A stretch of 64,000 nt of DNA. Source: Xylophilus ampelinus (GTDB lineage Bacteria > Pseudomonadota > Gammaproteobacteria > Burkholderiales > Burkholderiaceae_C). The notes beneath the pieces are model-generated. The model was given only the letters and a program-made list of their open reading frames with translations, had not been told where the DNA came from and did not search any database. A program made the translations under genes and the position numbers. Of the stretch, positions 1-64,000 are shown in pieces. Location of the stretch: contig NZ_CABFMN010000069.1 in NCBI RefSeq assembly GCF_901875635.1, positions 27,343 to 91,342 of the forward strand, read 5' to 3'. Position 1 is the first letter of the stretch, and the number at the start of each line of letters is the position of its first letter.

Positions 1-1204
<1,204 letters not shown>

Positions 1205-2071
1205 TCAGCGGCGGAAGCCGTCGAAGCCGTCCACAGGTTCGAAGCGTCGCCCGCGCACCAGCAGGCGCAACGGTCCGGGCATCACGCGCTCGCGTTCGGC
1301 ATGCAGCGGGTCGCCGGGGTAGGCCATGGTCGTCACCCCCTCGACCTGGCAGACATGCGGGCGCACCGTGTGGGGCGGCCGGGCCGCCGTCTCGGCCAGC
1401 AGGCTGGCCACGTCGGCCGCGCGGCCCAGTTGTGCGAGGCTCATGATCTGCGGCGGGAGCAGGGAGATCTCGCCGTCCCAGTAGCGCTGCAAGGCGTCGT
1501 ACGGGCGCAGCCACACGCTGTGCACCGCCTCGTGGTTGTCGTGCATCGCCTCCTGAGCGTCGGGAAGCGCGGCGACGAAGAAGCGGGTGTCGAAGCGCCT
1601 GCCGGGCGAGGACACCGGGTTCGGCGGCGTGATCCAGCGCGAGAACGGGTGCAGCGCCGAGGCCGCGACGCGCAGGCCGGCGGCCGCCAGGGCATCCGCA
1701 AAGGGCTGGTCCGCGCGCATCGATGGCAGCGCGTGCCCGTCGCCGCGCGCGAAGAGCACCCCGCATTCCTCGAAGGCTTCGCGTGCCGCAGCCACGTGCA
1801 GGGCCATGGCGGCCTCCGCGTCCAGTTGTGGTTCGTGCAGCCGGTCGCGCAGTTGCGACGGGGGGAGGTCGACCCGTTCGCGCAGCGCCGGCGCGCCGTC
1901 GGCCGCGTCCACCTTGCCGCCCGGGAAGACGTACGAGCCGCCGTGCACGTCGGAACCCGCATGCCGCTGCACCATGAACACTTCCATCCCCATGGGGCCG
2001 TCGCGCACCATCAGCACGGTGGCCGATGCGCGGATGGCCACCGGCTGCGGCGAGGGATCGGAGGTGGGCAT
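1205..2071 (-). CDS. NUDIX hydrolase of the NUDT19/RP2-like type
   Basis: Predicted pyrophosphohydrolase of about 288 residues. The NUDIX box is split by an insertion: GGSYVFPGGKVD comes first and REAFEECGV follows about 50 residues later. This arrangement is typical of the CoA/acyl-CoA-cleaving NUDT7/NUDT19-like branch rather than MutT. Start chosen at MPTSDPSPQPVAIRAS because the homologous fold (IRASATVLMV) begins right after it; an upstream ATG at 2113 would add a proline-rich stretch with no family support. It is transcribed divergently from glgX, with 191 bases between the two starts. Substrate cannot be read from sequence; CoA derivatives are a guess from the subfamily. Confidence 0.85.
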   Translation of the reverse strand: MPTSDPSPQPVAIRASATVLMVRDGPMGMEVFMVQRHAGSDVHGGSYVFPGGKVDAADGAPALRERVDLPPSQLRDRLHEPQLDAEAAMALHVAAAREAFEECGVLFARGDGHALPSMRADQPFADALAAAGLRVAASALHPFSRWITPPNPVSSPGRRFDTRFFVAALPDAQEAMHDNHEAVHSVWLRPYDALQRYWDGEISLLPPQIMSLAQLGRAADVASLLAETAARPPHTVRPHVCQVEGVTTMAYPGDPLHAERERVMPGPLRLLVRGRRFEPVDGFDGFRR

Positions 2072-2262
2072 GGAGCGGTTTGCTGGCGCGCCGCCGAAGG
2101 GCGGCGGGCTCATTCTGCATGGGCCGGGTCGGGCGCCCTGACACCTCGGCGTCTGCGGCCACGCGCAGGCCTCGCCGTCGCTTCGCAGCATCGTCCTACA
2201 TGCTGCACCGCCGCATTCTTCTAAGTTCATCGCATCACATGCCAGAACACAGCGAGGGACCC

Positions 2263-4380
<2,118 letters not shown>

Positions 4381-4453
4381 GCCTGCGCATCGGCGCCAGG
4401 CGCCAAAGTGCAATCGGCCGGCAGCGCCCGTCCCGCGGGCGTTGGCGCCAAAC

Positions 4454-4471
4454 TCGTCACAAACGTGACGA
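4454..4471. promoter_or_regulatory. Perfect palindrome between glgX and glgB (candidate operator)
   Basis: TCGTCAC-AAAC-GTGACGA is a perfect 7-base inverted repeat with a 4-base loop, in the 190-base gap between glgX and glgB. No T-run follows, so it is not an intrinsic terminator, and its length suits a dimeric repressor site. The regulator is unknown. The rest of the gap (4381-4570) shows GGCGCC-rich sequence and nothing else I can name. Confidence 0.4.
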
Positions 4472-4570
4472 TCTGCCGATGAGGGGCATCGTCCGACAGG
4501 ACCCTCAGGCGAACCCCGCCGCGTGGCCGCGCGGCGGCGGCCTATAACCGGGCTCAGTTGCCTCCCATCC

Positions 4571-6454
4571 ATGCCGATCACCCACGCCCCCCTTTCGCCC
4601 GCCGACCTGCACCTCTTCCGAGAGGGGACGCACACGCGCCTGCACGAACGCCTGGGTGCCCACCTGCAGCCGCGCGGTGGCGTGCACTTCGCCGTCTGGG
4701 CGCCGAATGCGCGTCAGGTGCACGTAATCGGCGACTGGAACTTCTGGAGCGACGCCGACCCCCTGCAGGTCCGCGACGATGGCAGCGGCATCTGGGAAGG
4801 CACCGTGCCACAGGCGCAGCCTGGGCAGACCTACAAGTACCGAATCGTCGGTCCGGAAGGGCAGACCCTCGAAAAGGCAGACCCCTTCGCCTTCCAGACC
4901 GAGCTGCCGCCCGCAACCGCCTCGCGCATCTGGGGTGGCGCCCATGCCTGGACCGATGCCGAATGGATGGTGGGGCGCGCCGCGCGCAACGCGCTCGACG
5001 CGCCGGTCGCCATCTACGAGGTGCACCCCGGCTCGTGGCAGCGGCAGGACGGGGAGTTCCTCGGCTGGCGCGAGCTCGCCACGCGGCTGGCCGCCTACGT
5101 GAAGGACATGGGCTTCACGCACGTGGAACTGATGCCGGTCACCGAGCACCCCTTCTATGGCTCCTGGGGCTACCAGACCACAGGCTACTTCGCGCCCACG
5201 GCGCGCTACGGCACGCCCGAGGACTTCATGGCCTTCGTCGACCACCTGCATCGGCAGGACATCGGCGTCATCCTCGACTGGGTGCCCTCGCACTTTCCCA
5301 CCGATGCGCACGGGCTGGCGCAGTTCGACGGCACGCACCTGTACGAGCATGCCGACCCGCGCCAGGGCTTCCACCCCGAGTGGAACTCGGCCATCTTCAA
5401 CTACGGCCGGCACGAGGTGCGCAGCTTCCTGCTTTCGTCGGCGATGTACTGGCTGGAGCATTTCCACATCGACGGGCTGCGCGTGGACGCCGTGGCCTCG
5501 ATGCTGTACCTCGACTACGCGCGCGGGCCGGGGCAGTGGATCCCCAACGAACACGGCGGCCGCGAGAACCTCGAGGCGGTGCACTTCCTGCGCGAACTCA
5601 ACCGCGCGGTGTACCGCGACCATCCCGACACCTTCACCGTGGCCGAGGAATCGACGGCCTGGCCCATGGTGTCGCGGCCCACCGAGATGGGCGGGCTGGG
5701 CTTCGGCATGAAGTGGAACATGGGATGGATGCACGACACGCTGGCCTACCTGAAGGAAGAGCCGGTGCACCGCCGCTGGCACCACCACCGCATGACCTTC
5801 TCGCTGGTCTATGCCTTCAACGAGAACTTCGTGCTGCCGCTCTCGCACGACGAGGTGGTGCACGGCAAGGGATCGCTGGTCAACAAGATGCCGGGCGACG
5901 ACTGGCAGCAGTTCGCCAACCTGCGCGCCATGTTCGGCTACATGTGGGCGCATCCGGGCAAGAAGCTGCTCTTCATGGGCGGCGAGTTCGGACAGCGCCG
6001 CGAGTGGACGCACGACGGCGAGCTCGAGTGGTGGGTCACCGGCCTGCCCGGCCATGGCGGCACGCAGCGGCTGGTGCGGCAGCTCAACGAGGCGCTGCGC
6101 AGCGAGCCGGCGCTCCACCAGCTCGACTTCTCGGGCGAGGGTTTCGAATGGATCGAGGCCGACGATGCCGAGCGCAGCGTCTATGCCTTCGTGCGCAAGG
6201 GCCGCGACGGCGCGCCGCCGGTGCTGGTGGTGAGCAACTTCACGCCCGTGCCGCGCGAGAACTACCGCCTGGGCGTGCCGCGCGCCGGCCGCTGGAGCGA
6301 GATCGTCAACAGCGACGCGCGCGAGTTCGACGGCTCCGGCTGGGGCAACCTGGGTGCCGTCGACACGGCGCCGGTGCCCTCGCACGGCCGGCCGCAGTCG
6401 CTGGTGCTGTCGCTGCCGCCCCTGTCCACGCTGTACCTGAAAGGCCCGGCCTGA
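4571..6454 (+). CDS. glgB: 1,4-alpha-glucan branching enzyme GlgB
   Basis: Transfers alpha-1,4 glucan segments to make alpha-1,6 branches, shared by the GlgA and GlgE routes. It has 627 residues, a short form with a single N-terminal CBM48 domain ([19 protein letters not shown], from about residue 38). Catalytic residues are D306 ([12 protein letters not shown]), the E359-E360 pair (AEESTAWP) and D427 ([12 protein letters not shown]). The C-terminal all-beta domain ends [13 protein letters not shown]. Start chosen at [13 protein letters not shown], the first ATG that gives the family's N-terminus. It lies 79 bases ahead of glgE, the usual order in GlgE-pathway clusters. Confidence 0.96.
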
Positions 6455-6533
6455 GGCGCTTGGCATGGTCCCGGGCATCGTTCATGCTCGGGGGGCGCAG
6501 TGCCGCGAGCTGTACCAGATTGAGACCGACGAC

Positions 6534-8576
<2,043 letters not shown>

Positions 8577-8604
8577 ACGACAAGAACGAAGGAATGGAGG
8601 CCGC

Positions 8605-11600
8605 ATGAACGCACCCGTGCCGCGCCTGGCGCTCGAGACCGCCGAGGTCGACACCTCGCAGGATCCGAACTGGTACCGCGACGCGGTGATCTACCAGCTC
8701 AACGTCAAGGCCTTCTACGACACCAACGGCGACGGCATCGGCGACTTCAAGGGCGTCACGGCCAAGCTCGACTACGTCAAGGAGCTGGGCGTCAACACCA
8801 TCTGGCTGATGCCTTTCTATCCGTCGCCACTGCGTGACGACGGCTACGACATCGCCGAATACAAGGACGTCAACCCGCAGTACGGCACGCTGGCTGACTT
8901 CCGCGAGATGATGGACGAGGCCCACAAGCGGGGCCTGCGCGTCATCACCGAGCTGGTCATCAATCACACCTCGGACAGCCATCCCTGGTTCCAGGCCGCG
9001 CGCAAGGCGCCGCCTGGCTCGCCGGAGCGCGACTTCTACGTCTGGAGCGACACCGACCAGATCTACCAGGGCACCCGGATCATCTTCACCGACACCGAGA
9101 CCTCGAACTGGACCTGGGACCCGGTGGCCAAGCAGTACTTCTGGCACCGCTTCTTCAGCCACCAGCCCGACCTCAACTTCGACAACCCGGCGGTGCTGGA
9201 GGCGGTGTTTGACGTCATGCGTTTCTGGCTCGACATGGGGGTGGACGGCTTTCGGCTCGATGCCATCCCCTACCTGGTGGAGCGTGACGGCACCAGCAAC
9301 GAGAACCTGCCCGAGACGCACGCGGTGATCAAGAAGATCCGCACCATGATCGACTCGGAGTACGAGGGCCGCTTCCTGCTGGCCGAGGCCAACATGTGGC
9401 CCGAGGACGTGCGCGAGTACTTCGGCGACGGCGACGAATGCCACATGGCCTACCACTTCCCGCTCATGCCGCGGATGTACATGGCCATCGCCCAGGAGGA
9501 CCGCGACCCGATCGTCGAGATCATGCAGCAGACGCCCGACATCCCGGACGGCTGCCAGTGGGCGATCTTCCTGCGCAACCACGACGAGCTCACGCTCGAG
9601 ATGGTCACCAGCCGCGAGCGCGACTACATGTACACGACCTATGCGTCGGACCTGCGCGCGCGCATCAACCTGGGCATCCGCCGGCGCCTGGCGCCGCTGA
9701 TGGACAACGACAAGGACCGGATCAAGCTCATGAACGGCATGCTGCTGTCCATGCCCGGCTCGCCCATCATCTATTACGGCGACGAGATCGGCATGGGCGA
9801 CAACGTGTTCGTGGGCGACCGCAACGGCGTGCGCACGCCGATGCAGTGGGCGCCCGAGCGCAACGCCGGCTTCTCGCGCGCCGACCCGCAGCGCCTGTAC
9901 CTGCAGCCCATCATGGACGCGATGTACGGCTACGAGGCCGTCAACGTCGAGGCGCAGATGCGCGACAACAGCTCGCTGCTGCACTGGACGCGCCGCATGC
10001 TGGCCGTGCGCAAGACCAGCAGCGCCTTCGGCCGCGGCAGGAAGACCTTCCTCAAGCCCGGCAACCGCAAGGTGCTGGCCTACCTCAGCGAATACGGCGA
10101 CGACGTCATCCTCACCGTGTTCAACCTCTCGCGTGCCGCGCAGCCGGTGGAACTGGAACTCGGCGCCTTCAAGGGCCGCGTGCCGGTCGAGATGCTGGGA
10201 CGCACCACCTTCCCGCCCATCGGGGAGCTGCCCTACCTGCTCACGATGCCCTCGTACGGTTTCTTCTGGTTCCGACTGGCTACGGACGTGCCGCAGCCCA
10301 CCTGGCACCAGGAGGGGCGGCCGCTGCGCGACCTGTCGACGCTGGTGCTCTTCGACGGCTGGGACAGCCTGTTCCGCGAGAAGGTGATGCCCTGGCGCAT
10401 GGCCATGGCCGAGCGCCTGCGCGAGCAGTTCGAGGTGCAGGTGCTGCCTCACCATCTGCAGGGCCAGCGCTGGTACGCCGCCAAGGCCGACACCATCGAG
10501 CGCGCCGCGCTGGTGGAGCACGCCGTGTGGCCGCACCGCGACCGGCAATGGGTGCTGCCGCTGCTCGACGTGCGCGGCGCCGGCGGCGGCGCGCGCTACT
10601 TCATGCCGTTGGCCATCGTGTGGGAGGACGTGGACGACGAGCGCATCGGCCCCTTCGCCCCCGCGGTGGTCGCCAAGGTGCGGCAGCAGGCCCAGGTGGG
10701 GCTCATGGGCGATGCGCTCTTCGATCCCGAGTTCTGCCGTGCTGCCGCCGTCGCCATGGTGCAGGGGCTGGTGCTGCCGGCCGGGCAGGGCGAGGTGCGC
10801 TTCACGGCCTCGGAAGAATTGCGCCGCGTGGCACCCGAGGACATCGAGGCGCTCGAAGTGAGCCGCCCCACCATCGCCAGCAGCAACACCGCGGTGACGC
10901 TGGGCGACCAGCTGTTCCTCAAGTGCTACCGGCAGGTGCGCGACGGCCTCAATCCCGAACTGGAGATCGGGCGCTACCTCACCGACGTGGCGCGCTTCGC
11001 CAATGCGGTGCCGGTGGCCGGCGCGGTCGAGTACCACGGCGCAGATGGCCAGGTGCTCACGCTGGGCCTGCTGCAGGCCTACGTGCCCAACCAGGGCGAC
11101 GCCTGGGAATACACCCTAGCCTACCTCGAACGCGTGCTGGCCGAGCGCCAGGTGGCGCCCGACGATGCGCCGCCGCCGGACCACGGCGCGTTCATGACGC
11201 TGATGCGCTTGCTGGGCCAGCGCACCGCCGAGATGCACCTGGCCTTCGCGCAGGCACCGGCGGACGATGCGGCCTTTGCGCCCGAGCCGCTGTCGGCGGA
11301 AGACCGCAGCGCCCTGCGCGCCGGCACCGAAGGCATCGTGCGCAGCACGCTGGCGCTGCTGCGCGAGCGTGCCGGCAGCCTGGCCGAAGGCGCGCAGGCC
11401 GACGTGGCGCAGCTGCTGGAGCGCGAGGCCGCCCTCGCCGCGCGCATCGCCGCGCTGGATGGCGAGGCACCGCCGAACCAGCGCAAGACACGCTTCCATG
11501 GCGACTACCACCTGGGCCAGGTGCTGGTGGCGCGCAACGACTTCGTCATCATCGACTTCGAGGGCGAACCGGCGCGACCCTTCGAGGAGCGGCGCGCCAA

Positions 11601-11958
11601 GGGCTCGCCCCTGCGCGACGTGGCGGGCATGCTGCGCTCGTTCAACTACGCACGTTGGTCGGCGCTGCGGCGTGTGGCACAGAACGCCGAAGACCTGGCC
11701 AAGCTCGGCGCGGCCGCGTCGCAATGGGAAGATCAGGTGCGCGCCGCCTTCCTCGGCGGCTACCTGGAGACCCTGGCGCTGGCCGGCGGCGGGCCCATCG
11801 ACGAGGCGCTGCTGGGCCTCTTCGAGATCGACAAGGCGCTGTACGAGCTGCGCTACGAACTGAACAACCGCATCGACTGGGTGCAGGTGCCGCTGCAGGG
11901 CCTGCTGGCGCTGGCCGGGCCGGCACCATCCGCAACACGCGAAGGAGGACGGGCATGA
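8605..11958 (+). CDS. treS: Trehalose synthase / maltokinase fusion (TreS-Mak)
   Basis: A two-enzyme protein of 1117 residues. TreS (about residues 15-560) interconverts trehalose and maltose; the C-terminal maltokinase (about 590-1100) makes maltose-1-phosphate with ATP for GlgE. TreS catalytic residues are D219 ([10 protein letters not shown]), E261 ([10 protein letters not shown]) and D327 ([12 protein letters not shown]). The kinase half has the cap motif GQRWYAAK, the catalytic loop [10 protein letters not shown] (H965, D967) and the metal-binding D984 in IIDFEGEP. The fusion is known in many Proteobacteria. A GGAGG-like site precedes the ATG. The stop overlaps the next start as ATGA. 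Confidence 0.95.
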
Positions 11959-12827
11959 ACGATTTCGGCTTTCACCTGGAACCGGTGCGCGCGATGCTGT
12001 TCCAGATCGGCGCCTTCATCCCGCGCCTGCTGTTCGCGGCGCTCATCGTGGTGGCCGGCTGGCTCATCGCCAAGGTGGTGCGCTTCGCCGTGACGCGGGC
12101 GTTGCGGGCGATCAATTTCCCGGTGCTCACCGAGCGTGCGGGCCTCGACGGCTTCCTGCGCCAGGGGGGAATGAAGACCGACACCACGGGCGTCGTGGGC
12201 GTCCTGGCGTATTGGGTGGTGATCCTGGCGGCGCTCATCGTCGCCTTCAACGGGCTGGGCCTGACATACGTGACCGACCTGCTGGGCCGGGTGGTCTGGT
12301 TCGTCCCCAACATCTTCGTCGCGCTGCTGGTGCTGGCTTTCGGCTCGTACTTCGCACGCTTCGTCGGCGATGCGGTGCTCACCTACTGCCGCAACGTCGG
12401 CGTGCGCGACGCCTTCTTCTTCTCGAAGGTGGCGCAGTACGCGGTGCTGGTCTTCGTGATCCTGATCGCGCTGGACCAGGTGAAGGTCGGCGGCGACATC
12501 GTGCGCGAGAGCTTCATCGTGATCCTCGCCGGCTTCGTGTTCGCCGTCGCGCTGGCCTTCGGCCTCGCGGGCAAGGACTGGGCGGCGCGCCGCATCGACG
12601 AGTGGCTGCCGCGCGACGGCGTCCCGGGCGAAGGAACGACTCCATTCGCGCCATCGCCGGCGGACCGTGCCGCGCGTGCTGGCGAGAGCCTGGCCGAAGA
12701 GGCGGCTGCTGCGCCGGTGGATGCCGTGGTGGCTGTGGACGAGGTGCTGCAGCCCCCCGCGCCGCGCCGCTCGGGTGGCGAGCCGCTGATTCCGCGGCGG
12801 CCCGGCGACCCGCCGCCGCCGATCTGA
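11955..12827 (+). CDS. Conserved TM-helix membrane protein, MscS-related but without the channel beta-domain
   Basis: A 290-residue inner-membrane protein. Hydrophobic segments at about residues 13-37, 75-100, 105-130 and 155-200 resemble the conserved-TM-helix family (PF05552), including the end motif [12 protein letters not shown]. The cytoplasmic MscS beta domain that normally follows is absent; instead there is a low-complexity tail rich in Ala and Pro ending [11 protein letters not shown]. It overlaps treS by four bases (ATGA), so it is probably translationally coupled, and treZ follows 26 bases later. Its place inside a trehalose operon suggests a role in osmotic response, but that is inference; it may be a channel, a scaffold or something else. 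Confidence 0.8.
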
Positions 12828-12853
12828 CCCTGTCCATTTTTCGAAAGTTCTGC

Positions 12854-14722
12854 ATGAAGACCCATGGCGCGGCCATGCGATTCGGCCCGACCGTGCTCGA
12901 CGGCGGCGGTGTGCGCTTCTCGCTCTGGGCGCCGGGCATCGACGTGCTCGATGGCGTGCGCCTCGAGCGCCGCCTGCCCGGCGGTGACGACGAGGCCCGG
13001 TGGGAGGCGCAGCCGATGGCGCCGCGCAGCGGCGGCTGGTACGAACTCGATGCGCCCGACGCGCTGCCGGGCGAGCTGTACCGTTTCGCACTGCCGGATG
13101 GCCTGCGTGTGCCGGACCCGGCCTCGCGCGCTAATCCCGAAGACGTTCACGGCCCGAGCGAGGTCGTCGACCCGTCGGCCTATGCGTGGAAGGACACGGC
13201 ATGGCGCGGCCGCCCCTGGTCCGAGGCCGTGATCTACGAACTGCACGTGGGCACCTTCACGCCCGAGGGCACCTTCGATGCCGCGCGGCGACGACTGCCC
13301 GAGCTGGCGGCGCTGGGCATCACTGCAATCGAACTGATGCCTGTGGCCGACTTTCCCGGCCGGCGCAACTGGGGCTACGACGGCGCGCTGCTCTTCGCGC
13401 CCGACAGCGCCTACGGGCGGCCCGACGAACTGCGCGCCCTCGTCGACGAGGCCCACGCTCTCGGCCTGATGGTGCTGCTCGACGTGGTCTACAACCACTT
13501 CGGGCCCGAAGGCAACTACCTGCACGCCTACTGCCCGGCCTTCTTCAACCCGGCCCACAAGACGCCCTGGGGCGCGGCCATCAACTTCGACGGCGAAGGC
13601 CGCGAGGCGGTGCGCGCCTTCTTCATCCAGAACGCGCTGTACTGGATCGAGGAGTTCCACTTCGACGGCCTGCGGCTCGATGCGGTGCACGCCATCCGCG
13701 ACGACTCCGACGAGCACATCGTCGCGGCAATCTGCCGGGCGCTGCGCGAGGGCCCGGGGCGCGAGCGCGCGGTGCACATCGTGCTGGAGAACGACCTCAA
13801 CCAGGCCCGCTTCCTCGGGCGCGACCCGCAGGGGGTGGCCCAAGTCGCGACCGCGCAGTGGAACGACGACCTGCACCATGCGGCGCACGTGCTGCTCACC
13901 GGCGAGACCGACGGCTACTACCTCGACTTTGCCGAGCAGCCTGCCGAGCAGTTCGGCCGCGCGCTGGCGCAGGGTTTTCTCTACACCGGCCAGGCCTCGG
14001 CCTTCCGCAGCGGCGAGCGCCGCGGGGAAGACCCGTCGGGCCTGCCGCACGGCGCCTTCGTCTCCTTCCTGCAGACGCACGACCAGGTCGGCAACCGGGC
14101 CTTCGGCGACCGCATCGATGCGCTGGCCGATCCGGCGCGCGTGCAGGGCGCGCGCGCCGCGGTGCTGCTGTCGCCCCACGCGCCGATGCTCTTCATGGGC
14201 GAAGAGTTCGCGGCCAGCTCGCCTTTCCTGTACTTCTGCGATTTCGGGCCCGAGCTGGCCGAGGCGGTGTCGCGCGGCCGGCGCGAGGAATTCGGCCGCT
14301 TCGCCGCCTTCGAGAACGAGGCCGCGCTGGCGCAGATTCCCGACCCGAACGCGCCATCCACCTTCGAGGCCTCGCGCCTGAATGCCGACGAGGCGCAAAG
14401 CGGCATGCACGCCCGGGCCCTGGAAGACACCCGCGCCGTGCTCGCCGTGCGTGCAAGAGAGATCGCGCCGCGGCTGCCCTCGCGGCCGGGCAGTGGCCGC
14501 TGGCACACGCAAGGGCAGGTGCTGTACCTGCAGTGGCTGCTCGACGGCGGCAGCGCACCGGCGCACCTGCAGCTGGTGCTCAACCTCGGCACCGAGCCTG
14601 CGCACGCTGCGGCGCCCCCCGGCCGCGCCATCTACGAGCGCGACTGCCAGGTGGAGGCCGGTAGCTTGCATCTGGGCCCAGGCGGACTGCGCGTGGCCAT
14701 CGAGGACGCTGCGCATGCTTGA
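12854..14722 (+). CDS. treZ: Malto-oligosyltrehalose trehalohydrolase TreZ
   Basis: Releases trehalose from the maltooligosyl-trehalose made by TreY. It has 622 residues. An N-terminal beta domain (GGVRFSLWAPGI) leads into the GH13_10 barrel. Catalytic residues are D276 (GLRLDAVHAI), E312 (IVLENDLN) and D410 (LQTHDQVGN). FMGEEFAASSPFLYFCDF is also characteristic of TreZ. The chosen ATG has no clear ribosome binding site, but residues from FGPTVLDGGG match the family and no better start exists. Its last 8 bases overlap the start of the malQ-treY fusion, implying coupled translation. Confidence 0.95.
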   Translation: MKTHGAAMRFGPTVLDGGGVRFSLWAPGIDVLDGVRLERRLPGGDDEARWEAQPMAPRSGGWYELDAPDALPGELYRFALPDGLRVPDPASRANPEDVHGPSEVVDPSAYAWKDTAWRGRPWSEAVIYELHVGTFTPEGTFDAARRRLPELAALGITAIELMPVADFPGRRNWGYDGALLFAPDSAYGRPDELRALVDEAHALGLMVLLDVVYNHFGPEGNYLHAYCPAFFNPAHKTPWGAAINFDGEGREAVRAFFIQNALYWIEEFHFDGLRLDAVHAIRDDSDEHIVAAICRALREGPGRERAVHIVLENDLNQARFLGRDPQGVAQVATAQWNDDLHHAAHVLLTGETDGYYLDFAEQPAEQFGRALAQGFLYTGQASAFRSGERRGEDPSGLPHGAFVSFLQTHDQVGNRAFGDRIDALADPARVQGARAAVLLSPHAPMLFMGEEFAASSPFLYFCDFGPELAEAVSRGRREEFGRFAAFENEAALAQIPDPNAPSTFEASRLNADEAQSGMHARALEDTRAVLAVRAREIAPRLPSRPGSGRWHTQGQVLYLQWLLDGGSAPAHLQLVLNLGTEPAHAAAPPGRAIYERDCQVEAGSLHLGPGGLRVAIEDAAHA

Positions 14723-17700
14723 GGCCCTGCACCGCGCCTGCCTGCGGGCCGGCATCGCCACCTACTACCACGACGTCTGGGGCCGGCGGGTCGAGGTCGC
14801 GCCGGACCGGCTGGCCGTGCTGCTGGCCGAATTCGGCTTCGGCAGCCACGCGCCGGACGATGCGCCGGCCTGGGAGGCCGAGCTCGCCGCCCGCGAGGCT
14901 GCGCAGTGGCGGCGTGCGCTGCCACCCGTGCAACTCGTGCACGCCGGCGAGCCCCTGCGGCTGCCGCTGCGCCTGCCGGCCGACCTCGCACACGCCGACT
15001 GGTCGCTCACCGACGAGCAGGGCGGGGTCCTGCGCGGCAGCCTCGCCCTCGGCGGTTTGGAGGAGCGCGAGCGCCGCGAGCTGGACGGGCAATGGATCAC
15101 GGAGCGCGTGGCGACGATCGCCGACGCGCTGCCCATGGGCTACCACCGGCTGCGCATCGAGGGCCGGCCGGACGAGGCGCTGGTCATCGCGGCGCCCGCG
15201 CGCTGCTACGTGCCCGGCCAGGACGGTGGCGATGCGCCCGAGCCGCGCCACTGGGGCATCGCGGTGCAGCTGTACGGCCTGCGTTCCGCGCGGCAGTGGG
15301 GCATCGGCGATTTCGGCGACCTCGCCGCGCTGGCGGCGCCTGCCGCGCGGCTGGGCGCGCAGGCGATCGGCCTGAACCCGCTGCATGCCCTGTTCCCGCA
15401 CGACCCGGGCAAGCACAGCCCCTACAGCCCCTCGTCGCGCCTGCACTTGAATCTGCTGTACATCGACGTCGAGGCGGCGCCGGGCTATCGCCGCAGCCCG
15501 GCGGCGCAGCAGCGCGTGGCGTCGCCCGAATTCCAGGTGCGGCTCGCGGCTCTGCGGGAGGCCGCGCTGGTGGACCATGCCGGCGTGGCGGCGGCCAAGC
15601 TGGAAGTGCTGGCGCTCGTGCATGCCGACTTCGTCGCCGCCGCACCTGCACCCGGCGATCCGGCGCAGGCCGAGCATGAGGACTACCGCGCCTTCGTCGC
15701 GTCGCGCGGCGAGGCGCTGCAGCGGCATGCGCTCTTCGACGCCCTGCAGACGCATTTCCATGCACGCGACCCCGAGGCCTGGGGCTGGCCGGTGTGGCCC
15801 GAGGGCTTCCAGTCGCCCGAGACGACGCAGGTGCGCGCCTTTGCCGCCGAGCATGCCGCGCGCGTGGACTTCTTCGCCTGGCTGCAGTGGGTCGCCGACG
15901 CACAACTGCAGGCGGCCGCGGCCCGCTGCCGCGCGGAGGGCCTGGCCATCGGCCTGTACCTCGACCAGGCGGTGTCGGTCGACCGTTACGGCTCCGACGC
16001 CTGGGGGGCGCGCGCGGTGCTGGCCACGGGCGCCAGCGTCGGCGCGCCGCCCGACGAATTCAACCCGCTCGGCCAGGACTGGGGCCTGCCGCCGCTCAAG
16101 CCCGTGGCGTTGCGCGAGACGGGCTACGCGCTCTTCATCGACACGCTGCGGGCCGGCATGCGGGGTGCGGGCGCGCTGCGCATCGACCATGTGATGGGCC
16201 TCACGCGCCTGTTCTGCATGCCGCCCGGTGCCACGCCCGCCGAGGGCGCCTATGTGCACTACCCGGCCGAGGAGATGCTGGCCATCGTCGCGCTGGAGAG
16301 CCAGCGCCACCGGTGCATGGTGATCGGCGAGGACCTGGGCACGGTCTCCGACGAGACACGGCACCTGCTGCAGCGCTTCGGGCTGCTGTCGTACCGGCTG
16401 CTGTACTTCGAGCGCGAAGGCGCGGCCTTCAAGCCGCCGCAGGCCTACCCGCGCGAGGCGCTCGCAGCGGTGAGTACCCACGACCTGGCCACCCTGCAGG
16501 GCTGGTGGAGCTCGACCGACCTGCAGGAACGCATCCGCCTGGGCCTGTTCCCGCGCGACGCAATCGCCCTGCAGCAACTGACCGACCGCGCGGCGGAGCG
16601 CGCCCAGCTCATGCTGGCGCTGCAGCACGTCGGCCTGCTGGGTGCCGAGGCGGTGGCGCGCGCGCTCGGCTCGGGCGCGCTGGACGCGGACGCCTGCGCG
16701 GCGGTGCATCGCTATCTCGCGCAGACACCGGCCCGGCTGATGATGGTGCAGGCCGAGGACCTGCTGGGCGAGCGCGAACAGGCCAACATGCCAGGCACGC
16801 TCGACACGCATCCCAACTGGCGCCGCCGCCTGCCGCTGCCTGCGGAGCGTTGGCCCGACGACACCCGCGTGGGCGCCGTCGCCAACGCGGTGGCGCAGGA
16901 GCGGCCGGCGCGCACCGATGCGGCGGGCACGGCTTGGCGCACGCGCATCCCGCGCGCCACTTACCGCCTGCAGTTCCACGAGGAATTCACCTTCGACGAC
17001 GCGATCGCCGTGCTGCCCTACCTCGCGCGGCTGGGCATCAGCCATGTGTACTGCTCGCCGATCCAGCGCGCCCGGCCGGGCAGCCGGCACGGCTACGACG
17101 TGGTGGCGCATGACGAGATCAACCCGGAGCTCGGCGGCTTCGAGGGCTTCGCGCGCTTCACCCGCGCGCTGCAGGACCACGGCATGGGTCAGCTGCTCGA
17201 CCTCGTGCCCAACCACATGGGCGTGCTGGGTGCGGACAACCCCTGGTGGCTCGACGTGCTGGAGAACGGCGAGGACTCGGCCTACGCCCGCTACTTCGAC
17301 ATCGAGTGGCAGCCGCTGGACGCCGACCTGGCGGGCAAGGTGCTGCTGCCCGTGCTGGGCGACAGCTACGGCGCCATCCTCGACCGCGGCGAGCTGAAAC
17401 TCGCGCTCGACGACACGCGCGGTGCGTTGTCGATCCGCTACCACGAGCATCGCTTCCCTCTCGCGCCGGCCAGCTATGCCGAGGTGCTGCGCTGGGCCGA
17501 AGGGCTGGTCGACGATGCGCAGGTGCAGGGGGCCTTCGCCAGCATCGGTCACGCCTTCGCCCACCTGCCGCGCGGCGATGCGGCGCGCGAGGTGCGCGCC
17601 CGCGAGCAGGCGATGGCGCACGCACGCCTGGTGGACCTGCTGGACGGCCAGCCCGCCGCCGCGCCGGCGCTGCGCGCGGCGCTCGAGGCCTGGAACCGGC

Positions 17701-19823
17701 CACGCGCACGCGATGCACTGCACGCGCTGCTAGAGGCGCAGCACTACCGCCTGGCCTTCTGGCGCGTGGCCTCCGACGAGATCAACTACCGCCGCTTCTT
17801 CGACGTCAACGAACTGGCGGCCTTGCGCATGGAGCTGCCCGAGGTCTTCGAGGCCACCCAGGGCCTGGCGCTGGACCTGGCCGCGCGCGGCTGGGTCGAC
17901 GGCCTGCGCATCGACCACCCCGACGGCATGCGGGACCCGGCCGAGTACTTCGAGCGGCTGCAGGAGGGCTACGCGCGCCGCATCGGCCGCCCGCGCGCCG
18001 AGGCGGACGCTCAGGGCCGGCCCGACCGGCCGCTGTACGTGGTGGCCGAGAAGATCGCCGCCGGCCACGAGGACGTGCCCGAGTCCTGGGCCATCCACGG
18101 GACCACCGGCTACCGATTCGCCAACGTGGCCAACGGCGTGCTCATCGACACCACGGCCGAGGCCGCCTTCGGGCGCATCTGGCGCAGCTTCACCGGCATC
18201 GACACGCCCTATGAGGACGTGGTGCTGCAATGCAAGCGCGCCGTCACCACCAACGCCCTGGCCTCCGACATGACCGCGCTGGCCTCGATGCTGCTGCGCA
18301 TCGCGCGGGCCGACCGGCACACGCGCGACCACACGCTGAACAACCTGCGGCGTGCGCTGGCCGATGTGGTGGCGTGCATGAGCGTGTACCGCACCTACGT
18401 GACCGACGAGGCGAGCGCGCAGGACCGGCGCTTCATCGACGAGGCCGTCGATGCCGCGAAGGCACGCAGCGAGTTGGCCGATGCGTCGGTCTTCGACTTC
18501 ATCCGCAGCGCGATGCTCGGCGAGGCTGGGACCACCGAGGCCGCCCGTGCGCTGGTGCGCCGCTTCGCCGCGCGCTTCCAGCAGTTCAGCGCGCCGGTGG
18601 CAGCCAAGGGCGTGGAGGACACGGCCTTCTACCGCCACTTCCCGCTGGTGGCGCTCAACGAAGTGGGCGGCGAACCGGCGGTGTTCGGCTTCACGCGCGA
18701 GGCCTTCCACGCGGCCAGCCGCGACCGCGCCGAGCGCTGGCCGCACACCCTGCTGGCCACGTCCACGCACGACAACAAGCGCGCAGAGGACGTGCGCACC
18801 CGCATCGACGTGCTGTCGGAAATGCCGGCCACCTGGCGGCTGGCGCTGCGCCGCTGGCGCGCGCTGCAGGCGCCGCTGCGCCGCCAACTGCGCGCGGCGC
18901 ACGGCACCGAGCCCTCGGCCGCGGACGAATACCTCCTCTACCAGACCCTGCTGGGCACCTGGGAGGCCGATGCCGAAGGCCGCCCGCCCGCCGACTACGC
19001 CGACCGCCTCGTCGCCTACCTGCGCAAGGCGGCACGCGAGGCCAAGGTGCACACCAGCTGGCTGCAGCCCGACGAGGCCTACGAGGCCTCACAGGAAGCC
19101 TTCGTGCGGGCGCTGGTCGACCCGGCCCGCTCGCCGCGCTTCCTGGAGGACTTCCGCCCGCTGGCCGAGCGCCTGGCCTGGTACGGCGGCCTGAACAGCC
19201 TGGTGCTGATGGCGCTGAAGTTCACCTCTGCGGGCGTGCCCGACGTCTACCAGGGCAGCGAGTGGATCGACCTCAGCCTGGTCGACCCGGACAACCGGCG
19301 GCCGGTCGACTACGCCTTGCGCGCGCAGACGCTGGACGCGCTCGAGGCGATGGCTGCATCCGCGGGCGACGCGCTGCCCGAGCGCCTGGGGGCGCTGCTC
19401 ACGCCCGGCCGGTTGCCGGAGGCCAAGCTGTGGGCCGTGTCGCGGCTGCTGCGCCTGCGCATGGAGCACTGGCCCGTGCTGCGAGACGCACCGCACGAGG
19501 CATTGGAAGTCTCCGGGCCGGCCGCTGCGGCGACCCTGGCCTGGCGGCGCGCCACGCCGCAGGGCCAGGTGTGCGTGGTGGCGGGCCGCTTCTTCTGGCA
19601 GCAGGACGACGCGTTGGCGCGTGGCACCGTGCAGGCACCGCATGCCTGGCGGGCCGCACCGTGGCAGGGCACGCGCGTGGCGGTGCCCGACGGCGCCCCG
19701 GCAGGCTGGACCGACGTGCTGACCGGCCGCACATGGGCATCCGGCGACGCGTGGGAGGTGGAGGCGCTCCTGCAGAGCTGGCCCTGTGCCGTGCTCGTGG
19801 CACGCCCTGTCAGCGGCGGCTGA
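14715..19823 (+). CDS. malQ-treY: Fused 4-alpha-glucanotransferase / malto-oligosyltrehalose synthase (MalQ-TreY)
   Basis: One uninterrupted frame of 1702 residues with two complete enzymes. Residues 1 to about 735 are MalQ (amylomaltase, GH77): D491 (LRIDHVMGL), E539 (VIGEDLGTVSD) and D590 (VSTHDLATL). From about residue 744 (IPRATYRLQFHEEF) to the end is TreY (GH13_26), which turns the reducing end of maltodextrin into a trehalose unit: D1067 (GLRIDHPDGMRDP), E1112 (VVAEKIAAGHE) and D1353 (STHDNKRAEDVR). The join is a short polar linker. The start overlaps the treZ stop by 8 bases. The fusion would place the enzyme that lengthens maltodextrins beside the enzyme that converts them to trehalose. 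I believe such fusions occur in some Proteobacteria, but they are a minority form. Confidence 0.94.
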   Translation: MLEALHRACLRAGIATYYHDVWGRRVEVAPDRLAVLLAEFGFGSHAPDDAPAWEAELAAREAAQWRRALPPVQLVHAGEPLRLPLRLPADLAHADWSLTDEQGGVLRGSLALGGLEERERRELDGQWITERVATIADALPMGYHRLRIEGRPDEALVIAAPARCYVPGQDGGDAPEPRHWGIAVQLYGLRSARQWGIGDFGDLAALAAPAARLGAQAIGLNPLHALFPHDPGKHSPYSPSSRLHLNLLYIDVEAAPGYRRSPAAQQRVASPEFQVRLAALREAALVDHAGVAAAKLEVLALVHADFVAAAPAPGDPAQAEHEDYRAFVASRGEALQRHALFDALQTHFHARDPEAWGWPVWPEGFQSPETTQVRAFAAEHAARVDFFAWLQWVADAQLQAAAARCRAEGLAIGLYLDQAVSVDRYGSDAWGARAVLATGASVGAPPDEFNPLGQDWGLPPLKPVALRETGYALFIDTLRAGMRGAGALRIDHVMGLTRLFCMPPGATPAEGAYVHYPAEEMLAIVALESQRHRCMVIGEDLGTVSDETRHLLQRFGLLSYRLLYFEREGAAFKPPQAYPREALAAVSTHDLATLQGWWSSTDLQERIRLGLFPRDAIALQQLTDRAAERAQLMLALQHVGLLGAEAVARALGSGALDADACAAVHRYLAQTPARLMMVQAEDLLGEREQANMPGTLDTHPNWRRRLPLPAERWPDDTRVGAVANAVAQERPARTDAAGTAWRTRIPRATYRLQFHEEFTFDDAIAVLPYLARLGISHVYCSPIQRARPGSRHGYDVVAHDEINPELGGFEGFARFTRALQDHGMGQLLDLVPNHMGVLGADNPWWLDVLENGEDSAYARYFDIEWQPLDADLAGKVLLPVLGDSYGAILDRGELKLALDDTRGALSIRYHEHRFPLAPASYAEVLRWAEGLVDDAQVQGAFASIGHAFAHLPRGDAAREVRAREQAMAHARLVDLLDGQPAAAPALRAALEAWNRPRARDALHALLEAQHYRLAFWRVASDEINYRRFFDVNELAALRMELPEVFEATQGLALDLAARGWVDGLRIDHPDGMRDPAEYFERLQEGYARRIGRPRAEADAQGRPDRPLYVVAEKIAAGHEDVPESWAIHGTTGYRFANVANGVLIDTTAEAAFGRIWRSFTGIDTPYEDVVLQCKRAVTTNALASDMTALASMLLRIARADRHTRDHTLNNLRRALADVVACMSVYRTYVTDEASAQDRRFIDEAVDAAKARSELADASVFDFIRSAMLGEAGTTEAARALVRRFAARFQQFSAPVAAKGVEDTAFYRHFPLVALNEVGGEPAVFGFTREAFHAASRDRAERWPHTLLATSTHDNKRAEDVRTRIDVLSEMPATWRLALRRWRALQAPLRRQLRAAHGTEPSAADEYLLYQTLLGTWEADAEGRPPADYADRLVAYLRKAAREAKVHTSWLQPDEAYEASQEAFVRALVDPARSPRFLEDFRPLAERLAWYGGLNSLVLMALKFTSAGVPDVYQGSEWIDLSLVDPDNRRPVDYALRAQTLDALEAMAASAGDALPERLGALLTPGRLPEAKLWAVSRLLRLRMEHWPVLRDAPHEALEVSGPAAAATLAWRRATPQGQVCVVAGRFFWQQDDALARGTVQAPHAWRAAPWQGTRVAVPDGAPAGWTDVLTGRTWASGDAWEVEALLQSWPCAVLVARPVSGG

Positions 19824-19925
19824 CACGCGCGCAGCGCGGCCGCTTCGGTCCGTGCTGCAGCCTGCGCACCATCATGCAGCGCCGCACCGTATTTCGTGGT
19901 GCATTCCACGTGCCAGAGGTCTGCC

Positions 19926-20138
19926 ATGAGTCCACCCGTCTTTCCCCACGTCGTCCTCCGCCAGCCGGCATGGATCGACCTGGATTCCCACGATGACGTG
20001 AGCGTGTGGATGGGCGAGTTCGGGGTTACCGAAACCGTGCTGCGCCAGGCCGTGCAGCGCGTCGGGCGCTCGCCGCACGCGGTGCGCGGGCTGCTGTGCG
20101 CCCGCACCCGGCAGGCGCAGGCGGGACTCGCGTCCTGA
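19926..20138 (+). CDS. Small DUF3606-like protein
   Basis: Seventy residues. The core IDLDSHDDVSVWMGEFGV followed by TETVLRQAVQRVG and AVRGLL matches the DUF3606 pattern (W-x-x-x-F-G-V-T/S-E-x-x-L-R-x-A-V-x-x-V-G). Members are small soluble proteins of unknown function, common in Proteobacteria and often near stress genes. ATG at 19926 chosen because AGAGG lies just upstream; an in-frame ATG 30 bases earlier is weaker. It follows the malQ-treY stop by about 100 bases, so it may be in or just after the trehalose operon. Confidence 0.75.
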   Translation: MSPPVFPHVVLRQPAWIDLDSHDDVSVWMGEFGVTETVLRQAVQRVGRSPHAVRGLLCARTRQAQAGLAS

Positions 20139-20162
20139 ACTGGGCCGCTGGCGCCTCCTTGC

Positions 20163-20501
20163 TTACTGACTGCCGGAACGGGTCGGCTCGTCCGCGGCCT
20201 GTGCCGGATCGCCGGTGACGGTCAGCGCGGTGTCATAGGCGCGGTGGGCCACATGCTTGGCCTGGTCGACCAGACGGTCGATACGGCGCTCGCGTTCGGC
20301 CGTGCTGAGGCCGTCGGTGCCCTCCAGCAGACCCTCGCACAGCGTCAGCAAGTCATTGGCCGATGCCAGGCATTTGCGCAATGCGGCGTGCTCGGTCGGT
20401 TCGAGCGCGGCGACGGGGCCGGTATCCACGTGGGCGCACAACTGGTCGATGCCGTGTCTCGCGGCCGCCACGGCGCGGTCGTCATCGGGATGAAGGCTCA
20501 T
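20163..20501 (-). CDS. Hypothetical small helical protein
   Basis: A 112-residue protein that I do not recognise. It is predicted soluble and helical, with a segment rich in Asp, Glu, Arg and Ala (ERERRIDRLVDQAKHVAHRAY). Neither a signal peptide nor a membrane segment is visible. It runs convergent to the DUF3606 gene and divergent from the small membrane protein at 20720. A hairpin with a poly-T tract on its own strand lies in its leader (20525-20559). The reading frame has normal codon character for this genome, with GC-rich third positions. Confidence 0.6.
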   Translation of the reverse strand: MSLHPDDDRAVAAARHGIDQLCAHVDTGPVAALEPTEHAALRKCLASANDLLTLCEGLLEGTDGLSTAERERRIDRLVDQAKHVAHRAYDTALTVTGDPAQAADEPTRSGSQ

Positions 20502-20524
20502 GGTGCTGCAGGGACGGAGCGGAG

Positions 20525-20559
20525 AAAAAATCCGCCTGCGTCCATGCTAAGGACGCAGG
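20525..20559 (-). terminator. Terminator-like hairpin in the leader of the 20163-20501 gene
   Basis: CCTGCGTCC-ATGCTAA-GGACGCAGG is a perfect 9-base inverted repeat (20535-20543 and 20551-20559). Read on the minus strand it is followed by CGGA and six T (20530-20525), the form of an intrinsic terminator. It lies about 30 bases upstream of the minus-strand start at 20501, and no minus-strand gene ends there. It is therefore either an attenuator in a leader or the end of a short RNA made from about 20560-20700. Confidence 0.5.
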
Positions 20560-20719
20560 GCGGGCAGCTGACGTAGGACTGCCGCGCGCCCCCCGGCGCC
20601 GAAAAGCGGAACCTTTTCACGGCTGCGCGCGATACGTCGAAAAAAGCGGTCGAATGTCTTACACCGCCCACGGGTGCTGCAACGCATCATTTTTTGTTCG
20701 GTGACCTGAGGACTGCGCG

Positions 20720-20905
20720 GTGTACTTGCTGATGGTGTTGGTGCTGGGAGTGGCCGCGGCCGGCTTCATGGTGTGGCGGCGGTCGCCCATGGAAGACCTC
20801 AACGCCGAAATGGCCGAGCGGGTGGTGACCACCCGCGCCGCCCTGGAAGAGCTGGCCGAGCCGCATCCCCTGCTTCCCCGCCGGCGCCCGCGCGAGCCCG
20901 GCTGA
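20720..20905 (+). CDS. Small single-pass membrane protein
   Basis: Sixty-one residues starting at a GTG, with GAGGA seven bases upstream. Residues 1-18 (MYLLMVLVLGVAAAGFMV) form one hydrophobic helix, followed by WRR and a cytoplasmic tail with the pattern EDLNAEMAERVVTTRAALEEL. No family recognised. Similar tiny inner-membrane proteins are frequent in stress-related regions, but nothing here fixes a role. The 218-base gap before it (20502-20719) holds the hairpin described at 20525-20559 and no other gene. Confidence 0.55.
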   Translation: MYLLMVLVLGVAAAGFMVWRRSPMEDLNAEMAERVVTTRAALEELAEPHPLLPRRRPREPG

Positions 20906-20974
20906 CACGGGCATTGCGGCGGGCGCCATGCCCCTCCCGCGGCAGGGGCGCCGCATTGGCGCGATCATCCGGCG

Positions 20975-21982
20975 ATGCATCCCGTCGCCCTCTCCATCCT
21001 CGACCTGTCCCCCATTTGCGAAGGTGGCGACGCCGGCCAGTCCTTCCGCAATTCGCTGTCGCTGGCGCAGCACGGCGAACGCCTGGGCTACCGCCGCTAC
21101 TGGCTCGCCGAGCACCACGGCATGCCGGGCATCGCCAGCGCCGCCACGGCCGTGCTGCTGGCGTACGTGGGCGCGGGCACCTCGACCATCCGCATCGGCT
21201 CCGGCGGCGTGATGCTGCCCAACCACTCGCCGCTGGTCATCGCCGAGCAGTTCGGCACGCTCGAATCGCTCTACCCCGGCCGCATCGACCTCGGCCTGGG
21301 CCGCGCGCCGGGCTCGGACCAGCGCACGGCCCATGCCTTGCGGCGCGACCTGCAGTCCGACGCCGACCAGTTCCCGCAGGACGTGGTCGAACTCATGGAC
21401 TACATGAGCAAGACGCCGCGCCAGCCGGTGATGGCCGTGCCCGGCCGCGGCACGGAGGTGCCGGTGTGGATCCTGGGCAGCAGCACCTTCGGCGCACAGC
21501 TCGCCGCGCACCTGGGCCTGCCCTACGCCTTCGCCTCGCACTTCGCGCCGCAGCAGCTCATGCAGGCGATCCGCATCTACCGCGAGACCTTCAAGCCCTC
21601 CGCCCAGCTCGACCGGCCCTACGTCATGGCCGGCTTCAACGTTTTCGCCGCCGACAGCGAGAGCGAGGCACACCTGCTGGCCAGCTCCTGGCAGCAGTCC
21701 TTCGTCAACCTGCGCAGCGGCCGCCCGGGCCGCCTGCCGCCGCCGGTCGAGAACTACCGCGGGCGCGTGGGGCCGGCCGAGAACGCGCTGCTCGACTCGG
21801 TGCTGTCCTGCGCTGCCATCGGCACGCGCGACACCGTGCGCGCCGGCCTGCAGGCCTTTGCCGACCGCACCGGGGTGGACGAGATCATCGTGGCCAGCGG
21901 CATCTACGACCATGCCGCGCGGCTGCGCTCCTACGCGATCGCCGCGGAGGCTGCCGAGGGGCTGCAGACCGCGACGAGCTGA
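20975..21982 (+). CDS. LLM-class flavin-dependent oxidoreductase (luciferase-like)
   Basis: Predicted FMN-dependent monooxygenase or oxidoreductase with the bacterial luciferase alpha/beta barrel fold, 335 residues. Typical motifs are [51 protein letters not shown] and the late VDEIIVAS. It resembles the E. coli YhbW subgroup, whose substrate is unknown. A GC-rich hairpin (GCCCCT/AGGGGC, about 20929-20950) lies just upstream. The gene ends 9 bases before an intergenic repeat and is convergent with the outer-membrane protein gene. Confidence 0.9.
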
Positions 21983-21990
21983 GCCCGGTC

Positions 21991-22053
21991 TGCTATCGAT
22001 TCCGTAGCTACCTCCGCCCATTCGGCGGGCGCTGCAGCCACTTTTGGCATGCA
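21991..22053 (+). repeat. Comamonadaceae-type palindromic intergenic repeat, copy 1
   Basis: Has the family order TGCTAT, TAGCTAC, a GC-rich inverted repeat (CCGCC-cattc-GGCGG), GCC, ACTTTTGG and CATGCAA. It lies between two convergent gene ends. Six further copies are listed separately. This copy has no T-run beside its hairpin. Confidence 0.6.
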
Positions 22054-22085
22054 AGCGCCCGGCCGTGATGCGCGGGCATGCGGAA

Positions 22086-22964
22086 CTAGAAGCGGCCCTT
22101 GACGGCCAGCACCGGCCCCTGGAACTTCAGCCGCAGGCGCTGCACCCCGGCGTCGTCGCGCTTGAGGTCGACGTCGGTCACCGCGTAGGCCAGCGACACC
22201 CCGATGTTGCGCACCGGGAACCACTCGACACCCGCCGAGGCGTTGTAGATGCTCCCACGCACGCCGCTGCCGCCGCCCTTGTGGATGCCCGAGCCGTCGA
22301 AGAACAGGCGCAGGTCCGGCGTGATGGCGTGCCGCACGCCCACTTCCAGCATCGGCGCCACGGCGTCGTCGCTGTCGTGTCGGCTGAAGGTGCCGCTGTA
22401 GCCCGTGAAGCCCAGACCCGCAAGGCCCGCATTGGCCGCACCGTAGGCGTTCGTGTCCAGGCTCACGCGGTAGTAGCCCAGCCCCGCGCCCAGCCCGAAG
22501 ACCGTGTTGCCGCTGCCGAACCAGTAGCGGTAGCCCAGCCGCGCGACGTCGAGGTCGAAGTTCAGGTTGACGCCCGTCGTGACGCCGGCGCTGAAGGGGC
22601 CGGTGTTGTAGATGCCGCTGTACGAATTGGCGTAGCCCTGGCTGTAGCGGAACGCCTCGAAGGAGATGCCGTGGTTGGCGCCCAGGAGGAACTCGCCGCT
22701 GATGCGCGGCATGGTCTTGCGCTCGCCGTCGATCTGCCCGGAATCGAGCGAGCCGAAGCGGTTGCCGACGGCCGCATTGATCTCGGGTTTGGCGCTGAAG
22801 GCACCGACGGAAATGCTGAAACGGTCCAGCGCCGGCGACATCGTGGTGGGCATCGGCGCGTCGGTCGTCGACTGGGCGAACGAAGACAGGGGGACTGCAA
22901 CGGCAGCGGCGGCAAGGGCCAGCGGCAAGCCACGCGCAGCGGGACGGAAGGAAAGGGGAAACAT
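22086..22964 (-). CDS. Outer-membrane beta-barrel protein (OmpW/porin-like)
   Basis: A 292-residue exported protein. Residues 1-31 form a signal peptide (ending PLSSFAQ). The mature part alternates hydrophobic and polar residues in amphipathic strands with Tyr, Phe and Gly (LGYRYWFGSG, GAGLGYYRVSL) and ends in Phe (AVKGRF), the signature recognised by the Bam machinery. It contains no OmpA-type C-domain. OmpW-like by length and pattern, but I cannot assign a substrate. Start at MFPLSFRPAARG is chosen because it gives the cleanest signal peptide. The 242 bases upstream (22965-23206) contain no gene. Confidence 0.75.
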   Translation of the reverse strand: MFPLSFRPAARGLPLALAAAAVAVPLSSFAQSTTDAPMPTTMSPALDRFSISVGAFSAKPEINAAVGNRFGSLDSGQIDGERKTMPRISGEFLLGANHGISFEAFRYSQGYANSYSGIYNTGPFSAGVTTGVNLNFDLDVARLGYRYWFGSGNTVFGLGAGLGYYRVSLDTNAYGAANAGLAGLGFTGYSGTFSRHDSDDAVAPMLEVGVRHAITPDLRLFFDGSGIHKGGGSGVRGSIYNASAGVEWFPVRNIGVSLAYAVTDVDLKRDDAGVQRLRLKFQGPVLAVKGRF

Positions 22965-23206
22965 CGACCGAAATCCTTGGAAAGCGAGGACGGGCACGGC
23001 GGCCCGGTGCGCCCGTTTGTGGCGGTGCATCCGGTGTAGGACGAGGTGTGGCGCCGCGGAACTCCCTGAGTGACCGACCGTAGCGCGGGTCCCGCGTGCT
23101 CGTCGCCGGACGGCAGCGCATGCGCTGTAGGAGCATGCCGGCAGCCGAAAGTACCGGTCAGCGCCCTCGATGCCTCGGCTGCGCGCCGACGGATGGGCGC
23201 AGCGCT

Positions 23207-24013
23207 TCAGGCGCGAGCCGGCATGCCGGGCCCGCCGCGCAGTGCCTCGCGCAGCACCGCGGCGCTGTAGTGCCGCGCCACCTCGGCCACGAAGCGGGTG
23301 AAGTCGGTATGCGCCGCGTCGTCGGCGCGGTCGGAGATGGTGCGCACCGCCGCGAAGGGCACGCCCCAGTCGTGGCAGACCTGCGCCATGGCGGCGCCTT
23401 CCATCTCCACCGCCAGTGCATCGGGGACGGCGGCGCGCAGGGCGTCGCTCTCGGCCGCGGTGGCGACGAAACGGTCGCCGCTCACGATCAGGCCGCGGTG
23501 CACGCGCGGGCGGTGCAGCGCGAACCCGTCCACGGCCGCGCTGCCCACCAGTGCGGCCGGATCGGCGAGCGCCTGCGATGCGGCCTCGGCGAGGGCCGCG
23601 GCCCAGTGCGCATCGGCCGGGAAGCGGGCCCGCCCGTACAGCGGCACCTCGTGGCGCGGGAAGAGCGGCGACGCGTCCATGTCGTGCTGCAGCAGTTCGG
23701 TCGCCACCACCACGTCGCCCACCGCCACGCCCGGTGCCAGGCCGCCGGCCACGCCGGTGAACAGCACCGCCTGCACGCCGAAGCGCTCCAGCAGCACCGC
23801 GGCCGTGGTTGCCGCGGCCACCTTGCCGATGCGCGACAGCACCGCCACCACCGGCCGGCCTTCGAGGTGGCCCTGCCAGAACTCGCGGCCCGCCACGCGC
23901 ACCGGCCGCTCGTCCGGCATGGACTCGAGCACGGCGGCGAGCTCCTCGTGCAGGGCGCCGACGAGGGCAATGGGTGCGATGGATGCGGCAGGGGCGGCGG
24001 CGGTGGCGTGCAT
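23207..24013 (-). CDS. mtnN: 5'-methylthioadenosine/S-adenosylhomocysteine nucleosidase
   Basis: Cleaves the glycosidic bond of MTA and SAH, feeding adenine and methionine salvage and the activated methyl cycle. It has 268 residues, slightly longer than the usual 230 owing to an alanine-rich N-terminus. The nucleoside phosphorylase fold is evident from IALVGALHEEL, GVAGGLAPGVAVGDVVV, the ribose-contacting Glu in AVEMEGAAMAQV and the catalytic Asp in ISDRADD. Start chosen at MHATAAAPAAS, just before the first beta strand. It stands 49 bases downstream of the acyl-CoA ligase stop on the same strand. Confidence 0.88.
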   Translation of the reverse strand: MHATAAAPAASIAPIALVGALHEELAAVLESMPDERPVRVAGREFWQGHLEGRPVVAVLSRIGKVAAATTAAVLLERFGVQAVLFTGVAGGLAPGVAVGDVVVATELLQHDMDASPLFPRHEVPLYGRARFPADAHWAAALAEAASQALADPAALVGSAAVDGFALHRPRVHRGLIVSGDRFVATAAESDALRAAVPDALAVEMEGAAMAQVCHDWGVPFAAVRTISDRADDAAHTDFTRFVAEVARHYSAAVLREALRGGPGMPARA

Positions 24014-24062
24014 GCGCCCATTGTCCGCAGCGCAGCGCCGCGCGGCGCTGCGTCCAGCCGTA

Positions 24063-25781
24063 TCAGGCCGCGGCGGAGCGCCTCTGCTCCTCCTGCTCGA
24101 CCAGGTCCTTCTTCGACAGCTTGCCCACCGGCGTCTTGGGCAACTCAGCGCGGATCTCGAGCGCATGCACCATCTCGTGCTTGCCGAGCTTGCCCTTCAG
24201 GAAGGCCTGCAACGCGTCGATGTCGAAGGGCTCGGCGCCGGGCTTGAGCACGACGAAGGCCTTGGGCGACTGGCCGCGGTAGGCGTCGGGGATGCCGATC
24301 ACGCACACCTCGGCCACGGCCGGGTGCTCGTAGATCGCTTCCTCGAGCACGCGCGGATAGACGTTGAAGCCGCCGCACAGCAGCATGTCCTTGGTGCGGT
24401 CGACGATGGAGAGGTAGCCGTCGGCGTCGAACTTCGCCACGTCGCCGCTCTTGAAGAAACCGTCGGCCGTGAATGCCTCGGCCGTGGCCTTGGGGTTGTT
24501 CCAGTAGCCCTTCATGACGTTCGGGCCCTGGATGCACAGCTCGCCGGGCTCGCCCGGGCCGACCTCGCGGCCGGAGCCGTCGAGTGCCAGCAGCTTGATG
24601 TCGACGTTGGGCAGGGGCATGCCGCACGAACCCGCGCGGCGCTTCGGCTCGCGCGCCGGAGTGAAGGTGCCCGAGGGTGAGGTCTCGGTCATGCCCCAGC
24701 CTTCGTTGAGGTGGCAGCCCGAGAGCTCGAAGAAGCGCTGCTCGATCTCCACCGGCAGCGGCGCGCCGCCGGAGCCGCAGAAGCGCAGCGAGCTGAGGTC
24801 GGTTTCGCGCGCCTTGGGATGCATCAGCATGCCGGTGTACATGGTCGGCACGCCGCAGAAGGCGCTGATGCGGCTGCCGGCGATTTCCTTGAGTACCGCC
24901 TCGACGTCGAACTTGGTGTGCAGCACCAGCGTCGCACCCAGCCGCAGGCCCAGCAGCATCACCGCGCTCAGCGCGTAGATGTGGAAGAGCGGCAGCACGA
25001 CGAGGAATCGCTCGCTGCCCTCGGCCAGGATCGGCGTGGGCTCGCCGCGGGTCGATTCGAAGTACTGCGCGCTGGCGGCCGCCAGGTTGCGGTGCGTGAG
25101 CATCGCGCCCTTGGGCAGGCCGGTGGTACCGCCGGTGTACTGCAGCACCACGATGTCGTCGAGGTCCTTCACCTCGTGCGGCGCGATGGCGTCGTCGTTG
25201 TCGAGCAGTGCGGCAAAGCGCAGGTGCTGCGCGTCGTCGGCCACGGGCGCCACCATCTTCGCGGCCTCGAGCTGCGCGCGCACCGGGCCGGGCGCGCCGC
25301 TGAACTCGGCCAGGTCGCCGACCACCAGCGTCTTCAGCCGCGTGCTGCCCAGCATGCGGGCCATCTGCGGATAGAGCGCCGCCAGGTCGAGCGTGACCAG
25401 CACATCGGTGCGGCTGTCCTCGATCTTGTGCGCGAGCACGCGCTCGGCATCCAGCGGCGAGTAGTTGACCACCACGCCACCCGCCTTGAGCACGCCGAAG
25501 AACGCGATCACGTAGTGCGGCGAGTTGGGCAGGAACAGGCCCACATGCACGCCGGGCTGCACGCCCAGCCTGCGCAGGCCCGCGGCGGCGCGGTCGGCCA
25601 GCTGAGCCAGCTCGCGGTAGCTGATCGCGCGGCCCATGAACTCGAGGGCCGTGCGTTCGGGCCAGCGCGCCACCGCGTCGTCGAGGAAGCGCGTGACCGG
25701 CTTCAGCGCCAGTTCGCAGTCCCAGCGCATGCCGGGCGGGTAGTGGTCGGTCCAGGGGTGGGCGCGGACAGCGTCGGCCAT
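24063..25781 (-). CDS. Long-chain acyl-CoA ligase (FadD-like, first of two)
   Basis: AMP-forming ligase of 572 residues activating fatty or related acids. The phosphate-binding loop is TGGTTGLPKGAM, the A5 motif is GWGMTETSP, the adenylate-binding A7 Asp lies in SGDVAKFDADG, and the A8/A10 end has RTKDMLLCGGFNVYP and PKTPVGKLSKK with the catalytic Lys. It shares the overall layout of the ligase at 28496-30172 but is clearly divergent from it, so this is not a recent duplication. It may belong with the CoxL-like gene upstream on the same strand. Confidence 0.92.
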   Translation of the reverse strand: MADAVRAHPWTDHYPPGMRWDCELALKPVTRFLDDAVARWPERTALEFMGRAISYRELAQLADRAAAGLRRLGVQPGVHVGLFLPNSPHYVIAFFGVLKAGGVVVNYSPLDAERVLAHKIEDSRTDVLVTLDLAALYPQMARMLGSTRLKTLVVGDLAEFSGAPGPVRAQLEAAKMVAPVADDAQHLRFAALLDNDDAIAPHEVKDLDDIVVLQYTGGTTGLPKGAMLTHRNLAAASAQYFESTRGEPTPILAEGSERFLVVLPLFHIYALSAVMLLGLRLGATLVLHTKFDVEAVLKEIAGSRISAFCGVPTMYTGMLMHPKARETDLSSLRFCGSGGAPLPVEIEQRFFELSGCHLNEGWGMTETSPSGTFTPAREPKRRAGSCGMPLPNVDIKLLALDGSGREVGPGEPGELCIQGPNVMKGYWNNPKATAEAFTADGFFKSGDVAKFDADGYLSIVDRTKDMLLCGGFNVYPRVLEEAIYEHPAVAEVCVIGIPDAYRGQSPKAFVVLKPGAEPFDIDALQAFLKGKLGKHEMVHALEIRAELPKTPVGKLSKKDLVEQEEQRRSAAA

Positions 25782-25944
25782 GGGTGTGTCTCCGTTCGAT
25801 CAGGGAAAAAGGCAGGCGGCCCGCCTTCTTGCACGAGGCGGGTCTTGCGCATGATGCGCCTCGCGCATTCTGGCGGGCCGACGCGTGCGCGCGGCTCGGG
25901 GCTCACCCGGGCCGTTGACGCGCGGGCGACACTTCGGTGGATTC

Positions 25945-26011
25945 GATTGCTATCGAATCGATAGCTGCTCGCGCCCGCTGGACGGGCGTTGCAGGCCGAT
26001 TTGGCTTGAAA
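25945..26011 (+). repeat. Comamonadaceae-type palindromic intergenic repeat, copy 2
   Basis: Contains a perfect palindrome, GCTATCGA-A-TCGATAGC, followed by TGCTCGCGCCCG, CGGGCG, GGCCGATTTGG and CTTGAAA. This is the fullest copy of the family in the window. It abuts the stop of the CoxL-like gene (26018). The remaining part of the 25782-26017 gap holds only the leader of the ligase gene. Confidence 0.75.
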
Positions 26012-26017
26012 GTTCGC

Positions 26018-28369
26018 TCAGGCGGCCTGCAACGCCTGCCACATGCGCGTGGGCGTGAGCGGCATCTGCAGCTGCGGCGAGACGGCGCCGCGGCCGTTGC
26101 GGGCCAGCGCGTCGGCCACCGCGTTGACCACCGAAGGCGTGGCGCCGATGGTGCCCAGTTCGCCCACGCCCTTCACGCCCAGCGGGTTGTTCTTGCAGGG
26201 CGTGGACTCGTCCATCTCGGTTTTGAAGTCCGGCGCGGTGCCGGCCACGGGCAGCGCGTAGTCCATCAGGCTGCCGGTGACGGGCTGGCCCGTTTCGCGG
26301 TCGTACACCACCTGCTCCAGCAGCGCCTGGCCGATGCCCTGCACCGCGCCGCCGTCGAGCTGGCCGCGCACGATCATCGGGTTGACGACGCGGCCGACGT
26401 CGTTGACCGAGGCGTAGGCTACGACGGCCACGTCGCCCGTGAGCGGGTCGAGCTCGACCTCGCTGACGTGGCAGCCGTTGGGCCAGGTCGGGCCGTCGAC
26501 GGTGCTGGTGGAGTCGACGAAGATGCGCTGCTCGGCCTGCTTGCCGGCCAGCGCGAAGAGGTCGATGCCCAGGTCGGTGCCCTTCACGGTGAAGCGGCCC
26601 TGCGCGTAGTCGATGTCGGCGGCCGCGGCCTCGAGTTCCTGCGCGGCCAGCGCCTTGCCCTTGTCGATGGTGCGCTGCGCGCCGACGCGCATCGCCGAGC
26701 CGCCGGTGAAGAGCGAACGCGAGCCCGCGCTGCCGAAGCCGTCGCCGCGGTCGGTGTCGCCCAGCACCACACGCACCTGCTCGATCGGCACGCCGAAGGC
26801 ATCCACCACGAGCTGCGCCAGCGTGGTCGCGATGCCCTGGCCCATGGCGTTGACGGCGGAGAAGACCTCGATCACGCCATCCGCTTTCACGTCGACAGTG
26901 ACGCGCTCCTCGAACACGTTGCCACCGGTCCATTCGAGGAAAGTGGCGATGCCCAGCCCGCGCCACTTGCCGCGCGCCTGCGAGGCCTTCGCGCGGGCTT
27001 CGAAGCCCGACCAATCGGCCAGCTGCAGGCCCTGTTCCATCACCTTCTCGAAGGCGCCGGTGTCGTAGACCTGGCCCATCGGGTTCTTGTAGGGCATCTG
27101 CTCCGGGCGGATGAAGTTGCGCCGGCGCAGTTCGACGCGGTCGATGCCGGTCTGGCGCGCCGCCTCGTCCATGAGCCGCTCCATCGTGTAGATGGCCTCG
27201 GGCCGGCCGGCGCCGCGATACGCGCCGGTGGGGGCGGTGTTGGTCATCACCGCCTTGAAGTGGAAGTCGATGACCGGGATGTCGTACACGCTGGTCTGCA
27301 CCCAGGGGCCGATCAGCAACTGGATCGCGACGCCGGTGCCGGTGGCGTAGGCGCCCACGTTGGCATGCGTGCGGATGCGCAGCGCGAGGACCTTGCCGTC
27401 GGCCGCCAGGGCGAGCTCGGCCTGCGCCTCGATGTCGCGGCCGTGCGTGGTGGCGAGGAATTCCTCGCTGCGGTCGGCGACCCACTTCACCGGCCGCTTC
27501 AGCGCGCGGGCCGCAAAGGCCACCGCCGCGTCCTCGGGGTAGATGCCGGTCTTCATGCCGAAGCCGCCGCCCACGTCGCCCACCACCACGCGCACCTCGT
27601 CGCGCGGAATGCCGAGGATCGCGTCGCACAGCGTGTTGCGCACGCCGGAAGGCATCTGCGTGCTCATGCGCAGCGTGAGGCGGCCCTGGCCGTCGCGTGC
27701 AGCGGCATCGAACTCTCCCAGCACCGAGCGCGGCTCGATCGTCACCGCCGCCACGCGCTGGTTGACGACGTCGAGCTTCACCACGTGCGCCGCCTGCACG
27801 AAGGCCGCGGCGGCCGCCTCGGCGTTGCCATGGCGCATCTCGGCCGAGATGTTGTCGGGCGCGGCATCGCACAGCGCCGGCGCGCCGGGCGCGATGGCAT
27901 CGGCGATGGCCACCGCCATGGGCAGTTCCTCGTACTCGACCATCACCGCCTCGGCCGCGTCGCGGGCCTGCTGCAGCGTCTCGGCCACCACGGCCACCAC
28001 CGGCTCGCCGACGAAGCGCACGCGCTCGTGCGCCAGCACGCGGCGCGGTGCCGTCGCGCCATCGCTGCCGTCGGCGCGCTTGAAGCCGGCCACGCCGGGG
28101 ATGGGCTTCACACCCGCCGCCACCAGGTCGGCCCCGGTGTAGACCGCCAGCACGCCCGGCATGCCGCGCGCGCCCTCGGCGTCGACCGACACGATGCGCG
28201 CATGCGGGTAGGGCGAGCGCTGGAACGCGAGCTGCGCCTGCCCCTCGGGCCGCACGTCGTCGGTGTAGCGGCCGGTGCCTGCGAGCAGGGCGTCGTCTTC
28301 GAGCCGGCGCACGGCCTGGCCACTGCCGAAGCGGCCGGCACCGGCCACGGGGGAGCTTGCTGCGTTCAT
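26018..28369 (-). CDS. Molybdopterin-binding large subunit of a xanthine dehydrogenase/CO dehydrogenase-family enzyme (CoxL form II-like)
   Basis: A 783-residue Mo-hydroxylase large subunit. The active-site loop is AYRGAGR (in PTGAYRGAGRPEA), the form II signature rather than the AYxCSFR of true aerobic CO dehydrogenase. The catalytic glutamate lies in GVGELGTIGATPS. Molybdopterin contacts include GGGFGMKTGIYPED and the GQG-like segment MGQGIATTLAQL. The iron-sulfur small subunit and the FAD medium subunit expected with it are not adjacent; acyl-CoA ligases flank it on both sides. The flanks suggest an aromatic or acyl-CoA substrate, but this is inference. Start MNAASSPVAGAGRFG follows the usual N-terminal GxxxxRxED pattern (VRRLEDDALLAG). 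Confidence 0.9.
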   Translation of the reverse strand: MNAASSPVAGAGRFGSGQAVRRLEDDALLAGTGRYTDDVRPEGQAQLAFQRSPYPHARIVSVDAEGARGMPGVLAVYTGADLVAAGVKPIPGVAGFKRADGSDGATAPRRVLAHERVRFVGEPVVAVVAETLQQARDAAEAVMVEYEELPMAVAIADAIAPGAPALCDAAPDNISAEMRHGNAEAAAAAFVQAAHVVKLDVVNQRVAAVTIEPRSVLGEFDAAARDGQGRLTLRMSTQMPSGVRNTLCDAILGIPRDEVRVVVGDVGGGFGMKTGIYPEDAAVAFAARALKRPVKWVADRSEEFLATTHGRDIEAQAELALAADGKVLALRIRTHANVGAYATGTGVAIQLLIGPWVQTSVYDIPVIDFHFKAVMTNTAPTGAYRGAGRPEAIYTMERLMDEAARQTGIDRVELRRRNFIRPEQMPYKNPMGQVYDTGAFEKVMEQGLQLADWSGFEARAKASQARGKWRGLGIATFLEWTGGNVFEERVTVDVKADGVIEVFSAVNAMGQGIATTLAQLVVDAFGVPIEQVRVVLGDTDRGDGFGSAGSRSLFTGGSAMRVGAQRTIDKGKALAAQELEAAAADIDYAQGRFTVKGTDLGIDLFALAGKQAEQRIFVDSTSTVDGPTWPNGCHVSEVELDPLTGDVAVVAYASVNDVGRVVNPMIVRGQLDGGAVQGIGQALLEQVVYDRETGQPVTGSLMDYALPVAGTAPDFKTEMDESTPCKNNPLGVKGVGELGTIGATPSVVNAVADALARNGRGAVSPQLQMPLTPTRMWQALQAA

Positions 28370-28420
28370 CGTGTGTCTCGTTCGTGGGAAGGGAAACCCG
28401 ACGACTGTGCCACGGATCGC

Positions 28421-28487
28421 GGTTGCTATGAAAAAAGGAGCGCCTCGCGCAGGCTGCGCGGGCGCTCCGGGCCGATTCGGCTTGAAG
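28421..28487 (-). repeat. Intergenic repeat copy 3, acting as a rho-independent terminator for fadD
   Basis: Family elements are TTGCTAT, GCGCGGGCGCTCC, GGGCCGATTCGG and CTTGAAG. On the minus strand, just after the fadD stop at 28496, it forms a hairpin with arms GGAGCGCC/GGCGCTCC (28468-28461 and 28444-28437) followed directly by seven T (28436-28430). That is a textbook intrinsic terminator, so this repeat doubles as one. Confidence 0.75.
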
Positions 28488-28495
28488 CGGTGCGG

Positions 28496-30172
28496 CTACT
28501 TCTTGTCGCGCAGCTCGCGCCGCAGGATCTTGCCCACCGGCGTCTTTGGCATCTCGGTGCGGAACTCGATCACCTTGGGCTGCTTGTAGCCGGTGAGGTT
28601 GGCGCGGCAGAAGGCGCGCACCTGCTCTTCGGTGAGCTCGGGGTTCTTCTTCACGATGACCAGCTTCACGGCCTCGCCGGTCTTCTCGTCGGGCACGCCG
28701 ACCACCGCGCACTCGAGCACGCCGTCGAGCGTGGCCACCACGTCCTCGACCTCGTTCGGGTAGACGTTGAAGCCGCTGACCAGCACCATGTCCTTCTTGC
28801 GGTCGACGATCTTGAAGTAGCCGCGCTCGTCCACGGTGCCGACGTCGCCGGTCTTGAACCAGCCGTCGGCGGTCATGACCTTGGCGGTCTCGTCGGGGCG
28901 CTGCCAGTAGCCGGCCATGACCTGCGGGCCCTTGATGGCGATCTCGCCGCGCTCGCCCGTCGGCACCTCGTGGCCGTCGTCGTCCAGCAGCTTGAACCAC
29001 GTGCTGGGCAGCGGCACGCCGATGGTGCCGGTGTATTCCTTGCTGGTGGTCGGGTTGCAGCTGGCCGAGGGCGAGGTCTCCGACAGGCCATAGCCCTCGC
29101 AGACCGGACAGCCGGTCTTCTCGAGCCACAGCTTGGCCACGGCGCCCTGCACCGCCATGCCGCCGCCAACCGAGATCTTCAGGTGGCTCCAGTCGACGGT
29201 GTTGAAGTCGGGGTGGTTGGCCAGCCCGTTGAACAGCGTGTTGACGGCCGGGAAGCTGTGGATGGTGTGCTTGCTCAGTTCCTTGAGCGTGGCCGCGAGG
29301 TCGCGCGGGTTGGGGATGAGGATGAGCTTCCCGCCCGTGCGCATGCACAGCATCATGCCGACGGTGAACGCGAAGATGTGGTACAGCGGCAGGGCGCACA
29401 CGCTGGTGGGCTGCTCGCCCTGCGGCACGCGGTCCATCACCGGCTGGTTCCAGGCCTCGGACTGCAGCACGTTGGCGATCACGTTGCGGTGCAGGAGCAC
29501 GGCGCCCTTGCTCACGCCGGTGGTGCCGCCGGTGTACTGCAGCACGGCCACGTCGTCGGGGCCGATGGCCGGCACCTTCAGCTCGCGGTTCGCCCCCTGC
29601 GACAGCGCGTCGTTGAAGCGCACCGCGCCGGGCAGCGAGTAGGCCGGCACCATCTTCTTCACGTTGCGCAGCACGTAGTTGACGATCGCGCCCTTGACGA
29701 GGCCGAGGCGGTCGCCCATGGCCGCCAGCACCACATGCTTGACCTGGGTGTGGCCGATGGCCTGCTGCAAGGTGGTGGCGAAGTTCTCCATGATGACGAT
29801 CGCCTTGGCACCGGAGTCCTTGAGCTGGTGCTCCAGCTCGCGCGCGGTGTACAGCGGGTTCACGTTCACCAGGATCAGGCCCGCACGCAGGATGGCGGCC
29901 ACGGCCACCGGATACTGCGGGCAGTTGGGCATCATGACCGCGACGCGGTCGCCCTTGGCCAGGCCCAGGCCCTGCAGGTAGGCCGCGAAGGCGCGGCTCT
30001 GGCGGTCGGTCTCGCCGAAGCTGATGTCCTTGCCCATGAAGGCGTAGGCCGTGCGGTCGGCGTACTTCCTGAAGCTCTCCTCCATCAGGGCCACCAGCGA
30101 GCCGTACTGGCCGGCATCGATGTCGGCGGGTACGCCAGGGGGGTAGCTGCTGAGCCAGGGGCGGTCGGTCAT
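28496..30172 (-). CDS. fadD: Long-chain-fatty-acid--CoA ligase FadD
   Basis: First step of fatty acid use: ATP-dependent formation of acyl-CoA. It has 558 residues, close to E. coli FadD, with the typical start MTDRPWLSSYPPGVPADID. Motifs are the P-loop TGGTTGVSKGAVL, EGYGLSETSP, the Asp in KTGDVGTVDERG, and the C-terminal RKKDMVLVSGFNVYPNEVED with PKTPVGKILRREL. The ATG at 30172 is preceded by a purine-rich GAGACAGAGAAG; an in-frame ATG 15 bases upstream is possible. It is followed by a terminator embedded in repeat copy 3. Confidence 0.95.
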   Translation of the reverse strand: MTDRPWLSSYPPGVPADIDAGQYGSLVALMEESFRKYADRTAYAFMGKDISFGETDRQSRAFAAYLQGLGLAKGDRVAVMMPNCPQYPVAVAAILRAGLILVNVNPLYTARELEHQLKDSGAKAIVIMENFATTLQQAIGHTQVKHVVLAAMGDRLGLVKGAIVNYVLRNVKKMVPAYSLPGAVRFNDALSQGANRELKVPAIGPDDVAVLQYTGGTTGVSKGAVLLHRNVIANVLQSEAWNQPVMDRVPQGEQPTSVCALPLYHIFAFTVGMMLCMRTGGKLILIPNPRDLAATLKELSKHTIHSFPAVNTLFNGLANHPDFNTVDWSHLKISVGGGMAVQGAVAKLWLEKTGCPVCEGYGLSETSPSASCNPTTSKEYTGTIGVPLPSTWFKLLDDDGHEVPTGERGEIAIKGPQVMAGYWQRPDETAKVMTADGWFKTGDVGTVDERGYFKIVDRKKDMVLVSGFNVYPNEVEDVVATLDGVLECAVVGVPDEKTGEAVKLVIVKKNPELTEEQVRAFCRANLTGYKQPKVIEFRTEMPKTPVGKILRRELRDKK

Positions 30173-30205
30173 CTTCTCTGTCTCCATCTTGGAAATCGGA
30201 CTGCA

Positions 30206-30224
30206 GCGCTCGTCGGACGAGCGC
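30206..30224. other. Perfect hairpin between pntB and fadD
   Basis: GCGCTCGTC-G-GACGAGCGC is a perfect 9-base inverted repeat in the 97-base gap between the pntB stop and the fadD start. No T-run follows on either strand. Possible roles are an RNA-stabilising 3' hairpin for pntAB or an operator for fadD. Immediately after the pntB stop is CGCAGAGGCACGCAGAGAG (minus strand), related to the repeat arm at 58108-58132. Confidence 0.5.
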
Positions 30225-30269
30225 AGCCAACCCACAAACAATAGCGAATCTCTCTGCGTGCCTCTGCGT

Positions 30270-31685
30270 TCAGCCCTTCAACGCGCCGAGGACTTCGTCC
30301 AGCATCTTCTTGGCGTCCCCGAACAGCATCCGGTTGTTCTCCTTGTAGAACAGCGGGTTGTCCACGCCGGCGTAGCCCGAAGCCATGGAGCGCTTCATCA
30401 CGATCGAGGTCTTGGCCTTCCACACCTCCAGCACGGGCATGCCGGCGATCGGGCTGGTCGGATCGTCCTGCGCGGCGGGGTTCACGATGTCGTTGGCGCC
30501 GATGACCATGGCCACGTCGGTGCCCGGGAAGTCGTCGTTGATCTCGTCCATCTCCATCACGATGTCGTAGGGCACCTTGGCCTCGGCCAGCAGCACGTTC
30601 ATGTGGCCGGGCATGCGGCCGGCCACCGGGTGGATGGCGAAGCGCACCTCCACGCCCTTGTCGCGCAGGGTCTTCACGATCTCGTTGACGGTGTGCTGCG
30701 CCTGCGCCACCGCCATGCCGTAGCCCGGCACGATGACCACGCTCTTGGCCTCGCGCAGCAGCTCGGCGGTTTCCGCGGCGCTGATGGGGGTGACCTCGCC
30801 CTGCGGCTCGGCGGTTGCGGCATCGCCGCTCTTCTTGGCCGGTGCGCCGGAGCCGAAGCCGCCGGCGATCACGCTGATGAAGTTGCGGTTCATCGCCTGG
30901 CACATGATGTAGCTCAGGATCGCGCCCGAGGAGCCCACCAGCGCACCGGTCACGATGAGCAGGTCGTTGCTCAGCATGAAGCCGGTGGCGGCGGCGGCCC
31001 AGCCCGAGTAGCTGTTGAGCATGGACACCACCACCGGCATGTCGGCGCCGCCGATGGCCATGACCATGTGCACGCCGAAGAGCAGCGCGATCACGGTCAT
31101 CACGATCAGCGGCAGCATGCCGGTCTGCACGTCGTGCGCGGCGAGGAACTGGCGACCGAACCCGATCACGACCAGCAGCGCGACCAGGTTGAGCCAGTGG
31201 CGGCCCGGTAGCAGCAGCGGCTTGCCGCCGATCTTGCCGTTGAGCTTGCCGAAGGCGATGAGCGAGCCGCTGAAGGTGACGGCGCCGATCAGGATGCCGA
31301 CGTAGATCTCGATCTCATGGATGATCTTCTCGGCGCCCGCGAGCTGGATCGAGGTGTCGACGTAGCTCGCGAAGCCCACCAGGCAGGCGGCCAGGCCCAC
31401 CAGGCTGTGCATCAGCGCGACCAGCTCGGGCATCTGCGTCATCTTCACGACCTTGGCCGCGTACAGGCCGATGCCGCCGCCGATGACCAGCGCGATGACG
31501 ATCCAGGCGATGCCGCCCGCGCCCACGCGCGGGCCGAACACCGTGGCGAGCACGGCCAGCGCCATGCCGACCATGCCGAAGACGTTGCCGCGGCGCGAGG
31601 TCTCGGGGTTGGAGAGCCCGCCCAGGCTCAGCACGAACAGGATGGCGGCGCCCAGGTAGGCGACCGTGGCAAGACTTTGGGACAT
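30270..31685 (-). CDS. pntB: NAD(P) transhydrogenase subunit beta PntB
   Basis: Membrane-plus-cytosolic subunit of the proton-driven transhydrogenase that makes NADPH from NADH. It has 471 residues. About eight transmembrane segments occupy residues 1-265 (starting [19 protein letters not shown]). The NADP-binding domain III begins near residue 300 and carries [15 protein letters not shown] and [13 protein letters not shown]. Start at 31685 is the family start. pntA lies 34 bases upstream on the same strand, so the two form an operon. Confidence 0.96.
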
Positions 31686-31719
31686 GTGCGTGTGCTCCTC
31701 GTTTTTCTTCTTCTTGTCG

Positions 31720-33360
31720 TTACTTGCGGAACATCGCCAGCATGCGGCGCGTGACCGCGAAGCCACCGAACATGTTGACGGCCGTGAGCACCAGCGCGGC
31801 GAAGGCCAGCCACTGGATCAGCCCGTCGGGCCGGCCGTTGACGCCCAGGGCCGGCGGCGCGATCTGCACCAGCGCGCCGATGGCGATGATGCTGGAGATG
31901 GCGTTGGTCACGCTCATCAGCGGCGTGTGCAGCGCGGGCGTGACGTTCCACACCACCATGTAGCCGATGAAGCAGGCCAGCACGAAGACCGTGAAGTGGC
32001 CCAGGAAGGCCGCAGGCGCGAAGGCGCCGATGAACCAGAACGCCACCGCCGCGACGGCGAACAGGATGGCGAGCGTCTTCGCGGGCATCGGCCCGGCGCT
32101 GCCATGGCCGTGGCCGCCCTTCTTCTGCTCCACCGGGGCGGCGGCCGCCTTGGGTGCCGGCGCCGGCGCCTGCTTGAGCGGCGGGGCGGGCCAGGTGATG
32201 GCGCCGTCCTTGACCACGGTGAGGCCGCGGATCGCGTCGTCCTCCATGTTCACGACCGCGACGCCGTCCTTGGCCTTGCACAGCTCCTCGGTCAGGCGCA
32301 GCAGGTTGGTGGCGTAGAGCGTGGACGACTGCTTGGCCAGGCGCGAGGCCAGGTCGGTGTAGCCCACGATGGTCACGCCGTGGCGCACCACGGCCTCGCC
32401 GGGCACGGTGAGCTCGCAGTTGCCGCCCTGTTCGGCCGCCATGTCGACGATCACGCTGCCCGGCTTCATCGACTGCACCATCTCGGCCGTGATGAGCTTG
32501 GGCGCCGGCTTGCCGGGGATCAGCGCCGTCGTGATGATGATGTCGGCGTCTTTCGCCTGCTCCGCATACATCTTGCGCTGCGCGGCCTGGAAGCCTTCGC
32601 TCATGACCTTGGCGTAGCCGCCGCCGCCGGAGCCTTCTTCCTCGTAGTCGACCTTGACGAACTCGCCGCCCAGCGACTTGACCTGGTCGGCCACCTCGGC
32701 GCGGGTGTCGTTGGCGCGCACGATGGCGCCCAGGTTGGCGGCCGTGCCGATGGCCGCCAGGCCCGCCACGCCGGCGCCGGCGATGAACACCCTGGCCGGG
32801 GGCACCTTGCCTGCGGCCGTGATCTGGCCATTGAAGAAGCGACCGAAGGCGTTGGCGGCCTCGATCACCGCGCGATAGCCCGACACGCCGGCGGTGGAGG
32901 TCAGCGCGTCCATCTTCTGCGCCCGGCTCAGCGTGCGCGGCAGGCAGTCGATGGCCAGCACCGTGGCGTGGCGCGACGCCAGCTGCTGCATCAGCTCGGG
33001 GTTCTGCGCCGGCCAGATGAAGTCGATGAGCGTGCCGCCCTCGCGCATCAGCGCCACTTCGTTGGTGGTGGGCGGGCGGACCTTGAAGACGATGTCGGCC
33101 TCGGCCCAGAGCGTGGCGGCATCGGGCACGATCTCGGCGCCGGCGGCACGGTACGCCTCGTCGCTGAAGTTCGCCGCCTCGCCAGCGCCCGTTTCCACGG
33201 CGACGCGAAAGCCCAGCTTGATGAGTTTCTCGACCACGTCGGGCACCGTCGCCACGCGCTTCTCGCCGGCGAAGATCTCGCGCGGCACGCCGATGCGTTG
33301 CGGGGGGACGGCAACACGGGATTCACCCGCCGTCGTCGCGGCAGGGTTGTCTGTCTGCAT
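31720..33360 (-). CDS. pntA: NAD(P) transhydrogenase subunit alpha PntA
   Basis: NAD-binding subunit with its own membrane part, 546 residues, i.e. the undivided E. coli-type alpha subunit rather than the split PntAA/PntAB arrangement. The alanine dehydrogenase/PNT N-domain starts near residue 22 ([15 protein letters not shown]), and the Rossmann fold shows [19 protein letters not shown]. After a proline/alanine/lysine linker (about 415-440), four transmembrane helices follow ([19 protein letters not shown] onward), ending [17 protein letters not shown] ribosome binding site precedes the ATG. Confidence 0.96.
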
Positions 33361-33439
33361 GGAAGTCTCCTCGAGGCGACGGGCTGTCGCGAACTCGGGG
33401 CGAGCTTACATGAAGATGACAGGCGCTCCTTGTCTCCGA

Positions 33440-33510
33440 CGTTCTTGGATGAAATCAGCCCGGAGCGCCCGTGGTGTGGGCGCCGATAGCTATGAATATG
33501 ATAGCAATCG
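33440..33510 (-). repeat. Comamonadaceae-type palindromic intergenic repeat, copy 4
   Basis: Minus-strand orientation: GATTGCTATC, ATAGCTATC, an inverted repeat GCGCCC/GGGCGC, then CCGGGCTGATTTC and CAAGAA. It lies between the pntA start and the stop of the OmpA-family gene, so here it is in a 5' region of pntA as well as a 3' region of the neighbour. Confidence 0.65.
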
Positions 33511-33527
33511 CAGTGCGGGCCTGGGGC

Positions 33528-34400
33528 TCATCGAGCCGCGTCGGCGCGTGCTTCCACGGCGATGTCGACGCGCCGGTTGGGTGCCAGGCATGCGATCAGC
33601 GCACCTCGGGCGCCGGGGCCGCACTGCACCACAGGCTGCGTCTCGCCGCGTCCACTGGCCACCACGCGCGACGGCGCGATGCCCTGGGCCACCAGGGCGC
33701 CGCGCACCGCCTCGGCGCGTTTCTCCGACAGGCGCTGGTTGTATGCGGGGCTGCCCAGCCGGTCGGCGTGGCCAACGACCTCGATGCGCTCGTAGCGCGT
33801 GCCTTCGAGTTGCGAAGCGAGCCGTGCGATCTCTCGGCGCCCCTCGGGCTGCAGGTCGATGTCGTCGAAGGCGAAGAGCGCATCGGCGGACAGGCGGAAC
33901 TGGCGAGCGGGCAGCGCGGAGCTCGCGACCGGCGGTGCGGTGTTCGTCGATGCCATGGCGATCATCGACGCGCAGCCTGCGGGCTGCCAGTGGAAGCTGC
34001 GGGCCAGGTAGTCCTTGTCGAAGATCACCTTGTACTGGCAGGTCGTCACACCGCCGCCGCTGCGGAAGTTGAAGACGTAGTCCCACTCGCGCACTGCGAA
34101 CAGCCCTTCGTGGAAATGCGGCCGGCCCAGCAGGTCGTAGAGCTGGTCCTTGGTCAGGCCTGCGCCCACTGCGCGCAGGTTGTCCAGGTTGGGGAAGGTG
34201 CCCTCGGGCTGTGTCGCGTCGCGGCCGATGTCGGGAAACACCACCTCGGCCGCGCGGCCGTCGTCGCCGATGCCGCGGCTGACGTAGGAGGTGCAACCGG
34301 CCGCCAGGGCCAGCGCGGCGCCGGCCGCGGTGACCAGCACCATGCGGCGCAGCTCGGCCCGGGGCCGGGCGCATGTCTGAGAGATGGAAATGGCGTTCAT
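33528..34400 (-). CDS. tpgA: BamE/OmpA-domain outer-membrane lipoprotein of the TpgA type (adhesin partner)
   Basis: Lipoprotein of 290 residues. The lipobox LAAGC gives a lipidated C36. A BamE/SmpA-like domain follows (about 70-130: GLTKDQLYDLLGRPHFHEG), then an OmpA C-terminal peptidoglycan-binding domain (about 165-285). The latter contains VVGHADRLGSPAYNQRLSEK and KRAEAVRGAL, with the Asp and Arg that contact diaminopimelate. TpgA of Acinetobacter Tol 5 has this same two-domain plan, lies directly downstream of the trimeric autotransporter AtaA, and forms a complex with it and peptidoglycan. Here the gene lies 50 bases downstream of a trimeric autotransporter on the same strand. GGGAG precedes the ATG. 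Symbol assigned by domain order and context, not by alignment. Confidence 0.82.
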   Translation of the reverse strand: MNAISISQTCARPRAELRRMVLVTAAGAALALAAGCTSYVSRGIGDDGRAAEVVFPDIGRDATQPEGTFPNLDNLRAVGAGLTKDQLYDLLGRPHFHEGLFAVREWDYVFNFRSGGGVTTCQYKVIFDKDYLARSFHWQPAGCASMIAMASTNTAPPVASSALPARQFRLSADALFAFDDIDLQPEGRREIARLASQLEGTRYERIEVVGHADRLGSPAYNQRLSEKRAEAVRGALVAQGIAPSRVVASGRGETQPVVQCGPGARGALIACLAPNRRVDIAVEARADAAR

Positions 34401-34450
34401 GCTTTGTGCTCCCTGGTCTTGTTGTCGTCCGATGTCGTCGTCAGCGGCGA

Positions 34451-37400
34451 TCACCACTGGAAACCCGCGCCAACCGAGACGCCCACGTCGCCGCGCGTGT
34501 TGGCGGAGCCGGTGATCTTGGTGACCCATTTGCCGTTGTCGGATATCTTCGACAGGCCGATGGCGATGGCCGTCTGGCCCTTGAAGCTCGCAGCGCCGGC
34601 TGCCAGCATGCTCTTGCCCGGCAGATAGGCCTGCGGCATTCCGGCCATGGCCATCGCGGCCGCCACACCGGCCTGGGCGTCCCTTCGGTTGTCGACCATC
34701 TCCTGACGCAGGGTATTGACGTTGTTGTTGACAGTGCCGAGTCCGGCGCTGAGCTGGTTGACGTTCACCGCGTCGGTGCCGTTGACGCCCGGCGCGACGT
34801 TGGTGATGGTCTGCCCGCCCGCGCTGATGCCGTTGACCGTCATGCTTGGCCCGTTGGCGATGCTCACGCCGTTGTTGGTGATGCTGGTGCCACCCACCGT
34901 CACGCTGGTGAAGTTCGGGTTGTCGTTGACCGCGAATGTCATGTTGGTGCCGTTCTGTGTGAGCACCACGTTGTTGCCCGCCGTGTACGTCGCCGTGCCT
35001 CCTGCACCCACGTTGGCCACGCTGGTGCCGATGGCAATGCCGGTGCCCGTTTGCGCGGTGGTCACGTTGATGCCGGCACCGGCCATGACCGACAGGTTGT
35101 TGATCGCCTGGTTGGTCGCGTACAGCTGGCTGCCGTTCACCGCGTCCGTGCTGCTGGCATTGAGCTGGCCGGCCGCCACGTTCGTCACCTGGCGCTCGCC
35201 GCCCACCGATCCGACGCTCACCACGCCGGTGGAGGTGCCGCCGGCGAAGGTGTAGCTCGTGCCCTGGATCGTCGTGCCGGTGGTGGAGGTCGTCGCGCCG
35301 GTGGTGCTGTTGGCGCCCAGAGCCACGCTGTTGCCCGTGGTGGCCGAGGCATTGGTGCCCATGGCCACCGAGTTGGCGGCGCTGGCCGAGGCGCCGATGC
35401 CCGAGGCGATGGCGCCCTGCGCCGTCGCGCCGTTGTTGGCGTAGTTGCCGTCGGTGTTGGTGCCGCCGTTGACGCTGTAGAAGTGCGTGTTGGCGTTGTT
35501 GACGATGTTCACGATCTGCCCGCCGATCGCGTTGACCTGGCTGGCCACCGAGTACAGCTGGCTGCCGTTGACGGCGTCGGTGCTGGTGGCCGTGATGGCG
35601 CCGGGTGCCACGTTGACGATCTGGCGCTCGGCGCCGACTGCACCGACGCTGACCACGCCCGACGCCGTGCCGGCGAAGCCGCTGTAGGTGACCAGGGGGC
35701 CGCTCGAATAGCTGGTGGTGCCGTCCGGGTTCAGGGTCGCCACGACGCTTGGGATCGAGGCGCTGGTCACTTGCACGGCCGCCTTGTCGGCGCTGTTGTT
35801 GCCCAGCACGACGGCGTTGGCCTGGGTGGTCGTGACACCGTTGCCGAGGACGAAAGTGTTGTCCTGAGCGATGGTGTTGTTGTTGCCGAAGGCGTAGCTG
35901 CCTGTGCCGCTGACGACGTTGGGGTCGCCGAAGGCGCCGGAGTTCTTTCCGCTGACCACGTTGCCCGTGCCGATGGCGATGCTGCTTTCACCCGTGGCCT
36001 GGGCACCGGTGCCCATGGCAATGGCATTGGTGGCGCCGGCCGTCGCCTGCGTCCCGAGGCCGATCGAATCCGTGCCGCTGGCCACTGCGCCGGTGACACC
36101 GGGGCCGGTGCCGATCGCCACGCTGCGAACACCGCTGGCGGCGCTGCGCGAACCCAGCGCGACGGCGCGATCGCCCTGCGCCGACGAGTTGCGCCCGGCT
36201 GCCAGCGCTTCAGAGCCGAAGGCAGAGGCGTTGGCGCCCAGAGCCGTCGCGGCAATGCCCTCTGCCCTGGCAGTCGAGCCTATCGCCACTGCACCGTCGC
36301 CCACCAGGGTGTGGGAGCCCAAGGCGGTCGAGGAGGCGGCAGCGGCGTTCGCCTGGTAGCCCAGGGACACCGAGTCCTGCCCGGCACTGGTCGCCGCGCC
36401 TACGGAGACGCCATAGGCATTGGTGGTCGACGCGCCCCATCCGACGGCGACGCCGCCGGTCGCGCCCGAAGCCACGGTGGCGCCTGTACCTGCCGCCACG
36501 GAGTTCGTTCCGCCCGCACTGCTTGCGCTCCCCACCGCCACGTCCCCTTCGAGGGCTGCCGATGCATCGCGGCCGATGGCGATGGCATTCACGCCGCTGG
36601 CTCCGAGGTTGTCCTCGTTGCCCCCGCCGGTCGAATTGACGCTGAAGTACTTGGTCTTGTTGGTCGTGATGGTCGTCGTCAGGTCGCCGATGGCCTGGTT
36701 GGTCGCATAGAGCTGGCTGCCGTTGACCGCGTCCGTGCTGGTCTGGCTGATCTCACCCGCCGCGACGTTGAGGACCTGGCGCTCTGCACCCTTGCTGCCG
36801 ACGCTTACCACGCCGTTCGCCGCCGAGCCCACGCCGGCGAAGGTGTAGGCCGTGCCGTTGATCGTCGTGCCCGCGACCGCGGTCGCGGCGCCGTCGGTCG
36901 ACGCGTTGCCCAGCACCACGCTGTTGGCCTGGGTGGTGGTCACGCCGTTGCCCAGCACGAAGGTGTTGTCCTGGGCGATGGTGTTGCCGCGCCCGACGCC
37001 TGCACTCGACGCGCCATTGACCTTCGTGTCGCCTCCCAAAGCGATCGCGTTGCTTGCGGTGCTGGTGGCCTGTCGTCCGATGGCGACGGACCCGGTCGTA
37101 GAAGTACCCGTTGTGCTGGCCCCGGTGCCGATGGCCACGCCGTTGATGTTGTCGGCTGTCGCGTCGCCAATGGCGATGCTGCCCGTGTTGAGGGCTGCGC
37201 TGCTGTAGCCCAGCGCCGTGGCGTTGGCGGCTGTTGCCTGCGCCTGGTAGCCGAGTGCCGTCGCGTAGTTCGCTCTGTTCGCGCTTGTACCGACCACCTT
37301 GGCGTTTGCGCCTACTGCAACCGCACCCTCCGCATACGCCACGTTCGCCAGAACGCCTTGAGCCACTGAAAAGCGAGAGTTCGCGTCGACTGCGGCGTCG

Positions 37401-40400
37401 CTGCCGAGCGCGACCGCCGCTTCGGACATGGCACGCGAATTCACACCGACAGCCGTGGAGTTCTGTCCACCCGCAGTTGTCGGATAGGAGGTAGAACTCG
37501 GGGCACTTGCTCCGATGGCAATGGCGCCGGATTTGGTGGCGCTGGCGCCAGCGCCGAGAGCCGTCGCACCGCTGCCAGACGCATTGGCGCCGATACCTGC
37601 CGCCAGTCCGTTGACGCCTGTGGCGCCCAGGTTGTCGTAGTTGGTGCCTGTGCCGGCGGCCCGGGGTGCGCCGGTATCGTTGACGCTGTAGTAGTGCGTG
37701 GTCGCCGCGGCCTGTGCCGCCTGAAGCTGCGCCACGTTCACCGCGTCGGTCGCAGTGCTGCCGGCGGCCACGCCGGTGATCTGGCGCGTGGCCGTGGCAG
37801 CCGAGCCAGCCGTGCCCGAACCCACGCTCACCGCCGCCAGCGTGCTGTTCCAGGCTGCGCCGGCGCGGATGGTCGATGTGCCTGTGAGCGGGTCGTACCC
37901 GGCTGCGCCGCTGGCCGTGTTGGCGGTGGAGTTGTAGCCCAGTGCCACGGCCCCGGCCTGGGTTGCGCTGGTCGAATTGCCCAAGGCCATGCTGTTCGTG
38001 CCGGTGGCCGTGGAAGTGTTGCCGAAGACGATGGCGCCTCCGGCTGACCCCGTCGACCGTGAGCCGATGACGTAGGCCGCGGTGCCGGTGGCTTGTGCAC
38101 CCACGCCCAGGGCGATCGCCTCTCCGGCAGTGGCGACGGCGGCATTGCCAGGCGCCTCATCGCTGCCGATGGCGATGGCGCCAGCGGCGGTCGCGCGTGA
38201 TCCGGCTCCGATGGCCGTGGCCCCGCCCCTGAAAGACGAAGCGCCGTTGTTGTCCGCCACGGCGTTGAGGCCGATGGCCAGCGTGGGACCCGCCAGCGCG
38301 GTATTGAGGGCCTTGGCGCCCGTGCCGATGGCAATGGCCTCCCGCCCCGAGGCAGTGGCATTCAGGCCGGCCGCCATCGCGTTGAATCCCGTGGCGCCCA
38401 GGTTGTCGAAGTTGGTGCCGGTGCCCGGCGCGCGGACCGCACCCGTGTCGTTGACGCTGAAGTAGTGCGTCGTTGCTGCGGCCTGCGCCGCCTGCAACTG
38501 CGCGACGTTGACCGCGTCGGTCGCAGTGCTGCCGGCGGCCACGCCGGTGATCTGGCGTGTGGCCGTAGCCGCCGAGCCGGCCGTGCCCGAACCGACGCTC
38601 ACCGCTGCCAACGTGCTGTTCCAGGCAGCACCGGTCCGGCTGGTCGACGTGCCGGTGAGCGGGTCGTAGCCGGCCACGCCAGTGCCTGTGTTAGCGAGGC
38701 TGCCCTGGCCCAGGGCGACGCCGCCCTGCTGGGTCACTCCGGAGTTGTTGCCCAGCGCCACGGCACCGCTGACATTGTTGTTGGGCACGCCGGTGCTGTC
38801 AGTGCCCAGGTAGACGTTGTTGCCCAGCGCGAAGGCGTTGGACGTGGCAGCGCTGATCTTGTTATTGTTGCCGACGCTGTAGCTGTCGGTGCCGTTGATG
38901 ATGGACGGGTCGCCGATGGCGCCTGAGCGGTCGCCGCTGACGATGTTGCCGGTGCCGATGCTGATGCTGCTCAACCCCAGCGCCTGTGTCTGCGAGCCAA
39001 TCGCGATGGCCTGCTGTCCTCCAGCCAGTGCCTGCGCGCCGACCGACGTGGAGCGAATGGCCGTGGCCTGTGCGCGCGCGCCGAGCGCCGTGCTGTACAG
39101 CTCCAGCGCCTTCGTGTCGGCTCCGATGGCAGTGGCAAGGTTGGAGCCTGTTGCCGTCGCCTGAGAGCCGATCGCGGTGCCGCCTGCGCCGGCATTGGCC
39201 ACGGATCCCATTGCGGTGCCTGATTGGCCCGCTGTCGATGCGACGCCGACGGACGCCGCGTAGTTGCCCGTATTGGTCGAGTTGTATCCCACCGCAAGCC
39301 CGGAGAAGTTCGCGGATGCGCCCGTTCCCACCGCCGTGGCGGTATATCCATTCGCCTTGGCTGCCTGCCCGATGGCAGTCGCGCTTTCCGACAGCGCCTG
39401 CGCCCCGTAGCCCACTGCAAGTCCATAGTTGTTGTTGGCCAGCGCATTGGCGCCGATGGCAATCCCGCCGTCGCTCACTGCCTTGGCCGAGGCGCCCACA
39501 GCCGTTCCGTTCGATCCCGTCGCCTGGGCGCGGCTCCCGAGGGCCACCGTGTTGGCCGCCTGGGATACCGCATAGCTTCCCAGTGCGACGGCATCGGGCG
39601 CGCCAGGCTGGATGTTGACCCCATAGCCGATGCCTACGGCGCGGTCGCTGTAAACGCGCGCGGCGTTGTACGGATCGGTCGCACCGCCGAGGGCGACGGC
39701 GTTCTGGCCTTCCGCTGCGGCAAAAGCGCCGACAGCCGTTGCACCTGCACCCGAAGTCCCCCCGGCACTGGCGCCGGCGCCGAGCGCGGTCGTGTAGTCC
39801 TTGTTCGCCTGCGTCGCGACGCCCAAGGCGGTGGCGCCCGTTCCCGCGGCCTGGGTCAAACGGCCGCCGTAGGTCAGGCCCTGGTTGCCGATGGCCACCG
39901 AATCGGTGCCGCTGGCTACGGCCTGTCCGCCGATGGCCGTCGAGTCGGCTCCCCAGGCGTTCGCGGCATTCCCGATCGCCAGGGTGTTGCCGCCGCCATT
40001 GGAGCCCGCAGCGCGGGCGTTGGCGCCGATCGCGATGCCGTCGCCGGTGTTGTTCTCGACACGCGCGTTGAGCCCGATGGCGATGTTGGCGGTGTTCGCA
40101 CCGCTGCCGCTGGTACCGCTCGTGGCGCCGTTGCCCAGGCTGATGCTGTTGTCGCCGATCGCTTGTGCTGCAGGTCCGATGGCAAGTGCCTTGGCGCCGG
40201 TTGCGAGCGTGGCAGTGCTGCCGAACGCGATTGCACCCGACCCGAGGTTCGTGCTCACCCAGGTGGACAAAGCCGTGGTGTCCGGAAATCCCCCGCTGTC
40301 GCTGGGTACGCCGCTCACGGTGGCAAAGCCGCCGCTGCCGTTGGGTACCTGGCACGTCCAGGAAGAGCTGGACGTCGAAGACTGATCGGCGGTGGTGCAG

Positions 40401-40600
40401 ATGGAGCCTGTGGCGCTGTCGAGAGACATGCCGGCGTGCGCAGGCCCGGAAGTCGCAAGCGCCGTCAGTACCAGCACCGCGGCCGCCAGGGCGCCGCGTC
40501 GTTTGGAGGAGGCGCGCTTGCCTCGCGCCGAAGTCAACTCGCTTGCCGCCACCCAGGCGCCCAGCGATTCGTTCCAGATACTCCGGTAGTTCGTGTTCAT
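34451..40600 (-). CDS. Trimeric autotransporter adhesin (YadA-like), 2049 residues
   Basis: Type Vc secreted surface adhesin. Residues 1-56 form an extended signal peptide (ESPR: MNTNYRSIWNESLGAWVAAS, cleaved after GPAHA). Head repeats of the YadA type (AIGxxAxAxGxxSxAxG) run from about residue 100 to 640. Stalk/neck units with TDAVNVAQLQAAQ or STDAVNGSQLYATNQ recur near residues 635-735, 890-990, 1258-1334, 1651-1734, 1794-1850 and 1924-1964, separated by more head repeats. The last 90 residues are the YadA anchor (KGQTAIAIGLSKISDNGKW) ending in aromatic GAGFQW. Twelve anchor strands per trimer are expected. The frame is intact despite strong internal repetition. It is divergent from a response regulator and followed by a TpgA-like gene. 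Confidence 0.95.
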   Translation of the reverse strand: MNTNYRSIWNESLGAWVAASELTSARGKRASSKRRGALAAAVLVLTALATSGPAHAGMSLDSATGSICTTADQSSTSSSSWTCQVPNGSGGFATVSGVPSDSGGFPDTTALSTWVSTNLGSGAIAFGSTATLATGAKALAIGPAAQAIGDNSISLGNGATSGTSGSGANTANIAIGLNARVENNTGDGIAIGANARAAGSNGGGNTLAIGNAANAWGADSTAIGGQAVASGTDSVAIGNQGLTYGGRLTQAAGTGATALGVATQANKDYTTALGAGASAGGTSGAGATAVGAFAAAEGQNAVALGGATDPYNAARVYSDRAVGIGYGVNIQPGAPDAVALGSYAVSQAANTVALGSRAQATGSNGTAVGASAKAVSDGGIAIGANALANNNYGLAVGYGAQALSESATAIGQAAKANGYTATAVGTGASANFSGLAVGYNSTNTGNYAASVGVASTAGQSGTAMGSVANAGAGGTAIGSQATATGSNLATAIGADTKALELYSTALGARAQATAIRSTSVGAQALAGGQQAIAIGSQTQALGLSSISIGTGNIVSGDRSGAIGDPSIINGTDSYSVGNNNKISAATSNAFALGNNVYLGTDSTGVPNNNVSGAVALGNNSGVTQQGGVALGQGSLANTGTGVAGYDPLTGTSTSRTGAAWNSTLAAVSVGSGTAGSAATATRQITGVAAGSTATDAVNVAQLQAAQAAATTHYFSVNDTGAVRAPGTGTNFDNLGATGFNAMAAGLNATASGREAIAIGTGAKALNTALAGPTLAIGLNAVADNNGASSFRGGATAIGAGSRATAAGAIAIGSDEAPGNAAVATAGEAIALGVGAQATGTAAYVIGSRSTGSAGGAIVFGNTSTATGTNSMALGNSTSATQAGAVALGYNSTANTASGAAGYDPLTGTSTIRAGAAWNSTLAAVSVGSGTAGSAATATRQITGVAAGSTATDAVNVAQLQAAQAAATTHYYSVNDTGAPRAAGTGTNYDNLGATGVNGLAAGIGANASGSGATALGAGASATKSGAIAIGASAPSSTSYPTTAGGQNSTAVGVNSRAMSEAAVALGSDAAVDANSRFSVAQGVLANVAYAEGAVAVGANAKVVGTSANRANYATALGYQAQATAANATALGYSSAALNTGSIAIGDATADNINGVAIGTGASTTGTSTTGSVAIGRQATSTASNAIALGGDTKVNGASSAGVGRGNTIAQDNTFVLGNGVTTTQANSVVLGNASTDGAATAVAGTTINGTAYTFAGVGSAANGVVSVGSKGAERQVLNVAAGEISQTSTDAVNGSQLYATNQAIGDLTTTITTNKTKYFSVNSTGGGNEDNLGASGVNAIAIGRDASAALEGDVAVGSASSAGGTNSVAAGTGATVASGATGGVAVGWGASTTNAYGVSVGAATSAGQDSVSLGYQANAAAASSTALGSHTLVGDGAVAIGSTARAEGIAATALGANASAFGSEALAAGRNSSAQGDRAVALGSRSAASGVRSVAIGTGPGVTGAVASGTDSIGLGTQATAGATNAIAMGTGAQATGESSIAIGTGNVVSGKNSGAFGDPNVVSGTGSYAFGNNNTIAQDNTFVLGNGVTTTQANAVVLGNNSADKAAVQVTSASIPSVVATLNPDGTTSYSSGPLVTYSGFAGTASGVVSVGAVGAERQIVNVAPGAITATSTDAVNGSQLYSVASQVNAIGGQIVNIVNNANTHFYSVNGGTNTDGNYANNGATAQGAIASGIGASASAANSVAMGTNASATTGNSVALGANSTTGATTSTTGTTIQGTSYTFAGGTSTGVVSVGSVGGERQVTNVAAGQLNASSTDAVNGSQLYATNQAINNLSVMAGAGINVTTAQTGTGIAIGTSVANVGAGGTATYTAGNNVVLTQNGTNMTFAVNDNPNFTSVTVGGTSITNNGVSIANGPSMTVNGISAGGQTITNVAPGVNGTDAVNVNQLSAGLGTVNNNVNTLRQEMVDNRRDAQAGVAAAMAMAGMPQAYLPGKSMLAAGAASFKGQTAIAIGLSKISDNGKWVTKITGSANTRGDVGVSVGAGFQW
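37628..38697 (-). repeat. Two near-identical ~300-base direct repeats inside the adhesin gene
   Basis: Segments 37628-37930 and 38397-38697 encode almost the same roughly 100 residues: GYDPLTGTSTxRxGAAWNST, then the neck VAAGSTATDAVNVAQLQAAQ, then HYxSVNDTG. They differ at scattered third positions and are about 770 bases apart in the same orientation. The copies could recombine and delete or duplicate the head block between them without changing frame. Confidence 0.85.
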
Positions 40601-40852
40601 TGTTCTCTCCCTGCTGCTGCCTCTGATTGCCGCCCGGCCAACGAGGTCTTTCGGTTAAGGATGGTGAAAGAATGTAATGAGCAAGTTATCTTTTTGCGCG
40701 TGACATGCCGTGCGGATTCAACATTTCGTCTGTAATTCGAATGGATTCCCGGACGATTCCGTGCACAAGTTGGCGGTTACAAAAGTCGAACGTTTGTTGA
40801 CATCCGTTGCCAAGCCTAGACTTCAACGCCACAAAGTCAGGGGGAAAACGGT
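40601..40852. promoter_or_regulatory. Divergent control region between adhesin and response regulator
   Basis: A 252-base gap that is visibly more A+T-rich than its surroundings, containing the promoters of both the adhesin and the five-gene sensor operon. A consensus -35 hexamer TTGACA is at 40797-40802, with TAGACT 14 bases further on (short spacing). AGGGGG precedes the regulator's ATG. No clear direct repeats for an OmpR-type regulator could be fixed by eye. This is the natural place for autoregulation and for control of the adhesin by the regulator. Confidence 0.55.
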
Positions 40853-41581
40853 ATGCGCATCGCCGCGCTCGACGATGAGCCGAGTCAGCTCGAACTGATC
40901 AGGCACACGATGGAAGGCCTCGGTCACGAGTGCCACGGATACGTGGAAGGCAAGGCCCTTCTGCGGGCTCTTCGCCAGGAAACATTCGACCTCCTGATCC
41001 TCGACTGGAGCCTGCCCGACATGACCGGGCCGGCGGTGGTCCGGTCCATCCGGGAGGAATTGCTCAACCGCATTCCCATCCTCTTCGTGACCAACCGGCG
41101 CGAGGAGGCCGACATGGTCGAGGGCCTGGGCGTGGGAGCCGACGACTTCATGCCCAAGCCCATCCGCGTGGGCGAGCTTTCGGCCCGCACGCAGGCCCTG
41201 CTGCGCCGCGCCTACCCGTCCCGGCACGAAACCGAAGTGGTGTTCGGGCCCTACCACTTCTTCCCGCACTCGCGCACGCTGCATGTCAACGGCGACCCGC
41301 TCGAGCTGAAACACCGCGAGTACGAACTCGCGCTGTTCCTGTTCCAGAACATGGGGCGGCTGCTCTCGCGTGAACACCTGCGCGAGGCGGTGTGGGGACA
41401 GGGGCCGGAGGCGCCGTCTCGCTCGCTTGACACCCACATCTCGCGGCTGCGCACCAAGCTCGACCTGCGGCCTGGCAACGGCTTCCTGCTGTCTGCCATC
41501 TATGGCCTGGGCTATCGGCTGGAGGCCATCGACGGCGACATGCTGAACACCCGGGCGGACGCCTTCACCGCCTCGCCATGA
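40853..41581 (+). CDS. OmpR-family response regulator
   Basis: DNA-binding response regulator of 242 residues. The receiver domain (1-115) has acidic pocket D7/D8, phospho-acceptor D51 (LLILDWSLPD), T80 and K102 (FMPKPIRV). The winged-helix domain (about 130-228) has LKHREYELALFLFQN, REHLREAVWG and the final SAIYGLGYRLE. It is the first gene of an operon divergent from the adhesin, and its stop overlaps the next start as ATGA. The cognate kinase is most likely the CHASE2 protein two genes downstream. The adhesin promoter is the obvious candidate target, by position only. Confidence 0.93.
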   Translation: MRIAALDDEPSQLELIRHTMEGLGHECHGYVEGKALLRALRQETFDLLILDWSLPDMTGPAVVRSIREELLNRIPILFVTNRREEADMVEGLGVGADDFMPKPIRVGELSARTQALLRRAYPSRHETEVVFGPYHFFPHSRTLHVNGDPLELKHREYELALFLFQNMGRLLSREHLREAVWGQGPEAPSRSLDTHISRLRTKLDLRPGNGFLLSAIYGLGYRLEAIDGDMLNTRADAFTASP

Positions 41582-43314
41582 GCGGCGCGCGCGCGCACGG
41601 CCCGCTGCCGCGGATGGCGGTCGTGTGCCTGCTGCTGGGGGCGGGCGTTGGCCCGGCCTGCGCGCAGGCCCGCGTGCCCGCAACCTCCGCCGCCGGCCAG
41701 GGCGGCTACATGACACATCAGGTCGTTGCGGGCGAGACGCTCGCCGTCATCGGCATGCGTCACCTGCGCGAGCCTCGCCAGTGGCGCCATTTGCAGCGAC
41801 TCAATCACATCGCCGATCCGGATGCGCTCCCACCGGGCCGCACGGTCCGGATTCCGGCGTGGATGCTCAAGCCGGCGGCGGTCGGCGCCCAGGTGGAGTT
41901 CGTGCGTGGCGAGGGCGTGGTCAGCCGGGCCGGCGGCGTCCAGCGGCCCGACGATGCGGCGCCCGTGCGGGTCGTCCCGGGTGCCCGCCTGACGGAGGGC
42001 GCGCGCATCCAGGTGCCCGAGAACGGCTACCTGCGCCTGCGCCTGGCCGATGGGTCGATCGTGCGAGTGCTGGCGGGGTCCGACGTCGAGCTCAAGCGCC
42101 TGCGCCGGCGCAACAACGCCGCCAGCTTCGAATCCGTCGTCGACGTCAAGAAGGGCAAGGTCGAGTCCGAGGTGTCCAGGCAGCCCGCGGGCCGGGTCTT
42201 CGAGATTCATGCGCCGGGCGCGGTGGCCAGCGTGCGCGGCACGCGCTTCGACGTTTCGGTTGCAGAGGACGGCCGGATGGGCGCTGCCGTGAGCGAGGGT
42301 GAGGTGGCGTTGCGCGCGCGGGCGGCTGCGCGGCGCGTCAAGATCCGCACTGCGCGCCTGGGGCCTGGCCAGGGCGCTGTGGTGGATGCGGGAGGCCAGC
42401 TCGGCAACCGCCGTGTGCTTCTGCCGGCGCCTGGACTCGACGCGCTTGCCGACATCTACGAAGACGCCGACGTCATGCGGCTCGACCTCGGCACCGCCAC
42501 GGGTGACTTCGAGGTCCGCATCGCGCGGGATTCCGCCTTCCAGGACGTGCTGCGCAACGGGGTGGCGCGCGGCGGGCGGATGGATCTGCCCACGCTTGAC
42601 GACGGCGTCTACACCGTAGGCGTGCGGGCGCTCGATGCCGACGGGCTGGCCGGCTCCGAGGCGCAGCGTCGGATCCGCGTGCATGCGCGCCCGGTGCCAC
42701 CGCTGTACCAATACCCGCCGCCGGGCGGCCGGGTGACGGCCGACGGCGTGCCACTGGTCTGCTCCGAGGTGGCCGATGTGGCCTGGGTGCACGTACAGGT
42801 GGCCAGCCGCGCCGATTTCACAGCACCCGAGATCGACGAGTCGCGGCTGCAACGCTGCCAGATCGGACTCGCGACGCTGGCGCCGGGCGACTACCACTGG
42901 CGCGTCGCCTCGGTGCGCGACGACGGCACGGCCGCGGGCGACCACGGTCCCTTCGCACGGGCGCAGCGGTTTTCCGTCGTGGCGACGCCACGGGTCGGTC
43001 AGGTCGAGGTCGTGGATGCGGGCGAGAGTCCCACGCTCCATTGGGCTGCGGCTCCTGGGCAGACCTTCCGGGGCCAGGTCGCCAGCGATCCGACGTTCCA
43101 GCGCATCGTTCACGAGATCGACCTGAAGCAGGCGCAATGGACGCTCGGCGGCTTGCCGCGCGGCCTGTACCACGTGCGCCTGCGCGCCCTCGATGCCGGC
43201 GGGCTGCCCGGTCCCTGGGCGCCGGCGCGGCGCGTGCAGGTAGGCGGCACACTGCAGAGTGGCAGCGGCGCCCGGGTGACCAGCAGCGACGGCGAACCGG
43301 TGTTGCGCCCCTGA
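41578..43314 (+). CDS. Periplasmic LysM-FecR domain protein
   Basis: Exported protein of 578 residues. A signal peptide (1-29, cleaved after GPACA) is followed by a LysM domain at about 44-97 (HQVVAGETLAVIGMRHLREP). A FecR domain at about 125-255 contains LRLADGSIVRVLAGSDVELK and APGAVASVRGTRFDVSVAE. The C-terminal half has three fibronectin-like segments, each with a strand pair such as GVYTVGVRALDADGLAG or GLYHVRLRALDAGGLPG. LysM suggests binding to peptidoglycan; FecR domains typically relay envelope signals. It lacks a transmembrane helix, so any contact with the kinase would be in the periplasm. Start and stop are tightly packed with its neighbours. Confidence 0.88.
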   Translation: MSGARAHGPLPRMAVVCLLLGAGVGPACAQARVPATSAAGQGGYMTHQVVAGETLAVIGMRHLREPRQWRHLQRLNHIADPDALPPGRTVRIPAWMLKPAAVGAQVEFVRGEGVVSRAGGVQRPDDAAPVRVVPGARLTEGARIQVPENGYLRLRLADGSIVRVLAGSDVELKRLRRRNNAASFESVVDVKKGKVESEVSRQPAGRVFEIHAPGAVASVRGTRFDVSVAEDGRMGAAVSEGEVALRARAAARRVKIRTARLGPGQGAVVDAGGQLGNRRVLLPAPGLDALADIYEDADVMRLDLGTATGDFEVRIARDSAFQDVLRNGVARGGRMDLPTLDDGVYTVGVRALDADGLAGSEAQRRIRVHARPVPPLYQYPPPGGRVTADGVPLVCSEVADVAWVHVQVASRADFTAPEIDESRLQRCQIGLATLAPGDYHWRVASVRDDGTAAGDHGPFARAQRFSVVATPRVGQVEVVDAGESPTLHWAAAPGQTFRGQVASDPTFQRIVHEIDLKQAQWTLGGLPRGLYHVRLRALDAGGLPGPWAPARRVQVGGTLQSGSGARVTSSDGEPVLRP

Positions 43315-43319
43315 TCCCG

Positions 43320-45755
43320 GTGGCTCAATCGCCCGATTCATCTCCTGCCGCGCCCGAGCCCACGGCCGCCCACGTCGCTGTTCCCGGTCCGCCGCAGGCC
43401 TGGCCCGAGCGGATGCGCCGGTTTTGGCGTCGCCGCGGTCCCTGGCTGCTGCTGTCCGCCGCCATGCTGGGCCTGACGGGCGTGCTCACGCTGCTGCAGG
43501 CCTTTCCGCGCGTGGACCGCATGCTGCAGGACAACGCCCGTGCCGCGATGGGCCAGCGCAGCACGGGCGATGTGGTGCTGGTCACCATCGACGACGCCTC
43601 GCTCGAGGCCGTGGGGCGCTGGCCCTGGCGCCGCGCGTTGCATGCCGAGGTGCTTCGCCGCATCGCGGCGCAGTCGCCGCGCTGCATCGGCCTGGACCTG
43701 CTGCTCACCGAGCAGGACGAGGACGACCGCGAGGACGATCTCGTGCTGGCCGAGGCGATGCGCGACAGTGGCTGCGTGGTGCTGCCGATGGCGCTCCAGT
43801 CCGCCGGTGGCCGGCCGCAGAAGGAGCTCGTGCCGGTGCCCGTGCTGGCCGCGGCGGCCGCGGGCATCGGCCATGCCCACATCTCGCTCGACCAGGACGG
43901 CGTGGCGCGCAGCGTCTACCTGACCGAGGGTTTCGAGGGGCGGCCCTGGCCCCACTTCGTGAAGGCGCTGTACGAGGCGGGAGAGGCCTGGGCCGGCGGT
44001 CGCGGCCTGCCCGCTCATCCGGCGCTGCCACCGCCGGCCGGTGCGCAGGGACCGTGGCAGCGCAGCGATCACGAGCTCGTCGTGTTCGCCTATGGTGACC
44101 TTCCGTTGGCCAGCGTCTCGTACATCGATGTACTGCGTGGCAAGGTGCCGCCCGGCCTGTTCCGCGACCGCTACGTGCTCGTGGGCACCACCGCCCTGGG
44201 GATGGGCGACGCGTACGCCACCGCAGCACCCAGCGCCACAGGGCTGACGGCCGGCATCCAGATCTTCGCCCACGTGCTGCAGGGCCTGATCGCCGACCGC
44301 CACGTGGTGACGGCCTCGCCCTGGCAGGACCTGGCCTTCAACTTGCTGCCGCTGATGGTCGTGTTGCTCGGCCTCCTGTGGCTGCGTCCTGCTGGTGTCC
44401 TGCTGCTGATCGTTGCCATGCTCGAACTGAGGCTGGGCCTGCATGTGCTCCGGCCTTGGGTGGGCGTGCAGTTCGCGCCCGCCGTGGGCTTCGTCGCCCT
44501 GTTGACGGTGTACCCGCTGTGGAGCTTGCTGCGCCTCACGGCGGCGCTTCGGTTCCTGCGTGCGGGCTCGGAGCAGCTCAATGCCGAGCTCGAAGGCTTC
44601 CCCGCGCCCAGGCTGCCCGATGCGAGCGGCGACTTCCTCGACCGCCAGATGGCCGCGACCACGGCCGCCGCCCTGCGCATGCGCGACCTGCACCGTTTCG
44701 TGCGCGACGGCATCAACCACCTGCCCGACGCCACGATGGTGCTGGACACGCAGGGTCGGGTGATGATCGCCAACCTCGCCGCGCTGCGGCACTGGCAGGC
44801 GGAGCAGGCGGGCCTGGCCGGACGCGATGCGCACGAGCTGCTGGCCGACGTGACACGCCGCGGCAAGGGCCTGCCGATGATGCCGCCCGACGCACTGCGC
44901 CAGAACCTGCAGCCCGTCATCGACGAGGGGGAGGACGCGCACGGGCGCGTGCTGCTGGTGCGCTGCGTGCCATTCTTCGACGCGGCCAACGCACATGCCG
45001 GCTGGCTCATCGCGCTGGTCGACATCACCCGCGTGCGACAGGCGCAGGGCCAGCGCGACGAGGCGCTGCGCTTCATTTCGCACGACATCCGCGAGCCGAG
45101 CGCTTCGATCCTCACCATCCTCGAGCTGGCGCGCTCCCGGCCCGAGCAGTTCACGCAGCGCGAACTGTTCGCACGCATCGAGCGCCATGCGCAGACCGGC
45201 CTGGAGCTGGCCGACGGCTTCGTGGGCCTGGCGCGCGCCGAGGCACAGCCCTTCCGGCCCGAGCCGCTCGACCTGGTGGCGCTGCTGCACCAGACCGCCG
45301 ACAACGCCTGGGCAGCCGCGCGCAAGCGCAAGGTGCGCGTGCTGATCGCCGCCGAGCCCGAAGAAGCCCTGTGCGTGGGCGACCGGGCCCTGATCACCCG
45401 CGCGCTGGGCAACGTGCTGAGCAACGCACTGAAGTATTCGCTGCCGGGCTGCGATGTGCACTGCGCTGTGGCCGAGCGGCCACGGCACTGGGCGTTGAGC
45501 GTGCGCGACCAGGGGCCGGGCATCGCGCCGGAGCTACAGTCGCAGCTGTTCCAGCCCTTCCACCGGCTGCACCGCGACACCCACCCCGAGGTGCACGGCG
45601 TCGGGCTGGGCCTGCTGCTGGTGCGCACCGTCGTGCAGCGCCACGGCGGCTCGGTCGAGATCGACAGTGCCGTCGACGCGGGCAGCACCGTGACCCTGGT
45701 GCTGCCCAAACCCACCGAGGCCGAACTGGCCGCCATGACCGCCGAACTCGAATGA
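43320..45755 (+). CDS. CHASE2-domain sensor histidine kinase
   Basis: Membrane histidine kinase of about 811 residues. One N-terminal helix (RGPWLLLSAAMLGLTGVLTL) is followed by a periplasmic CHASE2 domain (about 65-335: VVLVTIDDASLEAVGRWPW), three membrane helices (about 345-420), a PAS domain (about 465-585) and a HisKA domain with H588 (FISHDIREPSASILTILELA). The HATPase region follows (N box NVLSNALKYS, G1 VRDQGPGIA, G2 GVGLGLLLVR). Start chosen as GTG 43320, six bases after the upstream stop. It lacks a strong ribosome binding site and an ATG about 90 bases later (MRRFWRRRG) is possible. Operon partner of the regulator at 40853. Confidence 0.9.
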   Translation: MAQSPDSSPAAPEPTAAHVAVPGPPQAWPERMRRFWRRRGPWLLLSAAMLGLTGVLTLLQAFPRVDRMLQDNARAAMGQRSTGDVVLVTIDDASLEAVGRWPWRRALHAEVLRRIAAQSPRCIGLDLLLTEQDEDDREDDLVLAEAMRDSGCVVLPMALQSAGGRPQKELVPVPVLAAAAAGIGHAHISLDQDGVARSVYLTEGFEGRPWPHFVKALYEAGEAWAGGRGLPAHPALPPPAGAQGPWQRSDHELVVFAYGDLPLASVSYIDVLRGKVPPGLFRDRYVLVGTTALGMGDAYATAAPSATGLTAGIQIFAHVLQGLIADRHVVTASPWQDLAFNLLPLMVVLLGLLWLRPAGVLLLIVAMLELRLGLHVLRPWVGVQFAPAVGFVALLTVYPLWSLLRLTAALRFLRAGSEQLNAELEGFPAPRLPDASGDFLDRQMAATTAAALRMRDLHRFVRDGINHLPDATMVLDTQGRVMIANLAALRHWQAEQAGLAGRDAHELLADVTRRGKGLPMMPPDALRQNLQPVIDEGEDAHGRVLLVRCVPFFDAANAHAGWLIALVDITRVRQAQGQRDEALRFISHDIREPSASILTILELARSRPEQFTQRELFARIERHAQTGLELADGFVGLARAEAQPFRPEPLDLVALLHQTADNAWAAARKRKVRVLIAAEPEEALCVGDRALITRALGNVLSNALKYSLPGCDVHCAVAERPRHWALSVRDQGPGIAPELQSQLFQPFHRLHRDTHPEVHGVGLGLLLVRTVVQRHGGSVEIDSAVDAGSTVTLVLPKPTEAELAAMTAELE

Positions 45756-46207
45756 ACACCCCGATGAACTTCGCCCCGACCTGCAAACGCCTGTGGTGGG
45801 CTGCCGGCCTGCTGTTCGTGCTCGCCGGCGCCGCCCGGGCGCAGGACGTCGACGCCACCGCCATGATCCGCGGCGGCCTGGAGGTGATCCAGATGATCGA
45901 CGCCGGCAACACCGGCGAGCTGTGGGACGGCGCGGCCCCCGGCGCCAAGAAGCGCGTGACCCGGCCGGACTTCATCCGCCAGGTCACGCAGGCGCGCACG
46001 CCGCTGGGCACCCCGCAGCAGCGCACCTGGGTGGCCGTGAACCGGCAGGCCGTGAACAACGAAGACCCGGACCTGACGGGCCAGTACGTCAGCATCGAGT
46101 ACGAGACGCGCTTCGCCAACCGCACCAGCGGCAATGCGCGCGAGCTGATCTCCTTCCACCTCGACCGCGACGGCACGTGGCGCTTCAGCGGGTACGTGGT
46201 GCGATGA
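45752..46207 (+). CDS. Exported DUF4019-type protein
   Basis: A 151-residue protein with a signal peptide (about 1-30, ending GAARA before QD). The mature part follows the DUF4019 pattern: a helical stretch with Asp and Trp (IQMIDAGNTGELWDGAA), RxxFIRQVTQARTPLGTPQQR, and a final strand DGTWRFSGYVVR. Family function is unknown. It overlaps the kinase stop and the next start by four bases each (ATGA twice), so it is translated as part of the sensor operon. A periplasmic accessory role in sensing is inference. Confidence 0.75.
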   Translation: MNTPMNFAPTCKRLWWAAGLLFVLAGAARAQDVDATAMIRGGLEVIQMIDAGNTGELWDGAAPGAKKRVTRPDFIRQVTQARTPLGTPQQRTWVAVNRQAVNNEDPDLTGQYVSIEYETRFANRTSGNARELISFHLDRDGTWRFSGYVVR

Positions 46208-46710
46208 ACGCCGCGCCGCGCTGGCGGCCCAACGTCACCGTCGCCGCCATCATCGAGCGCGAGGGCCGCTACCTGCTGGTGGAGGAACACACCGACCACG
46301 GCCTCAAGCTCAACACGCCGGCCGGGCATCTGGACCCCGGCGAATCGCCGGCCGAGGGCTGCGCGCGCGAGGCGCTCGAAGAAACGGCCCACCACTTCAC
46401 GCCCACGGCGCTGGTCGGCGTGTACATGGCGCGCTTCGAGCGTTCCACGCCGGGCGACGCGGGCGACACCGACATCACCTATCTGCGCTTCGCGTTCGCC
46501 GGCGAGCTGGGCGACCAGGAGCCGGGGCGCGCGCTCGACGAGGGCATCGTGCGCACGCTGTGGATGACGCCCGACGAGATCCGCGCCAGCACCGCGCGCC
46601 ACCGCAGCCCGCTGCTGCTGCAGTGCGTGGAAGACCACCTGGCGGGCCAGCGCTACCCGCTCGATCTCTTCCACGTCGATGCGTCGGTCGGGTTACTACA
46701 AAAAAGATAG
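46204..46710 (+). CDS. NUDIX hydrolase (NudJ-like)
   Basis: A 168-residue NUDIX protein with box GHLDPGESPAEGCAREALEE followed by TAH. The usual final Gly-hydrophobic pair is replaced by Ala-His, as is common in this betaproteobacterial subgroup. Related E. coli NudJ hydrolyses thiamine pyrophosphates and nucleotides, but the substrate here is uncertain. Last gene of the five-gene operon (ATGA overlap with DUF4019). Its final residues (about LLQKR) and stop codon lie inside an intergenic repeat (copy 5), so the original C-terminus may have been altered by that repeat. Confidence 0.87.
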   Translation: MNAAPRWRPNVTVAAIIEREGRYLLVEEHTDHGLKLNTPAGHLDPGESPAEGCAREALEETAHHFTPTALVGVYMARFERSTPGDAGDTDITYLRFAFAGELGDQEPGRALDEGIVRTLWMTPDEIRASTARHRSPLLLQCVEDHLAGQRYPLDLFHVDASVGLLQKR

Positions 46711-46760
46711 CTGCTCACGCCCGACGGCTGGACGCAATAGCTCTGTTTTTCTTGAAAAAT
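46692..46760 (+). repeat. Comamonadaceae-type palindromic intergenic repeat, copy 5
   Basis: Family elements are TTACTAC, AAAAAAGATAGCTGCTC, ACGCCCG, GGACGCAATAGCTC, TGTTTTT and CTTGAAAAA. An imperfect hairpin (ATAGCT...AGCTCT) followed by GTTTTTC could end the sensor operon on the plus strand. It overlaps the last codons of the NUDIX gene. Confidence 0.65.
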
Positions 46761-46784
46761 TGCTAAGTCGACTCTTAGCAATTT
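46755..46784 (-). terminator. Intrinsic terminator of mnmA
   Basis: AAATTGCTAAG-TCGACT-CTTAGCAATTT is a perfect 11-base inverted repeat (46757-46767 and 46774-46784). On the minus strand it starts 11 bases after the mnmA stop, and a T-run (46759-46755) follows it. Confidence 0.8.
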
Positions 46785-46794
46785 CGCGCTTCAG

Positions 46795-47904
46795 TCAGGC
46801 CGCCGACGCGATCACCCCGCCGCCCAGGCACACCTCGCCGTCGTACAGCACGGCCGATTGCCCCGGCGTCACGGCCCATTGCGGCTGTGGAAAGTCCAGA
46901 CGCAAGGCGCGTTCGCCCTCGGTCGCCAGCGTGCCCGGCGCGTCGGCCTGGCGGTAGCGCGTCTTCGTGCCGTAGCTGCCGGCGGCGGGCGGTGTGCCGG
47001 CCACCCAGCTCGCATCCTGCGCCGACAGTGCGTTCGACAGCAGCCACGGATGGTCGTGGCCCTGCACCACCCAGAGCGTGTTCCTCTCCATGTCCTTGCG
47101 GGCCACGAACCAGGGCGCGTGCTCGCCGCCGCCGCGCTGGGCGCCCTTTTCCTTGACGCCGCCGATGCCCAGGCCCTGGCGCTGGCCCAGCGTGTAGAAC
47201 GACAGCCCGTGGTGCTCGCCCAGCACGCGGCCGCGCTCGTCCTTGATCGGCCCCGGCGCCTTCTGGATGTAGCGGTTGAGGAACTCGCGAAACGGCCGCT
47301 CGCCGATGAAGCAGATGCCGGTGGAGTCCTTCTTGGCCGCCACCGGCAGGCCGATCTCGGTCGCGATGCGGCGTACCTCGCTCTTGTGCAGCTCGCCGAC
47401 CGGGAACAGCGCCTTGGACAACTGCGCCTGGTTCAGGCGGTGCAGGAAGTAGCTCTGGTCCTTGGAGGGGTCCAGGCCCTTGAGGAGTTCGTGCAGGCCC
47501 GTCGAGGGATTGAAGCGCACCCTCGCGTAGTGGCCGGTCGCGATCTTCTCGGCGCCCAGCCGCATCGCGTGATCGAGGAAGGCCTTGAACTTGATCTCGG
47601 CGTTGCACAGCACGTCGGGGTTGGGCGTGCGGCCGGCCTGGTATTCGCGCAGAAACTCGGCGAACACGCGGTCCTTGTAGTCGGCCGCGAAGTTGACGTG
47701 CTCGATCTCGATGCCGAGCACGTCCGCGACGCTGGCGGCGTCGACGAAGTCGATGTTGGACGAGCAGTACTCGCTGTCGTCGTCATCCTCCCAGTTCTTC
47801 ATGAAGATGCCGACGACCTCGTGGCCCTGTTGTTGGAGCAGGTGCGCCGTGACGGCCGAATCCACGCCGCCCGACAGCCCCACCACCACGCGCTGTTTGG
47901 TCAT
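46795..47904 (-). CDS. mnmA: tRNA-specific 2-thiouridylase MnmA
   Basis: Adds sulfur to U34 of tRNA for Lys, Glu and Gln, using ATP and a persulfide relay. It has 369 residues. The PP-loop is [10 protein letters not shown] (about 9-18). The two catalytic cysteines are C100 ([12 protein letters not shown]) and C198 ([10 protein letters not shown]), near-identical in position to those of E. coli. [20 protein letters not shown] and [10 protein letters not shown] are also conserved. Start chosen at [13 protein letters not shown]. Stands alone, with a strong terminator directly after it. Confidence 0.97.
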
Positions 47905-48045
47905 AGGGCACGGATTGTCGGCGCTCGTGGATGGGTCCGTCGGCCCTGCGGGAATGCACGCCGGCTCCGGGAAAGCACGCGCGCCGCGGACGCTGCTCGC
48001 TTCCACAATGCGCGCCACCCCCAAGACGGACGGACGAGGAGCCCC

Positions 48046-49041
48046 ATGACCATCACCCATTCCCCTTCACGGCGCGATGCGCTCGCCGCACTGGCCGCCT
48101 TCGGCGCGACCGCCGCCGCACCCGCTTTCGCCCAGGGCGCGCCCTGGCCGCAGAAGGCCCTGCGCCTGGTGGTGCCCTTCGCGCCGGGCGGCTCCAGCGA
48201 GGTGGTCGCGCGCGCCGTGGCCGCCGAACTGAGCAAGCAGCTCGGCCAGAGCGTCTTCGTCGAGAACAAGCCCGGCGGCGCCGGCACCGTCGCCATGCAG
48301 GAGGTCGCGCGCTCGCCGGGCGATGGCTACAACCTCATCCTCGGCCATGTCGGCACCTTGGCCGTGAACCCCTACATGCTGCCCAACCAGCCCTACGACG
48401 TGAATCGCGACTTCGCGCCCGTCACGCTGCTGGCCAAGGTGCCCAACGTGCTGGTGGTGCATCCGGACGTGCCGGTCAAGACCTTCAAGGAATTCATCGC
48501 CTACGCCAAGGCCAACCCCGGCAAGCTCAACTACTCGTCGGCCGGCAACGGCAGCGCGGGCCACCTGAGCATGGAGTACCTCAAGCTCACGGCCGGCTTC
48601 TTCATGACGCACATCCCGTACCGCGGCAGCGGGCCGCAGATGACCGACCTGCTGGCCGGCCGTGTGCAGGTCGCGATGAACGGGCTGCCCAGCGTGTCCT
48701 CCTTCATCAAGGCCGGCAAGCTGCGCGCGCTGGCCGTCGGCTCGGCGCAGCGCGTGCCCGTGCTGCCCGACGTGCCCACCATCGCCGAGAGTGGCTACAA
48801 GGGCTTCGAGACTTCGCAGTGGTACGGCCTGCTCGCGCCGTCGACCACGCCCAGCGCCATCGTCAAGCGCATCCAGGAAGAGAGCGCCAAGGCCCTGAAG
48901 ACCAGCGCCGTGACCGAGCGCTTTGCCCACGACTCGGCCCTGGGCGTGGGCGACACGCCCGAGCAGTTCGCCGCCTTCATCGCCGCCCAGCAGAAGATCT
49001 GGAAGGAAATCGTGGCCAAGGCGGGGATCAAGGCCGATTGA
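48046..49041 (+). CDS. Tripartite tricarboxylate transporter-type substrate-binding protein (Bug family)
   Basis: Periplasmic solute receptor of 331 residues. A twin-arginine-like signal peptide ([18 protein letters not shown], cleaved after AFA near residue 29) is followed by the Bug fold: [37 protein letters not shown] and [20 protein letters not shown]. Bug proteins bind carboxylates, nicotinate or amino acids and are extremely numerous in Comamonadaceae, mostly as orphans without TctA/TctB, as here. Ligand cannot be predicted. The palindromic element at 49040 begins at its stop codon. Confidence 0.93.
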
Positions 49042-49140
49042 TACCGGATTGCGTGACCCGTTCACGCTGAGCCTGTCGAAGCGCCGCGCAGGGCTTCGAC
49101 AGGCTCAGCCCGAACGAACCTTGGGTCGCAGTTCGGTATG
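49040..49140. repeat. ~100-base nested palindromic element (MITE/REP-like)
   Basis: Inner arms CGTTCxxGCTGAGCCTGTCG and GCTTCGACAGGCTCAG lie at 49060-49083 and 49093-49116. Outer arms, ATACCGGATTGCGTGACCC at 49041-49059 and the complementary TGGGTCGCAGTTCGGTAT at 49122-49139, pair with a few mismatches. The whole folds into one long hairpin. The GAGCCTGTCGAAG core is, from memory, a very common dispersed palindrome in Proteobacteria. No reading frame is present. Confidence 0.75.
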
Positions 49141-49150
49141 AGCGCCTCTT

Positions 49151-49212
49151 CCAAGCAAAAAATGCCTGCGGCGCCGATGCGGCGGACGCAGGCAGCTATC
49201 AATTCAGGAGCG
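49151..49212 (-). repeat. Intergenic repeat copy 6, acting as the corA terminator
   Basis: Read on the minus strand: TTGATAGCTGCCTGCG, GGCGCCGCAGGC, ATTTTTTGCTTGG. The hairpin GCCTGCG/CGCAGGC (arms 49193-49187 and 49170-49164, with an inner GCCG/CGGC) is followed by A and six T (49162-49157). It begins about 50 bases past the corA stop, so it should terminate corA transcripts. Together with the element at 49040-49140 it fills the 204-base gap. Confidence 0.72.
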
Positions 49213-49245
49213 ATCGGCGATGCGCCGAAGGCGCCATGGACGTGG

Positions 49246-50232
49246 TCACTTCAACCATCCTCGCTTGCGGAAGTAGAGCATCGGCCCCACTGCGCTCAGC
49301 ACCATCAGCCCCAGCACGTAGGGGTAGCCGAAGCCCCACTCCAGCTCGGGCATGAACTTGAAGTTCATGCCGTAGATGCTGGCGATCAGCGTCGGCGGCA
49401 GCAGGGCCACGCTGGCGACCGAGAAGATCTTGATGATCTTGTTCTGGTTGATGTTGATGAAGCCGACCGTGGCGTCCATCAGGAAGTTGATCTTGTCGAA
49501 GAGGAAGGCCGTGTGGCTGTCCAGCGATTCGATGTCGCGCAGGATCTGGCGCGCTTCCTCGAACTGCTCGGCATTGAGCATCTTGCTGCGCATCATGAAG
49601 CTCACCGCGCGCCGCGTGTCCATCACGTTGCGGCGGATGCGTCCGTTCAAGTCTTCCTGTCGCGCGATCAGCCCCAGCACCTCGCCGGCGATCTCGTCGC
49701 TGACGTTGCCCTTGAGCACCTTGGCGCCGGCCTGCTCGAGCTCGTCGTAGATGCCTTCGAGCGTGTCGGCCGAATACTCCGCATCGGCATCGAAGAGCTT
49801 GAGCAGCACCTCCTTGGCGTCCTCGATCAGCCCCGGCGCGCGGCGCGCCCGCATGCGCAGCAGGCGGAACACCGGCACGTCCTCGTCATGGATCGAGAAC
49901 AGCACGCCGCGGCTCTTGAGCTCGGCGTTGTGCTGGTTGAGGATGAAGGCCACGCGCACGTTGCGCGGCTCGTCGGCGTCGGCGATCAGGAAGTCGCTGC
50001 GCACGTGCAGGTCGCCATTGTCCTCTTCGTAGAAGCGGGCCGACTCCTCGATGTCGTCGTCGGTCACGTCCTCCGGAATCGAGAGGCCGTAGTACTGCTT
50101 GACCCAGCGCTTCTCTTCGAGCGAGGGCGATTCGAGGTCGACCCAGATGGGCTGGAACTTCGACAGCTCCTCGAGGGCCTCGATCTCTTCCTGGACGAGG
50201 CGGCCGTTGGCGAGCGTGAAGATGTTGAGCAT
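49246..50232 (-). CDS. corA: Magnesium/cobalt channel CorA
   Basis: Pentameric divalent cation channel of the inner membrane, 328 residues. A long cytoplasmic N-domain ends in a charged helix. The two C-terminal membrane helices carry the selectivity motif YGMNF (about residue 290) and end FRKRGWLK. Starts MLNIFTLANGRLVQEE, with GGAGG seven bases upstream. No magnesium riboswitch is visible in the leader. Confidence 0.96.
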   Translation of the reverse strand: MLNIFTLANGRLVQEEIEALEELSKFQPIWVDLESPSLEEKRWVKQYYGLSIPEDVTDDDIEESARFYEEDNGDLHVRSDFLIADADEPRNVRVAFILNQHNAELKSRGVLFSIHDEDVPVFRLLRMRARRAPGLIEDAKEVLLKLFDADAEYSADTLEGIYDELEQAGAKVLKGNVSDEIAGEVLGLIARQEDLNGRIRRNVMDTRRAVSFMMRSKMLNAEQFEEARQILRDIESLDSHTAFLFDKINFLMDATVGFININQNKIIKIFSVASVALLPPTLIASIYGMNFKFMPELEWGFGYPYVLGLMVLSAVGPMLYFRKRGWLK

Positions 50233-50563
50233 TTCAGGCCTCCGCCGCGCCGCCCCAAGGCAGGCCTGAGCCCCCCTGGGGGGCAGCGATACACAAAATG
50301 ATGAGCGTGGGGGTCAACACGTGCTCCCGGTTGGCTACGGCGTTGGGGCAAGGGGCGAGGAAGGGGGCGCTTTCGCACTCCTCGCGGCCTGCTGGCCTTC
50401 GTCATGGGGGTGACGGGTGCCGGCTCAATCGGGAGTCGAAAGCTGCCAAGACGGGTCGGGTTCCAAGTGAACACTCCGATGGTTGCAGCGGGGTCGGATT
50501 ATGGCACCGCAGCATCACCCGAACCCGCATTGTCTGGATGGATATCCAGTACATTTCGTGCCC
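50233..50563. other. 331-base gap upstream of corA and the helicase gene
   Basis: No gene is visible. Next to corA is a GC-rich repeat with a perfect palindrome GCCCCCC-T-GGGGGGC (50270-50284), followed by AGCGATACACAAAATGATGAGCGTGG-like sequence in two blocks; this block type also seems familiar from Comamonadaceae intergenic DNA. The middle (50317-50450) is G-rich with nothing recognised. The end holds a candidate LexA box at 50532-50552 just before the helicase start. Confidence 0.6.
50532..50552. promoter_or_regulatory. Candidate LexA (SOS) box of the helicase gene
   Basis: CTG-GATGGATATC-CAG (50534-50549) followed by TA fits the LexA core CTG-N10-CAG with the trailing TA of the enterobacterial consensus. 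The fourth position is G instead of the preferred T. It lies 14 bases before the ATG, close enough to block transcription or initiation. A DNA-repair-type helicase is a sensible SOS target. Confidence 0.45.
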
Positions 50564-52675
50564 ATGTCCGCCCTCGCGTCCGACGTTCTTGCGCCCGCTG
50601 CCGGCACGCCCGCCGAGCGCCTGGCGCAGGCCCTGGGCGCGCTCAACGAGGCGCAGCGTGCCGCGGTCGACCACGGGGTCGGCCCGCAGGCCGCCGACAA
50701 CGGCCCACTGCTGGTCATCGCCGGTGCCGGCTCGGGCAAGACCAGCACCCTGGCGCACCGCGTGGCACACCTCATCGCGCAAGGGGCCGATCCGCAGCGC
50801 ATCCTGCTGCTGACCTTCTCGCGCCGCGCGGCGCAGGAGATGTCGCGCCGCGCCGGGCAGGTGGCCGCGCGCGTGCTGGGCCTGCGCGCCGACGCCGCGC
50901 CCGCGTTGCCCTGGGCCGGCACCTTCCATGGCATCGGCGCGCGGCTGCTGCGCGAGTACGCGCCGCAGATCGGGCTGGACCCCGACTTCACCATCCATGA
51001 CCGAGGCGACGCCGAAGACCTGATGGGCCTGGCGCGCAACGAGCTGGGCTATTCGCGCACCGAGAAGCGCTTCCCGATGAAGGGCACCTGCCTGTCGATC
51101 TATTCGCGCACTGTGAACACGCGGCTGCCGCTGGCGACCGTGCTGGCGCAGGCCTTCCCCTGGTGCGCCGATTGGGCCGAGCAACTGCCGCGCCTCTTCG
51201 GCGCGTATGTCGAGGCCAAGCAGCAGCAGAACGTGCTCGACTACGACGACCTGCTGCTGGCCTGGTCCGAGATGATGGGCGAGCCATCGATCGCTGCGCA
51301 TGTGGGCGCGCGTTTCGACCACGTGCTGGTCGACGAGTACCAGGACACCAACCGTCTGCAGGCCGAGATCCTGCTGCGTCTGAAGCCCGACGGCGCCGGC
51401 GTCACGGCGGTGGGCGACGACGCGCAGTCGATCTATTCGTTCCGCGGGGCGACGGTGCGCAACATCCTCGACTTCCCGTCGCAGTTCTCGCAGCCGGCAC
51501 GCGTGGTCACGCTGGAGCGCAACTACCGGTCGACGCAGCCCATCCTGGATGCCTCCAACGCCGTCATGGCGCATGCGTCGGAGCGCTACGCCAAGCGCCT
51601 GTGGACCGACAAGCCTTCGGTGGGCCGCCCGCAGATCGTGCTGGTGCCCGACGAGGCGCAGCAGGCCGTGTGGGTGGCCGACAGCGTGCTGGCGCGGCGC
51701 GAGAACGGCCTGGCGCTCAAGCAGCAGGCGGTGCTGTTTCGCACCTCCAGCCACAGCGCTGCGCTCGAACTGGAACTCGCGCGGCGCAACATCCCATTCG
51801 TCAAATACGGTGGGCTCAAGTTCCTCGAAGCGACGCATGTGAAGGACCTGCTCGCGCTGCTGCGCTTCGTGCAGAACCCGCGCAGCCGGCTGGCGGGTTT
51901 CCGCGTGGTGCAACTCATCCCGGGCGTCGGCCCGACCACGGCCACGCGACTGCTCGATGCGATGGACGAGGCCGCCGACCCGGCGGTCGCGTTGCAGGCC
52001 TTCGTGCCGCCCGTCGCGGCGCGCGAGGAATGGGCGCGCTTCGCCGAAGCCTGGAGTGCGCTGCGTGCAGGCCAGGCCGGCTGGCCCGCCGAGATGGAAC
52101 TGGCCATGGCGTGGTACCTGCCGCATCTTGAACGGCTGCATGACGATGCGCTGGTGCGCCGCGGCGATATCGAGCAACTCGTGCAGCTTGCTGCCGGCTA
52201 TGCGTCGCGCGAGCGCTTCATCACCGAACTCACGCTCGACCCGCCCGAGTCGACGAGCGACCGGCCCGGCCCGCCGCTGCTCGACGAGGACTACCTCATC
52301 CTCTCGACCATCCACTCGGCCAAGGGCCAGGAGTGGAACGCGGTGCACGTGCTCAACGTGGTCGACGGCTGCCTGCCGGCCGATGTGGCGCAAGGCACGC
52401 ACGAGCTGGAAGAAGAGCGGCGCCTGCTGTATGTCGCGATGACGCGGGCCAGGGACCACCTGCACCTGCTGGTGCCGCAGCGCTTCTACGTCACGCAGCA
52501 GAGTGCACGCGGCGATCGCCACATGTACGCGGGGCGCACGCGCTTCCTGCCCGAATCCGATCTGCACGGCTTCGAGCGCGTGACCTGGCCGGCGCCACCG
52601 CCTCAACCCGTCTTCGTGCCGCCGCCGGCCGCCGTGATGGACCTGCGCGCGCGGCTGCGTGCCAACTGGCGCTGA
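50564..52675 (+). CDS. UvrD/Rep-family ATP-dependent DNA helicase
   Basis: Superfamily I 3'-5' helicase of 703 residues. Walker A is [20 protein letters not shown] (about residue 50), motif Ia [15 protein letters not shown], Walker B VDEYQDTN, motif [17 protein letters not shown], motif IV ERNYRST, motif [17 protein letters not shown] and motif [14 protein letters not shown]. Shorter and distinct from housekeeping UvrD, with no N-terminal nuclease or C-terminal RecB-like nuclease motif. Start [14 protein letters not shown] chosen because the candidate LexA box lies directly upstream of it. Likely in repair or replication restart. Confidence 0.92.
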
Positions 52676-52784
52676 ACGTCAGTCATTCGGCCTCAGGGGG
52701 CCGCAAACGCAGGGCCGGCCGGCGTGCGCTGCTATGGATCCGGAAGCGGCCCGCGGCCGCTTTGACCCTGGGCAACCGCGGGGA

Positions 52785-52813
52785 TTGCAATTCGATGGCA
52801 CCCCGGGCATAGT
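52785..52813 (+). promoter_or_regulatory. Sigma-70-type promoter upstream of hpf
   Basis: TTGCAA (52785-52790), a 17-base spacer and CATAGT (52808-52813) form a good match to the housekeeping promoter, about 120 bases before the hpf start. The rest of the 256-base gap is an A/C-rich leader (AACAACAACAAAAG) ending in a GGAGG site next to the hpf ATG. Confidence 0.45.
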
Positions 52814-52931
52814 GAATCGACCGTCCTTCCTCGAACAACAACAAAAGCACCCCCAACGTTCCTGTTTCCCCGCCGGCCTGCGCCCTCCGGCGCGTGCCGT
52901 TTTCCAACCGTCAATTTCCAGGAGGTCATTC

Positions 52932-53261
52932 ATGAATTTGACGATCAGCGGTCATCACCTCGACGTCACCCCCGCGCTTCGCAGCTATGTCACGAACAAG
53001 CTCGATCGGATCACGCGTCATTTCGACCAGGTGGTCGATGTGCGGGTGATCCTCACGGTGGAAAAGCAGAAGGAAAAGGAGCGCCGGCAACGCGCCGAGT
53101 GCAACATCCACGTCAAGGGCAATGACATGTTCGCCGAGTGCAGCCACGCTGATCTGTACGCCGCGGTGGACGAGCTGGTCGACAAGCTCGACCGCCAGGT
53201 GGTGCGCCACAAGGACCGCCTGCAGGACCACCACCACGCCGCGCCCAAGCGCGTGATGTGA
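52932..53261 (+). CDS. hpf: Ribosome hibernation-promoting factor HPF (short form)
   Basis: Binds the 30S decoding region and inactivates ribosomes in stationary phase. It has 109 residues and lacks the C-terminal dimerisation domain of long HPF. Conserved pattern is [30 protein letters not shown] and [22 protein letters not shown] precedes the ATG. In Betaproteobacteria it usually follows rpoN and precedes ptsN; here rpoN is absent and a helicase takes its place upstream. Confidence 0.95.
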
Positions 53262-53343
53262 GAAGCGTCTGCCCCCGGCGCTGAACACTTTCTCTATAGA
53301 ATTTTGTGTAGAGCGCGCCGGAACCCCCGGGCAAATCCTCTTG

Positions 53344-53369
53344 CAAGCCGCCTTCGGGCGGCTTTGACA
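53344..53369 (+). terminator. Hairpin terminator between hpf and ptsN
   Basis: AAGCCGCC-TTCG-GGCGGCTTT (about 53345-53365) is a perfect stem with a UUCG tetraloop, followed by TTTGACATTT. It lies about 80 bases past the hpf stop and would separate hpf from ptsN. Confidence 0.7.
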
Positions 53370-53419
53370 TTTCTGGTGCAGACCAGGCGGGAGGTGCATA
53401 ATCGCGCCCCGATCCCACC

Positions 53420-53887
53420 ATGAACCGCCTCGCGTCCATCCTGCCGCCCGCTCAAGTTCTCGTGAGCGTCGACGCTACCAGCAAGAAGCGGGCCTTCGAA
53501 GAGGCCGGTCTGCTGTTCGAGAACCTCCATGGCCTGGGCCGTGCCCTGATCACCGACAGCCTGTTCGCCCGCGAGCGGCTCGGTTCCACCGGGCTTGGGC
53601 ATGGCGTGGCCATCCCGCACGGCCGGATCAAGGGGCTGAAGGCGCCCATGGCGGCTGTCTTCCAGCTGGCCAACCCGATCGGCTTCGACGCCCCGGACGA
53701 GCAGCCGGTCATGCTGCTCATCTTCCTGCTGGTGCCCGAGGCGGCCACGCAGAAGCACCTGGAAATCCTCTCCGAGATCGCCGAGATGCTCAGCGATGCG
53801 GCGCTGCGGGAAAAGATCAAGACCAGCAGCGACGCCACGGCGCTGCATGCGCTGATCGCCGGCTGGCGTTCCACGCAGGTGGCCTGA
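53420..53887 (+). CDS. ptsN: PTS IIA-like nitrogen regulatory protein PtsN
   Basis: Phosphorylatable EIIA(Ntr) protein of 155 residues that relays carbon/nitrogen status rather than transporting sugar. The active His lies in [16 protein letters not shown]; the fold continues with [20 protein letters not shown]. Followed 55 bases later by hprK, the known betaproteobacterial pairing in which HPr kinase acts without a sugar PTS. An extended -10-like TGCATAAT lies at 53395-53402. Confidence 0.95.
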
Positions 53888-53942
53888 CGCTCCTTCGCGC
53901 CCGGCTGCGCGGGGTGCCGGTCGTCGTCGTCACAATGCACCC

Positions 53943-54893
53943 ATGAAACCGACGGTCATCAGTGCGGACGCAATGTTCGAGGAATTCCGCGGCGCGCTGC
54001 GCTGGGAATGGCTTGCGGGCCTGGGCGCCTCGGAGCGCCAGTTCGACCCCGATGTCATCAGCCGCGCCCAGTCGGCGGCCGACCTCGTCGGCTACCTGAA
54101 TTACATCCACCCGTACCGTGTGCAGATCATGGGCGCGCGCGAGATCGCATACCTCACGCGCGGCACGGCCGAGGATTGCGCCCGCCGCATCGCCCGCATC
54201 GTGACACTGGAGCCGCCGATGCTGGTGCTGGCCGACGGCCAGGCCGCGCCGGACGAACTGCTGTCGATCTGCGAGCGGGCCCAGCTGCCACTGTTCGCCA
54301 CGCGCGAGTCCTCGGCCTTCGTGATCGACGTGCTGCGTGCCTACCTGTCCAAGCACTTCGCCGAGCGCACCTCGATGCACGGCGTGTTCATGGACATCCT
54401 GGGCATGGGCGTGATGATCACGGGCGAGTCCGGCCTGGGCAAGAGCGAACTGGGGCTGGAGCTGATCTCGCGCGGCAACGGCCTGGTGGCCGACGACGCG
54501 GTGGACCTGTACCGCATCAACCAGGCCACCATCGTGGGCCGCTGTCCCGACCTGCTGCAGAACCTGCTGGAGGTGCGCGGCATCGGCCTGCTGGACATCA
54601 AGGCCATCTTCGGCGAGACGGCCGTGCGCCGGAAGATGCGCCTGAACCTGATCGTCCACCTGGTGCGGCGCGACTCCTTCGAGCGCGACTACGAGCGCCT
54701 GCCGGCCGAGCCGCTGACGCAGGACGTGCTGGGCGTTCCGGTGCGCAAGGCGGTGATCCAGGTGGTGGCCGGCCGCAACATCGCCGTGCTGGTCGAGGCG
54801 GCCGTGCGCAATTCGATCCTGCAGCTGCGGGGCATCGACACCTACGCCGACTTCGTCGCGCGGCACCACAAGGCCATGGAGCAGGGCGACTGA
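53943..54893 (+). CDS. hprK: HPr kinase/phosphorylase HprK
   Basis: Phosphorylates and dephosphorylates HPr on a serine. It has 316 residues. The N-terminal domain is followed by the P-loop GESGLGKSE (G161, K167), the HPrK signature [17 protein letters not shown] and the C-terminal [17 protein letters not shown]. Convergent with fur, with only 22 bases between the stops. In Betaproteobacteria the target is an incomplete PTS; HPr and EI are not in the window. Confidence 0.97.
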
Positions 54894-54915
54894 GCGTCGC
54901 GGCGGCAGCGGCCGC

Positions 54916-55338
54916 TCAGTGCTGCTTGGCCTGGCAGTCGGCGCACACGCCGTACAGCGACATGGCGTGGTCCTGCAGATGCCAGCCCTTGTCCTTGGCG
55001 ATCAACTGCTGGCGGCGCTCGATCTCGGCGTCGTAGAACTCCTCGACCTTGCCGCAGGACGTGCACACCAGGTGGTCGTGGTGCGTGCCCTCGTTGAGCT
55101 CGTACACCGCCTTGCCGCTCTCGAAATGGCTGCGCGAGAGGATGCCCGCCTGCTCGAACTGCGTGAGCACGCGGTACACGGTGGCCAGGCCGATGTCGGA
55201 ATGTTCGTTCAGCAGCACCCGGAACACGTCTTCGGCCGTCATGTGCCGCAACCCGCCGGCCTGGAAGATTTCCAGGATCTTGAGGCGGGGAAGGGTGGCC
55301 TTCAGGCCGGTGCTCTTGAGGTTGTCGATGTTGCCCAT
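54916..55338 (-). CDS. fur: Ferric uptake regulator Fur
   Basis: Iron-responsive repressor of 140 residues. The winged-helix N-domain ([32 protein letters not shown]) is followed by the metal-binding C-domain with [16 protein letters not shown], and a second CxxC (CADCQ) near the end, so both cysteine pairs are present. Start at [14 protein letters not shown] fits the family. Divergent from bamE with an 86-base gap that carries the bamE promoter, an arrangement widespread in Betaproteobacteria. Confidence 0.97.
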
Positions 55339-55388
55339 GGTCGTCTCGGCAGCAGGACCGCGGCGAAGGCCCGGCAAGGGCCTGCCGC

Positions 55389-55394
55389 TACAAT
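55389..55394 (+). promoter_or_regulatory. -10 element of bamE
   Basis: TACAAT, in GCTACAATCTTCGG, lies 30 bases before the bamE ATG. The -35 region 17 bases upstream is weak, as often in this genus. No obvious 19-base Fur box overlaps it. Confidence 0.45.
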
Positions 55395-55424
55395 CTTCGG
55401 ATCATATCGCTACGCCTTTTTCCC

Positions 55425-55979
55425 ATGCTTGGTTCAACCCAACGCCAGCCGCTGCTGCTGGCTGCCGCCCTGCTCGCAGGCATCGGCGTGGCCGGGTGCA
55501 GCAGCACCAGCGATCGCATGCGCAACGCGCTGTACGCCGTCACCCCCTACAAGGTCGAGGTCGTGCAGGGCAACGTGGTCACCAAGGAACAGGTCGAGGC
55601 GCTCAAGCCCGGCATGACGCGCCAGCAGGTGCGCGACATTCTCGGCACCTCGCTGCTGACCGACGTGTTCCATTCCAACCGCTGGGACTACGTCTTCACC
55701 ATCAAGCGCCAGGGCGTCGATCCGCAGCAGCGCCGCCTGACGCTGATGTTCAACGGCGACACGCTGGCCAGCTTCGAGGGCGATCCCATGCCCAGCGAGC
55801 AGGAGTTCGTCTCCACCATCGACACCCGCAAGAAATCCGGGAAGGTGCCCGTGCTCGAGGCCACCGAAGACCAGCTCAAGAAATTCGATGCGCCGGCCGA
55901 CGCGAAATCGACCGAGGCCTCGGCGCGCGCGCTGACGCCGCTGCCGCCGACCTACCCGCCGCTCGAGTCGCCGCGCTGA
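55425..55979 (+). CDS. bamE: Outer-membrane assembly lipoprotein BamE (SmpA/OmlA)
   Basis: Component of the Bam complex that inserts beta-barrels, needed for proteins such as the adhesin in this window. It has 184 residues. The lipobox VAGC gives a lipidated C25. The BamE core reads [20 protein letters not shown] and [13 protein letters not shown]-terminal extension of about 60 residues, rich in Ala, Lys and Pro, is longer than in E. coli, as is usual in Burkholderiales. dapB follows. Confidence 0.95.
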
Positions 55980-56067
55980 GCGGCGTCCCTCGCGCCCCGT
56001 GGGCGCCGCCGGCCGCTGCGGGTGGCGTCCTCCTCCTCCCGATCCGACGCCTCCAGGCCTGCTGCGC

Positions 56068-56901
56068 GTGACCTCCCCGACCTCCTCTTCGTCTTCTTCC
56101 TCGCGCCGCGTCGCGATCGCTGGCGCGTCCGGCCGCATGGGCCGCATGCTCGTCGAGGCCGTGCGCCAGGCCGACGACCTGCAACTGGCCGGTGCGCTCG
56201 ACATCCCCGGCAGCCCGGCCTTGGGCAGCGACGCGGCCGCCTTCCTCGGCCAGCCGGCGGGCGTGCCGATCACCGACGACCTGCGCGCCGGCCTGGCGAA
56301 CGCGCAGGTGCTGATCGACTTCACACGCCCGGAAGGCACGCTGGCGCACCTGGCCGTGTGCCGCGAGCTCGGCGTGCAGGCCGTGATCGGCACCACCGGC
56401 TTTTCCGACGCGCAGAAGGCCGAGGTGGCCGCCTTCGCCAAGGACATCGCCATCGTCATGGCGCCCAACATGAGCGTGGGCGTCAACGTCACCTTCAAGC
56501 TGCTGGAGATGGCGGCCAAGGCACTGTCGACCGGCTACGACATCGAGGTCATCGAGGCGCACCACCGCCACAAGGTCGATGCGCCCTCGGGCACCGCGCT
56601 CAAGATGGGCGAGGTCATCGCCGACGCGCTGGGCCGCGACCTCAAGGACTGCGCGGTCTATGCCCGCGAAGGCGTGACCGGCGAGCGCGACCCGTCCACC
56701 ATCGGCTTCGCCACCATCCGCGGCGGCGACATCGTGGGCGACCACACCGTGCTCTTCGCCGGCATCGGCGAGCGCATCGAGATCTCGCACAGGTCGTCCA
56801 ACCGTGCCGGCTATGCGCAAGGCAGCCTGCGCGCGGCGCGCTTCCTGGCCACGAAGAAGGCGGGCCTGTTCGACATGTTCGACGTGCTCGGCCTGCGCTG
56901 A
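56068..56901 (+). CDS. dapB: 4-hydroxy-tetrahydrodipicolinate reductase DapB
   Basis: NAD(P)H-dependent step of lysine and diaminopimelate synthesis. It has 277 residues. The nucleotide-binding motif is [13 protein letters not shown], the catalytic His/Lys motif [20 protein letters not shown], and the late [14 protein letters not shown]. Start placed at GTG 56068 (VTSPTSSSS), which leaves a serine-rich tail before the first strand. A GTG at 55999 would add an unconserved proline-rich stretch. Between bamE and exbB in a compact run. Confidence 0.95.
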
Positions 56902-56915
56902 GAAGCCAGCTTGCC

Positions 56916-57620
56916 ATGTCCGCCCTCGAACTCCTGACCCAGGGCGACGCCGTCAGCCGCGCCGTGGCGGCGCTGCTGCTCGCGATGTCGGTGGCGAGTT
57001 GGGTGGTGATCCTCTGGAAGGCCTGGCTGCTGCGCGGCGGCACGCGCGACGTGCTGCGCAGCATCGCCGCCTTCTGGCAATCGCCGGGGCTGGACGAGGC
57101 GGCGCAGCGCCTGCAGGGCTTCGATCGCGCGGCGCTGGTCAGGCCTGCCGTGCTCGCGTTGCAGCAGGTGGCACTGGACGCGCAGGCCGGCCGCGGCGAT
57201 CTGGCCTCGCAGGGCGGCCTGGCCCAGCGCCTGACCCGCGCGCTGCGCGACGCGCTGCACGGCGCGCTGCGACGGCTGCAGGCGGGCCAGATCCTGCTCG
57301 CCACTGTCGGCGCCACGGCCCCCTTCGTCGGCCTGCTGGGCACCGTGTGGGGCATCCACCGCGCGCTGGCCACCATCGCGGTGCAGACCGGCGGCTTCAC
57401 CATCGACAAGGTGGCGGGCCCGGTGGGCGAGGCGCTGGTGATGACGGCCTTCGGCCTCGCGGTCGCGATTCCCGCCGTGCTGGCCTACAACGTGTTCGGC
57501 CGCGTCGTCGGCCGCATCGAGGCCGAGCTCGAAGGCTTCGCGCACGACCTGCTCGGCACCTTCGCGCCCGAGGCGCCTGCCATGCCGCCGGCGCGGCCGA
57601 TGCCGGTCACCGCCGCCTGA
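56916..57620 (+). CDS. exbB: MotA/TolQ/ExbB proton channel family protein
   Basis: Inner-membrane proton channel subunit of 234 residues with three predicted helices: near residues 15-35 (VAALLLAMSVASWVVILWKA), 130-155 (LATVGATAPFVGLLGTVWGI) and 175-195. The family motif GLLGTVWGIHRAL is intact. With the ExbD/TolR partner it uses the proton gradient to energise TonB or TolA. Neither tonB nor tolA lies nearby, so ExbB versus TolQ cannot be settled from context. Confidence 0.92.
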   Translation: MSALELLTQGDAVSRAVAALLLAMSVASWVVILWKAWLLRGGTRDVLRSIAAFWQSPGLDEAAQRLQGFDRAALVRPAVLALQQVALDAQAGRGDLASQGGLAQRLTRALRDALHGALRRLQAGQILLATVGATAPFVGLLGTVWGIHRALATIAVQTGGFTIDKVAGPVGEALVMTAFGLAVAIPAVLAYNVFGRVVGRIEAELEGFAHDLLGTFAPEAPAMPPARPMPVTAA

Positions 57621-57633
57621 GGCGAGGCACGCG

Positions 57634-58155
57634 ATGGCGTTCGGTCGCAGCTCCCTCGGCAGCGCCAGCGGCACCGGCGGCCGCGCGATGGGCGGCGGCG
57701 GCCAGCGCCCGCTGTCGGACATCAACGTCACGCCGCTGGTGGACGTGATGCTGGTGCTGCTGGTGATCTTCATCATCACGGCGCCGCTCATGGCGAGCAG
57801 CATCAAGCTCGACCTGCCGCGCACCGACGCCGGCCAGCCCAGCGACACGCCGCGCTTCGTCACGCTCTCGGTCGACGCGGGAGGCAATGTCTTCCTCGAC
57901 GAGCAACGCATCGCCGGCAACGAGGACCTCGCCGCCAGGCTCAAGGGCGCCGCCGAGCGCAGCCGCGACACCGAGGTGCAACTGCGCGCCGACCACACCG
58001 TGCCCTACGGCAAGGTCGTCGAACTCATGGGCATCGCCAACCAAGCGGGGCTGAGCCGGATGGGCTTCGTGACCGAGGCGGCGTCGGGCGCGCAGCCGGG
58101 AATCGGGCAGCCGAACGCAGAGGGCGCAGAGGTTCCGCAGAGGGCGCAGAAGTAA
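57634..58155 (+). CDS. exbD: Biopolymer transport protein ExbD/TolR
   Basis: Partner of the proton channel, 173 residues against about 140 for the family. One membrane helix contains the essential Asp (INVTPLVDVMLVLLVIFII). The periplasmic domain ends near GLSRMGFVTEAASG. The N-terminus has a Gly/Ser-rich extension. The last 15 or so residues (NAEGAEVPQRAQK) are encoded by one arm of a 25-base inverted intergenic repeat, so the tail is probably not an evolved part of the protein. Confidence 0.92.
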   Translation: MAFGRSSLGSASGTGGRAMGGGGQRPLSDINVTPLVDVMLVLLVIFIITAPLMASSIKLDLPRTDAGQPSDTPRFVTLSVDAGGNVFLDEQRIAGNEDLAARLKGAAERSRDTEVQLRADHTVPYGKVVELMGIANQAGLSRMGFVTEAASGAQPGIGQPNAEGAEVPQRAQK

Positions 58156-58196
58156 AAAAGGGAGCAGGCCCGCCGCTGGCCGGCCACTCCTTTTTT
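58154..58196. terminator. Bidirectional intrinsic terminator between exbD and glgP
   Basis: AAAAAA-GGGAGCAGGCC, a short loop, GGCCGGCCACTCC-TTTTTT. The stem pairs GGAG/CTCC and GGCC/GGCC, with a run of six A on one side and six T on the other, so it can end transcription from both exbD (plus) and the glg operon (minus). Confidence 0.78.
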
Positions 58197-58253
58197 GATA
58201 GCTGCTTGCGCCCGTCCCATGGGCGCCCAGGCCACTTTTCCTTTGAATTTTTT
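58190..58253 (+). repeat. Comamonadaceae-type palindromic intergenic repeat, copy 7
   Basis: Family elements are TTTTTTGATAGCTGCTTGCG, CCCGTCCCATGGGCGCC, CAGGCCACTTTTCC and TTTGAA. It overlaps the T-run of the bidirectional terminator and lies between the two 25-base inverted repeats. Confidence 0.7.
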
Positions 58254-58307
58254 GCGTCTTCTGCGAACCCTCTGCGCCCTCTGCGTTCGGCTGTCCGAAT
58301 TCTTCCG

Positions 58308-60770
58308 TCAGCCCAGCACCACCGGCTTCGTGTGCCAGATGTCGTGCGCGTACTCGGCGATGGTGCGGTCGGAGGAGAAGGCACCCATGCCGGCGACGTT
58401 GAGGATGGCCTTGCGGGTCCAGGCGTCGGGGTCGCGGTAGAGCGCATCGACCTGGCCCTGGGTCTCGACGTAGCTCGCGTAGTCGGCCAGCAGCAGGTAG
58501 TGGTCGCCCCAGTTCACCAGGGCGTCGAAGATGCCCTGGTAGCGGTTGGGCTCGCCGGGCGAGAAAACACCCGACTGGATGGCGTCGAGCACGCGCTTGA
58601 GCTCCGGGTTGCCTTCGTACCAGTCGCGCGGCTGGTAGCCGCTGGCGCGGATGTCGGCCACCTGCGGCGTGGTGTTGCCGAAGATGAAGATGTTGTCCTC
58701 GCCGACGTTCTCGCGCATCTCGACGTTGGCGCCGTCCAGCGTGCCGATGGTCAGCGCGCCGTTGAGCGCGAACTTCATGTTCCCGGTGCCCGAGGCCTCG
58801 GTGCCGGCGGTGGAGATCTGCTCCGACAGGTCGGCCGCCGGCATGATGATTTCAGCCAGGCTCACCGAGTAGTTGGGCAGGAACACCACCTTGAGCAGCT
58901 TGCCCACGCGCTCGTCGGCGTTGATGACCGCGCCCACGTCGTTGATCAGCCGGATCACCTGCTTGGCCATGGCGTAGGCCGAAGCGGCCTTGCCCGCGAA
59001 CACCACCACGCGCGGTACATGGTTGCCATTCGGATCGTCGAGGATGCGCTGGTAGCGCGCGATGACGTGCAGCACGTTCAGCAGTTGCCGCTTGTACTCG
59101 TGAATGCGCTTGACCTGCACGTCGAACATCGCGTCGGTGTCCAGCAGCAGGCCGTCCATGTGCTGCTCGACCCAGTTGGCCAGGCGCAGCTTGTTCTCGC
59201 GCTTGGCATGGCGGAAGGCGCGCACGAAGTTCGCCTGGTCGGCCATCGGGCGCAGGGCCTCCAGCTGCGAGAGGTCACGCCGCCAGCCGCGGCCGATGCG
59301 CTTGTCCAGCAGCGCCGCCAGCGGCGGGTTGGCCTGTGCCAGCCAGCGGCGCGGCGTCACGCCGTTGGTCTTGTTGTTGAAGCGCTCGGGAAAGAGCCTG
59401 GCGAAGTCCGCGAAGATGGACTGCTTCATCAGCTCCGAGTGCAGGGCCGACACGCCGTTGACCGAGTGGCTCGCCAGCACGGCCACGTAGCCCATGCGCA
59501 CGCGACGCTCGCCCGACTCGTCGACCAGCGACAGCCGCCGCATCAGCTCGTTGTCGTGGCCCACCTGGGTGGTCACTTCGGCCAGGAAGCGCGAGTTGAT
59601 GTCGAAGATGATCTGCAGGTGCCGCGGCAGCACGCGGCCGAGCATCTCCACCGGCCAGGTCTCGAGCGCCTCGTGCATCAGCGTGTGGTTGGTGTAGCTG
59701 AAGACCTTCTGCGTCTGCGCCCAGGCCTCGTCCCAGGGCAGGCCGTGCTCGTCGAGCAGCAGGCGCATCAGCTCAGGCACCGCGAGCACGGGGTGCGTGT
59801 CGTTCAGGTGGATGCTGACCTTCTCGTGCAGCTGGCTGAAGCCCGTGTGGTTGCGCAGGTAGCGGCGCACCAGGTCCTGCACGCTGGCGCTGCAGAAGAA
59901 GTACTCCTGGTGCAGGCGCAGTTCCTTGCCCGAGAGGGTGGAGTCGTCGGGGTAGAGCACGCGCGACACGTTCTCGGAGTGGTTCTTGCTCTCCACCGCC
60001 GCCATGTAGTTGCCCTTGTTGAAGGCACTGAGGTCGATCTCCTCGGTGGCGCGGGCCGACCACAGCCGCAGCGTGTTGGTGGCCTGCGTGCCGTAGCCCG
60101 GGATGATGGTGTCGTAGGCGATGGCCAGCACGTCGTGCGTGTCGACCCACTTGGCCGAGCCGTAGGCCTGCCGGCCTTCGACGTGGCCGCCGAAGCGCAC
60201 GCGGTAGCGCACCTCGGGCCGCTGGAACTCCCAGGGGTTGCCGCGCGTGAGCCAGTAGTCGGGCGTCTCGACCTGCTGGCCGTCGATGATGCGCTGGCGG
60301 AACATGCCGTACTCGTAGCGGATGCCGTAGCCCATGCCCGGCACGCCCAGCGTGGCCATCGAATCGAGGAAGCAGGCCGCCAGCCGCCCGAGGCCGCCGT
60401 TGCCCAGGGCCGCGTCGGGCTCGCGCTCGGCCAGCGCGCTCATGTCGATGTCGAAGTCGGCCAGCGCGGCCTTCACCGTGTCGTACAGGTCCACCGCCAG
60501 CAGCGCGTTGGTGAAGGTGCGGCCGATGAGGAATTCCATCGACAGGTAGTACACGCGCTTGGTGTCCTGCGCGTAGTTGGCGCGCGTGGTCGCCATCCAG
60601 CGCTCGACGAGCTGGTCGCGCACGGCCAGCGCGGTGGCGTTCAGCCAGTCGTCCTGGCTGGCGGCCACCGGGTCCTTGCCGACGGCGTACATGAGCTTGT
60701 TGGCGACGGCGCGCTTGAAGGCGGCGACGTCGCGGTCCGGGTGGTCGTATTCGAATTGGGACATGGTCAT
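58308..60770 (-). CDS. glgP: Glycogen/maltodextrin phosphorylase GlgP
   Basis: Releases glucose-1-phosphate from alpha-glucan ends with phosphate and pyridoxal phosphate. It has 820 residues, close to E. coli GlgP and MalP. The cofactor lysine is K666 in [18 protein letters not shown]. Other conserved blocks are [39 protein letters not shown] and [15 protein letters not shown]. Start MTMSQFEYD at 60770 has AGG eight bases upstream; the inner ATG at 60764 is also possible. Last gene of the minus-strand operon, 55 bases after glgA, ended by the bidirectional terminator. Confidence 0.96.
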
Positions 60771-60825
60771 GGCGAAAGCCTGAAGGCCGTGGGTTTCAGG
60801 AAAACGAAAGGCGCGTGCCCGGTGC

Positions 60826-62291
60826 TCAATGTCCGAGCGCGCGCCGGTAGACGTCGATGTACTGCGCGGCGGCCGTGCCCCAGTCGAAGGGCTGGCGCAT
60901 GCCGGTCGCGCGCACCCGGCGCCAGTCGGCCGGGCGGTGGTGGAGGGCGAAGGCGCGCCGCACGGCGCGTGCATAGGCGGCGGCGTCGAAGCCGTCGAAG
61001 GCGAAGCCGTTGGCCGTGCCGGCGGCCATGTCCTCCAGCGTGCAGTCGACCACCGTGTCGGCCAGGCCGCCCACGCGGTGCACCAGCGGCAGCGCGCCGT
61101 ACTTGAGGCCATACATCTGCGTCAGGCCGCAGGGCTCGAACATCGAGGGCACGAGCGTCACGTCGCCGGCCGCGAACAGCCGGTGCGCCAGCGCCTCGTC
61201 GTAGCCGATGGTGGCGCTCACCCGGCTGGGCGCAGCGGCCGCGCGGGCGCGGAAGGCGTCCTGCAGCCAGACGTCGCCGCTGCCCAGCAGCGCGAGCTGG
61301 CCGCCCTGCGCGAGCAGCGCGTCCAGGCCGTCGAGCACCAGGTGCAGGCCCTTCTGCTCGGTCAGCCGGCTCACAAGCACGAACAGCGGCGCCGTGGCGT
61401 CGACCGCGAGGCCCAGCGCATGCTGCACCTCGGCCTTGCTGCGTGCCTTGCCCGCCATGCGGCGGCCCTCAGGCATGCTGAAGGGTTGGGGGATGAGGGT
61501 ATCGATGGCCGGGTTCCAGACCGCGTCGTCCACGGCGTTGAGGATGCCGTGCAGTACCCCGGCGCGCGCGCGCAGCAGGCCATCCAGGCCGTGGCCCTGC
61601 GCGGGGGTCAGCACCTCGCGCGCGTAGCTCGGGCTCACCGTGGTCAGCCGGTCGGCGTAGTGCAGGCCGGCTTTCATGAACGACACCTGGCCGTGGTACT
61701 CGAGCCCGTCGATGCGGAAGGCCTCGGCCGGCAGGCCCAGGTCGGCGAAGGCCCAGGCGCCGAACAGGCCCTGGTAGGCCAGGTTGTGGATGGTGAAGAC
61801 GCTGCGCGCCTGCGCGCCGCCGGGGACGTGGGCCAGATAGGCCGGCGCCAGCGCCGCATGCCAGTCGTGCGCATGCACCACTTCGGGGTGCCAGTGGCCG
61901 TCCAGCCCCTGCGCCAGCTGCGCCGCGGCCCAGCCCAGCAGGGCGAAGCGCCGGTGGTTGTCGCCGTAGGGCTGGCGGTTCGCGTCTTCGTAGGGGTTGC
62001 CGGGCCGGTCGTACAGCGCGGGCGCGTCGATCAGGTAGGTGCCGATGCGCTGGCGCGCGTTCAGCTCGATGTGGCCGTGCACGAGGCGCGCCGTCTCGCC
62101 CCAGGGCGTGCGGAACTCGGCCACCTGCGCGGCGTGGTGCACGCCCGCGCGCAGCGCCGGGAAGCCCGGCAGCAGCACCCGCACGTCCTCGCCGGCGGCG
62201 GCCAGCGCCAGCGGCAGGGCGCCGGCCACGTCGGCCAGGCCGCCGGTCTTGAGCAGCGGAAACAGCTCGGCGCTGACTTGGAGGATTCGCA

Positions 62292-62292
<1 letters not shown>
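60826..62292 (-). CDS. glgA: Glycogen synthase GlgA
   Basis: GT5 transferase that adds glucose from ADP-glucose to alpha-glucan, 488 residues. The ADP-glucose-binding K15 lies in [25 protein letters not shown] and [11 protein letters not shown] follow, and the C-terminal catalytic motif is [20 protein letters not shown]. Its start codon shares one base with the glgC stop (TGATG), implying coupled translation. Confidence 0.97.
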
Positions 62293-63626
<1,334 letters not shown>

Positions 63627-63661
63627 GGGAGTCTCCTTGAATCGTTGTGGGCGGGCGCCGG

Positions 63662-64000
63662 TCAGCCTAGCACCGCGGCCGGGGCCTGTCTTGCCAGCCA
63701 GAGGCTGCCGGCCGATACGCGCTCGCGCTTTTCGAGCGGGCGGGGCGGCGCGCCGTCCTCGGCGTCGGTCGCCAGCACCCGGGTCCAGTCTCCTGGGGGT
63801 AGCAGGAAGGGTGCCGGCTCGTCCGCGGGATTGACCAGCAGCAGCCAGGCAGCCTCGGCCGGCGTTTCGGGTTCGAAGACCACGGCCAGGGCCTGCGCCG
63901 TGCCGGCGTCCTCCCAGTCGGCCGCCGCCATCGCGTGGCCGGCCGGGGCGTGCCAGCGCACGCCGGGCTCGCCCGCCGCCGGCTCGGCCGGCCACCAGCG
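63662..64000 (-). CDS. glgX: C-terminal end of a second glycogen debranching enzyme (GlgX type), cut by the window
   Basis: About 112 C-terminal residues are visible. The pattern [48 protein letters not shown] and the last strand [10 protein letters not shown] matches the C-terminal beta domain of E. coli-type GlgX (W, then DW, then a sheet with N-A and the LPxGxW turn). It is clearly different from the first GlgX in the window. Heads or precedes the glgC-glgA-glgP operon. The active site lies outside the window, so the call depends on the tail alone. Confidence 0.72.

What the first reader, a model, noticed from the sequence alone, without database searches (positions are those of the whole stretch)
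33528..46710. Adhesin locus with a dedicated two-component module: trimeric autotransporter and TpgA-like anchor divergent from regulator, LysM-FecR, CHASE2 kinase, DUF4019
Seen: a 2049-residue trimeric autotransporter with a BamE/OmpA lipoprotein gene 50 bases downstream, and on the other side of a 252-base divergent region five genes coupled by ATGA overlaps or a 5-base gap. Known: TpgA has the same BamE-OmpA plan and ties AtaA to peptidoglycan in Acinetobacter; Burkholderia adhesin clusters also carry OmpA-family and two-component genes (from memory). Inference: the LysM-FecR protein and the TpgA-like protein both bind peptidoglycan, so the system could sense the loading or tension of the adhesin at the cell wall and tune its expression. 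I know of no described pathway with this component set.
Basis: partly seen in the sequence, partly recalled or inferred. Interest (0 to 1): 0.75.

Follow-up and report, generated by a model that had tools for sequence, protein, structure and literature searches.

The report
Sensor operon tied to surface adhesins
A known type of bacterial biofilm-sensing gene set sits back to back with a giant sticky surface protein and its probable cell-wall anchor, and comparison with related genomes suggests that branches of this sensor family have become partners of such surface proteins.

Summary
In detail: a trimeric autotransporter adhesin (TAA) and a TpgA-like BamE-OmpA lipoprotein on the minus strand, 252 bp, then RR, LysM-FecR, CHASE2-PAS kinase, DUF4019 and Nudix genes, in a Xenophilus-like comamonad. 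The component set is not undescribed: RR-LysM/FecR-CHASE2 kinase is the 'BiofilmReg' operon of Burkholderia (PMC5192318), where an insertion in the RR gene abolished biofilm. New is the adhesin link. Of 73 ordinary LysM-FecR loci read, none has a TAA or TpgA. In one FecR subclade (Xenophilus, Variovorax) 22 of 25 loci have TAA and/or TpgA, divergent or colinear; two more face a two-partner adhesin locus with a fused OmpA domain. The window's own subclade is looser: TAA in 5 of 16 loci, and in three syntenic relatives the cassette is cleanly absent while the kinase stays. Seen from the adhesin, pairing is a minority: 19 of 49 Variovorax TpgA genes lie within 15 kb of such a kinase. FecR is dispensable: four TAA-TpgA loci have RR and CHASE2 kinase without it. 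DUF4019 (predicted NTF2-like) is in 22 of 80 named TpgA loci, 20 of them without this operon. Most likely a surface/envelope two-component system controlling the adjacent adhesin; load sensing is untested.

The parts
33528..34400 (-). TpgA-like lipoprotein (lipobox Cys by eye, BamE domain, OmpA domain)
   Evidence: Pfam BamE 59.5 and OmpA 78.2 bits; NCBIfam TpgA NF047726 167 bits, below its 350 cut-off; alignment A2 of 8 relatives with invariant D213 and R228 in the OmpA domain (their role in peptidoglycan binding is recalled)
34451..40600 (-). trimeric autotransporter adhesin, 2049 aa: ESPR, YadA head repeats, stalks, YadA anchor
40601..40852 (.). 252-bp divergent region
40672..40682 (+). ATGTAATGAGC, adhesin-side element, also at -177 to -183 in L040, L243, L244
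   Evidence: 4 of 15 loci by a pattern picked by eye; once in the window
40768..40781 (+). AGTTGGCGGTTACA, tandem GTT element 85 bp before the RR start; candidate operator of the RR operon
   Evidence: within 3 mismatches of a consensus picked by eye, at -84 to -96 in 12 of 15 type I loci; 0.8% of single-base shuffles have a hit
40853..41581 (+). OmpR/PhoB-type response regulator, Asp51
41578..43314 (+). LysM-FecR protein with signal-peptide-like start and C-terminal FnIII/Ig-like domains
   Evidence: Pfam; AlphaFold2 model mean pLDDT 85.8; Foldseek: human fibronectin FnIII fragment 6xay E 9.5e-9
43320..45755 (+). CHASE2-PAS sensor histidine kinase, His588
45752..46207 (+). DUF4019 protein with signal-peptide-like start; NTF2-like fold predicted
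46204..46710 (+). Nudix hydrolase, found at this site with mnmA in type I relatives; probably not part of the adhesin system

Best explanation
The locus joins two units. (1) A peptidoglycan-anchored adhesin cassette: TAA, a TpgA-like lipoprotein that probably holds the TAA barrel to the cell wall, and probably the DUF4019 protein as a periplasmic helper. (2) A BiofilmReg-type two-component operon. Most likely the CHASE2 kinase, aided by a LysM-FecR rod on the cell wall, reads a surface or envelope state, and the regulator, bound in the 252-bp divergent region, sets transcription of its own operon and of the adhesin. Shown here: gene content, order, domains, recurrence of the pairing, clean absence of the cassette in some relatives, and a conserved element before the regulator gene. 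Inferred: promoter control, the signal, and all protein contacts.
For: BiofilmReg precedent: an insertion in the regulator gene abolishes biofilm (PMC5192318, parts 1-3 of 6 and passages read). Pairing: type II/III FecR loci 22 of 25 with TAA and/or TpgA and 2 of 25 with a two-partner adhesin locus with an OmpA domain, against 0 of 73 ordinary FecR loci. FecR tree of 98 rows: 5 label changes, 22.4 in shuffles, 0 of 500 as low. Variovorax CHASE2 kinases: 19 of the 20 best of 45 places (E <= 1e-124, limit chosen afterwards; 6 of the 20 were rows of the query alignment) are beside TAA and/or TpgA or the two-partner locus. From the adhesin side 19 of 49 Variovorax TpgA places are within 15 kb of one of the 45 kinase places, about 0.35% expected each. 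Divergent and colinear orders both occur. Type I locus with TAA in the window, G013, G014, G006 and the Variovorax MAG L174. Element before the regulator in 12 of 15 type I loci.
Against: In the window's own subclade 11 of 16 loci have no TAA yet keep RR; 10 of the 11 keep the kinase and 8 keep FecR, so the operon must have other work or act in trans. The conserved element is also in loci without TAA, so it speaks for autoregulation, not for adhesin control. The sigma-70 scan found no promoter. Most TAA-TpgA loci lack the sensor: 3 of 80 named loci have a CHASE2 hit over 100 bits, and 30 of 49 Variovorax TpgA places have none within 15 kb. Loci within the two genera are related, so counts are not independent events. 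DUF4019 also occurs away from adhesins (L185-L192).
Confidence: 0.52

Rival explanations
1. Bystander: an ordinary BiofilmReg operon with other targets; the adhesin cassette is a labile neighbour that it does not regulate.
For: 0 of 73 ordinary loci have TAA; no TAA in 11 of 16 type I loci, with clean absence between the same flanks in G001, G010 and G015; FecR relatives are widespread (80 of 199 relatives; 160 of 399 family genomes); 77 of 80 named TpgA loci have no CHASE2 hit over 100 bits.
Against: A related subclade has TAA and/or TpgA in 22 of 25 loci in several gene orders, and the kinase is beside the adhesin even where FecR is not found or the adhesin is of another class.
Confidence: 0.23
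2. One reading: LysM-FecR and TpgA, both on peptidoglycan, report loading or tension of the adhesin to the CHASE2 kinase.
For: Both carry predicted peptidoglycan-binding domains; FecR is modelled as an all-beta string of domains; in L249 the module faces a two-partner adhesin with an OmpA domain like TpgA's; G001, G005 and G003 lack both TAA and FecR at the type I site.
Against: L252, L253, L254 and L259 pair TAA-TpgA with RR and CHASE2 kinase, no FecR found; FecR is kept in 8 of 11 type I loci without TAA; no contact was modelled.
Confidence: 0.13
3. DUF4019 is a modulator of the kinase rather than an adhesin helper.
For: Its start overlaps the kinase end, and it is present in 13 of 15 type I relatives, most of them without TAA.
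Against: 20 of the 22 named TpgA loci with DUF4019 have no such operon in the stretch; it is next to TAAs in L180-L184; 0 of 73 ordinary sensor loci have it.
Confidence: 0.15

Closest known systems
BiofilmReg operon of Burkholderia contaminans and other Burkholderiales (Voronina et al. 2016, PMC5192318)
   Same: RR, then LysM-FecR, then CHASE2-PAS kinase in one operon, RR/FecR overlap, short FecR-kinase gap
   Different: Fourth gene there is DUF4136 (in Burkholderia), here DUF4019 then Nudix; the words adhesin and autotransporter do not occur in its main text; it reports no orthologs in Comamonadaceae (two genomes listed), where many are found here
AtaA-TpgA of Acinetobacter (NCBIfam NF047726; abstract start of PMC13082670, otherwise recalled)
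   Same: TAA followed by a BamE-OmpA protein
   Different: Below the TpgA equivalog cut-off (167 of 350 bits); here with DUF4019 and a divergent two-component operon
SadBA of Salmonella (PMC3953254, passages read)
   Same: Small periplasmic protein encoded with a TAA
   Different: SadB is a trimeric inner-membrane lipoprotein likened to MATH domains; DUF4019 is predicted NTF2-like, without a lipobox in the window copy (by eye); its helper role is only inferred
LysM/FecR protein plus CHASE2 kinase pair of Pseudomonas aeruginosa PAO1 (per PMC5192318)
   Same: FecR protein beside a CHASE2 kinase
   Different: Two genes only, without the RR; not examined here

Membership tests
BiofilmReg operon family | Gene order RR - LysM/FecR - CHASE2 kinase, same strand, tightly spaced | tested here: met
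BiofilmReg operon family | Common ancestry of FecR with that of the Burkholderia operon | tested here: inconclusive
   Window FecR nests among FecR proteins of Burkholderiales genomes, but no named Burkholderia row was in the trees
BiofilmReg operon family | RR of CreB type | tested here: inconclusive
   PhoB 146 bits and CreB 139 bits, both below cut-off
BiofilmReg operon family | Fourth gene DUF4136 (Burkholderia; the paper takes three genes as ancestral) | tested here: not met
   Fourth gene is DUF4019
BiofilmReg operon family | Needed for biofilm | not testable with these tools
   Experiment
Trimeric autotransporter adhesin (type Vc) | ESPR, head, stalk, YadA anchor at the C-terminus | tested here: met
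TpgA | BamE plus OmpA domains, encoded next to a TAA | tested here: met
   79 of 80 named relatives also have a TAA in the stretch
TpgA | NCBIfam equivalog cut-off NF047726 | tested here: not met
   167 of 350 bits; hence TpgA-like
NTF2-like fold (DUF4019 protein) | Structural match to NTF2-like chains | tested here: met

The most novel reading that the evidence does not exclude
A subfamily of CHASE2 two-component systems is dedicated to peptidoglycan-anchored type V adhesins: it goes with the adhesin whether this is a TAA with separate TpgA or a two-partner adhesin with a fused OmpA domain, senses the state of that adhesin at the cell wall and adjusts its production, with DUF4019 as a new periplasmic biogenesis factor of TAA-TpgA cassettes.
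Probability: 0.23. Interest if true: 0.78.

Novelty: new variant of a known kind. Interest (0 to 1): 0.56.

Why it matters
How bacteria time the display of giant surface fibres is largely open, and few dedicated regulators or helpers of TAAs are known (recalled; the SadB paper calls SadB the first specific export factor). If right, this gives a CHASE2 domain, whose signal PMC5192318 calls unknown, a testable signal; it links a BiofilmReg-type system to concrete adhesin targets; and it gives the uncharacterised DUF4019 family a role to test.

Tried and rejected
'New component set' was rejected on finding BiofilmReg. DUF4019 as a core sensor part was set aside: 0 of 73 ordinary sensor loci have it. 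FecR as an obligate part of adhesin pairing was rejected by L252-L254 and L259. Whether both adhesin-linked FecR clades share one origin was not tested (no AU test was run; the trees are 'quick' and FastTree). A sigma-70 scan of the divergent region found nothing. An exact pattern gave 7 of 15, hence the mismatch count; both patterns were picked by eye from the same sequences. DUF4019 against PDB sequences gave only chance-level matches. Paper searches showed no report of this link in the open library: FecR with TAA (4 papers listed, none opened), TAA with OmpA, two-component, Burkholderia and histidine kinase (1 listed), Variovorax with TAA (1 listed), BCAL1443 (only PMC5192318), DUF4019 (one Salmonella paper, passages read). 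Subscription papers are not covered.

Known gaps. The 73 ordinary loci were chosen by FecR, not by a complete operon: 67 have a CHASE2 hit over 40 bits and 39 an RR hit over 120 bits; several are short because the contig ends. Weaker hits were not read, and the 19 further loci skip two ranks (G382, G256). PF03895 scored at most 30 candidates per genome and missed at least one TAA seen later (L097). TAA was called by thresholds (anchor profile over 25 bits or whole-TAA match over 60). Tree: L042, L094, L100, L102, L169 and L227 were left out, and pieces under 200 aa. L094 and L042 are near-copies of L093 and L041 but count as loci. L040 and L219 end inside the TAA; in L250 the two-partner adhesin ORF is in pieces, and only that of L249 went to Pfam. 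Among 80 named TpgA loci a FecR hit over 100 bits is in L100, L102, L174 and L169 (Rhodanobacter); the last was not followed.

Full report
What is there. The coupled run is RR, LysM-FecR, CHASE2-PAS kinase, DUF4019, Nudix; the adhesin side is TAA then TpgA-like. The window has 69.7% G+C. Its own assembly is not held; the nearest held genome shares 25% of sampled words. Relatives place it in or near Xenophilus: contigs of G005 and G006 have the lengths of those of Xenophilus sp. Marseille-Q4582 and X. azovorans DSM 13620, and that of G014 matches Comamonadaceae bacterium ALPHA2B; a FecR of 83% identity is from X. aerolatus.

The sensor operon is a known kind. A paper search for CHASE2 with FecR found Voronina et al. 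2016 (PMC5192318; parts 1-3 of 6 and passages read). They describe RR - LysM/FecR - CHASE2 kinase - DUF4136 in Burkholderia contaminans; an insertion in the RR gene, which by their account stops the whole operon, abolished biofilm. The words adhesin and autotransporter do not occur in the main text, and no Comamonadaceae orthologs were found in the two genomes they list. Here FecR relatives occur in 80 of 199 relatives of the window at E <= 0.001 and, with a profile of a divergent subclade, in 160 of 399 family genomes at E <= 1e-25.

Is the adhesin link real? Sixty loci of up to 20 kb were fetched, 59 around FecR hits and one around the G001 kinase, and annotated with window proteins and home-made profiles. 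FecR trees place the adhesin-linked proteins in two clades (59 rows, 98 rows). Ordinary loci: 73 read in all, 0 with TAA, 0 with TpgA over 100 bits, 0 with DUF4019 over 40 bits; 67 of the 73 have a CHASE2 hit and 39 an RR hit, so not all are full operons. Type II/III clade: seven first loci in Xenophilus (one a near-copy), all with TAA and/or TpgA. A profile of six of these FecRs found, in 399 family genomes, one strong hit outside the genus, G307; that locus has kinase-FecR-RR divergent from TAA-TpgA, while 19 further loci from the next ranks have none. In 61 genomes of the genus of G307 the profile hit 18 at E <= 1e-60. In total 25 type II/III loci were read: 22 have TAA and/or TpgA (19 with a TAA by threshold, L095 and L230 with TpgA, L229 with a TAA N-terminal part), L234 and L235 face a two-partner system, and L226 has none in its stretch. 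Three hits in other families of the order (L236-L238) have none. The label 'TAA/TpgA' needs 5 changes on the tree of 98 rows against 22.4 in shuffles, 0 of 500 as low; near relatives inflate this.

Gene orders differ: divergent (for example L091-L094, L199, L220, L222, L223, L231-L233), colinear TAA-TpgA-RR-FecR-kinase (L096, L097, L221), and a module between two cassettes (L224, L225). In L249 and L250 (extended L235 and L234) RR-FecR is divergent from a ShlB-type transporter and a two-partner adhesin; in L249 this is one ORF of 2717 aa with ESPR, TPS domain and a C-terminal OmpA domain that the TpgA profile matches, and a CHASE2 kinase lies beyond it; in L250 the adhesin ORF is in pieces. 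In L252, L253, L254 and L259, TAA-TpgA is divergent from RR and CHASE2 kinase with no FecR found. A CHASE2 profile in the same 61 genomes gave 45 places. Of the 20 with E <= 1e-124, a limit chosen afterwards, 19 are beside TAA and/or TpgA or the two-partner locus; the exception is L226, about 18 kb from a TpgA. Six of the 20 were rows of the profile. Of the other 25 rows, two are pieces of one kinase beside a TAA (L233), 10 were read and have no TAA, 13 were not read. From the adhesin side, 19 of 49 full-length TpgA places (E <= 1e-80) are within 15 kb of one of the 45 kinases, against about 0.35% each by chance; 30 are not. In the 80 named TpgA loci nearest to the window's, across Burkholderiales, Lysobacterales and others, only 3 have a CHASE2 hit over 100 bits (L100, L102, L174). 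So the kinase branch depends on the adhesin more than the adhesin on the kinase.

The window's own subclade (type I) is less strict. Sixteen loci including the window were read: TAA in 5 (window, L040, L043, L044, L174), not in 11. The TpgA-TAA block (window about 33.4-40.8 kb) is missing between the same flanks in G001 (236 bp in its place) and in the near-identical G010 and G015 (about 0.7 kb). Its presence at this place in G006 and L174, the two most distant members, suggests loss rather than gain, without a formal test. FecR is absent in G001, G005 and G003; in G001 a short ORF remains at the FecR start, and in G003 a kinase end remains between RR and DUF4019, so these two are losses. Six Variovorax type I loci have no TAA, two of them with a BamE-only lipoprotein divergent from RR (L243, L244). 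So here the sensor persists without the cassette. This is the strongest point against a dedicated load sensor at this locus, and suggests further targets.

FecR protein and regulation. The FecR model (48 rows, mean pLDDT 85.8) shows a LysM part, a FecR beta region and, by secondary structure, three further beta domains; Foldseek matches are fibronectin-III and Ig strings. This fits a string of domains on the cell wall. In the divergent region an element AGTTGaCaGTTaCa lies 84-96 bp before the RR start in 12 of 15 type I loci within 3 mismatches, also where TAA is absent; an adhesin-side ATGTAATNAGC is in 4 of 15. Both patterns were picked by eye. They suggest autoregulation of the operon; control of the adhesin is inferred.

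Verdict. Ordinary in parts list, new in pairing: a known biofilm-sensor kind of which two branches are tied, one tightly and one loosely, to peptidoglycan-anchored type V adhesins, plus a new candidate adhesin partner, DUF4019.

Noticed in passing
L249:7271-15421, L249:15425-17410 (Variovorax genus): Two-partner secretion adhesin of 2717 aa with ESPR and TPS domains and a fused C-terminal OmpA domain of TpgA type, next to a ShlB-type transporter and near a CHASE2 kinase: a type Vb adhesin that may carry its own cell-wall anchor.
   Followed up: partly
L243:8010-8588, L244:12064-12540: BamE-only relatives of TpgA, lipobox by eye, where no TAA is present, divergent from the sensor operon.
   Followed up: partly
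L039 (G001), L193 (G003): Decay of the sensor operon: FecR lost in one, FecR and most of the kinase lost in the other, RR and DUF4019 kept in both.
   Followed up: partly
window:14382-19823: One ORF of 1813 aa joins a 4-alpha-glucanotransferase (MalQ) to a second alpha-amylase-family part, beside isoamylase, GlgE and maltokinase-type genes.
   Followed up: no
L224, L225: Sensor module flanked by two TAA-TpgA cassettes.
   Followed up: no
L169 (Rhodanobacter): A FecR protein and a kinase on the far side of a TAA-TpgA locus, outside the two genera studied.
   Followed up: no
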